From Microcoleus sp. bin48.metabat.b7b8b9.023 (GTDB taxonomy: Bacteria; Cyanobacteriota; Cyanobacteriia; Cyanobacteriales; Microcoleaceae), in the NCBI RefSeq assembly GCF_013299185.1, contig NZ_JAAFKG010000014.1, positions 57,244 through 121,243 on the forward strand: a stretch of 64,000 nucleotides of DNA, written 5' to 3'. Positions 1 through 64,000 of this stretch are shown here, in pieces (positions within the stretch are counted from its first letter, which is position 1; every line of letters begins with the position of its first letter). Under the pieces are notes generated by a model. That model was not told where the DNA came from, made no database searches, and saw nothing but the letters and a program-made list of their open reading frames with translations. Both the position numbers and the translations under genes were made by a program.

Positions 1-45
1 GGGGGTTGCGCTAATGGCGATAAGTTTGCTATATTAATTTTCACT

Positions 46-118
46 GCTGGTGTAACTCAGTTGGTAGAGTAGCTGATTTGTAATCAGCCTGTCGCAAGTT
101 CGAGTCTTGTCACCAGCT
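46..118 (+). tRNA. tRNA-Thr (anticodon TGT)
   Basis: Acceptor stem GCTGGTG/CACCAGC, T-arm GTTCGAGTC, anticodon loop TTTGTAA in stem GCTGA/TCAGC; 73 nt. Confidence 0.93.
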
Positions 119-129
119 TATTGAATGAA

Positions 130-165
130 AAATAAGGCTAGATAAAAATTCTAGCCTTATTTTTT
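130..165 (+). terminator. Rho-independent-type hairpin after tRNA-Thr
   Basis: Inverted repeat AAATAAGGCTAGA...TCTAGCCTTATTT followed by a T run. Confidence 0.7.
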
Positions 166-389
166 TGCCCGCAATCGTCTCAAGGCGCTTGTCACCCGCC
201 TCAGCAATTTTGATTGTTAACGCAATCTTTTTTCCAAAAATAGAAATATCTATGGTTGTATTGAAGGTTGTATTGAATCGGGCGATCGCAAATTTGAGCG
301 TTTGATTCTAAAGTTTAATTAAATGTTGACCACTAAACTTAGCAATTCATTATAAACTAATTGTGCGATCGGTCTACAGGAGCAGTCAA

Positions 390-806
390 ATGTCCCCTTG
401 GGTAAAAGATCCACATTCAGGAGGAGTTAAAATCCCACCGGCAGTTCAAGAACGGGTGAAGCAGCGTATTCTAAATTATGCTGCTGCTAACTACGCTGGT
501 AAATACACTCGCCTAGGCATCCGCTTTCGCAGTCAGTTTTGTTACATTGATGCCTATACAGAACCTGATGTCCCCCTAGATTTTCCGGCGAAAGATTTGC
601 GCGTATCTCGTGAGGAATATTTAGAACGAAGGCGAAATACCCCAATGCAACTCTGTCGGCTGCGTTATTTTAGTGATGAAGAAGCTTGGAGCCTGGGCTT
701 TTATACATATAGTAATGAAAAATATGAGCTTTGTGTGTTCAACAATGGCAGTTTCTATGGTACGCCTGAAGAAGCGTTTGCCTCCTCTTCCATGTACTTG
801 GAGTAA
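390..806 (+). CDS. conserved hypothetical protein (likely start ATG 390, MSPWVKDPHSGG)
   Basis: ORF 363..806; internal ATG at 390 is a plausible start after AGGAG-like sequence; abuts the next ORF. Confidence 0.6.
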   Translation: MSPWVKDPHSGGVKIPPAVQERVKQRILNYAAANYAGKYTRLGIRFRSQFCYIDAYTEPDVPLDFPAKDLRVSREEYLERRRNTPMQLCRLRYFSDEEAWSLGFYTYSNEKYELCVFNNGSFYGTPEEAFASSSMYLE

Positions 807-812
807 CCCAAA

Positions 813-1973
813 ATGAGCGAATATCAATATTACGAGTTTCAAAGTGTCGATCGACGTTTGACTCAATCGGAACAAGAAGCAATCAGCAAACTCTCTAGTC
901 GCGCGAGAATCAGCTCTAGTAAAGCTATTTTTGTCTATAGCTATGGAGATTTACCGGGCAATGAAAAAGAATTATTAGTCAAATATTTCGATGCTATGTT
1001 TTACATAGCTAATTGGGGAACAACACAACTAATGTTTCGTTTCCCTAAAGGTTTGATTGATGTGGAACAGATGCAGAAATATTGCATTGAAGATATAGTG
1101 GAGGTTTCTGAACTTAATAATTTTGTCATTTTAGAAATTTCTATTAATGAGGAAGGAGGTTTTGATGGATGGATAGAGGGAGAAGGAAGTTTATCCTCTT
1201 TGATAGGTTTGCGTCAGGAAATTTTGCAGGGAGATTATCGTTTACTTTATTTGGCTTGGTTGAAAGCAATTACCTATCTTGAGGGATTAGACGACGAAGA
1301 TGAAGATGATGATGATAATGATGATGATGATGATAATGATGATGAACAACAAGGGCTAGAGCCACCTGTTCCTCCTAATTTTGGCAAGTTATCTCCATCG
1401 TTACAGGCTTTTATCGATATTTTTGAAGTGGATGAGCATCTACTGAAAGCTGCAATAAGTGCGAGTGTTGCTAAACCTTCAATTCCTGAAAGTAGCTTCA
1501 AAGAAGCTATCAAAAAACTCAATCGTTCTGAAGTCGATACTTTTTTACTGCGGTTGCTCAATGGAGAAGCTAATCTCTCTATTGAATTGACTAAGAAATT
1601 ATCAGGAATGATAGAAGTTAAGAAAGAGGAGAATCCTGGTAAACGAACAATTCGTCAGCTTTTAGAAAGTGCAAAAAAGGCAGAAATAGAGGAAGAATAC
1701 ACAAAGAAAGAGCTAGCTAAAGCTGCACGAATCAGAGAATTAGAAGCTTTGGCTAAGCGAGAAACGGCTGCTTGGGAAGATATAGACGCTCTTATTCAAA
1801 AAGGAACTTCTAGCTCTTACGATGAAGTAGTGCCGTTACTTTTAAACCTCCGAGATTTAGCGGCTCATCAAAACCAAACAGTTAAATTTTTAAAACGGCT
1901 TCAACAACTTCACGATCAATATAGCAGTCGCTCTGGATTGAAAAGACGTTTGCTTAAGGCGAATTTATTATAA
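813..1973 (+). CDS. hypothetical protein with Asp/Asn-rich low-complexity linker
   Basis: 386 aa ORF, 6 bp after the previous ORF; DEDEDDDDNDDDDDNDDEQQ tract encoded by GAT repeats. Confidence 0.65.
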   Translation: MSEYQYYEFQSVDRRLTQSEQEAISKLSSRARISSSKAIFVYSYGDLPGNEKELLVKYFDAMFYIANWGTTQLMFRFPKGLIDVEQMQKYCIEDIVEVSELNNFVILEISINEEGGFDGWIEGEGSLSSLIGLRQEILQGDYRLLYLAWLKAITYLEGLDDEDEDDDDNDDDDDNDDEQQGLEPPVPPNFGKLSPSLQAFIDIFEVDEHLLKAAISASVAKPSIPESSFKEAIKKLNRSEVDTFLLRLLNGEANLSIELTKKLSGMIEVKKEENPGKRTIRQLLESAKKAEIEEEYTKKELAKAARIRELEALAKRETAAWEDIDALIQKGTSSSYDEVVPLLLNLRDLAAHQNQTVKFLKRLQQLHDQYSSRSGLKRRLLKANLL

Positions 1974-1983
1974 TCCAAATCAA

Positions 1984-2053
1984 GGTACGTTGTTGGGCTT
2001 TAGCCCTCTTTATTTATATCTTGAAAGAGGGCTAAAGCCCAACAACGTACCTA
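1984..2053. repeat. palindromic repeat AGGTACGTTGTTGGGCTTTAGCCCTC...GAGGGCTAAAGCCCAACAACGTACCT
   Basis: Near-perfect inverted repeat read directly; same core recurs in dispersed elements elsewhere. Confidence 0.85.
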
Positions 2054-2058
2054 TTTTT

Positions 2059-3927
2059 TCAATACGCAGCGCAGGCTTTTTTCAACCAGGTGATTGTGGC
2101 AGTATCGAATACGGGGGCGAGTTTCTCAACTACCGAAGCGTGATAGTTGTTTAACCATTGTAATTGAGTTGTTGACAGCCGATCGACATTTATCAATTTT
2201 TGCTCGAACGGAATATACGTCAGCGGTTCAAATCCGTACCAAGCCGTACCGTTTTTAGACGGCATTTCCCTGACAACATAGAGATTTTCGAGGCGAATTC
2301 CGCCCCAGCCTGGTTCGTAATATCCCGGTTCGATACTGGTTATCATTCCCGGTTCGAGGGGATATTGGACAAATTTGCTGATGCCGTTGGGGCCTTCGTG
2401 ACCGGCTAAAAATGCGCCGACTCCGTGGCCTGTGCCGTGTCCGTAATCTAGCTGTTGTTGCCATAATACCGCACGGGCGATCGCATCTAACTGCGATCCG
2501 GTTGTACCTTTCGGGAATTGCTGCATGGCACAGTTGATGTGTGCGATTAAAACTGTGGTGTAGTGTTCGATTTGCTGCGTTGTCGGTTCCCCGACTATCA
2601 TGGTTCTGGTGTCGTCGGTTGTTCCCGCTAGATACTGTGCGCCTGAGTCTAGCAGCAGCAATTCTCCGGGTTTTAGCGTGATTTCGGGGCTGGGAGTGCC
2701 GTAATGTACGATCGAGCTATTTGCTCCCGCACCTGCGATCGTTCTAAATGTTAAAATATGAAAGTCAGCTTCTTGTTGATAAAAACTTTCGATACTTTCT
2801 TTAACATCAAACTCCGTCAGGACTTTACCATTTTCTAGCTGTTCTGTCAACCACTTTAAAGTTAGAGTTTTAGCTCTACTTGCCTTAAAATTGGCAGATT
2901 GCATCTGCTCGATTTCCACCGGATTTTTCCGAGCTTTCATCCCTTCCACGGGATTCGGATCGAAAACTATTTCAATGTTATTTTTAGCTTTTTGCTGGTC
3001 TAAAATTAACTGGTACGTGCCTGCCGTACTGTGTTTCGAGTCCAATAGCACCCGAACTTGTTTCGGCAAATTAAAACAACGTTCCAAGGTTGATGGATAG
3101 TCGGAGTAGGGAAGTAAAGTTGCAACCCCCGCCAATTCTTGCTCGATTTCCGGTGAAACTCGTTCGAGATTTGTGAACAAAAATGCTGCATCTGCCGTGA
3201 CAATCGCGTAGGATATGAAAATGGGAATGTGGGGAATATCCGAGCCTCGCAGATTGAACAGCCACGCTATTTGATTGAGGTTGGTAATCGGGAGCAAGTC
3301 GATGTTGGTTTTCTGCATCGATTCTCTGACTCGGACTAATTTTTGGGCGGCGGTTTCTCCGGTCAGGGATGCTGGTAAGCTAAATATAGGAGATTCGTCA
3401 ATCGCGGGTAAAGTCTCTGTTGTTTGTCGAACCTTGTCTGCTAAATTCTCCGGTATCGGTACGAGTTCAATTCCCGCTGTTGCAAATTTGTTCACCCAAT
3501 TTTGATATTGCTCTGTGGCGACGGTAAACGGATCGAAACCGAATCTAATTTTAGTTGATTTTTGTGCGGATTCAGTTGCCAGTTTTTCTAAGGTTTCAAT
3601 CAAGCTTAAATTTCCTTCTAAGCCGAGTTTCGATATTTGAATAATTCCCGTATCGACTTGTAACTCTGCTTGTTCGTAATAGCGGGAATCCACAAACAAC
3701 CAAGCGGAATTTTTGCCAACTAACAAATCGCCAGCCGAACCCGTAAAACCGGAAATCCAAGCTCGTCGCTGCTTTGCTGCTGGGACTGATAAATTTAAGT
3801 GTTCGTCAACTGCTGGGATGAAATAGCAATCTAAGTCATAGTTTGCCATCAAAGCACGCAAAGTAGCAATTTTTTCAACGGAGGCATTCTTAAGAATGCG
3901 TTCAGATTTAAAGTTAGTTGCAACCAT
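2059..3927 (-). CDS. M24 family aminopeptidase P (Xaa-Pro aminopeptidase)
   Basis: 622 aa; LLLLDSGAQYLAGTTDDTRT, GHGTGHGVGAFLAGHEGP, SIEPGYYEPGWGGIRLENL motifs. Confidence 0.9.
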   Translation of the reverse strand: MVATNFKSERILKNASVEKIATLRALMANYDLDCYFIPAVDEHLNLSVPAAKQRRAWISGFTGSAGDLLVGKNSAWLFVDSRYYEQAELQVDTGIIQISKLGLEGNLSLIETLEKLATESAQKSTKIRFGFDPFTVATEQYQNWVNKFATAGIELVPIPENLADKVRQTTETLPAIDESPIFSLPASLTGETAAQKLVRVRESMQKTNIDLLPITNLNQIAWLFNLRGSDIPHIPIFISYAIVTADAAFLFTNLERVSPEIEQELAGVATLLPYSDYPSTLERCFNLPKQVRVLLDSKHSTAGTYQLILDQQKAKNNIEIVFDPNPVEGMKARKNPVEIEQMQSANFKASRAKTLTLKWLTEQLENGKVLTEFDVKESIESFYQQEADFHILTFRTIAGAGANSSIVHYGTPSPEITLKPGELLLLDSGAQYLAGTTDDTRTMIVGEPTTQQIEHYTTVLIAHINCAMQQFPKGTTGSQLDAIARAVLWQQQLDYGHGTGHGVGAFLAGHEGPNGISKFVQYPLEPGMITSIEPGYYEPGWGGIRLENLYVVREMPSKNGTAWYGFEPLTYIPFEQKLINVDRLSTTQLQWLNNYHASVVEKLAPVFDTATITWLKKACAAY

Positions 3928-3943
3928 TTTTTGATATCCTATA

Positions 3944-5116
3944 TTACTGATTTAAAATTGTCTTCAAACCTTTGACCAGCCTGCTAATTCCTGCGGTGGC
4001 TGTTGCAGTTTCTAGGGCACCGTAAGCAACGCGCAAATAGCAGTCATTATCCATGCCGAAGGTTGTGCCGGGAAGCACTGCTACATGATGTTCGCGAATT
4101 AATCGCTCTACTAATTCCATTGTATCGAGTTCGGTGTCAACTTTCAAGAAAAAGTAGAAAGCCCCAGCGGCTGGGGAAATTGTACACAGATTTTGGATGG
4201 TATTGAGTTCGTCTAATACGAGTTGGCGCACAGATGCGATCGCCCTTACATAATTATCGCAGTAACCTCTACCAACTTGCAAGGCTCCCAGGGCTGCATA
4301 CTGGGAAATTACCGGCGGACAAATTAAGATGGTATCTTGAATTTTCCTCACCGAAACCAGCAAATGCTGTGGAATTACCATATACCCGATGCGCCAACTC
4401 GCAAAACCGTAGGCTTTGGAAAGGCTAAACAGGGAAATTGTATGTTCGCTGCTATTGGAAAAAGTTGCGGGCGAATAGTGTTTCACGCCGTCATAGGTAA
4501 AATATTCGTAGGCTTCATCGCTGATGTGATAGATATTGTGTTTGCGGCAAATCTCGTTGACTTCCCGGAGAGATTCAGCAGAATAAACCACGCCTGTTGG
4601 GTTGTTGGGTGAAATAGTGACAATTGCTCGCGTTTTGTCGGTGATTGCTTTTTTGATCGCAGCAATATTGAGTTGATAGTTGGCATCGGTTTCTACTATC
4701 ACCGGGCGGCAATTTGCCATGACAGCAGCCATTTCGTGGTTGAAATAATAAGGTGATTGAATGATAACTTCGTCTCCCGCCGAGGTGATGGCGAGAATGG
4801 CGTTGGTAAATCCCATGTTGCTGCCGGCGGTAACGACTATGCAGTTTGTGCTGTTAATTTCTATGCCGTTATCTGTTTTGAGTTTGGCTGCGATGGCATC
4901 TTGTAATTCTGGGATTCCTTCGACGGCTTTGTATTTGTGATTGTCGGGATTTGCGAAGAATTCGGGAATTTTGTTAAATGATTCTTGGGGCGGATTGTAG
5001 TAAACTATGCCTTGTCCTAAGGATATCGTTCCCGGATTTTGCCGGATTAGTTCGCCAACTACTGGAATTATTGGCGATTGTACGGATTGCATTCGAGTTG
5101 GGTGATTTTCGATCAT
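3944..5116 (-). CDS. PLP-dependent class I/II aminotransferase
   Basis: 390 aa; ISPNNPTGVVYS, SDEAYEYF, SLSKAYGFASWRIGY (PLP lysine) motifs. Confidence 0.88.
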   Translation of the reverse strand: MIENHPTRMQSVQSPIIPVVGELIRQNPGTISLGQGIVYYNPPQESFNKIPEFFANPDNHKYKAVEGIPELQDAIAAKLKTDNGIEINSTNCIVVTAGSNMGFTNAILAITSAGDEVIIQSPYYFNHEMAAVMANCRPVIVETDANYQLNIAAIKKAITDKTRAIVTISPNNPTGVVYSAESLREVNEICRKHNIYHISDEAYEYFTYDGVKHYSPATFSNSSEHTISLFSLSKAYGFASWRIGYMVIPQHLLVSVRKIQDTILICPPVISQYAALGALQVGRGYCDNYVRAIASVRQLVLDELNTIQNLCTISPAAGAFYFFLKVDTELDTMELVERLIREHHVAVLPGTTFGMDNDCYLRVAYGALETATATAGISRLVKGLKTILNQ

Positions 5117-5386
5117 ATATTATAGGGAAATACCGTTCAGTTAGAATTGTCATTGCGAGGAACGAAGCAATCTCCGTCTCTATTTTTTATATCGCTTTTA
5201 CTTTTTTGAGGTCTGAACTGTATTGTATCATAGGTGATTTTACAGGCAAATTTATACAGCAGACTTTTTACATAAATCTTTGATTGATGGAGTAATCGCA
5301 GATGTAATACAGATGATTTCGAGATAAGTTGCGATTTTTTCCATAAGTTTAGTAAGGTGCATCGGGTGCAGCGGCTTGTGCAAGAA

Positions 5387-5475
5387 AATATGTTTGTAGG
5401 GGCGAAGCATGACCTCCGTGAATATGAGATTATAACTAATAACTTATATGCGGTCATGCTTCGCCCTCTTCAACA
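5387..5475. repeat. dispersed palindromic element, GGGGCGAAGCATGAC...GCGGTCATGCTTCGCCC family
   Basis: Inverted arms; related copies at 32818-32987. Confidence 0.65.
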
Positions 5476-5666
5476 GTGAGATGTACTCGGTTTTTAGGAT
5501 TAAATTTGTTTGTAGACGGCGGTTGAAACCGCGTCTACACAAGGGAAGTCCGCCTCCGCGGACTGAAGAAAATAACTGAAAAAAACAGCGTAATTTTAAC
5601 TACCCAATCTTCAACCCGCAAAGGCGGGTTTTGCTTGTGTAGACGCGGTTTCAACCGCCCTGTCTT

Positions 5667-8600
5667 CTAAACTCTTTCAACTTCTATTCTAGAACCTTGG
5701 GGGGATTTGAATACTTTAACTTGGGCAGGCAATCTTTCGCCCAATCCTCTAACGTGGGTAATTACTCCAATCAGCCTTTCTCGCTGCCGCAACGATTCTA
5801 AAATTTGAGTGACGCTTTCGAGGGTTTCTGCATCTAAAGTGCCGAATCCTTCATCAAGAAATAAGCTGCCAAGTTGGGCTCCTTGAGATAGTTTTTCTGA
5901 TAAAGCTAAAGCCATTGATAGCGAAGTGGCGAAGGTTTCGCCACCGGAAAGGGTTCGCACTCGTCTAGCTTCGCCGCCATTCCAATTATCTGTTACCCAG
6001 TATTCGCCGTCTTGGTTTTTCAACTTGTACCGATTTTCGGTTAATTCTTGCAAAATCAAGGTGGCGCTGCCGACTAATTCTGCTTCTAAATGTTCTAAGA
6101 TGTAAGATTGAAATTCGTTGGATTTGAGATTCTGCGCTAAGGTGTGGTAGGTTTGCTCTTGTTCTGTGAAATTTGTAATTTGCTGTGACAGTCTTTCGGC
6201 TTGTTCGAGGGTTTGGGCTGCTACTTGAATCCACGCTAAAAGCTCGGCGCGGTTGTTGTTGGCTTGTTTGAAGTTTTCTTGGGCGGCGTGTTTTGCCGAT
6301 CGCACTTGTGCTAAAGTATCTTCATCGGTAGTCCTGCCTGCGATCGCCTCGCCTAAATCCTTCGCCCGCGTCTCCAACTGAATTTTTGACTCGCGCACAG
6401 ACCGAATCGCATTTTCCCACTGCGATTGTTCGCTAACGGGCGCCACCGCTGCTAAAAATGTCTCTTCTGTGAAATCAGCCGCTGTTAATTTTGCTAACCA
6501 ATCCTGGTTTAACTGCTGTTTGCTGGCTTGGGCTCGTGCAAAAACCTCCCCTGCTTGTTGCTCTCTCTCGGCTGCTTGAATAGCAGTATTTTGAGCGGTT
6601 TGATAGGATTTTTCGGCAGTTGTCAGTAGATTTGCCAGCTTTTGCTTGTCTTCTGCTAAGGCTTTTGCTAAATTAGCATAGGGTTGATATTCTGTAATTT
6701 GATAAAGCGCATTCACACAACTTTGCAACTGCTGCTTCCGACGGTCTGATTCGGCGATCGCATCTTGATATTCTTGCTGTTTAGCTGCTTGAGCCGTCAC
6801 CGCAAAATTAAATCTTTGTTCGTAATTGTTATATTCCAAGGATGCGAGTTGGAATTGCTGCTCGGTTTCGCGGTATTGGCGATCGCTATCTGCAAGTATA
6901 ACCAACTCCTGCTGCAACTGCAAGACTTCCCACTCAGGATTTTCCAGAACTTGAGTGATTTGCTGCTGCAACTGAGCAACTCTCTTCTCTGTCAATTCCA
7001 ATGCTAGAGCAATTTCTGACTGTTTTTGCTCGCAAGCTGAAACTGCGCTTTTCGCCTCAGCCACCGCCATTTGAGCAGTTGGCAAAACCTGATTTGCAGC
7101 CGCCACTTTCCGGCGCAAACCAGCAACATCGACAATCTTAGAAATCGGCAAAGCAGGTAGCAAATCGCTCTCAGGATGCACCCCCCCGCACACCGGGCAA
7201 TTATCCCCAGCATTCAGCGACATCCTGACAGCAGCAACACTCTCTAAACGCGCCGCTTCCGCATTAGCAGTTTCCACCGCTTCTAACTCGGCACTGCACT
7301 CTTTTAGCCTGATTTCGGCTGCTGCTAAATTAGTTGCAACCTGCACGTAATTCTGTTCGGCACTTGCTTTTTCGGCGACAGATTTATTCAACTGTTCGCG
7401 CTGAGTTTTTACCTGTTTGGCAATTAGCTGAAGTTCCATCAATAAAGGTGCAACTTCCTGCAATTTTTCAAAACGCTTTCCTCCCGGCGAATAGTTTTCG
7501 AGCATTGCCGCTACTTGAGTAACCCGAAAACCAGCCACCTGAATTTTAGTATTAGCAGCGTGCAGTTCTTTATCTGCTACTTGGAGAAAGCGGAGTTTTT
7601 CCTGTTGATTGTTCTGGGCGAGGGCAACTTCTTTGTCTAATTGAGTGCGCTGTTCTTCATATACTTTCGCAGCAGCTAGAGCATCTTCGCGAGCCTTAAT
7701 TTGTGGTGCTAATACCTCAAATTTGGCTTTGGCAGCTTCAAATTGCTGTTGCTCTGTTGCTTGCTCCGAGCGAGCTTTAGTTAACCGCTCTCGCGCTGAT
7801 AAAGCAGCACTTTCCGCAGTTTCATACTGACTGCGAGCCGATCGCACTAAAGCCCAATCTCCCTGTAAATGGTTGGCAGCTTGCGCTCTTTCTAAGCGCT
7901 GTGCTAAAATTGCTATCTCGGCGGAATTAGCATTTAATTTCGCTAATTCTTGTTGCAACTCTTGCCAGCGAGTGATTTGGGAAAATAGCTGTTCTTCTTC
8001 ATCCACAGCCTTCTGAGCTTCCATAACAGCGCGCTCGAACTGGGGCAACTGCTGCTCTAAAATCCAAAGTTGCGATCGTTTTAGCTCCACCTCATTCGCC
8101 GCCGGAGCGCTCAACTCAGCCAACTGTCTTTCCACCATTTCCCGTTCTTGTTTCAGCAACTTCGCGAGTTCGTTTGCTTCCTTCCGCATCTGCTCAAAAA
8201 TTTCAAAACCCGCTAGCTGCCGCAAAATTTCTCGGCGCTTAGAAGTATCCCCTTTAATAAACTCATCAAACTTGCCTTGAGGCAGAATAATGGCTCTAGT
8301 AAAAGTATCAAAATCCATTCCTAAAATCTGTTCAATCGTATTTTGAACAGCAACAATACTCGTCCCCAAAGTTTCCCAATCGCCATTTTGCCAACTCTCC
8401 AAAATCACCTTGTTCTCGGGAGATTTCGGACGAAAACGCCACCTCCGCGTCACCCGATACTGTGCCAAACCCACAGCAAAACGTAACTGCACCTTTAAAT
8501 TCTCGCTTCCTTGACTTACCAAATCAGCTACTTGTTTGCCACTGCGATTTGTCGTACCAAAAAGTGCGTAAGTCATCGCATCTAGCAGTGAAGATTTACC

Positions 8601-8708
8601 CGCACCAGTAGCGCCAGTAATTGCAAACAAATCGAGTTGAGAAAAATCTAAACGTTGTTCCCGGCGGAAGCTGGTAAATCCTTCGAGCAAAAGTTCTAGT
8701 GGACGCAT
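5667..8708 (-). CDS. sbcC: exonuclease subunit SbcC (SMC-like ATPase); start corrected to MRPLELLLEGF
   Basis: Walker A GATGAGKSSLLDA, zinc hook CPVCGG, signature LSGGETF, Walker B LFLDEGFGTLD; the extra N-terminus of ORF 5667..8750 is repeat-encoded. Confidence 0.92.
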   Translation of the reverse strand: MRPLELLLEGFTSFRREQRLDFSQLDLFAITGATGAGKSSLLDAMTYALFGTTNRSGKQVADLVSQGSENLKVQLRFAVGLAQYRVTRRWRFRPKSPENKVILESWQNGDWETLGTSIVAVQNTIEQILGMDFDTFTRAIILPQGKFDEFIKGDTSKRREILRQLAGFEIFEQMRKEANELAKLLKQEREMVERQLAELSAPAANEVELKRSQLWILEQQLPQFERAVMEAQKAVDEEEQLFSQITRWQELQQELAKLNANSAEIAILAQRLERAQAANHLQGDWALVRSARSQYETAESAALSARERLTKARSEQATEQQQFEAAKAKFEVLAPQIKAREDALAAAKVYEEQRTQLDKEVALAQNNQQEKLRFLQVADKELHAANTKIQVAGFRVTQVAAMLENYSPGGKRFEKLQEVAPLLMELQLIAKQVKTQREQLNKSVAEKASAEQNYVQVATNLAAAEIRLKECSAELEAVETANAEAARLESVAAVRMSLNAGDNCPVCGGVHPESDLLPALPISKIVDVAGLRRKVAAANQVLPTAQMAVAEAKSAVSACEQKQSEIALALELTEKRVAQLQQQITQVLENPEWEVLQLQQELVILADSDRQYRETEQQFQLASLEYNNYEQRFNFAVTAQAAKQQEYQDAIAESDRRKQQLQSCVNALYQITEYQPYANLAKALAEDKQKLANLLTTAEKSYQTAQNTAIQAAEREQQAGEVFARAQASKQQLNQDWLAKLTAADFTEETFLAAVAPVSEQSQWENAIRSVRESKIQLETRAKDLGEAIAGRTTDEDTLAQVRSAKHAAQENFKQANNNRAELLAWIQVAAQTLEQAERLSQQITNFTEQEQTYHTLAQNLKSNEFQSYILEHLEAELVGSATLILQELTENRYKLKNQDGEYWVTDNWNGGEARRVRTLSGGETFATSLSMALALSEKLSQGAQLGSLFLDEGFGTLDAETLESVTQILESLRQRERLIGVITHVRGLGERLPAQVKVFKSPQGSRIEVERV

Positions 8709-8866
8709 ACTGATTTTAGATTTGGGGATTGGGCATGGGGCATCGGGCATCGGGCATTGGGCATTTTGGCAATTATATTGTTCCGAGTGGTATGGGCTTT
8801 TCTTAAGTTTGTTAGGGATAACAGTTGACAGTGAACTCTACCTGGAAGGAAGAGGATTTGATTAAA

Positions 8867-9053
8867 CAGTTGACAGTTGACAGTTGACAGTTGACAGTTG
8901 ACAGTTGACAGTTTGAGAGCAACCTCTACCTAGAAAGAATAGGATTGAAGTAATGAATAGTCTGACTTTAATGTCTCCCTCAAAGGGTAATGAATAGTCC
9001 GATTTTAATTTTTCGCTAAAAGGAGAGGCTTTAAACCAATTATTTTGGTAAAA
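8867..9053. repeat. (CAGTTGA)n heptamer array plus attached dispersed repeat
   Basis: Heptamer array followed by a sequence matching, in reverse orientation, 20514-20652 and 49465-49595. Confidence 0.75.
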
Positions 9054-9074
9054 GTCCACCAATTATCAATTACC

Positions 9075-9168
9075 TATAGCGGTTCTCAAAAAAGTGATGT
9101 ATGCTCTCTTTGCCCGATGCCCGATGCCCGATGCCCATGAGTACCTCAGATTTCTGAGAAAGGCTATA
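9075..9168. mobile_element. MITE family A copy (TATAGCGGTTCTCA...TGAGAAAGGCTATA) with heptamer interior
   Basis: Terminal inverted repeats shared with copies at 11907, 21523, 21887, 25641, 31607, 41266. Confidence 0.6.
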
Positions 9169-9169
9169 T

Positions 9170-10345
9170 TTAACTATTAACTGTTTCCTTAAACTTCTTG
9201 TACAAATTCTCAAATCCCTCCAATACAGCGGGTTGTGGTGTCGTTCCCAAGCGGTTTTGATAGTAATTACAGAACTCTGCTGCCGGATCGAAATTGTTGG
9301 GATCGATATTAGTGCTCTCTGTTGGTTCTAGCAGTGCATCCCGATAGCGCGGTTCAATTAACACTGCTTGAGAACAGATTTGCCGCACGCGATCGGCTAA
9401 TCCGATTTGCGGGCTATCCAATTCGACAATTACCTTCAAAAAACCAGGATGATACTGATGAGCTTCTAAAGTAGCATCAAGATTGTCATTATCACATTGA
9501 AGCACTTTTAATGGTTTGTGGCAAGCCACCGGTCTAAATTCTACCTTTGCCTGACTTCCCGGCTCAACTTCGATCGAGTAAAATCCTTTTTCCTGTTCGG
9601 CTTCTCCAAAATCTAACTGAATCAAAGAACCGGAATAATAAGCGGGAGAATTCTTAGCAATCTGCTGGTGAATGTGGATGTGTCCGAGGGCAACATACTG
9701 AGCTTCTGGCGGCAGAGTTTGCGATGATAGCAGGTATTGTTCTCGCGTGTAGTAAGCGACTTCGGATTTGGCCAAGCGAGCGCCGTCAATGCTCATGTGT
9801 CCCATCAGCATATTCACAGTATTGTCTCGAAAATCTGTGGTTAAATTTTGCAGTAAATCTGCTACAATCTCGCGGTAGTCTTGACGGCGGTTGGCGTCGC
9901 CGGAGTGCCACAGAGAATTGGCATCTAACAGTCTTTGTTCCGAAGCAAAGGGCATCGCTCCTACGCACAGTTTACCGCTTTTTGTATTCAGAGTAATCGT
10001 GCCGCCGTCTGCCGATCGCCTGGGTTTACCCAAAGCGCGAACGCCGGCAAGGGATAGCAGTTGGGCGATGCTGTCGATGCGGGATGCTGAATCGTGATTG
10101 CCGGCGATCGCAATTGCGGGAATTTCGGCTGCTTGGAGTCCGCAGAAAAATTGATAGGCAATGCGTTCAGCGTAGGCTGGAGGGTTGGGAACGTCGAAAA
10201 TGTCACCGGCGACCAACACGGCATCGACATCGAGCTCCTTGGCTTGTTTCAAAATCTGTTCCAGGGCGATCGCAATTTCAGAAGTGCGATCGATCCCTCG
10301 AAAACGTCGTCCCAAATGCCAGTCAGCAGTATGAATTATTCGCAT
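9170..10345 (-). CDS. sbcD: exonuclease subunit SbcD
   Basis: 391 aa metallophosphatase: IHTADWHLGRRF, GDIFD, AGNHDSASR, GHIHIHQ. Confidence 0.93.
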   Translation of the reverse strand: MRIIHTADWHLGRRFRGIDRTSEIAIALEQILKQAKELDVDAVLVAGDIFDVPNPPAYAERIAYQFFCGLQAAEIPAIAIAGNHDSASRIDSIAQLLSLAGVRALGKPRRSADGGTITLNTKSGKLCVGAMPFASEQRLLDANSLWHSGDANRRQDYREIVADLLQNLTTDFRDNTVNMLMGHMSIDGARLAKSEVAYYTREQYLLSSQTLPPEAQYVALGHIHIHQQIAKNSPAYYSGSLIQLDFGEAEQEKGFYSIEVEPGSQAKVEFRPVACHKPLKVLQCDNDNLDATLEAHQYHPGFLKVIVELDSPQIGLADRVRQICSQAVLIEPRYRDALLEPTESTNIDPNNFDPAAEFCNYYQNRLGTTPQPAVLEGFENLYKKFKETVNS

Positions 10346-10356
10346 AGTAAGTTCGG

Positions 10357-10420
10357 CAGTTGACAGTTGACAGTTGACAGTTGACAGTTGACAGTTGACA
10401 GTTGACAGTTGACAGTTGAT
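10357..10420. repeat. (CAGTTGA)n heptamer tandem repeat (~9 units), STRR-like
   Basis: Direct reading, immediately upstream of sbcD start. Confidence 0.95.
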
Positions 10421-10586
10421 TTGTAGTAGCGGCGGTGGATGGTGCGTGCCCGCCCTTTTAGTTGACAGAAGGAAGAAGACTTAGATAGTAAACTTGAGCG
10501 CGAGTTGTATTTTATGTTTGATTAGGTGCAGTGATAGTGGATTTATTTATAAAGTGTACAAGTTAATTTCAAACTGAGATATTCTA

Positions 10587-10937
10587 TCACTTATCTTCAC
10601 CAGACGGGCGGTTAACTCGAATCAGCATACCTGTTAATGTTTCTAGATTAGAAATAGCCTCATCAATCCGCGCTGCCAGCCGCTCTCTATTTGAATCATC
10701 TTTACAAACAATGATACCAGCATGGTCTGGTTGTAATGTATGCAGCTTGATAAAATGACGGCGATTGAGTGTTAAAATAGCGCGATCGATACTCAATGCA
10801 AAAGCTAATACTTCGTCATCAGGAATTTTTTGATTAGCATTTCCTGCTTCCTGTACTGTCAGGACATCGTGACCTAAAGTCCTTAGAAATTCTACAATTC
10901 GCCTTGGGTATTGTTCATCTGCATAAAAACGTGCCAC
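10587..10937 (-). CDS. DUF5615 (PIN-like) protein, putative toxin
   Basis: MARFYADEQYPRRIVEFLRTLGHDVLTVQEAG...ILTLNRRHF, 3 bp downstream of DUF433 gene. Confidence 0.82.
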   Translation of the reverse strand: MARFYADEQYPRRIVEFLRTLGHDVLTVQEAGNANQKIPDDEVLAFALSIDRAILTLNRRHFIKLHTLQPDHAGIIVCKDDSNRERLAARIDEAISNLETLTGMLIRVNRPSGEDK

Positions 10938-10940
10938 TTT

Positions 10941-11267
10941 TTAATCCTCCTCATTTTCTTGAATTGCTGTTTCAATCTCGTCAGGATATGCCTCAGCATA
11001 AGCCCAAGCATTTGCCAAGTCAGCGGCACGCAGAGTCGGATAATCTTCTAATAGTTCAGATTCCGAAATACCTAAACGGCGAGCATTTACCAGCACCCAA
11101 ACAGGAATGCGCGTTTGTCTGATACAAGCATCGCCGCCGCACACGCCAGGAGTCTTTTGAATTCCCGACCAAAAGTTAGTTAAGCTTTGGGCTAAAATTT
11201 GTATGGCTTGAGTCTTTTCTTCGGGACTTAGCGCCAGGAGTTGCGGTTGTAATTCTTTTAGTGTCAT
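10941..11267 (-). CDS. DUF433 protein, putative antitoxin
   Basis: GGDACIRQTRIPVWVLVNARRLGISESELLEDYPTL motif. Confidence 0.85.
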   Translation of the reverse strand: MTLKELQPQLLALSPEEKTQAIQILAQSLTNFWSGIQKTPGVCGGDACIRQTRIPVWVLVNARRLGISESELLEDYPTLRAADLANAWAYAEAYPDEIETAIQENEED

Positions 11268-11448
11268 GTTCGTTATTCGTACTAAGTGGTAAAAAGTATA
11301 TGTTTGGTACTTGTCAAACTATTCTAGCACTTGCTACCCAGATTTATTCAGCCTATTTAAGTTCCAATTGTCTGGTACGCATTACCAGCCAAGAATAGAG
11401 AATAATGTAACTCACAACTTCATTAAACAAATACAAAAACCTGCACTT

Positions 11449-11775
11449 TTAATCCTCCTCATTTTCGTGAATTGCTGTTTCAATCTCATCAACGTGTGCC
11501 TCAGCATAAGCAAAAGCATTTACCAAATCGGCAGCACTCAGATCTGGATGACCTTCTAAAATATGAGCATCGCTAGCACCTTGACGGCGATAACTTATTA
11601 ACAGCCAAACAGGAATGCGAGTTTGTCTGATGCAAGCTTCGCCACCCATTACGCCAGGAGTCTTTTGAATTCCCGACCAAAAGTTGGTTAAACTTTGGGC
11701 TAAAAATTGTATGGCTTGAGTCTTTTCTTCGGGACTTAGCGCCAGGAGTTGCGGTTGTAATTCTTTTAGTGTCAT
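11449..11775 (-). CDS. DUF433 protein, tandem paralog of 10941..11267
   Basis: MTLKELQPQLLALSPEEKTQAIQ(F)LAQSLTNFWSGIQKTPGV N-terminus near-identical to 10941..11267. Confidence 0.82.
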   Translation of the reverse strand: MTLKELQPQLLALSPEEKTQAIQFLAQSLTNFWSGIQKTPGVMGGEACIRQTRIPVWLLISYRRQGASDAHILEGHPDLSAADLVNAFAYAEAHVDEIETAIHENEED

Positions 11776-11906
11776 GTTCGTAATTAGTGATGAAAATCTA
11801 CATTTTGTCACCATCAAATTATTCTAGCACTTGCCACCAGATTTAATTCAACATATTTAACGGTAAATCGTAGGCTGCACCGCCAGCACCAAATCCGAGA
11901 ACAATG

Positions 11907-12012
11907 TATAGCGTTTCTCAAAAAGATGAGGTATAACAGACAGCTTGTAAAACCACTAAACTATTAGGGCTAAAGCCCAACAACGTACCTCATTTTTCTG
12001 ATAACAGCCATA
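11907..12012. mobile_element. MITE family A copy
   Basis: TATAGCGTTTCTCAAAAAGATGAGGTATAAC...GGGCTAAAGCCCAACAACGTACCTCATTTTTCTGATAACAGCCATA. Confidence 0.7.
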
Positions 12013-12023
12013 ACTCAAAACTT

Positions 12024-12944
12024 TTATTCAACAGGCTTCACATCGTGAAACAGAGTATAATCAACCACTCGCGAACCGTCCGGTTTTCTGTGAATAATAT
12101 CTACAAACCGCATATTCCACACAATTTCTGACGCTACAAAAGAATGTCTGGCGTGAATTGTTTGCGAAACTGTGTCGTCAATTCCCGTTAGCGTAATTAC
12201 AATTTCGGCTTGCTGCTCGATCAAATCTTTGGCGGTAAGTTGGTACAAAGGACTGTTCTCATCAATTGCGTGCATCACCGTCCAAGTTAAGGCAAAAATA
12301 GGAGATTGACTCCGCATTAATTGCAAATCGTAAAAACGCCGCATATATTCTCCTTCCGATGTTACTTCGTCGCGGATCAAAGTAGCTCGCTGTTGCGCTT
12401 CTAAAATTTGGTTGAAGCGCTGATTTCCTGCGCGGTACATCAGAGTCGGAACGCCGTTGAAAGGAGCGATTATAGCTACGCGGCTGAAGATAACTCTAGC
12501 ACTTGGTCGAGAAAATCTCGAAAAAGCCAGTCCCGTTACCATAGCGACTCCCCACAAACCAAAAAACGCTTCGATCGCAACTATAGTGTTAGCGTACTCC
12601 GTGCGCGGATACATGGCACCGTAGCCGATTGTCGCCATTGTTTGCACGCTGAAATAAAAGGCATCTTTGAATGAACCGGGCCGTGCATTAGCAATACAAT
12701 CTCCTCCCGCTAAGTAAGCTAAGGCAAATAAAGAATTTGTCAGTACATACGACAGACAAATCAGCATAAAAAATTGCGGCCAAGAAAGAGTTAGCAGCCT
12801 GTGATATAGATCGGCAAAATGCAGGCGAGGTACTCCCAACTTGACAATACTTAGGGGGAATTGTCCTTTGCGACTGACTAAACGAGGCTGTGGCGGGCGA
12901 TTGCGGTGAATTTTCATTGCGATTTGTAACTGCGGCTGTGTCAA
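12024..12944 (-). CDS. inward-rectifier potassium channel (Kir/KirBac type)
   Basis: Selectivity filter TIGYG in FYFSVQTMATIGYGAMYP plus C-terminal cytoplasmic IRK-like domain. Confidence 0.88.
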   Translation of the reverse strand: MTQPQLQIAMKIHRNRPPQPRLVSRKGQFPLSIVKLGVPRLHFADLYHRLLTLSWPQFFMLICLSYVLTNSLFALAYLAGGDCIANARPGSFKDAFYFSVQTMATIGYGAMYPRTEYANTIVAIEAFFGLWGVAMVTGLAFSRFSRPSARVIFSRVAIIAPFNGVPTLMYRAGNQRFNQILEAQQRATLIRDEVTSEGEYMRRFYDLQLMRSQSPIFALTWTVMHAIDENSPLYQLTAKDLIEQQAEIVITLTGIDDTVSQTIHARHSFVASEIVWNMRFVDIIHRKPDGSRVVDYTLFHDVKPVE

Positions 12945-12988
12945 ATTGTAACTATTGCTTGGAGCTGGAAAACTTATCCTTTAGACTG

Positions 12989-13375
12989 ATGTCTAATTCC
13001 AAAAATTACGATAAAAGCGGAGTTTTAAAAATGCTTGAGCTTAACTGGCATGATAATCTGGCGATCGTTTCTTTTGTCGCTGCTATTGCGGGTCTACTGT
13101 TGCTGAGCGATAATCCCACCTCTGACGGGGCTGACGATTCCCTACGGGATAGCTTCGCCGATCGCACTTTGAGCGAAGAAGTCCTGATCAAGATGAGCTT
13201 TACTTACTGGATAGTTTACTGCATCTCTGTTTTCGGGCTGAAACTTCACTTACCAGAGGATAGCTGGTTGTTCCTGAGTTTGAAGCTGACTACTGTTCTT
13301 TCTTATTTGTTGACTGCTTCTAGCATCCTCAGCCTGCCGCTGCAACGCATGGCTGTCAGACAAGTTGAAGAGTGA
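12989..13375 (+). CDS. hypothetical membrane protein
   Basis: Start at MSNSKNYDKSG avoids overlap with the divergent Kir gene; hydrophobic segments. Confidence 0.5.
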   Translation: MSNSKNYDKSGVLKMLELNWHDNLAIVSFVAAIAGLLLLSDNPTSDGADDSLRDSFADRTLSEEVLIKMSFTYWIVYCISVFGLKLHLPEDSWLFLSLKLTTVLSYLLTASSILSLPLQRMAVRQVEE

Positions 13376-13382
13376 AAAGAAC

Positions 13383-13450
13383 GGGTTTGCAGTCAGGACT
13401 TCAGTCCTTCCGGTTGGAGTGAAGAAGGACTAAAGTCCTCACTACAAACC
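13383..13450. repeat. family D hairpin repeat (AGGACTTCAGTCC...GGACTAAAGTCCT)
   Basis: Inverted arms TTTG(C/T)AGT(C/G)AGGACTT / AAGTCCTCACTACAAACC. Confidence 0.8.
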
Positions 13451-13540
13451 TCTTCAATAGTTTTGCATTAAAGATCGTCGGTTAAAACCGACTCTCATAT
13501 CAAATGCCGTGAGTTCGTCCCGCAAAGATCGATCGCACAA

Positions 13541-14875
13541 TCAGGATTTAAAACCCTTAGAGCTTTTCTTTTTATCCTGCGGCTTGGACTTTGACTTGTG
13601 AACTTCGCCTAAAGCTTCCTGAAATAAGTTGTGCAGGTGCAGGGGAACGCTGGCAATTTCCGGGAGTTCGGGTTCTAAGGGTTTTTTGAATTCTTGCAGC
13701 AGGGGCTCTAAATCGCGATCGATCTGAAAGTCTGTGCGCTGCAATACTGTTTGCAAAATTTGTTGTAATTTCGCTGGGTTAAGTTTAGCTAACCGCCGCC
13801 AAATCCAGGCATTAATTGCCGGATCTTCTAGATAGCTGCGAAGGAGTTTATCGTAACCGGGAATGGTGGAAAAGTCCTCGGCTGCAAGCATTTCGGTAAA
13901 CTGGCTGTAGTTAGACAAAAAGGTTTGTCCCCAGCGGGAATGAGAAAGCGCTGTCACCTTTTCGGCTTTTTTGAAGCGATCGGGCAATTCGACTTTCGGC
14001 GTTACCATTTTTGAACTCGCATTGCTGTCGATCGCCACCTCAACTGCTTTAGTATCGGCGCCTGCTGCTGCGATGGCGACTGCTTTGATTTCTTCTGGAT
14101 CGATTCCGGCATCTTCAACGATATCCGCGAGAGATTTACTTTGATCGATGCCAATATCAGCTAAGCGTTTTTTAGTCATTACCTCCTGAAATTCGGCCAA
14201 CTGTTTGTTGAGGTGATATCCCGATAGCGTCACTTCGTCACTGCCAAAAAATTCGGTAAAATCGTCGTGATACTGTTCTACTGACTTCCAAGCTTGCTCT
14301 AACAATTCTGGGGCGTCGCTGTACAGGTTATTTTTGTAATTTTGCTTGAAATTGCCGATCGCCACCGCCAACTTCGGCTTGCCCAATTTCCCCATGACAA
14401 TCGGAGGCCCCGACAGTATCCACCAGTCATCGGTGAGAGGCGCAATCCGAGCCCGCAAGATTTCTCCTAACTTAAAGCGAGACATTTCTGGCAGGAAATT
14501 AGCGCTGTTGGGCTTGACAGAGTAGTGCTTCGCCGTCAGCCAGTTCATCAGTTCCAAGCTGTCGGGGGAAATTTTAGTGATTTCAAACAAGCCGGTGAAG
14601 CTTTTTTGGCCCCAACTTTTTAGCAAACCGATCTCGATCTCGGTTAAATCCGGCTGAGTTTCGACAAAAAGGTCGATCGGCGTTTTGTTTCCGACTTTAC
14701 CTTCGACTGTAAAACTGTCAATTACCTGATTTTGTTGGGCAATATCGTAGCGCTCGCCCGTCGAGCGAATTGCGGCAAAAGCTTCTAAAGCTACCGCCAA
14801 CTCTCCCTCAGCATCCAGCACAAAGTCAATTAAATTTTGCTTGAGTGTCCAAGCTCTTTCCAACATTGCATCCAC
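13541..14875 (-). CDS. conserved hypothetical protein, 444 aa
   Basis: Long ORF, no recognised domain. Confidence 0.7.
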   Translation of the reverse strand: MDAMLERAWTLKQNLIDFVLDAEGELAVALEAFAAIRSTGERYDIAQQNQVIDSFTVEGKVGNKTPIDLFVETQPDLTEIEIGLLKSWGQKSFTGLFEITKISPDSLELMNWLTAKHYSVKPNSANFLPEMSRFKLGEILRARIAPLTDDWWILSGPPIVMGKLGKPKLAVAIGNFKQNYKNNLYSDAPELLEQAWKSVEQYHDDFTEFFGSDEVTLSGYHLNKQLAEFQEVMTKKRLADIGIDQSKSLADIVEDAGIDPEEIKAVAIAAAGADTKAVEVAIDSNASSKMVTPKVELPDRFKKAEKVTALSHSRWGQTFLSNYSQFTEMLAAEDFSTIPGYDKLLRSYLEDPAINAWIWRRLAKLNPAKLQQILQTVLQRTDFQIDRDLEPLLQEFKKPLEPELPEIASVPLHLHNLFQEALGEVHKSKSKPQDKKKSSKGFKS

Positions 14876-15267
14876 AAGTTATACCAATTTTGAATGAAAG
14901 GATTTAGATTCTTAACAATTATCGGACTTGAAGCAACTGACGCTTTCACTCTCCGGCTGCGATAGAATGACGCAGATTGCGAAGAATGACCGAAATATGC
15001 GATCGATGCCTGAGTCCTGAATTAGTTTAATTTTAAGCCTAATTGTCAAAAAAAATGTCAGCCTCAAACTCTTATGTTAATCAGAGTTTGATATTCAAGC
15101 CGGAAAACCAGCCTTGGAAAGATTTGGCTTCCTAAAAAAAGCGATTTTAACTCATTTAAAAATACCCCTCTCCGATGTATAGAGTGGGTTCAAAATCCCC
15201 AATAACTTTGCTAAAATCGTGTTGAAAATAGTGTCATATCATCTCCGCTCGATTACCATAAAAAAAA

Positions 15268-15474
15268 GTTCGTAGTGCGGACTTCAGTCCGCAATCCGGA
15301 TGCGGACTGAAGTCCGCACTACGAGCCTTACTTATTGTGATTAATCGATCGGACAAGGTATCCGATCTCAGTTCGTAGTGCGGACTTCAGTCCGCAATCC
15401 GGCTGCGGACTGAAGTCCGCACGTGCGTTCCTTACTTATTGTGATTAATCGATCGGACAGGATATCCGATCTCA
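15268..15474. repeat. tandem duplication (~103 bp period) of family D hairpin plus TTACTTATTGTGATTAATCGATCGGACA spacer
   Basis: Two near-identical consecutive copies. Confidence 0.9.
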
Positions 15475-15509
15475 AGCAGTCCAAGACTGAAAAATACTTG
15501 CTGGCGCCT

Positions 15510-16031
15510 TTAGCGGCCGTCTCGATCAATGTCGCCAGGAACAGCCCGTTCAACCCGATCCCAAGCGTCGCGCGTGGCGTGCTTAGCTTTTTCCCAAGTC
15601 ACATTCGACTTACCGCGATTTGTTTCGTAATCGCGCTGCAAATCGCTTTCGATCTCGTTGAAGCTTTTACCTGTACTGCGATAGCGGCTGTAGCCCTCAT
15701 AACCGGTGCGGTATGCCGGTTGATAGTCCTCGTAAGTTGTGCTGGTGTCCGCGTAAGGACGGGAGCTATGGTTGTTTTGCCAGTAAGCATCTTCTACCGT
15801 GGGGTCGATCGACTCTGCGACACCTTTACCCGCCAAACCGCCGCCAAACGCGCCTACAACAGCACCTACAACAGCTCCTACAGGCCCGCCAAGTGCACCG
15901 CCGATCGCAGCGCCAGCAGCACCAGCACTCGCAGCACCGATACCCGTTCCCACAGGATGAGCTCCGGTTTCCCCTGACAGCGGGTCGAGGTTAGCATCAG
16001 GTTGCTTCACCGTTTTGTTATCATTGCTCAT
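15510..16031 (-). CDS. glycine-zipper domain hypothetical protein
   Basis: GIGAASAGAAGAAIGGALGGPVGAVVGAVVGAFGGGLAGKG. Confidence 0.72.
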   Translation of the reverse strand: MSNDNKTVKQPDANLDPLSGETGAHPVGTGIGAASAGAAGAAIGGALGGPVGAVVGAVVGAFGGGLAGKGVAESIDPTVEDAYWQNNHSSRPYADTSTTYEDYQPAYRTGYEGYSRYRSTGKSFNEIESDLQRDYETNRGKSNVTWEKAKHATRDAWDRVERAVPGDIDRDGR

Positions 16032-16280
16032 GATATTTTTTCCTTTTATCTAACTGTAACTACGATTAAATTTAGCTTTTTAATTCCTATTTCTTCATCT
16101 TCCTTAGGGATGAATATGCTAGCTTAAAAAGCAGGCGAAGCGGAAGCATAAAACTATCCCGGACTAAATAGTAAGTGGTTAAACACGCTACTCAAATGAC
16201 CTAAGGTGCGCGGCGGGAGCGCACCCTAAATAATTACGCTCAAACGAGATCGTGTCTCGTCTCTTACTCGCAATAAAAAC

Positions 16281-16339
16281 GGTTTGTAGTGAGGACTTTA
16301 GTCCTTCTTTTTTGCGGACTAAAGTCCTCACTACAAACC
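16281..16339. repeat. family D hairpin repeat
   Basis: GGTTTGTAGTGAGGACTTTAGTCC...GGACTAAAGTCCTCACTACAAACC. Confidence 0.85.
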
Positions 16340-16451
16340 AATTTTGTTTGGATTGTTAGAGCGGACATAATATGAGTCGCGATCTCTGCTCTTATTTGTC
16401 GTTACCCAAGCTGCATATTTACCAACTTGAGTTAGATGACAAATTGTTAAT

Positions 16452-16805
16452 TTATTCCTTGCCCGTGACCTTTTCAATCAGGTCTTCAGCTTTTTGAACA
16501 ATGTTTTCTTGCGGGTGTTCTTGCTTGTATTCCTTTAAACTTTCATCGTAAACCTTCTCAACCTTGGCAGGATTTTGAGCTGTATTGACGATATCTTCGT
16601 AAGCTGCTTGGGGATTGAGATCCTCAAAACTTTCTGCGGGGTCAGTAATTTTAGCCTCCGGCTGCGCCTGACTGCTGTATTGACCTGCGCTAGCAGCCTG
16701 ACTGGGTACGACGGCCAGACCGGCCAGAACGAGCAAAGCCAGCGTACATACCAGCAAAATGCTTTGACTCAATGTTTGCCCGAGAGCTTTTAAAACCCGC
16801 TTCAT
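16452..16805 (-). CDS. secreted/anchored hypothetical protein
   Basis: N-terminal signal-like segment SILLVCTLALLVLAGLAVVPSQAASA. Confidence 0.6.
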   Translation of the reverse strand: MKRVLKALGQTLSQSILLVCTLALLVLAGLAVVPSQAASAGQYSSQAQPEAKITDPAESFEDLNPQAAYEDIVNTAQNPAKVEKVYDESLKEYKQEHPQENIVQKAEDLIEKVTGKE

Positions 16806-17218
16806 ATCAACGTCTCCTCGTATTTTGTCGCAAAAATTATCGTGTTTGTTGTCCCGATCGGGCGATCGCGCATCAAGAACCTCGGTTAAAGCGCCATCTT
16901 TATCGCAGCTACCAAAGAGCGATCGAGCGAACAGGGATATTTATCGTGATGTGCAACATACTAAGCTCCTGCTTGTTACCATTACTTCTACCAAAAGATA
17001 GATTAGTTAAACCAGCGGAACTCATCTAGTGTGAGGGGCGATCCCCTTCCGCAAAAAACTCTATCTAGCAGTTCTCCCATCAATGGCAAACCCTTACTCT
17101 TCTTTCCTCTTCCTACCCTTCGGGAACGGCTTCGCCGAACGCGTGCTTCGCGTCTTCGCGGTTCATCAAAAAAAGCCCATGCACCAAACATCAAAACTTG
17201 CATAAATACCCGATAAAA

Positions 17219-18319
17219 CTACAACAAAACCTGCTCTATCTTAAGGTTTCGACTCTGCATAGCTCCTTCAAACAGCTCAGTAGAAAGAGCCTGTTCTACC
17301 GACCAAACCCCCGGTTTTGTTAATGTCCCTTCTAACATTAATTGAGCAATGCTGCCAGTACCGATACCCGCTGCTGTGGCAGCATTCGGGTGTAGCGCTG
17401 TCGATCGCACTTTTGCGGGTTGACCGTTTTTGATGCCGCTCACTTGCGATCGCACAGCCACGCCCACACCGCTAAAATTATTGCTAACAGCCGTCATCCC
17501 GTAGCTGACATAAGACAAAAACTCAATGACAGAATTATTTTTCAGCCAGCTATCCGGCCAGTATTTAGCAACAAACCAAGTCAAGTGATTGTAAAGGTCG
17601 GGAGAAGTGCCAAATTTAGTAATAACTGTTTTTACGGGGAAAGTTTCGGGCAAAGTAATCGCTTCCGGCATATCGAACCAGTAAACGCCTGTTTTGCCGT
17701 AGGGTGCGGGAAACTCTATCATTTCGCGATCGGTGTATGGTTTGATTTGCTGTAGTTTGCCATCAACCAAAACATCAAAAGGAGTTTGCAAACCTAAAAA
17801 AGTAGTACGCATGACGGTAACGCCAGCACCGCCGGAACCGCCGACAACATAACTCAAATGAATGTGTTCTGCGGTATCTAATTGCTCCACATCTCGGCGC
17901 ACCATGCTGTTAGAAACTCCCGGAAAAATACCCGTATTGATAATCGCTGTCACCCCGGCATTTTTAGCAGTTTCCCGACAGTCTAAAGCTCTGCGAGTAA
18001 AACTGCTGCTGTCACTGACATCGGTATAATTAACACCTGCTTCGATGCAAGTTTTCAATACACCCGCGTCTCGGTAGTGAAAAGGCCCGGCACAGTGAAC
18101 GACGAGGTTAGAGGCTGAAATTGCTTGGCGCAAAGCTGCACTGTCTGCTAAATCTAAAGATAAATAGCGCGATCGATCCGGCGATAACTCTGGAGGAAGA
18201 GAGCCATTGGGGTCGCGTCCGGTAATAGTAACTTCTGCGTCGGTATAAGTGAGAATATCTTGGGCAACACTGTTGCCAATTCGTCCGCGCCCGCCGACAA
18301 TCAAAACTCGGTTTGCCAT
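17219..18319 (-). CDS. saccharopine dehydrogenase NADP-binding family protein
   Basis: RVLIVGGRGRIGNSVAQDI Rossmann motif; LVVHCAGPFHY. Confidence 0.82.
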   Translation of the reverse strand: MANRVLIVGGRGRIGNSVAQDILTYTDAEVTITGRDPNGSLPPELSPDRSRYLSLDLADSAALRQAISASNLVVHCAGPFHYRDAGVLKTCIEAGVNYTDVSDSSSFTRRALDCRETAKNAGVTAIINTGIFPGVSNSMVRRDVEQLDTAEHIHLSYVVGGSGGAGVTVMRTTFLGLQTPFDVLVDGKLQQIKPYTDREMIEFPAPYGKTGVYWFDMPEAITLPETFPVKTVITKFGTSPDLYNHLTWFVAKYWPDSWLKNNSVIEFLSYVSYGMTAVSNNFSGVGVAVRSQVSGIKNGQPAKVRSTALHPNAATAAGIGTGSIAQLMLEGTLTKPGVWSVEQALSTELFEGAMQSRNLKIEQVLL

Positions 18320-18655
18320 CGCTCAAAAAGGGGTAACGCCATCTTTTAGTATCTTAACTTTGGATCTATCTTTTCATCCACATCAAGTATGAATTTATGA
18401 TAATTGGAGATGCTTCTCGATTGGCGATCGCCCATGAGCGCAGATGGGCTGGGGCGATAGGCAAGAAGAATGACTTTTTAATTGATTTGCCCGTTTTTTC
18501 CAATATATAAAACGCGCGAGTCGGATTGTCCTGAAATAGCATACTCGTACAAATAACAAACAAAACACAGAGCAACGCAAATATCAAGATGATTCATCTG
18601 CGTCGCTCTGCGTTTATCCGCGTTCATCTATCTGCGGTTGCTAAAAATCTTACTT

Positions 18656-20344
18656 CTAATTAATCCGAAACACCGACTTAGCCGTCGATTTCAGAGAATT
18701 AGCCGCATCCGCTAAAATTTGCGCGATCGGCTGCTGCGAGTGCATGAACACGCGAGCAGTATTGCGTCCCGGCATCCCCGAAATCGAGCCGCCGGGGTGC
18801 GTGCCCGCACCGGTGAGGAACAAACCGTCGATCGGCGTTTTGTAATTAGCCAACTCGGGTAACGGACGGAAAAATATCATCTGATCCAGCGTCATGTCAA
18901 CGTGGTAATAATTCCCCTTCAGCGCCCCCAAACGCTCTCCCAATTCCGCCGGACTTTCCACGCGGCGGCCGATAATTGAGTTCTTGATATTGGGTGCGTA
19001 TTCTGCTAATTTGTCAATGCAGCGATCGGCAACTTTGTTTTTCAGCTCATCCGTCCAACCCGTACCGTGCTGGCCGGTTCCTTCAGCATTTTCGATTTGG
19101 TAGGGAGCAAAAAATTCAATCCAAGCCGTATGGTGTCCGGGGGGAGCCATTGACGGGTCTCGTACCGTCGGAAACACGACATACATCGACGGATCGGAAT
19201 CGGGGATTTTGCCGATCGCAGGCTCGGTGTGAGCAATTTCTACGTGTTTCACCGAATCAGCAATCAACACAGAACCCATTAAATATTCGTCTTTATGGTT
19301 CCAGCGATCGAACTTAGGTACCTCATTGAGAGCTAAATCTATTTTCAGAATTGTCTCATTATTATTGACAATTTTGCGCTCCAATCTTTCCCGCAAATTC
19401 GGATCGGCACTGTCAACATCGCTGGAGTCCATCAAGTGCAGAAACAAACGCTTCGCATCAATATTAGAAATGACGCCTTTAGTCGCTCGATATTCTGTGC
19501 CGCCTGCAACTCTAACACCGACAGCGCGGCCGTTATCAACTAATATTTTCTCGACGTGCTGGTCGGTAAGTATAACACCCGCATAGCTTTTCACCAAATT
19601 GACTAATGCTTGCACCAACGCACCCGTTCCTCCCCGCGGCCTCGCCATCCCCGGATTGTGGCGCATCGCCATCATAATTGCGCCTATAGCAATGGTTTTT
19701 TGGGAAGGAGGCGCGCCTAATTCTGATGCCAATCGGGCGAGAGGTGCTTTAATAAATTCCTCATCAAACCATTCGTTAAGAAGATCCTCCGCACTGGTAA
19801 TCATCGTGCGAATAAAGTCCAGCGTTTTCTCTGGGGAACCGATGACTGAAAATAAGTCTTTGAGTTTGGCAATATCGTAATTGCCGGCAATATTTATTAG
19901 AGACTTTGGCGGTGCGTTAAACATCGGCATCATCGCACTTACAGCCCGCTGCCAAAAATCTGTATATTCGGCATATTTTTTAGCATCGCGCTCATTGTAG
20001 CGGGCAATTTCCGCACAGGTTTTTTCTACAGAAGTGTGCGCTAAAAAATATTTACCGTCGGGATGCGGACAAAAGGCAACCGGATCGCAGTAAAGATATT
20101 CTAAACCATATTTTTCCAGTTCTAATTCTTCTACAACTGGCCCTAAATGGATAAATTCGTGGTCGATCGCGCACAGATTAAATTTAAAATCCGGCAATTC
20201 GGGAATCGCAGCTTCAGTCGTGGCGGCACCGCCGGGAACCGAACGTTTTTCTAACAAAAGAACGGTATATCCAGCTTTGAGGAGATAAGACGCACAGACA
20301 AGCCCGTTGTGACCTGCTCCTATGATAATCACATCATACGTTTG
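18656..20344 (-). CDS. crtO: CrtO-type beta-carotene ketolase / phytoene desaturase-like FAD oxidoreductase
   Basis: DVIIIGAGHNGLVCASYLLKAGYTVLLLEKRSVPGGAATTEA...LTGAGTHPGGSISGMPGRN, resembles remembered cyanobacterial CrtO; start at MQTYDV. Confidence 0.75.
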   Translation of the reverse strand, partial: QTYDVIIIGAGHNGLVCASYLLKAGYTVLLLEKRSVPGGAATTEAAIPELPDFKFNLCAIDHEFIHLGPVVEELELEKYGLEYLYCDPVAFCPHPDGKYFLAHTSVEKTCAEIARYNERDAKKYAEYTDFWQRAVSAMMPMFNAPPKSLINIAGNYDIAKLKDLFSVIGSPEKTLDFIRTMITSAEDLLNEWFDEEFIKAPLARLASELGAPPSQKTIAIGAIMMAMRHNPGMARPRGGTGALVQALVNLVKSYAGVILTDQHVEKILVDNGRAVGVRVAGGTEYRATKGVISNIDAKRLFLHLMDSSDVDSADPNLRERLERKIVNNNETILKIDLALNEVPKFDRWNHKDEYLMGSVLIADSVKHVEIAHTEPAIGKIPDSDPSMYVVFPTVRDPSMAPPGHHTAWIEFFAPYQIENAEGTGQHGTGWTDELKNKVADRCIDKLAEYAPNIKNSIIGRRVESPAELGERLGALKGNYYHVDMTLDQMIFFRPLPELANYKTPIDGLFLTGAGTHPGGSISGMPGRNTARVFMHSQQPIAQILADAANSLKSTAKSVFRIN

Positions 20345-20513
20345 CATAGATGAAACTCTGGGATGGGATGTTTTGCTCATTTTACAAAAATTAACAACTT
20401 TGCGGTTTCTATCAATAGAAATAGATTCATCTTAAAAGAGTAGTTTGAGCATCTTACAAAAGATGTAGTTTTGACTTAGTGCTGCTGTGCGATCGCCTTT
20501 ATTTCTTCTTGAA

Positions 20514-20652
20514 TTTACCAGAAAGAATTGGTTTCAAGCCGCAACCCCGATCGGGAGAAATTAAAATAAGACTATTCATTACTCCAATCCTCTTCCTGCC
20601 AGGTAGAGGTCGCTCTCAACTGTCAACTGTCAACTGTCAACTGTCAACTGAA
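20514..20652. repeat. dispersed repeat with attached (CAACTGT)n heptamers
   Basis: Matches 49465-49595 and reversed 8867-9053. Confidence 0.8.
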
Positions 20653-20724
20653 CGATCGCTCGCCACGCCAATTTGCCCAGCATTATATCACAGAAATTTG
20701 AACTTATCTGTATTACACAAAAAA

Positions 20725-21504
20725 TTAACAATCCGTAGGATTTCCCAGATAAACTATTGTTTTGTAAACCAATGAAACAAAGCCGCGATCGTCGGAGTGA
20801 GCTTGATAAAGTTCGGTTAAATCCGAGATAAGTTTCTGCAATGGAGGCCCGGAGTTCGGCATATAAGATGAGCTTTGTGCCCGCCCGATTAACCCTGCTA
20901 AATCTAAATCTTGTCTATTAGCAAATTCGATCGATCGCACACAAGTAAAATCTGCACTCGCAAGTATTGGTTCGATCGAGCGATCGTGCTTTTGGGCAGG
21001 ATAGCTCTGGGAAGCGCTCTTAACAATTTGAGTGTAGCCCTCTGTCAGCGCATCCGTGCGATCGCGCAAATTCCAAACTACAGCCAACCTTCCCGATGGC
21101 TTGAGAATTCGCCGAAATTCTGGTAAAGTTAAAACTGGATTGAACCAATGGAAAGACTGGAAACACGCGACTAAATCGATCGATCTCTCAGGCAAATTAG
21201 TAGCTTCGGAAGTTCCATCTCTAAACTCTACCAAAGTATGAGGTGCAGCCGCTTGTCTCATCTCGGCATTGGGTTCTATTGCTAATACTCGAACCTCTCT
21301 TTCTGCTAACAAACGGGAAGAAATGCCCGTACCTGCACCGATATCGGCTGCGGTTAACTGTGAAGGTTCCCCAACTCCTGCTAAAATCGCATCGATCGCA
21401 GCGGCTGGATAACTCGGGCGGTATTTGACATAATCCGTAGCGCGATCGGAAAATCGATCGAGTGGATTCATCTCGTAAAGTGGTGGTTGGGAGTTATGAG
21501 TCAT
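20725..21504 (-). CDS. class I SAM-dependent methyltransferase
   Basis: ADIGAGTGISSRLLAE, CFQSFHWFNP motifs. Confidence 0.85.
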   Translation of the reverse strand: MTHNSQPPLYEMNPLDRFSDRATDYVKYRPSYPAAAIDAILAGVGEPSQLTAADIGAGTGISSRLLAEREVRVLAIEPNAEMRQAAAPHTLVEFRDGTSEATNLPERSIDLVACFQSFHWFNPVLTLPEFRRILKPSGRLAVVWNLRDRTDALTEGYTQIVKSASQSYPAQKHDRSIEPILASADFTCVRSIEFANRQDLDLAGLIGRAQSSSYMPNSGPPLQKLISDLTELYQAHSDDRGFVSLVYKTIVYLGNPTDC

Positions 21505-21522
21505 TAGTTATTAGTTATGAGT

Positions 21523-21629
21523 TATAGCGGTTCTCACAAAGATTAGGTACGTTGTTGGGCTTCAGCCCTCTGGATTCAAGCGGTTATATAAGCTGTCAGT
21601 CATACCTCATCTTTCTGAGACAGGCTATA
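21523..21629. mobile_element. MITE family A copy
   Basis: TATAGCGGTTCTCACAAAGATTAGGTACGTTGTTGGGC...CATACCTCATCTTTCTGAGACAGGCTATA. Confidence 0.78.
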
Positions 21630-21886
21630 TCAGTCATTAGTTATTAGCCATCAGTAATCATACCAAATCCGGGTTGGTAAATTATTTATTTTCTTAGTCC
21701 GCGAAGGCGGACTTCGTTTTTGTAGAAGCGATTTTAATCGCCGAATCATAGTTCGATCGTAGCGCAAAACGGGCGATCGGAGAACAATATAGGAATCCTT
21801 GCAGGAATCGTAAATTTTTAACCCCACCCCAGCCCTCCCCTTACTAAGGGGAGGGAGCAAGAAATTGACAAATGATTTACGATCGC

Positions 21887-21993
21887 TATAGCCTTTCTCG
21901 AAAAGGTGAGGTATGGCTGACAGGTTACATAACCTCCCAGACAAAGAGGGCTAAAGCCCAACAACATACCTCATCTTTCTGAGAACCGCTATA
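21887..21993. mobile_element. MITE family A copy abutting the ROCO gene stop codon
   Basis: TATAGCCTTTCTCGAAAAGGTGAGGTATGG...ACCTCATCTTTCTGAGAACCGCTATA. Confidence 0.8.
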
Positions 21994-21995
21994 TA

Positions 21996-24812
21996 TTAAT
22001 ACTCACCTACAAACTGCTCGTGAACCCACAGGAATTCGCGCCGTCTATTCTGCACTCGAACTAAACCACCAAAGCCAGGATCTTTGGCTTTTAGCAGCGC
22101 GTGTAATTCTCGCAAAATCGAGCCTTTTGCCACGATCGCTGAGTCGCCTTGTTGCCAATCTGGGATATCATTTTCGGTAGATGAATTAGTAGCTAAATCG
22201 CTGACTTTCAAGGTAGACTCGATGCTTTTTTGTCCTAAATCGAGTTCCTCTTCAATGCCTTTGTAGGTGGCTTCGTCTAGCATGAACTTTGTTGCCGAGG
22301 CTGCGACAGGTAAGACTAGACTCAGGGTTCCGGTCAAAAGTTTGAGATAGGGGGCTGCTTTGGTAAACCATGCGCGCGATACTTCCAATTCATAAACTCC
22401 TTTCTGCTTGTCGTGAGGATTTAAGGCGGGAAGCGGTTGACGAGAGTGTTCGCACCAGAGAGTAATTTGCAATTTTGTACTAATCCATTTTGGGCGATCG
22501 AAAAAGCTTGGATCGATCGGCTTGAAACTGAACAAACGCGGCCCATCTTTCGCTTCATCCGTGAGCATTTGCATCAGCGACGCAAATTCCTCATCGACTT
22601 TGCTGAGAATAATCCGCTGTTCCTGAGACAATGACTGATATCGTTGTTGATTTCGACTATCGAAAGTTACTAAATCTTCGCGGATGATTTTTAGCTCATC
22701 TTTAACAATAGTGCGAAACTGCTGAATGCCGATTTCTTGAGATGGAGGTGGAGCAATTGGCGCGTTATTCAGCAAAGAATCAATATTTTGCCATTCACCG
22801 CAGCCTGAAATCGGACAGGGATAATCATGACGGTGCTTCTTTTTACTCTCAATTAGTTTCTCTACTTCAAATAGCCCGTTTCCAGGCAAATTTTTACCGC
22901 AAGGCGCAATGCAGGGAACCATCACATTACATCGCAATCCTTCCCAGAAATTCTCGACTAGCCATTTAATCTCTTGGGTGAGATAAGACAAAAACCGTTC
23001 TGGATAAGCTGCCCGCACGGTGATTTTGACATCAGTATCAATATATTCCAGCAATGCCCGACCGTTGTAGTCGTTGTCAAGCATCAAACCCCGTTTCCAA
23101 TGAATACTTTTTTCGTAATTGCATCGCCCCAGCGAGTATTTGTGCAAGCGCACAATCAACTGATAAAACAATCCTTCTGCTACTGCAAGTTGTCCTCGAT
23201 CGTCCACAATCTGGCAGATTTGCACTTGTTGTCTGTCTCCGGCTTCCGGTTGCTGTCCCCAATCGGGCAATTCCGGGCGCGTATCGGGTACGAGTTGAGC
23301 AATCAAACTGGTGTTGCTGGGTTTAGTTGGGTCGAGCACCACGCGGTAAGATAAATCGAAGCGTTCCATCAGCTTGAGAAAGATGGGATGTAGTTCTTTC
23401 GGATAGCCATTCTCGCCTGGAAACGGGGGATTGCTCCATAATTCACCCAGATGGTCAAAGTCTACTAAACCGTTGCGGCGGCGGGTTAATTCATCGTCGA
23501 GTGCGAAACTAATTGCCTTTGCTAACCAGTCGGGTTTAAGGATAACAATATTTCGCAGTATTGGATCGTAATGGTAATGAATGATATGCCCCAAAGTATG
23601 GGAAATGCGAAGGAAAAGTTCTGCTTGTTCTTTATCGATTCCGTGTCGATCACAAATGGCAATAACTTCATCGTAGGGGAGATAGGCTTTGTCGTTTGTC
23701 TGCAAGATTTCCCGCACTCGCTGCCATTTTGCGGGAACGGAACGTCCCATTTCGGGAAGAGAGGCGGCGACACTAGCGATCGCACTTTTTAATTCTGCCA
23801 CGCCGTTGCGGGAGTTCTGAGCGTCGGGTTTGCTGTTGACATGGAAGAAGCCGAGCACCGTATCGCTGCCGAATCGATCGCAAATTTCCTGTCTGTCAAT
23901 GTCGGGTTGTCGCTGTCCGGGGCCGCCGTGGGTGGCGACTACTAGCACTTTGGCATCTGGTTCGCGATGCTTGATCAGGGTAATCCACTCTTTGACAAAG
24001 CCCTGCTGGGGGCCTTCTCGTGGCTTCCACACCACCAGATACACGGCTGGTGCACTGAAAAACAACTGGTGTGTGGGTCGATAAACGGGTTGGCCGCCAA
24101 AATCCCAACCATTGAGGGATATTTCTGTGTCGGTGTCGGGATGGGTGACAATAACTGGCTTAATTTCAATGCCGTGTGTGGTGTCACGATTTTCTAGCCA
24201 TTCATCTTCTCGCAATGCGCCTAAGAGACAACTTTTGCCTACTTCGCCTTCACCGATCAAAATCAGTTTGGCTTCATTTAGGGTGATTTCTCCTTCTGCC
24301 TTTGCCTCCAGGTATTGCAAGACGGCTTTCGTGCCTTGTTCATAGGCGGCGGCGAGGTCTGGATTGAGAGGGTTGTTGTGGAGGTTAAGCAATTGCAACT
24401 GGGTGAGGGAGGCGATCGCCTCTGGCAGTTCCGTCAGTTGGTTGTTGGAAAGGTTAAGCGTTTGCAACTGGGCGAGAGATGCGATCGCGTCTGACAGTTC
24501 TCTCAATTGGTTGTTGCTGAGATTAATCCATTGCAACTGGATGAGAGAGGAGATCGCCTCTGGCAGTTGCGTCAGTTGATTATTGTTGAGGTCAAGCCAT
24601 TGCAACTGCGTGAGGGAGGCGATCGCCTCTGGTAGTTCCTTCAATTGGTTGTTGTCAAGGTAAAGCGTTCGCAACTGAGTGAGAGATGCGATCGACTTTG
24701 GCAGTTTCTTCAGTTGCAGGTTCCCAAGATAGAGTGTTCTTGCTCCCTCTCGCCTTGCCTTTCCAATGCGTTGATATGCTTTGCGATCGCCCTCAGTTTC
24801 TAACATTGCCAA
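21996..24812 (-). CDS. LRR-Roc-COR (ROCO family) GTPase protein
   Basis: Tandem LRRs (LTQLQWLDLNNNQLTQLPEAI), P-loop GEGEVGKSCLLG, WDFGGQPVYRPTHQLFF, COR-like region. Confidence 0.88.
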   Translation of the reverse strand: MAMLETEGDRKAYQRIGKARREGARTLYLGNLQLKKLPKSIASLTQLRTLYLDNNQLKELPEAIASLTQLQWLDLNNNQLTQLPEAISSLIQLQWINLSNNQLRELSDAIASLAQLQTLNLSNNQLTELPEAIASLTQLQLLNLHNNPLNPDLAAAYEQGTKAVLQYLEAKAEGEITLNEAKLILIGEGEVGKSCLLGALREDEWLENRDTTHGIEIKPVIVTHPDTDTEISLNGWDFGGQPVYRPTHQLFFSAPAVYLVVWKPREGPQQGFVKEWITLIKHREPDAKVLVVATHGGPGQRQPDIDRQEICDRFGSDTVLGFFHVNSKPDAQNSRNGVAELKSAIASVAASLPEMGRSVPAKWQRVREILQTNDKAYLPYDEVIAICDRHGIDKEQAELFLRISHTLGHIIHYHYDPILRNIVILKPDWLAKAISFALDDELTRRRNGLVDFDHLGELWSNPPFPGENGYPKELHPIFLKLMERFDLSYRVVLDPTKPSNTSLIAQLVPDTRPELPDWGQQPEAGDRQQVQICQIVDDRGQLAVAEGLFYQLIVRLHKYSLGRCNYEKSIHWKRGLMLDNDYNGRALLEYIDTDVKITVRAAYPERFLSYLTQEIKWLVENFWEGLRCNVMVPCIAPCGKNLPGNGLFEVEKLIESKKKHRHDYPCPISGCGEWQNIDSLLNNAPIAPPPSQEIGIQQFRTIVKDELKIIREDLVTFDSRNQQRYQSLSQEQRIILSKVDEEFASLMQMLTDEAKDGPRLFSFKPIDPSFFDRPKWISTKLQITLWCEHSRQPLPALNPHDKQKGVYELEVSRAWFTKAAPYLKLLTGTLSLVLPVAASATKFMLDEATYKGIEEELDLGQKSIESTLKVSDLATNSSTENDIPDWQQGDSAIVAKGSILRELHALLKAKDPGFGGLVRVQNRRREFLWVHEQFVGEY

Positions 24813-25021
24813 TTCCTGGTTTTGATTTTTGTATATAAGTGCGATCTACCTTTGAGATGAAAGGGCGATCTTGAGACATCATTTGATTTTGAATATTCCT
24901 TAATCTCAATACAAAATAACACGAATATTTTGGCGATTCGTGAGGTTGGAGTAAACGAGCTAAACCGGGTTTTTGAGTCCCTGGGCTTAGTACAAGAAAC
25001 CGGGTTTCTGCGAGGATTTAC

Positions 25022-25395
25022 GCCTCCTCACCGAGATTTTGGAGAGAAACCCGGTTTCTGAGGCCCTGCGCGATCGCCCCCAAATCCAAGAAACCGGGTT
25101 TCTGCGACAATTTTCGCATCCCCACCAGATTTTGGAGAGAAACCCGGTTTCTGAGGCCCTGCGCGATCGCCCCCAAATCCAAGAAACCGGGTTTCTGCGA
25201 CAATTTTCGCATCCCCACCAGATTTTGGAGAGAAACCCGGTTTCTGAGGCCCTGCGCGATCGCCCCCAAATCCAAGAAACCGGGTTTCTGCGACAATTTT
25301 CGCATCCCCACCAGATTTTGGAGAGAAACCCGGTTTCTGAGGCCCTGCGCGATCGCCCCCAAATCCAAGAAACCGGGTTTCTGCGACAATTTTTG
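25022..25395. repeat. four-copy tandem repeat, 93-bp period, of AAACCGGGTTTCT palindromes
   Basis: GAGAGAAACCCGGTTTCTGAGGCCCTGCGCGATCGCCCCCAAATCCAAGAAACCGGGTTTCTGCGACAATTTTCGCATCCCCACCAGATTTTG repeated. Confidence 0.93.
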
Positions 25396-25547
25396 ATGCC
25401 GAACCACTATCATTTATTGGTTTACCTGAAAACTAATCGTTTTTCTAACCTGATGCAGGCATTTACTCTGTCTTATGCCAAGGCTATTAATAAACGCTAT
25501 CAAAGAGTTGGTTCACTTTTTCAGGGACGGTTTGAGGCGATTCATGT
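25396..25547 (+). pseudogene. RAYT / Y1-type transposase fragment (catalytic HxH part)
   Basis: MPNHYHLLVYLKTNRFSNLMQAFTLSYAKAINKRYQRVGSLFQGRFEAIHV; N- and C-termini missing. Confidence 0.82.
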
Positions 25548-25770
25548 GGGAGCATCTCAATTTTGTAAAAAGCATTTTTTTTATTATAGTGCTGTCCCCG
25601 CTCGCGTATTGTACAACTCGCGACCGGGGACAGCACTATATATAGCCTTTCTCAAAAAGATGAGGTATAACTGACAGCCCACACAACCCTTAAACCAAGA
25701 GGGCCAAAGCCCAACAACATACCTCATATGAGAGCTAGATCCGCTATAAATGAAAAACTGAGATGCTCCC
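25548..25770. mobile_element. MITE family B copy (GGGAGCATCTCA...TGAGATGCTCCC), interrupted by family A
   Basis: Same termini and interior as 47708-47829. Confidence 0.85.
25641..25747. mobile_element. MITE family A copy nested inside family B element
   Basis: TATAGCCTTTCTCAAAAAGATGAGGTATAACTGACAGCC...CCGCTATA; the uninterrupted B copy lacks it. Confidence 0.82.
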
Positions 25771-25973
25771 AGTTTCGATGGCTCTGTTTGGGTGGCTCTT
25801 TTTGCTGCTGTTTTTCACGATTAATTGACCCGCCCAAAAACGGAAGTCCCCGCAGGGCTGTCGTGGGTATCCCAAGATTTTAGACCTTAGTTCGATCTCC
25901 CAGATTTATCTGTGGAGTGACCATTGTGTTTAGGACTAAAGTCATTACTACAAACCGTTGTCACATCAAATAA

Positions 25974-26042
25974 AGGTACGTAGTTGCGCTTTAGCGCTCT
26001 TTGCAGATCTATGAAAGAGCGCTGAAGCGCAACTACGTACCT
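25974..26042. repeat. palindromic repeat variant AGGTACGTAGTTGCGCTTTAGCGCTC...GAGCGCTGAAGCGCAACTACGTACC
   Basis: Inverted arms read directly. Confidence 0.88.
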
Positions 26043-26137
26043 AAAGATCGATTGCCTGTTGTGTTTAGGACTAAAGTCCTTACTGCGAACTCTTGAGTTT
26101 GTGTTACTAAAATATTTATTTGTTAGATTATTAGCTG

Positions 26138-26512
26138 ATGCCACCTGAAGTGATTTTTGGAAATGCGGGTGCTGAAGGTGCAAGTCGCGGCGGTTGGTTT
26201 GCGGGTCACTTTATAACGCCCGAAGATGACGCGCGATCGACTTCTGCGTTAGAGGTAAAATGGGGCGTTCACACAGCGGGAGATTGCAGGACTCAGTGGG
26301 CGGTAAATGCGGCAGCAACTACGCTTTCTATTCTGGTAAAAGGGCGGTTTCGCTTGCAATTTCCTTCGCAAGAAATCTTGCTGTGTTGTGAAGGAGATTA
26401 TGCTCTCTGGCTGCCGGGAGTGCCTCATTATTGGTCGGCCGAGGAGGATTCGGTTATCGTGACTGTGCGGTGGCCTTCGGTGTCGGGAGATAGTTCTGCG
26501 ATTAAGAATTAA
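26138..26512 (+). CDS. cupin-like small protein
   Basis: LSILVKGRFRLQFPSQEILLCCEGDYALWLPGVPHYW resembles a cupin fold. Confidence 0.6.
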   Translation: MPPEVIFGNAGAEGASRGGWFAGHFITPEDDARSTSALEVKWGVHTAGDCRTQWAVNAAATTLSILVKGRFRLQFPSQEILLCCEGDYALWLPGVPHYWSAEEDSVIVTVRWPSVSGDSSAIKN

Positions 26513-27581
26513 CTTGAACTTCGGGAACTAAAACGCGACCATTATAACCCGCCCGCTGGTAGCGATCGATCGCCTCTGATGCAATAACATCGGCTTTCCC
26601 ACTCTTAACCAGTGCAACACAAGCACCACCAAAACCTCCGCCCGTCAGCCTCGCGCCGAAAACTCCGGGGATTGACTGCAAGATTGCCGCCAAGGCATCT
26701 ACTGCAACCACCGAAACTTCGTAGTCGTCGCGCAAACTCGCATGGGAAGCATTCATTAAATCGCCGAAACGTTCGGCTGGTAAAGATTTTACAGCTTGCA
26801 GCACGCGGTTGTTTTCGGTGACGACGTGGCGCGATCGCCTTTTTAGGGGTTCCGGCAATACTTCCACTGCTTTGGGATCGGTGATATCCCTAAGGGCTTT
26901 AACTCCCAATATCCGGGCGGATTCTTCGCACTCAGCACGCCGCTGGTTGTAGCCGCTTCCGGCTGCTAGCTTGTGGCTTTCACCGCTGTCAATGACTAAA
27001 ATTTCTGTGCCTGTGGGAAAAGGTAGCGCGCGGTATTCGAGGCTGCGGGTGTCGAGAAATAGCATCGTTTTGGTGTCTGCTAAACTCGACGCCATTTGAT
27101 CCATGATGCCACAGTTCACCCCGGCATACCGGATTTCGGTTAGCTGTCCGATTTGAGCCAGCCGCACGTCGTCTAGGGGGAGGTTCAGCAGCGCGCGGAT
27201 TGCTCTGAGGGTGGCTATTTCTAAAGCGGCGCTGCTGGACAAACCGGCGCCGATCGGCACATCGGAGGTAATGTAGAGATTTATTGGTGGTATTTTGTAC
27301 CCTTCTTTTTCTAAAAGTCGGATGCAGCCGCAGATATAACTGACGAATTTTTGCGGTATGGTATCGTCGTCTGAAAAATTTATGAGTTCGTCATATTCGG
27401 CTGAATAAAAATGGTGTCGGGTATCGCTGCTGAAGCCAATTTGTACTGTTGTGCGCTGCCCAATCGCAGTCGGAAGTACAAATCCATCGTTGTAGTCTGT
27501 GTGTTCGCCCAGCATATTTACTCTTCCGGGCGCGCTGGCTTGGGTTTGGGGTAATGTACCAAATACTCGTTGGAATTTCAT
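26502..27581 (-). CDS. galK: galactokinase
   Basis: APGRVNMLGEHTDYNDGFVLP, PIGAGLSSSAALEIA, LTGGGFGGACVAL. Confidence 0.93.
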   Translation of the reverse strand: MKFQRVFGTLPQTQASAPGRVNMLGEHTDYNDGFVLPTAIGQRTTVQIGFSSDTRHHFYSAEYDELINFSDDDTIPQKFVSYICGCIRLLEKEGYKIPPINLYITSDVPIGAGLSSSAALEIATLRAIRALLNLPLDDVRLAQIGQLTEIRYAGVNCGIMDQMASSLADTKTMLFLDTRSLEYRALPFPTGTEILVIDSGESHKLAAGSGYNQRRAECEESARILGVKALRDITDPKAVEVLPEPLKRRSRHVVTENNRVLQAVKSLPAERFGDLMNASHASLRDDYEVSVVAVDALAAILQSIPGVFGARLTGGGFGGACVALVKSGKADVIASEAIDRYQRAGYNGRVLVPEVQVNS

Positions 27582-27857
27582 TTTGGGAGAATTGGGAATT
27601 GGTTATTGGTTATTTGTTATTGGTTATTTGTTATTGGTTATTTGGAAAAACAGCTATCCGTGTATCCGTGACTTCCGTGTCGTCAATCAAGGGAATTGGG
27701 AAGAAATAAACTTATTTTTTATCGTTAATCATTTTATGATGCCTAAGTTTTTTGCTGAATTCAACCCCTGTTTACAAAAATAAACATAACTTTAGCTTGG
27801 GAAAAAATATGGGTTGTGATAGAATGGCAGGCTAAGATTTCTCCAAGAATTCAAAAA

Positions 27858-28679
27858 ATGCGATCGACCAGACCCCGGAAACAGTTTGCTCAACATTGGC
27901 TCAAAAGCGAGAAAGCCTTAGATAAGATTGTCAAAGCGGCAAGTTTGTCGGGCGATCGCGTCCTGGAAATCGGGCCGGGCACTGGGATTCTGACTCGGCC
28001 CTTGCTTGCTGCGGCTGAGTCTGTTGTTGCGGTGGAGATCGATCGAGATTTGTGCCTAAAACTTGCCAAGCAACTAGGCAAAAACGACAACTTTTTACTG
28101 CTACAAGGCGATTTTCTGGAAATGGATTTAGAGGCTGAACTAATCGCCTTTCCCAAATTCCAAGATCCCAATAAAGTTGTTGCCAACATTCCCTACAATA
28201 TCACCGGCCCCATCCTGCAAAAACTGCTGGGAACGATATCTGTGCCGGTTGCGAAACCCTTCGATGCGATCGTCCTGTTGGTGCAGAAAGAAGTAGCCCA
28301 AAGGCTTTACGCTAAACCTGGTTCGACAGCTTTTGGCGCTTTGTCGGTGCGGGTGCAGTATTTAGCAGAATGCGAGTTAATTTGCGATGTGCCGTCTAGA
28401 GACTTTTATCCGCCTCCAAAAGTCGATTCCGCCGTGGTGCGGCTGCTGCCCCGAGTGATAGAAACGCCAGCAGTTAATCCGCGTTATTTAGAGACTTTAG
28501 TCAAGTTGGGATTTGGCAGCAAGCGCAAGATGCTGCGTAATAATTTAAAAGGATCTGTGGATTTAGATAAACTCGTTCAATTGTTAGAAAAGTTACAGAT
28601 AAATCCTCAATCTCGCGCTGAAGATTTAAGCGTGGCGCAATGGGTAAATTTGAGCAATAATTTGTGTGCCGATGACTAG
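27858..28679 (+). CDS. rsmA: 16S rRNA dimethyladenosine transferase
   Basis: MRSTRPRKQFAQHWL, VLEIGPGTGILTRPL, VVANIPYNITGPIL; internal ATG preferred. Confidence 0.93.
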   Translation: MRSTRPRKQFAQHWLKSEKALDKIVKAASLSGDRVLEIGPGTGILTRPLLAAAESVVAVEIDRDLCLKLAKQLGKNDNFLLLQGDFLEMDLEAELIAFPKFQDPNKVVANIPYNITGPILQKLLGTISVPVAKPFDAIVLLVQKEVAQRLYAKPGSTAFGALSVRVQYLAECELICDVPSRDFYPPPKVDSAVVRLLPRVIETPAVNPRYLETLVKLGFGSKRKMLRNNLKGSVDLDKLVQLLEKLQINPQSRAEDLSVAQWVNLSNNLCADD

Positions 28680-29112
28680 AATTCTTGCACTCCCAAGCTT
28701 TCTTATCTGGAAATAATCTGGGTTGCATCTGCGGTTCGCCTATCAATCAAAGATTTATGCAAAAAGTCTACTGATGACTGATGATTAATAACGTTCGCGA
28801 ACTCTTGTTTACTCGCAAAACATGACTGATGAATAATGACTAATGACTTTCGCGTTTGGAAATAAAGTAAACCAGTGTAATCGGGAGCGAGAAATAGGCG
28901 ATCGCGATTATTGAATCTGAGGCTACGTGCAGCCAGACTAACTTGGTCTGCCATCGATAACAGTGCCCGTGGGGAATAAATGACCCCGAACTAAAAAAAG
29001 TTTTCCACATTTCCTGCATAATATTTCCTTTGAGTTGTGAGAAAATGTAGTCTGACTGGTGTCAATTAATTTCTTCAACCAGGGGTTTCTTTCACCCGCG
29101 GCTTAATCACCT

Positions 29113-30090
29113 ATGCGTTCATATTCTCTGCTAGCTTCAGCAAAAATCAATCTGTATTTGGAGATAATAGGCGATCGCCCCGACGGATATCACGAACTGG
29201 CGATGGTGCTTCAAAGCATAGATTTGGCCGATCGAATTGACTTGCGCGCGATCGGAACGGACACGATCCGCGTGCGCTGCGATCACCCCCAAGTCCCCCC
29301 GGACAAGAATAATCTGGCTTATCGGGCGGCGGATTTGTTGGCGCAGCAATTTCCAGATGCTTTGGCGAAATACGGCGGAGTCGAGATTGCCATTCACAAG
29401 CAGATTCCGGTGGCCGCGGGGCTCGCCGGCGGTTCTGCAAATGCTGCCGCAGTTTTAGTCGGGATGGACTTGCTGTGGCAATTGGGACTCACTCAATCGG
29501 AGTTGCAAGAGTTGGGCGGAACTCTGGGTTCTGATGTGCCTTTTTGCATTGGAGGAGGTACGGCTCTGGCAACAGGTCGTGGGGATAAACTCTCTCCCCT
29601 GCCCGATCTGGGTGGTTTTTGTGTGGTGCTGGCGAAGTTTCGCAATCTCAGTATTTCTACTGCATGGTCGTATCAAACTTATCGCAAACAGTTCAGTAGT
29701 TCCTATTGTGCGCCCGAAGATTTGGAATGTCGGCGCCAAAGGCTGCATTCAGGGCCGATGGTGGGGGCGATCGCGCAAAAAGATCGATCGAAAATTGGTC
29801 AATTGCTGCACAACGATTTAGAAAAAGTTGCTTTACCCGTGTACCCGCAGGTGTTGCAATTGCGGGAGGCTTTTGAGTCGGCGGGGGTTTTGGGTGCGAT
29901 GATGTCTGGTTCCGGGCCGACGGTGTTTGCACTCTGTGAGTCTCCAGAGCAGGCTCAGCAAGTTCTGGAACGGGTGAAAAGTGCGATCGCTTCTCCTGAT
30001 TTGGATTTTTGGGTAGCAAAGTTTAGCAATACTGGGATTCGGATTTTTTCGGAAGGAAATGACACGAAACCGCCGATTGTGAGGGTGTAA
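29113..30090 (+). CDS. ispE: 4-diphosphocytidyl-2-C-methyl-D-erythritol kinase
   Basis: SLLASAKINLYLEIIGDRPDGYHEL, PVAAGLAGGSANAAAVL. Confidence 0.94.
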   Translation: MRSYSLLASAKINLYLEIIGDRPDGYHELAMVLQSIDLADRIDLRAIGTDTIRVRCDHPQVPPDKNNLAYRAADLLAQQFPDALAKYGGVEIAIHKQIPVAAGLAGGSANAAAVLVGMDLLWQLGLTQSELQELGGTLGSDVPFCIGGGTALATGRGDKLSPLPDLGGFCVVLAKFRNLSISTAWSYQTYRKQFSSSYCAPEDLECRRQRLHSGPMVGAIAQKDRSKIGQLLHNDLEKVALPVYPQVLQLREAFESAGVLGAMMSGSGPTVFALCESPEQAQQVLERVKSAIASPDLDFWVAKFSNTGIRIFSEGNDTKPPIVRV

Positions 30091-30260
30091 CTCGCTGTCG
30101 GGTGCGATCGCGATCGTCGTTTAAATGTCAGTGGGGGCGATCCTCTCCGAGGGCTGCGCTAACGGCAAAAATGAATCTAACTTTGCGCGGAGTCTATTAA
30201 GGTCGCAGAACTGATAAAATGACATGAAACACCGATTTTAGTTTTGGTAAATTAACCAGA

Positions 30261-30292
30261 AATCTAAAATCTAAAATCTAAAATCTAAAATC
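30261..30292. repeat. (AATCTAA)n heptamer tandem repeat
   Basis: AATCTAAAATCTAAAATCTAAAATCTAAAATC directly upstream of ATG 30296. Confidence 0.9.
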
Positions 30293-30295
30293 GCC

Positions 30296-30649
30296 ATGGC
30301 TGATTTAACTAATCCAAATTCTACTTCTGAACCTCTAAGTTCGGCGCGGGATATAACGCCTGTATCTCCCAAGCAGCCGACTGTTTTGCGGTGCGTGATT
30401 GGTTCGCTGATCGCGAGTGTGTTCGCTTTTGGTTTGTATTCGCTAACTATGTCGATCGCTCTAAATTTTGCTAGCAAGCCGCTGCATTCCGCCAATATTA
30501 CTGTGCTTAAAATTAGTGTCGCCGTGCGAACTTTAGTAGTGGGAATGGTGGCTTTAGGTACGGGCGTTTTTGGGCTGGCGGCTGTCGGTTTAATGCTGCT
30601 GGGTTTGCAAATTGGGATTCAAAAGCTGGTGAAGAAACCCGCAGCTTGA
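30296..30649 (+). CDS. DUF3082-type cyanobacterial membrane protein
   Basis: Small two-TM protein with PTVLRCVIGSLIASVFAFGLYSLT. Confidence 0.7.
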   Translation: MADLTNPNSTSEPLSSARDITPVSPKQPTVLRCVIGSLIASVFAFGLYSLTMSIALNFASKPLHSANITVLKISVAVRTLVVGMVALGTGVFGLAAVGLMLLGLQIGIQKLVKKPAA

Positions 30650-30710
30650 AACTATCAGCCCACAGAAAATCTCGCCTGCAAGCTGAATACTTAATAGTAA
30701 GATCGAAACA

Positions 30711-31349
30711 ATGGAATTATTTACGATCGGACACTCCAATCACAGTATTGAAGCGTTTATTTTGCTGTTACAACAACACGGAATCACAGCGGTTGCGGAC
30801 GTGCGATCGCATCCTTTCAGCCGCTATTTACCTCATTTTAATAAATCAGAAATTACAGATTCTCTGTCTGCTGCGGGCATTCAATATGTTTTTTTGGGGC
30901 AAGAATTGGGTGCGAGGCCGGAAGACTTAAGCTGTTACGATACTAGCGGTAAAGCTTTGTACGATCGCATAGCAGCGACTCCTCTATTTGCCTCAGGAAT
31001 TCAACGCTTGCTCAAAGGCACCACTAATTATAAAATTAGTTTAATGTGTGCGGAAAAAGACCCGATTACTTGTCACCGCACTATTTTAGTTTGCCACAAA
31101 CTCAAGGAATTTAATTTGCAAATAAATCATATTCTGTCCGATGGCAGTGTAGAATCGCACCAGGATGTAGAAGCAAGACTTTTGAGCAAGTTTAACAAAG
31201 GTAAAAACAAAGGTAAAAACAACAATCAGCCAATTCAGTTAAGCTTGTTTGAATTAGAACCTCAAGTTAAAGATGAAATAGTTGATTTAGAAACAGCTTA
31301 TTATCGTTACGGATTGGAAATCGCGTATGTCACCAAAGAAAGCAATTAA
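30711..31349 (+). CDS. DUF488 family protein
   Basis: MELFTIGHSNHSIEAFILLLQQHGITAVADVRSHPFSR...MCAEKDPITCHRTIL. Confidence 0.88.
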   Translation: MELFTIGHSNHSIEAFILLLQQHGITAVADVRSHPFSRYLPHFNKSEITDSLSAAGIQYVFLGQELGARPEDLSCYDTSGKALYDRIAATPLFASGIQRLLKGTTNYKISLMCAEKDPITCHRTILVCHKLKEFNLQINHILSDGSVESHQDVEARLLSKFNKGKNKGKNNNQPIQLSLFELEPQVKDEIVDLETAYYRYGLEIAYVTKESN

Positions 31350-31458
31350 TTTATTTACAATTGGTTTTACTCAAAAAAGTGCCGAGCAATTTTTTGATAC
31401 TTTGATAAAAGCCGGAGTTAGGTACGTTGTTGGGCTTCAGCCCTCTTATATTTATTAG
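31327..31458 (+). pseudogene. truncated second DUF488 gene, disrupted by repeat
   Basis: MSPKKAINLFTIGFTQKSAEQFFDTLIKAGV then repeat-encoded RYVVGLQPSYIY*; overlaps preceding CDS by 23 nt. Confidence 0.8.
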
Positions 31459-31580
31459 ATACTAAGTGAGGCAACATCAATCAAAAACTCGATTTGCCGG
31501 AGTTAGGTACGTTGTTGGGCTTCAGCCCTCTTATATTTATTAGATAGTAAGCGAGGCAACATCAAAAATTCTATTTACAG
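31411..31580. repeat. 85-bp direct duplication containing GGTACGTTGTTGGGCTTCAGCCCTC
   Basis: GCCGGAGTTAGGTACGTTGTTGGGCTTCAGCCCTCTTATATTTATTAGATA at 31411 and 31496. Confidence 0.88.
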
Positions 31581-31606
31581 TTATACCTCATCTTTCTGAT
31601 AAATTC

Positions 31607-31697
31607 TATAGCCTTTCTCAAAAACATGAGGTATGACTGACAGCTTCTATAACCCTTAAACGAAGAAGGGCCCAAGCCCAACAACATACCTCATCTT
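31607..31697. mobile_element. MITE family A copy, degenerate right end
   Basis: TATAGCCTTTCTCAAAAACATGAGGTATGACTGACAGC...CCCAACAACATACCTCATCTTTATTAATG. Confidence 0.68.
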
Positions 31698-31982
31698 TAT
31701 TAATGTAAGGAGATAATCCTTGTTAGAACTTGTTAGAAGTTGATTGCGGGTGTGATTGAGTTGGAGGAAGATATTATTTATTATTGATTAGCTGGCGTTT
31801 TGATTGAAATGGCGATCGATTCTTGATTTTTGATTAATTTTAGTAACAACTCTTGACATCGCATACATTTGAAATTATGGTAGGGCGATCGGCGCGCGGC
31901 ATAGGTTTAGAGATTTTGTTCGAGATTTAACATTCTTCGTGCTATAATTCTGCGGGACTGTAGCAGAAAGGGGTGCTTTTTC

Positions 31983-32693
31983 ATGAAAGCAGAATTTTAT
32001 TATGACTGTCACAGATATATTTGCAGCTTAGTTCAAGTTGATTTTGTCAAAGAATTAAAAATTAAAAATCATCAAGGTTTTGTGTTGGCTGTCAAGCAAG
32101 GAGAAAAGATTGGACTTTTGGGGAAAAGTCGCCATAATGCTAAACAAGTTGATGTGTCTAAGCCGCATTTTTATAATGTAATTAAAGCAGCAATGAGCGC
32201 TTTGGAATTAGAAACTAGAAATGAAGTCATATTAGAGAGAAATCGAACTATTGCTGATGGCGAAGAAATGATTCAGCAGCAAAACCGAGAAATTCGCGTT
32301 TTGAATGAACAGCTTAGAATTCAAGCGACTCAGATTGAGCATTTGTCAAGGGAAAACCAGCAGTTATCGTTGCAGTTAGTTGAGAAGGAAATTAGAGAAA
32401 CTCAAATTAGTCAAGAAATTGAGGAAGATTTAGCGGCGGAAATTGACGATGGGGTTGGGGAAGCTGAGATTAGTGAAGCCATGGATGAATTGCCGATTTT
32501 AGATTCTGGATTTGGATTGGAGTTAGTCGAACATCAGCAGGATTTGCAGGATGTTGAGAAAGCTGAAGAAATCAGCGGAGGCGAGGTTGAAATTGTGGAT
32601 TTAGAAATTGTAGAAAAAGTAGAAGTTCCAGCCGAAAGTGAAATTAAGCACTTGCCTAAAAGAGGTTCACAGAGAAAGATGAGAAAGAAATAA
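31983..32693 (+). CDS. hypothetical coiled-coil protein with acidic C-terminal half
   Basis: 236 aa ORF; IRVLNEQLRIQATQIEHLSRENQQLSLQL. Confidence 0.68.
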   Translation: MKAEFYYDCHRYICSLVQVDFVKELKIKNHQGFVLAVKQGEKIGLLGKSRHNAKQVDVSKPHFYNVIKAAMSALELETRNEVILERNRTIADGEEMIQQQNREIRVLNEQLRIQATQIEHLSRENQQLSLQLVEKEIRETQISQEIEEDLAAEIDDGVGEAEISEAMDELPILDSGFGLELVEHQQDLQDVEKAEEISGGEVEIVDLEIVEKVEVPAESEIKHLPKRGSQRKMRKK

Positions 32694-32725
32694 TGAAAAA
32701 TTATAATTGTTTTTAAACAGTCAAA

Positions 32726-32785
32726 GGTTCGTAGTGAGGACTTCAGTCCGCATCAAATGCAAGGGCTGAAGTCCTCACTACGAAA
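32726..32785. repeat. family D hairpin repeat
   Basis: GGTTCGTAGTGAGGACTTCAGTCC...GGCTGAAGTCCTCACTACGAAAC. Confidence 0.85.
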
Positions 32786-32817
32786 CGGGTGCATCTCATT
32801 TTTGCAAATATATTCGT

Positions 32818-32987
32818 AGGGGCGAAGCATTTCGGCAGTAAATCTCTGGTTCTCATTCATAAATTATGTGCCGAAATGCTTCGCCCTTGCCAAATTGAGT
32901 TTTTGAAGAGGGCGAAGCATGACCGCATATAATTTATTAGTTATAATCTTATATTGACAGCGGTCATGCTTCGCCCCTACACACATA
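32818..32987. repeat. two adjacent GGGGCGAAGCAT palindromic elements
   Basis: GGGGCGAAGCATTTCGGCA...TGCCGAAATGCTTCGCCC and GGGCGAAGCATGACCGC...GCGGTCATGCTTCGCCCC. Confidence 0.82.
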
Positions 32988-33057
32988 TTTGCAAAGCTGA
33001 AGAACACCCTATGAGGCGACTTATTTTATGTGGCGACACACCCTACTAATACTAAGC

Positions 33058-33666
33058 TTATAGCATTTTTAGTCGGGATTTCTCGGCGATTAGGTACTCC
33101 GGTACCCAAAAACGATCGACAGACATGAGAATAGCTACAGATATGAAAATATCAATATTTTCTCCCATTTCCTCAGTGGGCAATAAGCCAAATAATTCGT
33201 CGAATTCCTTGACATCTGCTAAAATATTATCAATGTCTTCTACAAGTTCGTCCGGGTAAATGCAGTGGATTCCTCTCTCATCTTCATAATATGCTTCTTC
33301 GTCAGGAAAGAATTGTGAGGGTTTGAGTGTTTCCATCAGATAATCTAGCTTGTGAAATTCTGTTTCAGGAACGATCGCAGCTAGATCTTTCCCTGCTTGC
33401 TGTAAAATAAAACGATCGCCCTTTTGCATCACTCGTTTCACGATCGCGATCGCATTTTCGCAAAATTCCTCAACAGTTAAGTGGAAAAACCCCTCAGAGT
33501 CGATCGCCAGTTTAGCGCCCGCAGCCGCGCCCACAGCAGAATTTTGACAATTATCCAGGGCGATCGGTAAGATCGTAGGTGCGATCGAACTACGGTCAGC
33601 AGCATTAAATCCTTCAGTCATCAGTCGTTCCTCAAGATACGCATAATTGTTGACAATATTGCACAA
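33058..33666 (-). CDS. hypothetical protein with Phd/YefM-like segment
   Basis: FCENAIAIVKRVMQKGDRFILQQAGKDLAAIVPETEFHKL; start site uncertain. Confidence 0.5.
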   Translation of the reverse strand: MCNIVNNYAYLEERLMTEGFNAADRSSIAPTILPIALDNCQNSAVGAAAGAKLAIDSEGFFHLTVEEFCENAIAIVKRVMQKGDRFILQQAGKDLAAIVPETEFHKLDYLMETLKPSQFFPDEEAYYEDERGIHCIYPDELVEDIDNILADVKEFDELFGLLPTEEMGENIDIFISVAILMSVDRFWVPEYLIAEKSRLKML

Positions 33667-33711
33667 TAGAGAAAATTGTAAATATATAGCACCTACGTCT
33701 TTTTACCGCTG

Positions 33712-36700
33712 ATGAATAGCAAATTTCTCGATCGACTCCACCACCCCTCGCGCCCAGTCATCGTCTTCGACGGCGCCATGGGAACCAACCTGCAAGTCCA
33801 AAACCTCACCGCAGAAGACTTCGGCGGTAAAGAATACGAAGGCTGTAACGAATATCTCGTGCACACCAAGCCGGAAGCAGTCGCCATCGTGCACCGAGGA
33901 TTCCTCGAAGCAGGCGCCGATGTCATCGAAACAGACACCTTCGGCGCTGCTTCCATCGTGCTCGCGGAGTACGATTTAGCAGACAAAGCCTATTATCTCA
34001 ACAAAACGGCGGCTGAACTCGCCAAGAATATCGCAGCAGAATTTGACACGCCCGAAAAACCGAGATTTGTCGCAGGATCGATCGGCCCTGGCACCAAATT
34101 GCCAACCTTAGGACACATTGATTTTGACACGCTTACCGCCGCTTTTACCGAACAAGCAGAAGGACTTTATGACGGTGGCGTTGACTTATTTATTGTCGAA
34201 ACTTGTCAAGATGTACTGCAAATTAAATCAGCATTAAATGCCATTGAAGAAGTATTTAAGAAAAAAGGTGCGCGGATTCCGTTAATGGTATCAGTCACAA
34301 TGGAAGCCACCGGCACAATGTTAGTCGGTTCCGACATCAGCGCCGCTTTAGCTATTTTGCAGCCCTATCCCATAGATATTTTAGGATTAAACTGCGCCAC
34401 CGGGCCCGATCGCATGGCGGAACACGTCAAATATCTATCCGAACATTCGCCCTTCGTGGTTTCCTGCGTACCAAACGCTGGTTTACCCGAAAACATTGGC
34501 GGCCACGCACACTACAAACTGACGCCGATTGAATTAAAAATGGCCTTGATGCGCTTCGTCGAAGACTTAGGCGTGCAAGTCATCGGCGGCTGCTGTGGCA
34601 CTCGCTACGATCACATCCGCGAACTGTCAGAAATTGGCACAACTCTTAAACCCAAGATTCGCGAAATTACTTGGGAACCAGCCGCTGCTTCAATTTATAG
34701 CGCCCAACCCTACGAACAAGAAAATTCCTTCTTAATTGTCGGGGAAAAACTCAACGCTAGCGGTTCCAAAAAATGCCGCGATTTGCTAAACGCTGAAGAC
34801 TGGGACGGTTTAGTAGCAATGGCTAGAGAACAAGTGCGAGAAGGCGCGCACGTTCTCGATGTCAACGTCGATTATGTCGGGCGCGACGGCGTGCGCGATA
34901 TGAAAGAATTAGTTTCTCGCGTTGTGACTAATGCAACTCTGCCTTTAATGCTGGATTCCACCGAGTGGGAAAAGATGGAAGCTGGCTTAAAAGTGGCGGG
35001 CGGCAAATGTTTGCTAAATTCTACCAACTATGAAGACGGAGAACCGCGTTTTTATCAAGTTTTGGAGTTGGCGAAAAAATACGGCGCGGGGATTGTGATC
35101 GGGACGATTGACGAAGACGGGATGGCGCGAACTGCTGACCAAAAATTTGCGATCGCCCAACGCGCCTACAACGCTGCCCTCGCCTACGGAATTCCCGCCT
35201 CAGAACTCTTTTTTGACACCCTGGCTTTGCCAATTTCTACCGGGATTGAAGAAGACCGAAAAAACGGCAAAGCTACCATCGAATCCATCCGCCGCATCCG
35301 CCAAGAATTGCCGGGATGTCACGTGATTTTGGGAGTTTCTAACATTTCCTTTGGCTTGAATCCGGCGGCGCGCCAAGTTCTCAATTCCATGTTTTTGCAC
35401 GAAGCGATGCAGGCGGGGATGGATTCGGCTATTATCAGCGCTAATAAGATTTTGCCGATCGCCAAAATCGACCCCAAACACCAAGAAATCTGCCGCAAAC
35501 TGATCTACGACCAACGCGAGTTCGACGGCGATATTTGCGTTTACGACCCCTTGGGCGACCTGACAACGGTGTTTGCGGGCAAAACTACCAAGCGCGATCG
35601 TACCCAAGACGAAAACCTCCCCGTCGAAGAACGATTGAAGCGCCACATCATCGACGGCGAACGCATCGGCCTCGACATCCAACTAGCCAAAGCATTAGAA
35701 ACCTATCCGCCACTGCAAATTATCAATACCTTCTTGTTAGATGGGATGAAAGTAGTCGGAGAATTGTTCGGATCGGGACAAATGCAATTGCCATTTGTAT
35801 TGCAGTCAGCAGAAACCATGAAAGCGGCAGTTGCTTATTTAGAACCGTACATGGAAAAGTCCGAATCCGGGGACAATGCTAAAGGCACATTTATCATTGC
35901 AACTGTCAAAGGCGACGTTCACGACATCGGCAAAAACTTAGTTGATATTATCCTATCAAACAACGGCTACCGAGTAATTAATTTGGGAATTAAACAGCCA
36001 GTTGACAATATCATCGAAGCCTACGAAAAGCACAAAGCTGATTGTATCGCCATGAGTGGCTTGCTGGTAAAATCTACCGCATTTATGAAGGAAAATCTGG
36101 AAGTATTCAACCAGAAAGGAATCACTGTCCCCGTAATTTTGGGAGGTGCTGCTTTGACTCCCAAGTTTGTCCATGAAGACTGCCAAAATACCTATAAAGG
36201 TAAAGTCGTTTACGGCAAAGATGCGTTTTCTGACTTGCATTTTATGGACAAACTGATGCCAGCCAAATCTGCTGGAAACTGGGAAGATTTGGCTGGATTT
36301 TTAGATGAAGTTGGGAGTGAGAATGGGGTGGTGAAAGCAGCTAAAACTTCGGCAGAAACTGCGGTTGAGGATGCGAAGAAGGCAGACACTCCGGTGATTG
36401 TTGATACCAAGCGTTCCGAAGCAGTTGATGCAAATATCGATCGCCCGAATCCTCCTTTCTGGGGAACCAAACTGTTATCGCCCGAAGAAATCCCCTTTGA
36501 AGAGCTTTTCTGGCACTTAGATTTGCAAGCATTAGTCGCGGGACAGTGGCAATTCCGCAAGCCAAAAGACCAATCGCGAGAAGAATACGATGCTTTCTTG
36601 GCAGAGAAAGTTTATCCCATACTGGAAGAATGGAAACACAAAATTATTACCGAAAAGTTACTGCATCCCCAAGCAATTTACGGGTATTTTCCTTGTCAAG

Positions 36701-37263
36701 CTGAGGGAAATTCGTTGCATATTTACAACCCGGAAATTATGAGTAACGGGCAAGATGTATCTACACCCGCCACAACATTGACATTTCCCCGGCAAAAATC
36801 GGCGCGCAGGCTGTGCATTGCCGACTTCTTCGCGCCGAAAGAATCGGGCAAAATCGATGTATTTCCGATGCAAGTGGCGACGGTGGGAGAAGTTGCTACG
36901 GAGTACGCCCAAAAGCTATTTGCTAACAATCAATATACCGATTACCTCTACTTCCACGGGTTGGCGGTACAGACAGCGGAAGCGGTAGCAGAATGGACTC
37001 ACGCGCGGATTCGCCGAGAATTGGGCTTTGCTAGCGAGGAACCGGACAACATTCGGGATATGCTGGCGCAGCGATATCGCGGTTCGCGCTACAGTTTCGG
37101 CTATCCGGCTTGTCCGAATATGGCGGATCAGTACAAGCAATTAGATTTGTTAAAGTGCGATCGTATAAACCTGTACATGGATGAAAGCGAACAGCTTTAT
37201 CCGGAACAATCCACCACTGCAATTATCACCTATCACCCAGCCGCGAAATACTTCAGTGCTTAA
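33712..37263 (+). CDS. metH: cobalamin-dependent methionine synthase
   Basis: 1183 aa; [28 protein letters not shown]12-binding DVHDIGKNL. Confidence 0.94.
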
Positions 37264-37309
37264 TTATTTGGTGCGCGCGGACTAATCTGTTGTGCATTTA
37301 AATCCCTCG

Positions 37310-38413
37310 GGTTTGTAGTGAGGACTTTAGTCCGCATTTGGAGAGGACTAACTGGTTTGTAGTGAGGACTTTAGTCCGCATTTGGAGAGAACTAAAGTCC
37401 TGACTACGAACCTCTATTATGGGTTTGTAGTGAGGACTTTAGTCCGCATTTAGAGAGGACTAACTGGTTTGTAGTGAGGACTTTAGTCCGCATTTGGAGA
37501 GGACTAAAGTCCTGACTACGAACCTCTATTATGGGTTTGTAGTGAGGACTTTAGTCCGCATTTGGAGAGGACTAACTGGTTTGTAGTGAGGACTTTAGTC
37601 CGCATTTGGAGAGGACTAAAGTCCTGACTACGAACCTCTATTATGGGTTTGTAGTGAGAACTTTAGTCCGCATTTGGAGAGGACTAACTGGTTTGTAGTG
37701 AGGACTTTAGTCCGCATTTGGAGAGGACTAACTGGTTTGTAGTGAGGACTTTAGTCCGCATTTGGAGAGGACTAAAGTCCTGACTACGAACCTCTATTAT
37801 GGGTTTGTAGTGAGGACTTTAGTCCGCATTTGGAGAGGACTAAAGTCCTGACTACGAACCTCTATTATGGGTTTGTAGTGAGACTACGAACCTCTATTAT
37901 GGGTTTGTAGTGAGGACTTTAGTCCGCATTTGGAGAGGACTAAAGTCCTGACTACGAACCTCTATTATGGGTTTGTAGTGAGGACTTTAGTCCGCATTTG
38001 GAGAGGACTAACTGGTTTGTAGTGAGGACTTTAGTCCGCATTTAGAGAGGACTAAAGTCCTCACTACGAACCTCTATTATGGGTTTGTAGTGAGGACTTT
38101 AGTCCGCATTTGGAGAGGACTAAAGTCCTGACTACGAACCTCTATTATGGGTTTGTAGTGAGGACTTTAGTCCGCATTTGGAGAGGACTAAAGTCCTGAC
38201 TACGAACCTCTATTATGGGTTTGTAGTGAGGACTTTAGTCCGCATTTGGAGAGGACTAAAGTCCTGACTACGAACCTCTATTATGGGTTTGTAGTGAGGA
38301 CTTTAGTCCGCATTTGGAGAGGACTAAAGTCCTGAATACGAACCTCTATTATGGGTTTGTAGTGAGGACTTTAGTCCGCATTTGGAGAGGACTAAAGTCC
38401 TGACTACGAACCT
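37310..38413. repeat. large tandem array of family D hairpin units (~19 units; 68-bp and 44-bp types)
   Basis: GTTTGTAGTGAGGACTTTAGTCCGCATTTGGAGAGGACTAAAGTCCTGACTACGAACCTCTATTATGG repeated. Confidence 0.97.
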
Positions 38414-38481
38414 AGAAAATAAAAAAGCACCTTAAAAAAAGTGCTTTTATCAACATGAAGTTTGATTGTCTGACCAAACTT

Positions 38482-39105
38482 TTACAAATGATTCCGGGGA
38501 GTACGGGCGCCGGCAGATGCTCCAGCCATTGAAGCAACCAAACCCAATAACGAGCCGAACAAAAATGACCAACCAGCTTTCGCGGCATTTTCAGCAATAT
38601 TGCGAGCATCCTGAGCAGAAACGCTAGGCGCTTGGTTGGGGAGATTCACATTACCTTGCTGCGCTTGATTAATCGCTGCTCCGGCATTCGCTGCTACTAC
38701 GCCAAAAGTCCCGGCTACGCCATTTGCTAACAGCCAAGAGCCAATTGTTAAGGTAGTTGCCCACAAAATTGCCCCGTTCAAAAGCGCGGTGCTGCGGTTC
38801 ATCGGGCCGCAAGCGCGTGCAGTTACCCAACCGCCAACGCCCAAGCTGATTAATAAACTGATAATTGACCAAATTCCTACTCCGGTACCCACGCTGCCGG
38901 CTATACTGCGGGGAGCTCCTGAATTAGCAATGTTGCTCAAACCGATCGCAGCACCCAATGCACTTAACACCAGTTGTGTGCCAATTGCAATTACCAAACC
39001 TGAAAAAATTGGGCCCCACCGCACTAAATCGTGATATTCCATGACCGGCTTAACTAGAGTCTGCTCGGTAACAACGTTGTCTACTGGTCTATTTACGTAT
39101 GCCAT
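38482..39105 (-). CDS. hypothetical multi-TM glycine-rich membrane protein
   Basis: Several hydrophobic Gly/Ala-rich segments, 207 aa. Confidence 0.7.
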   Translation of the reverse strand: MAYVNRPVDNVVTEQTLVKPVMEYHDLVRWGPIFSGLVIAIGTQLVLSALGAAIGLSNIANSGAPRSIAGSVGTGVGIWSIISLLISLGVGGWVTARACGPMNRSTALLNGAILWATTLTIGSWLLANGVAGTFGVVAANAGAAINQAQQGNVNLPNQAPSVSAQDARNIAENAAKAGWSFLFGSLLGLVASMAGASAGARTPRNHL

Positions 39106-39355
39106 AGCTATTGCTTTCCTTTGAGAGTTGGTTTTATTTTTAACAATCTTTCACCTAAGCATTGATTGTGGCTGAGATTGATAGAAACCATATCTGCCTG
39201 GGGAAATAACCAGTATCTATGTCTGAAGAAATAAAGTAAAAAGTCATCAGCTTTGGGCCAGCAGCTATTAGCTAATAACTGATGACTGATGGCTGACAAC
39301 CAATAACTATTTTATCCAGTTAAAGAACTTCGCTGATGTATATAGGAAAGGCGGC

Positions 39356-39682
39356 TTAACGCAATCTGACAGCCGTCCCAACGGCAGTAATCAACAGCAA
39401 AGCCCCCGAAGAGTCTACATTAATCGTGCCGGTGTCAACTTCGACCCCGATAACGGCATTAGCACCCAGGCGCTGGGCCCGTTTTTCGAGTTCCGCGAGG
39501 GCATCTCGCTGTCCTTTGAGAAACACTTCCTCGTAACTGCCGGTGCGCCCGCCGATGATGTCGCGAATCCCCGCGAAAAAATCTCGCAGGGCGTTGGTGC
39601 CGTAGACAACCTCGGCAGTTACAATTCCCAAGTAAGATTGAATTTCTGCTCCTTGGATGATATCAGTTGTTGTTACAATCAT
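39356..39682 (-). CDS. YbjQ/DUF74 heavy-metal-binding-domain family protein
   Basis: MIVTTTDIIQGAEIQSYLGIVTAEVVYGTNALRDFFAGIRDIIGGRTGSYE. Confidence 0.88.
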   Translation of the reverse strand: MIVTTTDIIQGAEIQSYLGIVTAEVVYGTNALRDFFAGIRDIIGGRTGSYEEVFLKGQRDALAELEKRAQRLGANAVIGVEVDTGTINVDSSGALLLITAVGTAVRLR

Positions 39683-39832
39683 CAGTTGGCCTCAAGTGCG
39701 AAAATTTTGAGTTGGTCGATTTCTGTAGGTTTACTACATCTCCCCGCTCAAAGATTCCAGGCAAACCCTAAGCTGTAAGCTTGTTAAGCTGACAGCAATT
39801 CGCTCTTTTAATCCACACACTCTTTGAAAAAA

Positions 39833-40933
39833 ATGGCCGTCCACAAACAAAGTCTCTTGGTATTCAGTACACTTTTGGTAGCGGGATTCGCGATCGCAAC
39901 GCCGCAGATAGCGCTCTCAGCAGACACACCAGAGGAAGTTCAACCTAAAAATAATGCAAATTTAGATAGTCTGCTGCGACAAGGACGCGAGTTGGTAGAT
40001 TTAGGAGACTACAGCAAGGCGATCGCCATTTATCAACAAGCAGCCCGTTTAGATGCGGAAAACCCGCGCATTTTTTCCGGTATTGCTTATTTACAAGCGC
40101 GTCAGGGAAACTATCAAGCCTCAGTGGAATTTTACCAACAGGCGATCGGTCTGGAACCGAAAAATGCTGACTTTCAATACGCCTTAGGATATGCTATGGC
40201 GAACCTGCAAAACTATCCCGCAGCAGCAGCAGCTTACCGTCGCGCCGCCCAGCTCGATCGCAAAAATGTCAACGCCCGAATTGGACTCGGAGTGGTGCTG
40301 TTTCAGCAAAAAGATTACAGCGGTGCATTTAAAGCATACCAAGAGGCGATCGCCCTCGATCCGAAAAGTTGGCAAGCTTATTCTTCATTGGGTTTAGTAT
40401 TGATCCAGCAGGGAAACTTTGCCAGTGCTGTCACCGTACTCAAACAAGCAGCCAAACTCGCTCCCAAACAAGCCAGCATTCAGTTAAAATTAGGTACTGC
40501 TTTGCTGCGTAGTGGCAACACTTCCGAAGGGCTAGCAGCTTTTGAAGAAGCGTCAAAACTAGAGCCGCGGAATCCCGAAGTACAGTTAGAAATTGGCGAA
40601 CTTCTCAGATCTCAAAACGACTTAGAAGGAGCGATTTTAGCTTATAAGCGAGCGATTGACGTGCGACCGAATCTAGTGAGCGCATACGTGGCAATCGGAG
40701 AAATTCAACTAGAAAAACAAGATTTTTCAGGAGCAATTATCACTTTTCGGCGAGTGATCCAGCTCGATCCAGCCCGAGGAGAAGCTTATTACAACATGGG
40801 TCAAGCATTCAAAGCGCGCGATCGCAAATCCGACGCAATTCAAGCTTTTCAACAAGCCCTAGACACTTACCGCCAGCAAGGCAACAATGATGGCGCACAA
40901 AAAGCCGAGGCGGCGCTTAATGAACTGAAGTAA
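39833..40933 (+). CDS. TPR repeat protein, secreted
   Basis: Signal-like N-terminus and ~8 TPRs (GDYSKAIAIYQQAARLDAENP). Confidence 0.88.
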   Translation: MAVHKQSLLVFSTLLVAGFAIATPQIALSADTPEEVQPKNNANLDSLLRQGRELVDLGDYSKAIAIYQQAARLDAENPRIFSGIAYLQARQGNYQASVEFYQQAIGLEPKNADFQYALGYAMANLQNYPAAAAAYRRAAQLDRKNVNARIGLGVVLFQQKDYSGAFKAYQEAIALDPKSWQAYSSLGLVLIQQGNFASAVTVLKQAAKLAPKQASIQLKLGTALLRSGNTSEGLAAFEEASKLEPRNPEVQLEIGELLRSQNDLEGAILAYKRAIDVRPNLVSAYVAIGEIQLEKQDFSGAIITFRRVIQLDPARGEAYYNMGQAFKARDRKSDAIQAFQQALDTYRQQGNNDGAQKAEAALNELK

Positions 40934-40989
40934 TTAGTCAGTTGATAGTTGATAGTTGATAGTGTTTCTGATGGGTCAGAATCAACAAT

Positions 40990-41122
40990 CCCCGATCGCG
41001 CGATACTCAGAAACCGGGTTTCTTCGGAAAATCTCGTGAAGAGGCGTAAATTCTCAGAGAAACCCGGTTTCTTGGACGCTTGCGCGTGGAACTCAGAAAC
41101 CGGGTTTCTTGGATGCGCGTAG
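40990..41122. repeat. AAACCGGGTTTCT palindromes (three)
   Basis: CAGAAACCGGGTTTCTTCGG / GAGAAACCCGGTTTCTTGG / CAGAAACCGGGTTTCTTGG. Confidence 0.8.
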
Positions 41123-41129
41123 GTTCTTT

Positions 41130-41489
41130 CTATTCTTCAAAGGTTAAATGCTGGATTAATTTATCGCTAGTTAAATCTTCTAAAAAGTAACGATAAGCAT
41201 CTGCTGACTGAAATTGCGATCGCACTCGATCTATTTTAGGCAAACTACCCTGGCGCAAATCAATATATAGCCTTTCTCAAAAAGATGAAGTATGGCTGAC
41301 AGCTTACATAACCGCTGAAATCAAGAGGGCTCTCTTCCCAACAACGTCCGCGAATCTTTGTGAAAACCGCTATATTCTTGATAGCTAGAAAACTCCCAAT
41401 CCTCGGCTTTTTTAACTATATTAGCACAAACTGGATTTAAGTGAATATAACGAGTTAGGTGTAATAAATACTCTTCTGTATCTACATGA
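41130..41489 (-). pseudogene. C-terminal half of RAYT / Y1 transposase, interrupted by MITE A
   Basis: Reverse translation: VDTEEYLLHLTRYIHLNPVCANIVKKAEDWEFSSYQEY [MITE] IDLRQGSLPKIDRVRSQFQSADAYRYFLEDLTSDKLIQHLTFEE*. Confidence 0.85.
41266..41374. mobile_element. MITE family A copy inserted in RAYT
   Basis: TATAGCCTTTCTCAAAAAGATGAAG...GTGAAAACCGCTATA; excision at TA restores SYQEYIDLRQG. Confidence 0.85.
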
Positions 41490-41714
41490 AACATGAAACA
41501 TGAACAATATCTGTTTGTCTATCAATATTCACCGCGCCACTCCTCTCGCCCCTACGCAGAATCATCGCATCAGAGCAAGAAGTCTGTTAATGCCATTCAA
41601 AAGTAACGAAAAATACAAAGGGACAAAATCCTACTCGCTGCCATTTGTAACTTTTAGGCTGTCTGGCAGTTGTGGCATTTCCTCATACTACCAGACAGGA
41701 TAGAATGCTCGTTA

Positions 41715-41927
41715 TTAGTGAGCGATGTAGGTAGGCAGAAAGTGAAGTATGTCGCGCAGAACGCTATATCCAGCCATGTCCCAAAGCAAATAAGCTAAGA
41801 AACCGATCATCGCTAAGCGACCGTTCCAAAGTTCTGCTTGTGGGTTTAAGCCAAACAAAAAGGCGTTCCGATCTTTGCCGTTGTAGGCATTAGCGGTAGG
41901 AGGTAAGTTAGTAGGACGAGTTTCCAT
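41715..41927 (-). CDS. high light-inducible protein (Hlip, CAB-like)
   Basis: NPQAELWNGRLAMIGFLAYLLWD. Confidence 0.93.
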   Translation of the reverse strand: METRPTNLPPTANAYNGKDRNAFLFGLNPQAELWNGRLAMIGFLAYLLWDMAGYSVLRDILHFLPTYIAH

Positions 41928-42099
41928 GTTTTTACATTCCTTAACAATGTTTCGCCTATCATGGTAGCGACCTAATTTCTAGTTTGCTATCTGTCCATAG
42001 GTGCAAAATACATACAAGTCTAAAGGAGGATTTTGAGACCAAAATGACGTGTTAAATTTTGTTAAAAACCATTTTTTCAGCGATCGCCTGTATCGGTAG

Positions 42100-42650
42100 A
42101 TAGTGACGTACCCGACATTGATGCTATGCATACAGTGCGGGCTTCCCGTTTCATCCGCCGTTGCCTCTACTATCCGAAGATAGTGTTGGTCTTACACCGC
42201 ATCCAGAGGTTTTAGTCAATGCTTGAATCAATCAACACATTGCTACTGACTCTTTCACTATCCCGTGATAGTGACCGGGCAGACTCCCTGCGTCCCAAGG
42301 AGTTTAAGTTCTACTCGCACAACACACCATGGATTTACGGCAATTGCCAACCAGCTAGGCGTATTCCTTCCCCGAACTCTGGTCTTGCTGTGGCAAGCGT
42401 TTGACCGCTACTGTAGCCTGTCTGTTCGAGCAGTCGGGCGGGTCAACGACCATTGACAATATAGCGTGAAAACAATTCTCTGAGGGCATTTCAAGGTTTT
42501 CGACAATCCAGGAGGTTAACTGACTGTTTCCTCCATCTCCTGCGAGTCTGTTGGGCAACGCCCAATTCGTTCAGGGAGCGTCGTCAACAGCCCTGCTCTC
42601 ATCCCGACGCTCATCTTTCAGATAGAGCGCGGGGCTTCCCGTGAGATAGC
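42100..42650 (-). pseudogene. probable IS200/IS605-type tnpB 3' end / RE remnant(s)
   Basis: Minus strand SGCGVRPTLSSDSRGNGG*NGKPALYA* resembles a TnpB C-terminus; two GGGCTTCCCG-type ends (42138-42149, 42631-42641); no long ORF. Confidence 0.42.
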
Positions 42651-42856
42651 TAAAGACAACTGCAAGTTGAGATGGCTGCTGTGAAAAGCTTGCGAAGCCC
42701 GGCTGCGACAAACAACGGCCGTTGTGACTCGACAATACTGAAGCCGCGAGAAGCTACAGGAAAAAAAAGTGAGCCAATTTCAACCGCCAAACAGAACACG
42801 ATCGCCCTTGAGTTAACTAAAATAGGAAATAGACAGAGCGCGAGGGAGAAACAGTT

Positions 42857-44656
42857 ATCGAAACCATCTACGGCAATCTTCAGGGTCTCAAATCCAGCCA
42901 ACTCAAACAACTCGAAAAGCTTTACCACCAGCGACTACCGGGCGATCGCATCACCACGGCAGAATTCGCACAGCGCGTCGCCGCCATCAGCACCGAAATC
43001 GACAAGCCAATCTGCACCTACATCAACCGTCGCGGACAAGTAATTCGCGTCGGCGTCGGTACGCCCCGCCAAACGCAGATTGCGCCCCTAGAATTGCCCC
43101 GCTACGGGGGAGGCCGCCTCAGTGGCATTCGCTGCATCGCCACCCACTTGAAGCCCGAAATCCCTAGCGAAGCAGCCATCACCGCCATGGCAATTCAGCG
43201 CCTCGACGCCCTGGTTTGGCTGACTCTGAGCGGCGGAGGATTTCAGCGCCGCGGCGGCGGTGCGACCGGTTACATCCAAGACACTTATCTGGTTCACCTC
43301 ATACCCCAGGGAGACCGACCAAATTTTGAGTTCTCTGTGTTGAGCGCTAAGTTAGAACCAGCTTCAAGTAAAAGTGAGGAAATAGAAGAGCCTTTAATTC
43401 AAAACTCACCCATCAAAACTCAAAACTTTCCCTGGAAAATATCAGAACCACTGAGTTTGGACGACCTCGCAGACCAAGACTTTCTGGAGTTGGTGGAAGG
43501 ACTCGAAGCAGATTTTCAAGCAGAATTTGTCGCCAAACAAGTAGATGCAGACCAAGACAAAGTGCTACTGGTTGGTGTGATGACTCAGCACATGACTCTG
43601 CTGGATTTTGAGGACGGACTCGCAGAAATCACGCGGCTGGTGGAAAGCGCCGGAGGTCAGGTATTGCAAACAGTGCGTCAAAAGCGATCGAACCCCCACC
43701 CGCAGACAGTCGTCGGCGAAGGCAAAATTCAAGAAATTTCCCTCACCGCTCAAACGATTAGCGCTAACCTCGTGGTATTCGATCGCGACTTGTCCCCCGC
43801 ACAAATACGCAACTTGGAAATTCAGATTGGTATTCGTGTCGTCGATCGCACCGAGGTAATTCTCGATATCTTCGCCCAAAGAGCGCGATCGAGCGAAGGT
43901 AAATTGCAAGTAGAACTCGCTCAACTACAGTACAACCTGCCCCGCCTCACAGGTCGCGGTCAAGCACTGTCGAGACAGGGCGGCGGCATCGGTACCAGAG
44001 GCCCGGGGGAAACTAAACTCGAAACCGAACGGCGGACGATCGCCAAACGCATTTCTCGATTGCAGCAAGAAGTCAATCAACTCCTAGCCCACCGCTTCCG
44101 GCTGCGGCAGAACCGCCACCACCATGACGTACCCTCAGTGGCGATCGTCGGCTATACCAATGCAGGCAAATCGACTCTGCTCAACCTGCTCACAAATTCC
44201 GAGGTATACGCAGCCGACCAATTATTTGCTACCCTCGACCCCACCACCCGAAAACTGACGATTCCTGGTGCGCTCACCGGCGAACCGCTGTCGCTCGTCC
44301 TCACAGATACAGTGGGATTTATTCGCGAATTGCCCCTCTCATTGATCGACGCTTTTCGGGCTACCCTCGAAGAAGTTACAGATGCCGATGCTTTGCTGCA
44401 CCTTGTCGATCTTTCGCATCCCGCGTGGCAGAGCCAAATTCGCTCCGTCATGAATATTTTGACAGATATGCCCGTAACTCCCGGGCCTGCCCTTGTAGTA
44501 TTTAACAAAATCGATGCCGTAGATGGAGATACTCTTGCTCTCGCCCGAGAAGAGTTTCCTCAAGCCGTATTTATTTCGGCGGCCAAAGGTCTAGGCATGG
44601 AAAGCCTCCGCGATCGACTAGCCCAGCTCATTCAATACGCCCTCTACCCTCGGTAA
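42857..44656 (+). CDS. hflX: GTPase HflX, N-terminus extended to a non-canonical AUC codon
   Basis: GYTNAGKSTLLNLL, DTVGFIRELPLSLIDAF; frame open upstream with IETIYGNLQGLKSSQLKQLEKLYHQRLPGDR; GAGGGAG at 42842-42848. Confidence 0.82.
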   Translation: METIYGNLQGLKSSQLKQLEKLYHQRLPGDRITTAEFAQRVAAISTEIDKPICTYINRRGQVIRVGVGTPRQTQIAPLELPRYGGGRLSGIRCIATHLKPEIPSEAAITAMAIQRLDALVWLTLSGGGFQRRGGGATGYIQDTYLVHLIPQGDRPNFEFSVLSAKLEPASSKSEEIEEPLIQNSPIKTQNFPWKISEPLSLDDLADQDFLELVEGLEADFQAEFVAKQVDADQDKVLLVGVMTQHMTLLDFEDGLAEITRLVESAGGQVLQTVRQKRSNPHPQTVVGEGKIQEISLTAQTISANLVVFDRDLSPAQIRNLEIQIGIRVVDRTEVILDIFAQRARSSEGKLQVELAQLQYNLPRLTGRGQALSRQGGGIGTRGPGETKLETERRTIAKRISRLQQEVNQLLAHRFRLRQNRHHHDVPSVAIVGYTNAGKSTLLNLLTNSEVYAADQLFATLDPTTRKLTIPGALTGEPLSLVLTDTVGFIRELPLSLIDAFRATLEEVTDADALLHLVDLSHPAWQSQIRSVMNILTDMPVTPGPALVVFNKIDAVDGDTLALAREEFPQAVFISAAKGLGMESLRDRLAQLIQYALYPR

Positions 44657-45424
44657 ATACTTAAATATTCCTTTTCAGTAGTTGACATTCGGGAATACAC
44701 GTACATATACTGAGGACAGATCTCGTCGAAGCATGAGACTATAAAAGAATAGTCAGATTGTGGATTGCTAATTAGAATACATCAGAGCCACTTTGCGATC
44801 GGTTACATACTTAACTTCAGGAGGCGGCGCTCAAGGTTGATTAACAGTAAGACTTTTTCGGACATTTGCACGGACGATCGCTTACATTTGTCATAGGTCT
44901 TCGTATCATATAGAATGAATTTACCCACTCAGATGTAGGTGAAAAACCTTGGTAGTACGCAACCGCTATATCAATAAGTTGCCTCTACAGTATCAAAGCA
45001 AATAATCAGATTGGCTAATAGCGCTAAGCGATAACCAAGCTGAACGCAAGAATATAAGTGCTTGTAAAAATTTTTACGGGCATAGGTTGATACGCGCAAG
45101 GTTCGAGATCCGATCTCAACTTATGTATTTGTTAGCAAATGTGAGCAAAAAAGTATCGGTAAAAACTCTCTTTTAATAGCTGTAAGGGCTCTTGGCTCAG
45201 AGGTTGCCAGACGGTGCAAACCACCCTAGGCGACTAGGGTCAAATAAAATAAGACGACCAAAGTGTTTGGGCGATCGCCTCAAGCGCTATACTATCTATT
45301 ACAGGCGTCCGGGAGAGAAAACATCAATTTATGGTAAGAACTCTAAAATCTATGCCCGCCGTGCAGCGCTAATCTCTAGCACTACTTCTATTCTCCGATT
45401 TTACCACTGTTTAACTAAATAGTT

Positions 45425-46033
45425 ATGTGTACGCCACTGGCAAAACTAGCAATTGGACTCTCTGCCACAATGGCAACAGGGTTCTACTATCTAGCTGCCG
45501 CCCCTCCGGCTTCAGCAGCAGTCGATGTGTGCGGGCCCGGAAACTATTCAAGTGCCTGCGTCCCTGATAATTCCCTCAGCCCTCAATCACCAACACCCGT
45601 ACCAGTCGAAGTACCGACATCACCAGCACCCGTGCGAGACGCGGTACCGGAAGCGCTGGTAGATCCAGCACCAGCACCGATACCGATCGTACAACCTGTA
45701 GTGCCGGAAGTGCCGGTAGTCCAATCACCAAGCCCCATAATAGTAGAGTCCGCAGTACCGGAACCACCGGTAGCCTCACCACCACCATCAACCCCGATAC
45801 CGATATTACCCACGCCGGTCATACCACCGGTCATACCACCGGTATCACCATCACCATCGCCAGTTCCGCCGATACCGGTGCCATCGCCGAGATTGCCAAA
45901 CTACATAAACCCCCCCGTCATTAGGAGAACAACTATCCCAGAACCGGGTACTGTGGTAGCACTCCTGCTGACAGGCGCAGGAATCATGTGTTCCGCCAGA
46001 AAACGAAACAAGCAGGTCGGTCAGCAACGGTAA
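45425..46033 (+). CDS. Pro-rich secreted protein with PEP-CTERM sorting signal
   Basis: Signal peptide, PxxP repeats, C-terminal IPEPGTVVALLLTGAGIMCSARKRN. Confidence 0.85.
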   Translation: MCTPLAKLAIGLSATMATGFYYLAAAPPASAAVDVCGPGNYSSACVPDNSLSPQSPTPVPVEVPTSPAPVRDAVPEALVDPAPAPIPIVQPVVPEVPVVQSPSPIIVESAVPEPPVASPPPSTPIPILPTPVIPPVIPPVSPSPSPVPPIPVPSPRLPNYINPPVIRRTTIPEPGTVVALLLTGAGIMCSARKRNKQVGQQR

Positions 46034-46336
46034 GCAGGCCCAAGCTGCTGCTTGTTTTCAACATCTCTCCGTTTCTTGAAGCGCGAGTGTTTTTTTGTTT
46101 TTAGGTGAAATCATAAAAAATGTATAGATAATTACTTTACAGCTTGCAGGGTACACTTGGAGCAGAAGGAAGAAGAGTTTAGCGATCGAACGCCGTGAAG
46201 TCAAAAGCAAGAGATCGCATCGGGAAAGTACAATGCGAGAAATTCGTAACCGTCGGGCGCGGCTGCTATATATAAAAATTAAAATAAGATTAGTTAAGAT
46301 TACAATAAAAAAATATTGTTATTGTGTGAGCGTCCG

Positions 46337-46597
46337 ATGACACCTAAAGTAGAAATTTACACGTGGAGAACCTGCCCCTTTTGCATTCGTGCTAAAGCAC
46401 TGCTGAAGCAAAAAGGGGTTGAATTTACAGAGTACGCGATCGACGGAGACGCAGCAGCACGCGATCGCATGACCGATAGAGCCAACGGAGGCCGCACCCT
46501 GCCCCAGATCTTCATTAACGACCAACACGTAGGCGGCTGCGACGATATCCACGCACTCGAGGCTCGAGGACTCCTAGATCCGCTCTTAGCAGAATAA
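46337..46597 (+). CDS. grxC: glutaredoxin 3
   Basis: WRTCPFCIRAKALL, TLPQIFINDQHVGGCDDI. Confidence 0.93.
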   Translation: MTPKVEIYTWRTCPFCIRAKALLKQKGVEFTEYAIDGDAAARDRMTDRANGGRTLPQIFINDQHVGGCDDIHALEARGLLDPLLAE

Positions 46598-46664
46598 AGT
46601 ATTTGTCCTTGAATCTTCTATTTTGCCAGATTTTTCTACGACCATTTTTAAATTGTCACTCACC

Positions 46665-47639
46665 ATGAAATTTGCATTCATCATCGATCCGCTCGATCGA
46701 CTAATTCCAGGACATGATACCAGCGTAGCGCTGATGGAGGCAGCTCAAGAATTGGGTCACGAAGTGTGGGCGACTCAAGCCAACGAATTAAGCATCATTG
46801 GCGGCAAAACCTGGGCAATGTTGACTAGAGTAGCCCTCACCCCAGTCAAACAAGTAGAAGGGCGCTGGGAGGCGGCTGAGGCTTGGTATCAGGTGGAACA
46901 GCCTGCATTGGGCCCACTCGAAGCAATGGACGCAGTATTTATGCGTACCGATCCCCCAGTCAACGTTCCCTACCTCTACACGACTTATCTTCTAGACGGC
47001 ATCGATCCCGCTAAAACTTTGGTAGTTAACAGTCCCAAAGGATTGCGAGCAGCTAATGAAAAGATGTATGCTTTGCAATTTGAAGGAGCGATCCCAGAAA
47101 CAATTGTTTCTCAAAACAAGCAGGTAATTCGGCAATTTGTGGAGAAAAAGGGAGCGGCAGTTCTTAAACCATTGGGAGGCAAAGCTGGCGAGGGGATTTT
47201 GTTCTTGGAACCGGGCGATCGCAATCTCAACTCCATGGTTGAAATTAGCACTCAACAAGGCAAAATTCCAGTGATGGTGCAGACTTATCTGCCCGAAGCA
47301 AAAGACGGAGATAAACGCATCATCCTCTTGAACGGCAAGCCCATCGGCGCAGTCAATCGCATTCCCACCGGCAATGAATTTCGAGGCAACATGGCTGTCG
47401 GCGGCCGAGTCGCAAAAACAGAAATTACCGATCGCGAACATCAAATTTGCGCTCAGTTAGCACCCGTGCTGCAACGAGACGGACTGTACTTTGTCGGCAT
47501 TGACATCATTGGTGGTTATCTCACCGAAGTTAATGTTACTAGCCCTACGGGAATCAGAGAAATCGATTTGTTTGATGAGGTGAGTTTGGGCAAACAAGTA
47601 ATTGAATGGGTGGTTAGTCAGTTGACAGTTGACAGTTGA
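46665..47639 (+). CDS. gshB: glutathione synthetase
   Basis: MKFAFIIDPLDRLIPGHDTSVALM, VLKPLGGKAGEGI; C-terminal QLTVDS is heptamer-encoded. Confidence 0.94.
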   Translation: MKFAFIIDPLDRLIPGHDTSVALMEAAQELGHEVWATQANELSIIGGKTWAMLTRVALTPVKQVEGRWEAAEAWYQVEQPALGPLEAMDAVFMRTDPPVNVPYLYTTYLLDGIDPAKTLVVNSPKGLRAANEKMYALQFEGAIPETIVSQNKQVIRQFVEKKGAAVLKPLGGKAGEGILFLEPGDRNLNSMVEISTQQGKIPVMVQTYLPEAKDGDKRIILLNGKPIGAVNRIPTGNEFRGNMAVGGRVAKTEITDREHQICAQLAPVLQRDGLYFVGIDIIGGYLTEVNVTSPTGIREIDLFDEVSLGKQVIEWVVSQLTVDS

Positions 47640-47666
47640 CAGTTGATAGTTGTCAATTGTCAATTG
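47618..47666. repeat. (CAGTTGA)n heptamer array overlapping gshB 3' end
   Basis: Direct reading. Confidence 0.88.
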
Positions 47667-47707
47667 TTATTTATAAGTAGTAGGGTGCGTCAGCTCTTTC
47701 TCGATAC

Positions 47708-47829
47708 GGGAGCATCTCATTTTTGTAAAAAGCATTTTTTCTTTGAGTGCGAGCGTCCCCGCTCGCGTATTCTACAACTTGCGAGCGGGGACGCTCGCAC
47801 TATAATAAATGCAAAACTGAGATGCTCCC
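47708..47829. mobile_element. MITE family B copy with 9-bp target duplication TCTCGATAC
   Basis: Termini GGGAGCATCTCATTTTTG / CAAAACTGAGATGCTCCC; TCTCGATAC at 47699-47707 and 47830-47838. Confidence 0.88.
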
Positions 47830-48007
47830 TCTCGATACCCGCCTAAAAATCATGCTATGAGCTGACGCACCCTGCAATCTCTAACTATTTTTGCAAGAAG
47901 TCTAATAACGGAGAATTACTCATATGTCAATTATTTTTTTTGTAAAATAACAAAAAAAATCGCCTTTTTTTTAGGGTAAAAAGCTTGACTTTGAGCATTT
48001 GAAAAGG

Positions 48008-48074
48008 TATTATTTAATAATGGGAGTGGTGACCAAATTAAAATTTAAGTCACCACTCCCATTATTAAATAATA
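48008..48074. repeat. perfect 26-bp inverted repeat, 15-nt spacer
   Basis: TATTATTTAATAATGGGAGTGGTGAC and exact reverse complement. Confidence 0.95.
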
Positions 48075-48338
48075 ATATCCCGATAATCCCGAAAAATCAA
48101 TAGGTAATAGTTACTTTTTTAGGACAAATTTTTTAACAAAATCACAAAAAAACTCGGTGCATTTCACAATATTGTCAGAAGTTCATATATTGGCAAGCTT
48201 GTGTGCGAGCAGAAAACATTGCACTCCGAAGCTTTATTATCTTAAAATGATCTGCGTTAATCTGCCTTCAATCTGCGGTTGATATCTCAATCAAAGACTG
48301 AATCCCCAATCCCAATCCCAATCCCCAATAATTAAATC

Positions 48339-49457
48339 ATGTCAAAAATTGGCGTTGCAGTAGTCGGTACAGGTTTCGGTCAAAAAGTGCACCTGCCCGG
48401 ATTCGAGACCCACCACCGGACAGAGGTTGTGGCTGTCTATCACCGAAATTTAGATTCATCTCAGGCGATCGCCACCGCCCACAACATCCCCTACGCTTGC
48501 AACTCGATCGCAGATATAGTAGCGATTCCAGAAGTAGCGGGCGTCAGCATTTCCACGCCGCCATTTTTGCATTTTGAAATGGCAAAAACAGTCCTAGAAG
48601 CAGGCAAACATTTATTATTAGAAAAACCGACAGCCCTGACAGCTAATGAAGCTAGGGAACTTTACCGATTAGCAAACAGCGAATCTCAAACCCAAGCAAT
48701 TGCCACCATGGACTTTGAGTTTAGGTTCATTCCCGCATGGCAAATGCTAGCAGAATTATTAGCAGCAGGATATGTAGGAGAAAAGCGTTTAATTAAAATT
48801 GATTGGTTGGTGCCCGGCCGCGCTGATGCGACTCGCCCTTGGAATTGGTACGCACAAAAAGAGCGAGGCGGCGGAGTTTTGGGCGCGACAGGTTCCCACG
48901 TTTTTGATTATATTAGCTGGCTGTTCGGCCCCGTGCAGAGGCTTTCAGGGCAATTGATTACAGGAATTTCGGCGCGGCCGGATCCGAACGATTCGGGAAA
49001 TTTAAAACCTGTTGATGCCGATGATTCTTGCACGTTGATGTTGGAATTGGCTGGGGGAACGCCTTGTCAAGTTTGTTTGAGTTCGGTTACTTATCAAGGG
49101 CGGGGACATTGGGTCGAAATTTACGGCAGTAAGGGTACTTTGGTGTTGGGGAGCGACAATCAGCAGGATTACGTCCACGGATTTCGCTTGTGGGGTTCCC
49201 AAGCTGGAGAACCTTTAGCTGAAATTAAGATTCCTCAGAGATTGGAGTTTCCTCAAGTTTATCCAGACGGGAGAATTGCACCGTTTATTCGGGTAGTAGA
49301 CAGGTGGGTTGAAGCAATTGATGCGGGGAAATCTTTGATACCGTCTCTCAAAGAAGGAGTTTACTCGCAGTTGTTGATGGATTTGACCCAGGAGTCAAAT
49401 GCTACGGGAACTTGGGTGGATGTACCGAATTTAGAGAAATTTTTGGGCGGTAGATAA
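48339..49457 (+). CDS. Gfo/Idh/MocA family oxidoreductase
   Basis: IGVAVVGTGFGQKVHLPGF, LLLEKPTALTANEAREL. Confidence 0.9.
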   Translation: MSKIGVAVVGTGFGQKVHLPGFETHHRTEVVAVYHRNLDSSQAIATAHNIPYACNSIADIVAIPEVAGVSISTPPFLHFEMAKTVLEAGKHLLLEKPTALTANEARELYRLANSESQTQAIATMDFEFRFIPAWQMLAELLAAGYVGEKRLIKIDWLVPGRADATRPWNWYAQKERGGGVLGATGSHVFDYISWLFGPVQRLSGQLITGISARPDPNDSGNLKPVDADDSCTLMLELAGGTPCQVCLSSVTYQGRGHWVEIYGSKGTLVLGSDNQQDYVHGFRLWGSQAGEPLAEIKIPQRLEFPQVYPDGRIAPFIRVVDRWVEAIDAGKSLIPSLKEGVYSQLLMDLTQESNATGTWVDVPNLEKFLGGR

Positions 49458-49464
49458 GATTAAA

Positions 49465-49595
49465 AATTTACCAGAAAGAATTGGTTTAAAGTCGGAGCCC
49501 TTGTAGGGAGAAATTAAAAGAAGGCTATTCATTACTCCAATTCTCGGACTTCCAGCTAGAGGTAGCCCTCCGAAGTCAACTGTCAACTGTCAACT
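49465..49595. repeat. dispersed repeat with attached (CAACTGT)n
   Basis: Matches 20514-20652. Confidence 0.8.
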
Positions 49596-49696
49596 AAATG
49601 AAAAAGCAATCTCTCGTACTCGATCGCACCCCAAACCCGATAAACTACTAATAGAGAAACTCAATCGATCCCTTTATCCAGATTCGGTAGTTGTGA

Positions 49697-51535
49697 ATGG
49701 CGCGCCCTGAAAGTCCTTGCCTCAGTATAGCGATCGCTCGCCTGAGAACCGCTGGGGCAAACCATTTTGCCACTTGGGTTCTACAAGCTCCCTATCCCAG
49801 TGGGTACGTTCACCACGACTGTATGTGGCCGCTGGCCCTGTCCCAATCTTGGAAAGCTTGGCAGGAAATGTTTTCCCCGTCAGGGACAATTCACGAATTG
49901 CCCCTAAATCCTGATGGCAGTTTCGTATCGCCAGAAAACAACCAGAATCTACTGGCAGAAACTGAAAAACGAACTGCTAAATCACTACAAATCCCTCCAA
50001 TTATGCCCTCTGTGCCGCTCCACCTCAGTCAAGGGAGGTTGGTGGAGAGGGGCGAGCAGAATCCGCCACCGCCACCTCCTAGCTACAGCAGTCGCCTGAT
50101 GCAGCATTTGGGGATCGATCTTTGGCAGTGGCTGTTTGAAGGGCCGATTCAGGGCAGTCTCCAGGAAAGTAAAGGTATCGCGATCGGGCAAAATCTACCC
50201 CTGCGAGTCCGCATAGACTTGCGCGAACCGTATTTGATTGCCCTACCTTGGGAAATTATGCAACCTCAAGCCGGTCAACCGGCCATTTCTCTGTCGCAGC
50301 AACTGCTTTTCAGCCGCACTACCAGCAATGTTGAGCCTTTACCGCCCCTGCATCCTGCCGATTCCCTCAACATTTTGCTGGTTTTGGGACAAGCAGAACC
50401 CGGCCGCAGTGCTAATTCTGAATTTTCTAGGGGCAATAATCGTCATTTGCAGTTGGAAGCAGAAGCAGTCGCCCTAGCCGGAGTTCTCGAAAGTGCTTTT
50501 CAAACCAACGACAGCGGTAAATATTTCGATATCAGTGTTTCGACTCGCGTCGATACTCTGATCGAACCTACTCCGGCGGAACTAATTTCTCGGCTGGAAA
50601 CGCAAGCTTATAACATTCTGTTTTACGCCGGCCACGGGATACCTGGGCCTGACGGTGGCTTGCTGTTTTTGGGGCCGGACACGGCGATTAACGGTACTGA
50701 ATTGGCTCAGGTTTTGGTTCGATGCCGGGTGACGCTGGCGGTGTTTAATGCCTGCTGGGGAGCTCAGCCGGCGGTGGAGAGGCTGCATTCAAATAACGGC
50801 CAGCAACAGGCGATCGCCCGCAGCAGTTTGGCTGAGGTGCTGATCCATCACGGGGTGCCGGCGGTGTTGGGGATGCGGGACTCGATCGCCGATCGCGAAG
50901 CCCTGAGTTTTATCCAAACTTTTGCCCAAGCTTTGGCCGGACGAATGTCGATCGATCGCGCCGTCGCCATCGCCAGACAGCAGCTACTGACACTGTACAA
51001 GTTCAATCAACCGGCTTGGACGTTGCCCGTACTGTATATGCACCCAGAGTTTGACGGTCAACTGACTGAACCGGTAGATGACCTAAAAACTGAATTGCCT
51101 TTGAATTCTTCTACTTGGCTGGGACGTTTGCCGTCTTGCGCTTACTTGCGGGGGCGCGATCGACCAAATGTCAAATCTAGCGAATCTGGCAATCAGGTTT
51201 GGCCCATTACCGCTGGTATGGTTCGAGTCGGACGCTGGGAAGAAAACGACGTAGTGATTCGAGAACAATGGGTTTCTCAAAAACACGCGGAGATTTTCTG
51301 CCGCAACAGCATCGGCGATCGCGGGGGCGAACCTAGCTACTTCCTGCGCGATTTTTCCCGCTACGGGACTCTAGTTTTGGGTACAGACGGATGGGTGAGA
51401 GTTCACCACCAAGAACTGCTGCTGCAATCGGGTACTCAGCTAAAATTTGGCAGTTCTCAAGGTCAGATTTTTGAATTCACTATTGAGGTTCCAAAAACTT
51501 CGGGCTACAGTGAGACTGATTGCGGAACTAATTAA
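49697..51535 (+). CDS. CHAT-domain protease-like protein with C-terminal FHA domain
   Basis: YNILFYAGHGIPGPDGG (His) and LAVFNACWGAQ (Cys); VRVGRWEENDVVIREQWVSQKHAEIF...RDFSRYGT. Confidence 0.85.
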   Translation: MARPESPCLSIAIARLRTAGANHFATWVLQAPYPSGYVHHDCMWPLALSQSWKAWQEMFSPSGTIHELPLNPDGSFVSPENNQNLLAETEKRTAKSLQIPPIMPSVPLHLSQGRLVERGEQNPPPPPPSYSSRLMQHLGIDLWQWLFEGPIQGSLQESKGIAIGQNLPLRVRIDLREPYLIALPWEIMQPQAGQPAISLSQQLLFSRTTSNVEPLPPLHPADSLNILLVLGQAEPGRSANSEFSRGNNRHLQLEAEAVALAGVLESAFQTNDSGKYFDISVSTRVDTLIEPTPAELISRLETQAYNILFYAGHGIPGPDGGLLFLGPDTAINGTELAQVLVRCRVTLAVFNACWGAQPAVERLHSNNGQQQAIARSSLAEVLIHHGVPAVLGMRDSIADREALSFIQTFAQALAGRMSIDRAVAIARQQLLTLYKFNQPAWTLPVLYMHPEFDGQLTEPVDDLKTELPLNSSTWLGRLPSCAYLRGRDRPNVKSSESGNQVWPITAGMVRVGRWEENDVVIREQWVSQKHAEIFCRNSIGDRGGEPSYFLRDFSRYGTLVLGTDGWVRVHHQELLLQSGTQLKFGSSQGQIFEFTIEVPKTSGYSETDCGTN

Positions 51536-51695
51536 GGTGCGGGTGTAGCTAATGAAGGCAATCGGCGATCGGGACACCAAAGTTCTCGACGCCCGTGTCT
51601 CAAGTCTGAAGTTAAAACAGTTACTCACCACTGGCAACTAGCACTTGGCAGAGTCCACCTTCTGTATTTTACTTGAACTACTTAGGTATTACATC

Positions 51696-52277
51696 ATGGC
51701 TACCCAATCTCCTGATTCTCAATATTTTCGCGACTCACAAACTCAGGCGCAGATGGAACTTCTCACCACAATAGTTCAGACTGATGTTGCTTATCCTTGG
51801 AATCCTGCACAGCTTGAATCAGAATCTTATTTAACCGATCTAGAGCAAGAATTTGCCCTGTTTGATTCCTTCAGCGACAGCGATATAGCGGAGAAGTCGC
51901 AAGTTTTATTCGGACAACTAGAACAAATTTGGCTGGCGACTTCTCTACAAAAATCTTTGCGCGAAAAATTTGCTCGGGTTCCTCAAGATTTTCTAGCCTG
52001 CATCGCTCAAAGCGTCCAAAACGCAACTGTTAAGTATCAATCTTTAGCTGACCAAATGGTTGAGTGCGTGTTAGATATTTTGCCTCAGTGGGCTGAGGAA
52101 GATTTGCAGGTGTTGGCGCGTCCTTTGGCTTATGCGATGCGAGAGGCTGATTCGTCCGCAGTGGAAGTGGTGATGGAGACTAGAAGACCTTGGGCCCAAT
52201 TGTCGGAAATAGAACAGGCGAGAGTTGGTTTGGCTGTCGCCCGCTATGCAATCTCGCAATTAGAAATTTCTGATTAG
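51696..52277 (+). CDS. conserved hypothetical protein downstream of CHAT-FHA
   Basis: Start at MATQSPDSQYFRD; same strand, ~160 bp downstream. Confidence 0.68.
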   Translation: MATQSPDSQYFRDSQTQAQMELLTTIVQTDVAYPWNPAQLESESYLTDLEQEFALFDSFSDSDIAEKSQVLFGQLEQIWLATSLQKSLREKFARVPQDFLACIAQSVQNATVKYQSLADQMVECVLDILPQWAEEDLQVLARPLAYAMREADSSAVEVVMETRRPWAQLSEIEQARVGLAVARYAISQLEISD

Positions 52278-52528
52278 TTTTTGACGGCTAGTTTTTTATT
52301 CTGCGATCGGGGTAATTTTAAAAATTAATATAAAATCAATCTACCTTTAGTTAGATGTCACATTCGTCTAATTATTAGCCCCTAGGGATTGCTATCTCAA
52401 ACGATAGCAATCCTATTTGATTTGTAGACATGATATTTTTTGGTTGAAATAACTGCAAAAAGTCGAAGAATGCTGGCAGTAAACAGGAAAAACCATCAGA
52501 AATGGGGCAAAAAATTTGGTTTATAGGG

Positions 52529-52631
52529 CAATACGGTTGACTTAAGAAGGATCTGACTTGCAAAAAAATCCTGTACTGCCTATAAAATCGTCAGATGAAC
52601 TTCCCCAAAAAGTGTTAAGTAAACCGTATTG
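52529..52631. mobile_element. 103-bp MITE-like element with 10-bp target duplication
   Basis: TIRs CAATACGGTTGACTTAA / TTAAGTAAACCGTATTG; flanks GTTTATAGGG at 52519-52528 and 52632-52641. Confidence 0.82.
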
Positions 52632-52648
52632 GTTTATAGGGAGGCACG

Positions 52649-52771
52649 TTTGTAGTGTGAACTTTAGTCCGCAGAATTTTATGAGCACGTGCATTCCGAA
52701 GATCGAACCAGGTTTGTAGTGAGGACTTTAGTCCGCAGAATTTTATGAGCACTAGCATTCCCATCGAACCA
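52649..52771. repeat. tandem duplication with family D half-hairpin
   Basis: GTTTGTAGTG(A/T)G(G)ACTTTAGTCCGCAGAATTTTATGAGCAC...ATCGAACCAG twice. Confidence 0.8.
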
Positions 52772-52974
52772 GGTTTGTAGTTGTGCGATCGCACACAATC
52801 TCAACAAGCTGTTGCTATACTTGGCCTGGACTGGATATTGCTGAGTAGTTTGCCATCAGCAAGCCAGTGAACTATCATAAAATTGTCAGAATGTTAAAAA
52901 ATGTAAATATCGTCAGTGGGGTGTGTCGGAATTTTCAACGGGATTAAAAAGTGAACAGCAGGAAACCTTGACAG

Positions 52975-55509
52975 TTGCAGATACGATCGGGAATTGCAAA
53001 TTTTATGAGAAATTCAAGATGTGACCTTCAAGACTTGAAACGCCACTTTTTTAGGTGGATTTCGCACGTACAGGTGGCAACGCTAGTCGTGTTGGGGGTA
53101 GTTGCTTTCGCAGGTGCGATCGCCGCAGCCTGGTTGAGCGGTGAAGGTACAGTCAGCGGTATTTTTGCCACAATCAATACTTGGCAGCAAAACCCGCCTG
53201 TATGGCTCCAAGTACCCGCGGCAAGCAAGATGTATTTGTTTGTACCGACTTTCGCCCTCGTCTCGGTTGCTTTAGCTGCGATGAAAATTTCGCCTCAACC
53301 ACAGAAATGGTCGCGGGCTGTGGTAGTTGGCATAGTTTTGGCTTTAACCATTCGCTACGTTTTGTGGCGATCGCTAGTTACCCTAAATTTAAGCGATCCC
53401 CTCAACGGTATCTTTAGTTTGGGACTATTTTTCCTAGAAATGCTGATGGTTGTCAGCAGCAGCATTCAAATGTATTTAATGCTGAGAATGAAAGACAGGC
53501 ATCGAGAAGCCGATCGCATGGCTGTTGCAGTTGCTGAGGGAAACTTTACTCCAACAGTAGATATTTTTATCCCAACTTACAACGAACCAATTTTTATTCT
53601 CCGGCGCACAGTCATCGGCTGTCAAGCTTTAGATTATCCTAACAAACAAGTATATTTGCTTGACGATACAAAGCGCCATGAAATCCAATTGTTAGCCAAA
53701 GAACTGGGATGCAAGTATATAACTAGACCAGATAACAGTCACGCCAAAGCTGGTAACATCAACCACGCCACAAGCCTAACAAATGGAGAACTCATTGTAG
53801 TTTTTGATGCCGACTTCATTCCCACTAAAAACTTTTTAACAAGAACAGTTGGCTTTTTTCAAAATCCAGAAATCGCCCTCGTGCAAACACCGCAAAGCTT
53901 TTACAACCACGATCCCATTGCCCGGAATTTAGGTTTAGAAAATGTGCTGGTGCCGGAAGAAGAAGTATTTTACAGGCAAATTGAAATCATCAAAGATAGT
54001 GCAGATAGCGTAGTTTGTGCTGGCACGTCTTTTGTAATGAGGCGCAGCGCGCTACAAACAGTGGGAGGCTTTGTCACAAATTCAATCTGCGAAGATTATT
54101 TTACCGGAATTCGGTTGTCAGCCACCGGGTATCGTTTAGTTTACTTAGATGAAAAATTGAGTGCTGGTTTGGCTGCTGAAAATATAGAAGCCCATCTAAC
54201 TCAAAGATTGCGCTGGGCGCGAGGCACCCTTCAGGCATTTTTTATTGATTCCAATCCTTTAACGATTCGCGGCCTGAGATTCGTACAAAGGCTGTGTCAC
54301 CTGGAAGGATTGCTGCACTGGTTTACCAGTTTAAGCAGGATTGTGTTTCTGTTGATGCCTTTAGCTTATGCGTTTCTTGGGGTACTTCCTTTGCGGACAA
54401 ATGCGCGGGAATTAATCTACTTTTTCCTGCCTTACTATTTGGTGCAAGTTACTGTGTTTTCTTGGCTGAACCGCAAATCGCGATCGGCTTTGCTATCAGA
54501 TGTTTACTCGTTCGTCCAGTGTATTCCTTTGGCGGTGACGGTGGTGAGTGCCATGCTCAATCCCTTTCAGAAAGGGTTTAAGGTGACGCCAAAAGGAATT
54601 GCGAGCGATCGCTTTAGTTTTAACTGGAATTTGGGATGGCCTTTGATTGTCTTGTTCGCAGCTACAGCATTCGGTTTGTTCCATAATTTAAGCATTCATT
54701 TAGTTAAACATACGGGCAGTTGGCGGGGAATACCAGCAAGTGCTGATTTGTTAAAAGGTGTGAGTGCGGGCTGGATTTGGAGCGTTTACAACCTGCTGAT
54801 GCTGGGAATTGCGCTGCTAATCTTGGTGGATATTCCTAAGCCGGATATATACGAATGGTTCAATTTGCGGAGGGTGGTGCAGTTGAATGTGGGAGGTAAA
54901 AGTTTTTGGGGAATAACTACTGTAATTTCAGAAAGTGGCGCTGAAGTTGCTCTGACTGAACGGCCGAGTTTTGCGATCAAAGGTAAAGGGAGCAAACAGA
55001 GTTTTACCGCAGCAGAGATGTTACCCAAATATGCCGCTGAGACAAGTTTATCGCAGGGTAAAATCAGAGCGATCGCTCGCAGCGTAGCAGTCAAAGCGAA
55101 GATATCCGTAGCGCCGCCTGTGATGGAGTTGGACACCGAAGCTCGTTTTGATAACCATTTGATTGATTGCGACTCGGCGACTCTGGAAATTATGGAAGAG
55201 AAATGTTTGATTCCTGTGGCTAAGATTGAGTTGGTTAGCGATAAATCTCACTTGGAGTCGAGTTTTCGGGATGCAGCAGGGTGCAGTGTTGCGGAATTTC
55301 CGACTGTGCGAATTGCGTTCGATCGCCTAAACATGAGCCAACACCGCTGTTTGATCGAAATGCTGTACTGTCGCCCAGGGCAGTGGAAGCGCCAGGAAAC
55401 GCCCGGAGAATGGCACTCGCTGTGGCTGTTGTTGAGAATTGCTTTCAAGCCGAGGGCTATTTTTGAGAGAAACAGGCCAGTTAGGGCGATCGCAGTTTCG
55501 CAAGTTTAG
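52975..55509 (+). CDS. BcsA-like cellulose synthase/GT2 with C-terminal PilZ-like region
   Basis: VYLLDDTKR, VVFDADFIP, NSICEDYFTG, LTQRLRWARGTLQ motifs; start site uncertain. Confidence 0.87.
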   Translation: MQIRSGIANFMRNSRCDLQDLKRHFFRWISHVQVATLVVLGVVAFAGAIAAAWLSGEGTVSGIFATINTWQQNPPVWLQVPAASKMYLFVPTFALVSVALAAMKISPQPQKWSRAVVVGIVLALTIRYVLWRSLVTLNLSDPLNGIFSLGLFFLEMLMVVSSSIQMYLMLRMKDRHREADRMAVAVAEGNFTPTVDIFIPTYNEPIFILRRTVIGCQALDYPNKQVYLLDDTKRHEIQLLAKELGCKYITRPDNSHAKAGNINHATSLTNGELIVVFDADFIPTKNFLTRTVGFFQNPEIALVQTPQSFYNHDPIARNLGLENVLVPEEEVFYRQIEIIKDSADSVVCAGTSFVMRRSALQTVGGFVTNSICEDYFTGIRLSATGYRLVYLDEKLSAGLAAENIEAHLTQRLRWARGTLQAFFIDSNPLTIRGLRFVQRLCHLEGLLHWFTSLSRIVFLLMPLAYAFLGVLPLRTNARELIYFFLPYYLVQVTVFSWLNRKSRSALLSDVYSFVQCIPLAVTVVSAMLNPFQKGFKVTPKGIASDRFSFNWNLGWPLIVLFAATAFGLFHNLSIHLVKHTGSWRGIPASADLLKGVSAGWIWSVYNLLMLGIALLILVDIPKPDIYEWFNLRRVVQLNVGGKSFWGITTVISESGAEVALTERPSFAIKGKGSKQSFTAAEMLPKYAAETSLSQGKIRAIARSVAVKAKISVAPPVMELDTEARFDNHLIDCDSATLEIMEEKCLIPVAKIELVSDKSHLESSFRDAAGCSVAEFPTVRIAFDRLNMSQHRCLIEMLYCRPGQWKRQETPGEWHSLWLLLRIAFKPRAIFERNRPVRAIAVSQV

Positions 55510-55602
55510 CCATATCTCGCTGTTAGATCCTGATTAAAATCTCACAGTATGAATATTGGGGTAACATGAAAGTTAGTTATTTTTCTCGAAATTACTCAAT
55601 CC

Positions 55603-55986
55603 ATGAAGCTCAACTCATTCTTGTTTTATAAAGCGGTTTTGGTGGCGAATTTGCTCCTAGCATCTGTCACCGCTTTAAGTGTTGGTGTTCAAGCCGAAAC
55701 CAAAAACCCTCCTGAGAATTTTCGCTCTAAATGCAGTTTTTACGGACAGAATCAACGACAAGCACAAACAATAGGCTGCTCAGTGAAGCAGAATCCAAAC
55801 AAAATTACAATTGTCTGGGATGATGGGTTCACAACTAATCTGGAGTTCTCAAAAGATGGTGTTTGGGAATCAATGCCATCTCGATCGAAAGCAGACATAA
55901 CATTTTATGCAGGTAGTGGACAAGTATCTAGGGTTGAAATTAAGGAAGGCCCCGGTAAAGGTATTCTTGTTGTAAATCCTCTTTAA
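55603..55986 (+). CDS. secreted hypothetical protein
   Basis: Signal peptide SFLFYKAVLVANLLLASVTALSVGVQA. Confidence 0.68.
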   Translation: MKLNSFLFYKAVLVANLLLASVTALSVGVQAETKNPPENFRSKCSFYGQNQRQAQTIGCSVKQNPNKITIVWDDGFTTNLEFSKDGVWESMPSRSKADITFYAGSGQVSRVEIKEGPGKGILVVNPL

Positions 55987-56103
55987 AATTAGGTTGAAAA
56001 ACCCGGTTTTTCTCAAATATCGCGGATATATCCGGATAGATATTGATTCAAAAGCCGGGTTTTCACCTTGGTGTGTCAAGGACTGTTAGTATCAAACTCT
56101 CTC

Positions 56104-56280
56104 CTAAAATGATGGTGGCGGTTTTGGCGTCGGGGCGTAGGGTAAATTGGGGGTTTGCGGTGATGAAACTGGGAGATTTGGGCGGCTGCGGCCAGTCAGC
56201 CACCAAATACCTCCACCTACTAGGGCGATCGTAATTAACAGCGACAAAATGACCGCTGGAACTTTATTTTTTTGGGACAT
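56104..56280 (-). pseudogene. truncated N-terminus of a substrate-binding-protein paralog
   Basis: MSQKNKVPAVILSLLITIALVGGGIWWLTGRSRPNLP...PPPSF*, similar to MSQKNETAVLVLSLLITIALAGAGIWWLTSRGG at 58289. Confidence 0.72.
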
Positions 56281-56353
56281 GACTTTAAAATTTTAGATTT
56301 CTGTCAATCTTATCTAGTAGAAATAATTCATTCACCCGATCGGTTACACCATT

Positions 56354-56734
56354 TCACTTACCCGAAACTGAGGGCAATTGTTCGCGAATCACTTCCCCTG
56401 TGCCAAAATCAGTAAACTGACGTATTTCCGGTTCATGGAATGCTAAAACAATATCTTCTTTAGGCACTCCCAATTCGACAAGTTGGTTGGCAATTCCGAC
56501 TTCAGTACCGTCATGCTGAATCCAAATTTTTCCACCCTTGATGTCAAGATGTAGAATACAGCCAAAATCGCGTTTATTTCCACGCCAACCAACATACAGC
56601 AATTGATAATGATCTTGCTCGCTATCGAAAAGAGTTTGCACTTCATATTCTTGGGCGTTGTATTGTCTCGAAGCCCGCTCTCGCCGTTCTGAAAGTAGAT
56701 GACGAATGTATTGCCGATATTGCTCTATAGCCAT
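56354..56734 (-). CDS. xisI: XisI family protein (fdxN element excision controlling factor-like)
   Basis: YRQYIRHLLSERRER...YEVQTLFDSEQDHYQLLYVGW...IWIQHDGTEVGIANQLVELGVPKEDIVLAFHEPEIRQFT. Confidence 0.88.
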   Translation of the reverse strand: MAIEQYRQYIRHLLSERRERASRQYNAQEYEVQTLFDSEQDHYQLLYVGWRGNKRDFGCILHLDIKGGKIWIQHDGTEVGIANQLVELGVPKEDIVLAFHEPEIRQFTDFGTGEVIREQLPSVSGK

Positions 56735-56756
56735 TGAACAATAGCCTCCTATTGTA

Positions 56757-56791
56757 ACAGTTGACAGTTGACAGTTGACAGTTGACAGTTA
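56757..56791. repeat. (CAGTTGA)n heptamer array upstream of xisI
   Basis: Direct reading. Confidence 0.92.
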
Positions 56792-56858
56792 ACTGGACGT
56801 TAATGTTCCGATGCTAATAGATTTGGTATTACAACATTCCCAATAAAATGCAAATAGT

Positions 56859-58289
56859 TTACAAACCGGATATCGGCACAAATTCATAACCGTAACTGGT
56901 GCGATTTCCCGGTTTGACAATTACTAATTGCACTGCTCGATTGCGATCGCCCGAAGGTAAAAAGCGAATCGGCCCCGATGCTCCTGTTGCCGAAAAATCT
57001 GACGCCGATAAAGCTTGTTGAATGCCTGTGCGAGTCGGATTGCGCCCTAAACCGACAATTAGCGCGATCGCCGCATCGTAAGCTAAAGCTGTGCGCCAAC
57101 TGACTTCAGCATTCCAAAGTTGTTTCGAGGTTTGGGGAAAGTTTGACTGCGGATCTGCGAGAATGTGCCAAGGAACTGCCAACACCATATCTGTGGCTCC
57201 TGCGCCACCAATTTGCAGTGTTTTAGCACTATAAGCGCCGTCTCCTGCTAGTAATGGCAGCCGTTTGGCGTTGACTTGCACTACTTGCAAAGCTTGGTCG
57301 ATAGTGGACGAATTGGACGCTAACATAATCACTTCTGCTCCCTGGGCGATCGCACTTTTAACGCTTTCGGCAGCATTAAAATTCCCCTTAGCAAAGTCAA
57401 ATTCCGATACTATTTGTCCGCCATCTCCGTAAACAGCAGTAGTAAATTCATCTTTTAAAGATTTGCTGTAACTGCTGGCAGAATTAAAAAATATAGCAAC
57501 TTTTTGCTTTTGCAATTTTGTCAGCATATAACGGGAAAGAGCATTCGCCGCAAATCGATCGCTCGGCACTGTCCGAAATATATTGCTACCAACTCCTGAA
57601 AGCTGCACAGAGGTACTTGTCGGAGATATTGCTACTAATTGATTTTGCTGGTAAATCTTGCTCGCTGCTAGGGTTGTGTCCGAACCAAAATGCCCGATTA
57701 CTCCTAATATTTCTGAGTTATTTGCGATCGCACTGGCAATTTGCGAGGCAATCTCTGGGTTGTTGTCGTCGTTAGCAATTACCACTTTTAATGGAGTCCC
57801 GTTAATGCCGCCGTTTTGGTTGATTTCATTTTGAGCTTGAGCGACTCCCCGCAGAATTTCTTGAGCAGCATTGATATCGGTGCCAATGGGAACCGCTGCG
57901 GCAATTGTGTAGGATTTTTGGTTGCCGATACGGGCGTTGTTGAGGTAAATTAGTGCTTCGGGATCGTTGCGATTAGCTTGCAGCGAAGCTTCTAAGTCAG
58001 AAATAGCGGCGTTGTAGTTGCCAGAGGCGATCGCTTCTACTGCTGCTTGTTTCTTTGTGCTTGCTTTTTCTGAAATTAACAATTTTTTCCCCGCACTCAG
58101 ACGCTGCTGAATTTGCTGCTCTGACTGCAATGAATTCCCCGTGGAGGAGTTGGAAAATGTCTGATTTTCGGGTGATGAACCTCCAGGAATGCCGCCGCGG
58201 CTTGTCAGCCACCAAATGCCTGCACCGGCTAGGGCGATCGTAATTAATAGCGATAATACTAAAACAGCGGTTTCGTTTTTTTGGGACAT
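56859..58289 (-). CDS. ABC transporter substrate-binding protein (periplasmic binding type 1, branched-chain amino acid-like)
   Basis: AQEILRGVAQAQNEINQNGGINGTPLKVVIANDDNNPE; N-terminal membrane anchor and TPR-like segment. Confidence 0.86.
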   Translation of the reverse strand: MSQKNETAVLVLSLLITIALAGAGIWWLTSRGGIPGGSSPENQTFSNSSTGNSLQSEQQIQQRLSAGKKLLISEKASTKKQAAVEAIASGNYNAAISDLEASLQANRNDPEALIYLNNARIGNQKSYTIAAAVPIGTDINAAQEILRGVAQAQNEINQNGGINGTPLKVVIANDDNNPEIASQIASAIANNSEILGVIGHFGSDTTLAASKIYQQNQLVAISPTSTSVQLSGVGSNIFRTVPSDRFAANALSRYMLTKLQKQKVAIFFNSASSYSKSLKDEFTTAVYGDGGQIVSEFDFAKGNFNAAESVKSAIAQGAEVIMLASNSSTIDQALQVVQVNAKRLPLLAGDGAYSAKTLQIGGAGATDMVLAVPWHILADPQSNFPQTSKQLWNAEVSWRTALAYDAAIALIVGLGRNPTRTGIQQALSASDFSATGASGPIRFLPSGDRNRAVQLVIVKPGNRTSYGYEFVPISGL

Positions 58290-59084
58290 GGCTGCACAAT
58301 TTTAGATTTTAGGTTTAGGAAGTAAGGAAGAAGGAAGTTCGGCAACGGATGCAAGTAACGGATGTAACGGATAGAAGTCCGATGGAAGTCGGAAGAAGGA
58401 AGAAAGAGGGAAGAAGGCTATAACAGTTATGGGATCGAGTAACAATAAGGAAGAGGGAAGAGGCAGGAGGGAGAAAAACCAATCTAATTATATTTTGACA
58501 TTTTTTTTAATAATCTTAGATAGTCATAGAGGCACGGGTACCGAGCAACGGGGTTTGATGGACGAAAATACACTGGTTGCAGCCAGCCGAAATAGTAAAA
58601 AAACTAAGGTGATGAGGCCTTGTCCGTGCGATCGCCAACGGCTATGATTATTTAACCAGAATCGATCGAAAAATACCAAAAACCAGGCTGAGGGTTTTCT
58701 GCTGTATCCTGTGACTTTCAAAAAGTGTGAGGACCTAAACACTTTTGAACGCTAGATATCACATTTTTTTATTAATAAGCTATTTCTTAATTATATCTTT
58801 ATTTTTTAACAAAAACCCGACAGTGCGGGAGTTATCAACCATCACGGATGGTGCTGAAAGATTAAAGTTTTTTGAAGTTTAGCAAAAATCCTGAAATCTT
58901 TTGTAATATAAACAGGAAAGTTGAAAAAAATCTAAAGACAAACTAATTGCATAAAAGTGTCGCTAAGGTAGTAAAGATGACGGTTTGTCAGAGAAAAAGA
59001 GTGTTAAGCTCGGCTAAGCTCAGCCCAAGCAAAACCGCAATATTTAATTAAGTTCGATCGATAACAAAGGCTAAGGTAAAGTTC

Positions 59085-59999
59085 ATGGCAAACTCAGTTT
59101 TAAATAAGCCAAACGCAGCAGCAGGAGTGCAGTGGCAGCCAAAAGATATTATCCGCGGCCTAGTGTGGAAAATTGCGATCGCAACCTGGCTGTTGATGGC
59201 AGTAGGCAGCGCCACGCGCGTGATGAATGCGGGGCTCGCTTGCCCCGACTGGCCGCTGTGCTACGGTCAATTAATACCCGCAGCGCAAATGAATTTGCAG
59301 GTATTTCTGGAGTGGTTCCACCGTTTGGATGCAGCAGCAATTGGCTTAAGCGCGATCGCCCTTTTAGCACTTTCTGTCTTCTACCGCAGCCGCCTGCCGA
59401 CCTGGCTGCCCCTGGCCAGCGCCGGCGCAGTATTTTTAATAGTTTTTCAGGGCATATTGGGCGGCCTCACCGTGACGCAACTGCTGCGATTTGACATCGT
59501 TACCGCTCACTTGGGAGCAGCTTTACTGTTTTTTTGCGCCCTGCTAGCGATCGGTTTTATGCTGACTCCCTACGAAGCTACAGGCAATACAGGCAAATTA
59601 GCCTGGGTAAGTTCGATCGCAGCACTGCTAGTTTATCTCCAAAGTCTGCTCGGAGCATTAGTCGGCTCTAGATGGGCGCTGCATCAATGTTTTGGTTCGT
59701 CAGAATTGTGTTCGGTAATGAACAGCCACATCATCGGCATCGTACCCGCTACCGCAGCAACTTTAGCAGTATCAGTGATGGCTTGGCGGCAACCATCACT
59801 CCATTCAAACTTGCGAAAATTAGGGAATTTAGCGAGTCTTTGTCTGATTGCTCAATTAGTTTTGGGATTGGCAACTTTCCGGCTGCACCTTCAGGTAGAA
59901 CCGCTGACAGTCGCCCACCAAGCAGTCGGCGCAGCCTTGCTGGGAACTCTGCTAGCTTTTAGTGTTTTGTCGTGGCGCGATCGGGTTTTATCAACTTGA
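59085..59999 (+). CDS. ctaA: heme A synthase (COX15/CtaA)
   Basis: VGSATRVMNAGLACPDWPLCYGQLIP...FLEWFHRLDAA...VAHQAVGAALLGTL. Confidence 0.92.
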   Translation: MANSVLNKPNAAAGVQWQPKDIIRGLVWKIAIATWLLMAVGSATRVMNAGLACPDWPLCYGQLIPAAQMNLQVFLEWFHRLDAAAIGLSAIALLALSVFYRSRLPTWLPLASAGAVFLIVFQGILGGLTVTQLLRFDIVTAHLGAALLFFCALLAIGFMLTPYEATGNTGKLAWVSSIAALLVYLQSLLGALVGSRWALHQCFGSSELCSVMNSHIIGIVPATAATLAVSVMAWRQPSLHSNLRKLGNLASLCLIAQLVLGLATFRLHLQVEPLTVAHQAVGAALLGTLLAFSVLSWRDRVLST

Positions 60000-60119
60000 A
60001 ATAGACGTGTTGATTGATTCGGCGGTTGAAACCGCTACTACTACACAAACGAAGTCCGCTGGAAATAGACGTGTTGATTGATTCGGCGGTTGAAACCGCT
60101 ACTACACAAACGAAGTCCG
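59998..60119. repeat. 64-bp direct tandem duplication between ctaA and ctaB
   Basis: GAAATAGACGTGTTGATTGATTCGGCGGTTGAAACCGCTACT...ACACAAACGAAGTCCGC twice. Confidence 0.92.
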
Positions 60120-60171
60120 CCTCCGCGGACTGAATGACCAATGAAAACTAACAACTAATAATTAATCACAA

Positions 60172-61149
60172 ATGCAAGAAGTTCTTACAAACAATAGCCC
60201 TCGCCTCCACGAAAACTTTTCGCAAGTCGTGAAAAGTTACTACCAACTTACAAAGCCGAGAATTATTTTACTGCTGCTAATCACCACATCAGCCGGAATG
60301 TGGATGGCCGCCAAAGGAGAAGTCGATCCACTATTGTTGGTGTCAACTATCGCGGGAGGCGCTTTAGCTTCCGCTGCCGCTAATACTATTAATTGTGTCT
60401 ACGACAGCGACATCGATTATATTATGGAGCGCACCCGCTGGCGGCCGATTCCTTCCGGGCGGGTTAAGAAGCGGGATGCTTTGATATTTGCGATCGCCCT
60501 AGCGACAATCTCCTTTACATTACTGACAGTTGTTGCCAACTTATTAGCAGCATTGCTAGCCATGTCTGGCATCGTTTTCTACGTCCTAATTTACACCCAT
60601 TGGCTGAAGCGCCACAGCGTGCAGAACATCGTCATCGGCGGTGCAGCAGGGGCGATTCCGCCGCTAGTTGGCTGGGCTGCGGTGACGGGAGATTTGAGTT
60701 GGGGTGCGTGGCTGCTGTTTGGGATTATCTTCCTATGGACACCGCCGCATTTTTGGGCTTTAGCAATGATGATTCGCGAGGAATACAAGGAAGTCGGCGT
60801 CCCGATGTTGCCGGTAATTGAGGGCGACGAAGAGACAGCCCGCCAAATTTGGATTTACACGTTATTGATGCTTCCAGCAACTTTGCTGTTTGTTTATCCG
60901 CTGAATTTGGCGGGCCCGGTGTATGCTGGTACGGCGATTTTCCTGGGTGCGATTTTTGCCCAAAAGGCTTGGTTGCTGTTGCAGACTCCAGAGGATAAGA
61001 ACGTTGCGCGATCGCTCTTTAAATACTCTATTCTGTATCTGATGCTATTGTGCGCTGGAATCGTGGTTGATAGTTTGCCCGCAACTCACAACTTTACTAC
61101 TGCTGTTGTCCACAACGTGCACACTTTCATTAGTGCTGTTGTGATGTAG
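60172..61149 (+). CDS. ctaB: protoheme IX farnesyltransferase
   Basis: [45 protein letters not shown]. Confidence 0.94.
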
Positions 61150-61318
61150 CAATCTGTTAAATTGCAATTATCAAAATGAAGCCCGCACCTTGCGGGTTTT
61201 GTTTATGGTAAAATAGCAGTAGTCATTCTCCAATCTGCGTAAATTTGGGTAAATCTGCTTTAATCGGCGGTTAAAAAAAAAGTGAATAAAAGTATAAAAT
61301 CCAAAGTGTAGGAAAGTT

Positions 61319-61561
61319 TTGATGACTGAGAATACAGTGAAAGTAGATATCTCATTTCAATCATTGCTGGAAGCTATTTCGTCACTGGGAATTTCTGAAA
61401 GATACAAGATTTGGGAATTTTTGGAAGCTGAATTATTCGCGAATGAGGACGATTCTCCAGAAGACATTGCCGAAATTGAAGCAGCCCGTGCTGACTACAA
61501 AGCTGGAGATTACACAACTTTCGATCGATATATGGCCGGGCGGGCAAATAAATCGATATGA
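61319..61561 (+). CDS. small antitoxin-like protein
   Basis: ISERYKIWEFLEAELF...DIAEIEAARADYKAGDYTTFDRYMAGR; stop overlaps ATG of next small ORF (ATGA). Confidence 0.55.
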   Translation: MMTENTVKVDISFQSLLEAISSLGISERYKIWEFLEAELFANEDDSPEDIAEIEAARADYKAGDYTTFDRYMAGRANKSI

Positions 61562-61661
61562 CTTACACTATCCTTGATGAACCTTTAAAGACAGTGACAG
61601 TTAATTTTAAAATCTTAACTATACTCATAATAGATGAGAACCATAGAGAGGCGAACTGGTT

Positions 61662-61907
61662 ATGAACTGGAAAGCACACATTCACTCAAATCCTAAAATT
61701 CTGCTTGGCAAGCCTGTAATTAAGGGGACACGAATATCAGTGGAGTTTGTTCTAGGGTTGTTTTCAGAAGGTTGGACTGAGCAACAAGTTCTAGAAAACT
61801 ACCCAACGCTTAATCCTAAATCTATCCACGCAGTATTTGCTTTCGCTGCGGAATGCCTCAAAGAAGACGTATTTTACACACATTTACTCTTTGCTGAGGC
61901 AAGTTAA
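61662..61907 (+). CDS. DUF433 protein
   Basis: NPKILLGKPVIKGTRISVEFVLGLFSEGWTEQQVLENYPTL. Confidence 0.88.
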   Translation: MNWKAHIHSNPKILLGKPVIKGTRISVEFVLGLFSEGWTEQQVLENYPTLNPKSIHAVFAFAAECLKEDVFYTHLLFAEAS

Positions 61908-61909
61908 TA

Positions 61910-62110
61910 ATGAAAGTTAAATACGATGCAGAAGCAGACATTCTGATTTTTATCTTCCGTGATGCGTTTCCAGCCAATGCTATTTCTGAACCGGGAGGCG
62001 TGATTGTCAGTTATGACGAAAATGACGAACCCGTTAGTATCGAATTTCTTAATGCTTCTAAACGTCAACTGTTTAATCCTCAAGAACTTATGCTAACGAT
62101 CGCAACGTAA
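61910..62110 (+). CDS. DUF2283 family protein
   Basis: MKVKYDAEADILIFIFRD...GGVIVSYDENDEPVSIEFLNAS; 2 bp after DUF433. Confidence 0.85.
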   Translation: MKVKYDAEADILIFIFRDAFPANAISEPGGVIVSYDENDEPVSIEFLNASKRQLFNPQELMLTIAT

Positions 62111-62262
62111 GTAGATGCGCTCGATCGAAATGTCAGGATAATATTGTCAGCTCAATAAGTGAGGGTACTATGGAAGTGGCGATCGCATAATTATATAGCG
62201 GTGTGAATTTCGAGCGATAAATGAAGTAAGCTAGAGAGAAAGGTTTCAAACAATTTTCACCA

Positions 62263-62499
62263 ATGCCAGCATCCGTTGCTTATCTGTTTGACAGAATCAC
62301 AGTAAACCCAAGACAATGTGGCGGTCGTCCCTGCATCCAGGGAATGCGGATTCGAGTTATCGATATTCTAGAGTTGCTAGCTGCGGGTGAGCAAATTTTT
62401 GAGTTTCTGGAATAATTGCCAGACTTGGAACTTGAGGATCTCAAAGCTGCGATTCTCTATGCAGTCCGCAAACTCGACCATCCCGTTTTAGCCGCATGA
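62263..62499 (+). pseudogene. DUF433 gene with in-frame TAA (codon 51)
   Basis: MPASVAYLFDRITVNPRQCGGRPCIQGMRIRVIDILELLAAGEQIFEFLE*LPDLELEDLKAAILYAVRKLDHPVLAA*. Confidence 0.85.
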
Positions 62500-62651
62500 C
62501 TATTTGGTTGAATGCTCATCTATCACCAGCAATTGCTGTGTGGATTACTGTCACCTTTGGTGAAATACATTAGCGATGTGACAATTTCTTTGATTTAATG
62601 CCATTATTAAATAAAAAAGATGATTCTTAAGCGTACCTTGTTGACAAATAT

Positions 62652-63407
62652 ATGTCCCAACGACCAATAGTTCTTGTAACTGGTGCAAGTAGAAGTATTG
62701 GCATTGGTTCATCGATTGCCAAAGAATTAGCACAATCGGGCTGGGATGTTGCTTTGACCTATTGGCAGCCATATGATGTGTCAATGCCTTGGGGCAGCGA
62801 TCCAAGAGAGGTTCAGTTACTTCGCAACGAAGTTGAGAGCTTCGGTGTGCGCTCCACAGCAATCGAGGTCGATTTGTCCTTAGCAGATTCTGCTTTACAG
62901 ATATTCGAGATTATTGAGCGTGATTTGGGATCTGTTACAGCAATGGTCATGTCCCATTGCCACTCAGTGGATAGTGACATTCTGTCCACTTCACTGGAGA
63001 GCTTTGACTTGCATTTTGCTATCAATGCCCGTGCAACCTGGTTATTGGTGAAAGAGTTTGGTAAACAGTTCCAAGGAGAATTCGGAACTGGGCGGATTAT
63101 TGCGATTACCAGCGATCATACGGCTGGCAATCTTCCCTATGGTGCTAGTAAGGGTGCCATGGATCGAATCGTGCTTGCTTCGGCTCAGGAATTCAGATCG
63201 TTGGGCATCACAGCAAACGTGATTAATCCAGGCGCAACTGATACTGGCTGGATGTCCGCAGTCCTCAAAGCTGATATGCAATCTAGAACTCTGTTGAATC
63301 GTGTCGGTATGCCGCAAGACTGTGCAAATCTGGTCAAATTTCTGTGTTCCAAAGAAGGAGGATGGATCAATGGACAACTGCTGTACAGTAATGGTGGTTT
63401 TCAGTAA
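62652..63407 (+). CDS. SDR family oxidoreductase
   Basis: LVTGASRSIGIGSSIA, YGASKGAMDRIV, GWINGQLLYSNGG. Confidence 0.88.
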   Translation: MSQRPIVLVTGASRSIGIGSSIAKELAQSGWDVALTYWQPYDVSMPWGSDPREVQLLRNEVESFGVRSTAIEVDLSLADSALQIFEIIERDLGSVTAMVMSHCHSVDSDILSTSLESFDLHFAINARATWLLVKEFGKQFQGEFGTGRIIAITSDHTAGNLPYGASKGAMDRIVLASAQEFRSLGITANVINPGATDTGWMSAVLKADMQSRTLLNRVGMPQDCANLVKFLCSKEGGWINGQLLYSNGGFQ

Positions 63408-63663
63408 CCGTTGAGAACGAGAGGTTTTTAGACTTCTGCTTGCGGAAATTGAATATCCGATCGCAGCAACGATCGCCATTTCGATCGCCAGTTTTCAAGG
63501 GCACAGAAGCATTAGGTTTCGTAGATTGCAAACCAGGACGCGGGCAGTAAAACCGAGAAGAGGTGTAAAAGCTTACGGTATACTTCGTTAACGCACCCTA
63601 CAAGAGCCACGTTAAGCTAAAAACAGATAACAGAGAGCCAACCTACGCACAAGGTTAATATCA

Positions 63664-63942
63664 ATGATTGCGATCGCCCAAAAAACCCTTTCCTTCGAGG
63701 AATTTCTCAACTGGGATGACGGTTCCGGTAGGTCATTCGAGCTAGTCAATGGAGTTGCCATGCCCCTGAGCGAACCCACAGCCAAACATGAGGATGTCGT
63801 CGATGGGCTATGTCGTCTCTTAGTAGAGCATTGCCAATCCTTGAACCTTCCCTACGTTCCTCGACAAAATAAAGGCGTTGCTGAATCAAGGTATGAATGC
63901 TCCAGGAATGGGAATATCGTCAAACTTCAAGTAATGTATTAA
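63664..63942 (+). pseudogene. Uma2/DUF820 nuclease-like gene, probably truncated
   Basis: SFEEFLNWDDGSGRSFELVNGVAMPLSEPTAKHEDVVDGLCRLL then aberrant tail; catalytic C-terminal half absent. Confidence 0.65.
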
Positions 63943-64000
63943 TAATTTAATAGAATGCTTGAGCATTTCCTCACATTTAGAATAACAAAGAGTCTTGCGA

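Follow-up and report, generated by a model that had tools for sequence, protein, structure and literature searches.

How REPs (here GTAG-tagged palindromic repeats) spread, and why some of them turn into tandem arrays, is an unsettled question, and it is raised by the gap between metH and a convergent gene in the window, i.e. the whole stretch of 64,000 nucleotides that was analysed. In this gap the repeat forms an array 1.1 kb in length. What kind of element is this, how did it arise, and does it serve metH or its neighbour? The genus provides a natural comparison, since some of its genomes carry the cognate enzyme and others lack it, the repeats number in the thousands, and the metH gap can be read across relatives as empty of this REP, seeded, lightly expanded and heavily expanded. 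We conclude that the array is very probably a cluster of the BIME-2/REPIN type, built from dimers of a GTAG-tagged REP that were scattered by a REP-associated tyrosine transposase (RAYT) and multiplied in place. It belongs to a kind of bacterial repeat that is already known, of which it is a large case, and is not a new device; it can be explained without any special local function.

Architecture of the array

Unit boundaries were defined by cuts at GTTTGTAG, which gives exactly 19 units from position 37311, a copy number that is that of one draft assembly. A previous sequence-only reading had estimated about 19 units, a mixture of 68-bp full and 44-bp half-units, and dissection recovers this almost exactly: 12 full units of 68 bp (A), six half-units of 44 bp (B) and one collapsed unit of 32 bp (Table 1). 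The order of units given in that reading is also reproduced in full (B-A, B-A, B-A, B-B-A, A, collapsed, A, B-A, A, A, A, A, A), with the terminal A unit continuing into flanking DNA. The individual REP has the form GTAG-TGA-GGACT-TT-AGTCC, where GTAG lies 5' of a short palindrome. An A unit consists of GGTTTGTAGTGAGGACTTTAGTCC, an 11-base loop, the near reverse complement GGACTAAAGTCCTGACTACGAACC and a short linker, while in the half-units one palindrome is intact and most of the second is lost. The collapsed unit, previously suspected to be a deletion scar, has indeed undergone a 36-bp deletion that takes out the stem-loop. Point changes are found in only five units (2, 3, 7, 14 and 18). A 69-nt unit folds into one hairpin as DNA (-21.4 kcal/mol, z = -9.2), and the unit also folds into one hairpin as RNA (-39.7 kcal/mol, z -9.9).

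The placement of the array between convergent genes, metH on the left and a gene described as encoding a membrane protein on the right, stands as far as the gap and the convergence are concerned; the membrane nature of the right neighbour is a judgement by eye. This 207-aa ORF has no match among Pfam or NCBIfam families. A CRISPR array was considered and rejected, as the linkers of the array are identical and are not unique spacers of equal size. A known RNA family was likewise rejected; the only Rfam match in the window is one tRNA.

Table 1. Coordinates of the array, its parts, its neighbours and the other copies of the repeat in the window.
Feature	Position	Strand	Basis
Whole array, 19 units of the GTAG-tagged palindromic repeat (REP), mainly head-to-head dimers; final few bases are flank	37311..38420	+	unit dissection
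First A unit (68 bp): REP, loop, inverted REP, linker	37355..37422	+	unit dissection, fold
Starts of further A units	37467, 37579, 37735, 37803, 37903, 38015, 38083, 38151, 38219, 38287, 38355	+	unit dissection
First B half-unit (44 bp): one entire REP and a truncated inverted partner	37311..37354	+	unit dissection
Starts of further B half-units	37423, 37535, 37647, 37691, 37971	+	unit dissection
Collapsed unit (32 bp), without stem-loop (36-bp deletion)	37871..37902	+	unit dissection
Terminator-like signal (hairpin plus T run), downstream of the convergent ORF	38423..38448	-	terminator scan
metH, methionine synthase, left neighbour	33712..37263	+	TIGR02082, 1563 bits
Right neighbour: 207-aa ORF convergent with metH, probable membrane protein	38482..39105	-	ORF; synteny in 19 relatives
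Head-to-head REP dimer from the same family (GTAGTGCGGACTTCAGTCC variant), present twice in tandem, ~103 bp apart	15268..15424	.	
Lone head-to-head REP dimer	16281..16337	.	
Lone REP dimer, partly decayed	13383..13448	.	
Lone REP dimer with one diverged side	32726..32785	.	
Two tandem 64-bp units, one REP each	52648..52781	+	

Distribution of the repeat

At up to one mismatch, 43 REP cores are present in the window, against 0.18 expected from shuffled sequences. The hairpin had been said to occur singly at four places beyond the array, which is correct for 13383, 16281 and 32726, but two copies are already present at 15268. Across the 7.5 Mb genome the core GTAGTGAGGACTTTAGTCC has 879 exact copies, or 1,780 at up to one mismatch, and the pattern GTAGTNNGGACTNNAGTCC has 2,157 copies, compared with 0 for the reversed control.

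Clusters were ranked and counted in a sample of 1.09 Mb, or some 15% of the genome's length, which contains 417 REP copies in 95 clusters. Most of these copies (329) belong to the 45 clusters that have at least three, and of the 38 two-copy clusters 34 are head-to-head. With 30 copies detected, the metH-gap array is the biggest in the sample, followed by one of 21 REPs that adjoins a transposase gene. Many other sampled clusters are regular tandem arrays as well, the period differing from site to site. The suggestion that a dispersed element has amplified only here is thus refuted: searching the genome for other amplified loci reveals many, including the one beside the transposase gene.

As many as 81 of the 95 sampled clusters lie beyond ORFs as crudely called. 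With the same crude ORF calling, REP clusters occupy 35 of 149 convergent gaps, 41 of 487 co-directional gaps and 4 of 156 divergent gaps, and the difference between convergent and divergent gaps is significant (p = 2e-8). Placement away from divergent gaps fits selection against insertion near promoters, and REP clusters would persist mainly where the harm they do is small, in convergent and co-directional gaps and not in the divergent gaps that hold promoters.

Repeats of other kinds are also found in the window. The region 24993-25674 contains the remnant of another Y1 transposase-like ORF (PF01797, 25 bits), its front part having given way to an array (4.3 x 93 bp) of another palindrome, AGAAACCGGGTTTCT. 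Another dispersed repeat, GGCGGTTGAAACCGCTACTACACAAACGAAGTCCGC, is present as two tandem units of about 61-64 bp at 59998-60120, and G017 and G034 have it in their metH gaps, too. Short tandem repeats of heptamers, mostly CAGTTGA or its rotations or complement, are found at 8722, 8866, 10357, 20616, 47619 and 56757; they are of a kind known in filamentous cyanobacteria.

Origin in the metH gap

Convergent synteny of metH and the 207-aa ORF is found in 19 relatives. The linker GAACCTCTATTATGG occurs 12 times in the genome, always in the metH-gap array, and among the other 29 genomes of the genus it occurs once, in G031, at the orthologous site. Within the same outer flanks, the G031 gap carries one half-unit followed by three full units, with an unrelated insert between the first of these three and the other two; the half-unit junction of the window array is also found there. 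As linker and flanks are common to both, the seed of the array predates the split from G031. The confinement of the linker to the array and the G031 site further indicates that units multiplied in place (or were lost in G031), as opposed to arriving one by one. This supports the earlier proposal that a dispersed element expanded locally, by recombination or by slippage.

Two relatives have arrays of their own in the metH gap, with 70-bp units in G022 and 74-bp units in G014. Other relatives have unrelated palindromic repeats or no repeat in the gap, and G017, the nearest by the metH tree, has zero copies of the window REP there. Judging from these comparisons, the array is one that grew in place from an older seed, and the arrays of G022 and G014 are independent of it. 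The metH gaps of relatives (L101-L127) are also a landing site for several unrelated palindromic families, e.g. GTAGGGTGCGCAATGCGCAC and CTCGTTCCCAGG..CCTGGGAACGAG, and in G018 (L101) a duplicated 3' end of metH lies beside other repeats.

The history of the array may be reconstructed as follows. A GTAG-tagged REP (GTAG-TGA-GGACTTTAGTCC) and an inverted copy, head-to-head, form a long hairpin on one strand. A cognate single-strand HUH transposase-like protein (RAYT/TnpA-REP) would recognise GTAG together with the hairpin and scatter the dimers. One dimer and a truncated half-dimer were present in the metH gap before the split from G031. This seed then multiplied in place as head-to-tail units that include the linker, presumably because replication slipped or copies recombined unequally; deletions of hairpins would have produced the collapsed unit and probably the half-units too. 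The expansion is most simply explained by slippage at hairpins or by unequal recombination, and the data fit either of these or an enzyme-driven process.

The REP-associated transposase

A candidate for the cognate enzyme is encoded elsewhere in the genome, outside the window. The 199-aa ORF G000:C38:230864-231460 belongs to the REP-associated tyrosine transposases (NF047646, 97.5 bits, cut-off 80), and its best match in PDB is TnpA-REP 4er8 (E 6e-9). Its relatives show little or no variation in the HUH motif H85-Y86-H87 and in the tyrosine Y146, which lies in YIHNNP. The 21-REP array mentioned above lies immediately upstream of this gene; it includes ten dimers that belong to the same REP family, and a run of 10 N. 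The palindrome downstream has a diverged stem, GGAATGCGAGTCC.

Five orthologues in the genus are 89-95% identical to the transposase, and the neighbours that carry them bear the labels Microcoleus, Oscillatoriales cyanobacterium and filamentous cyanobacterium Phorm 6. In all six genomes the same REP is present next to the gene, at a distance of up to about 120 bp in the five with orthologues. By the pattern used it stands on both sides in G018, G035, G022 and G031, and on one side in G000 and G014. Remoter RAYTs (62-67%), from the same cyanobacterial family and from Calothrix, adjoin GTAG- or GTGG-tagged palindromes whose stems are different (e.g. GCACT/AGTGC and AGCCCTT/AAGGGCT with GTAG), as one would expect of an enzyme and a repeat that change in step. 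At 40-49% identity, relatives are also found in Planctomycetota and other phyla. The genome that carries the window has a second RAYT homologue, 65% identical (G000:C58:39804-40391), with no recognisable GTAG palindrome within 400 bp on either side.

The abundance of the repeat follows the presence of the enzyme. The six genomes that bear an orthologue contain 478-2,370 REP copies and include the four richest, while 22 of the 24 genomes without a close orthologue contain at most 217 (carriers versus non-carriers, Mann-Whitney p 3e-4). The two exceptions are G032, with 585 copies, and G017, with 598 copies and only a 66% homologue. G032 is a candidate for recent loss of the RAYT gene, or for use of another. 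The metH tree shows only about three events in which the transposase was gained or lost, so that descent alone could explain part of the association, and a sign test of RAYT against copy number, made on independent pairs, is not significant given so few events. Taking together the gene family, the flanking REPs and the association with copy number, we infer that the REPs were scattered by their cognate RAYT.

Alternative explanations

A more active part for the enzyme can be envisaged, in which the tandem arrays are the direct product of the transposase-like protein: it would nick REP dimers and transfer strands repeatedly, or copy the dimers locally by a rolling circle. In genomes that carry the gene arrays are common, the second largest of the sample abuts the transposase gene, and the linker is included in the arrays, as in REPIN clusters (PMC3116915). 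However, ordinary slippage at hairpins gives the same pattern, and short regular arrays are present also in other families of the same order (e.g. in G148 and G219), which may or may not carry this RAYT. We regard enzyme-made arrays as rather unlikely. Similarly doubtful is the wider proposal that, across the genus, the cognate RAYT or a linked process actively builds and turns over long arrays at many loci, which would make array length a fast-changing trait of strains. That the array is an artefact of assembly, with an inflated copy number or wrongly joined repeats, is very improbable. The draft genome is in 125 contigs and there are N in the array by the transposase gene, which shows that arrays were difficult to assemble, but the window array is free of them, its mixed units stand in a non-periodic order and carry private point changes, and related arrays are found at the same site in independent assemblies.

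The other alternatives attribute a role at metH to the array. In a bidirectional roadblock, RNA hairpins would stop or process the transcripts of metH and the convergent ORF, and array length would be selected for that; the position between convergent genes, the high stability of the RNA hairpin and the enrichment of REP clusters in convergent gaps all agree with such a role. Yet the hairpins have no T run: no intrinsic terminator (hairpin plus T run) is found within the array, and the only one, adjacent to it (38423-38448), has been retained, as read by eye, in 15 of 19 relatives, regardless of whether REPs or an array are present. In addition, the nearest relative, G017, has an intergenic gap empty of this REP, and large clusters show no greater preference for convergent gaps than small ones (p 0.8). 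The roadblock, which the sequence-only reading had also put forward, is not supported, there being no terminator-like signal in the array, and appears quite unlikely. Docking of a protein is a further option, for example of DNA gyrase, which would relieve supercoiling between the convergent genes. Clusters of BIME-2 bind DNA gyrase in E. coli, according to a background passage of PMC2817692, and the convergent position fits, but relatives lack the array, or have a replacement or a different unit, and a role that is not conserved at the site makes this analogy an unlikely explanation. More generally, a local function at metH was rejected because gap content varies between near relatives; as the terminator is mostly kept while the rest of the gap differs, a conserved local function of the array seems unlikely. 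Effects of the array on transcripts or supercoiling are possible.

Comparison with known systems

The GTAG tail, the high copy number, the head-to-head dimers and the tandem arrangement together with flanking DNA identify the array with clusters of GTAG-tagged REPs. A search of the literature for the exact repeat, including the string GTAGTGAGGACT, gave no relevant match in the papers searched. For GTAG-tagged REPs, among them the cyanobacterial GTAG-12, -15 and -16, the features described in PMC3733652 are a GTAG tail, short stem and short loop, as well as head-to-head dimers, tandem clusters with flanking DNA and a preference for convergent and co-directional gaps; all are found here, a likeness at the level of described features. 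The transposase resembles TnpA-REP subclass 2.8, which in that study is confined to Cyanobacteria (PMC6006769), in its length of about 199 aa, the motifs NHYH, W[YH] and YIH-NP, a proline-rich N-terminus and GT[AG]G REP flanks. This likeness is by motifs and length, and the tyrosine motif is YIHYNP in subclass 2.8 but YIHNNP here.

REPtron Mb of Marinomonas has a 5-bp palindrome two bases from GTAG with the loop TTTA, whereas the palindrome here is GGACT/AGTCC, three bases from GTAG, and both host and enzyme differ; cleavage has been shown for REPtron Mb, and the present system is known from sequence alone (PMC8266576). BIME-2 of E. coli also consists of tandem units of oppositely oriented REPs (PMC2817692), although its REP sequence is unrelated to the one described here. 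In Pseudomonas fluorescens SBW25, REPIN clusters consist of REP doublets that can form hairpins and recur in tandem along with the sequence beside them, and one cluster adjoins each RAYT gene (PMC3116915). They have in common with the present system the tandem doublets, a cluster beside the RAYT gene and the co-occurrence of singlets, doublets and clusters, but differ in stem, loop and host, and here most copies are in clusters. The largest REPIN cluster of SBW25 comprises four units and one REP in over 700 bp (PMC3116915), compared with 19 units in the 1.1 kb of the metH-gap array.
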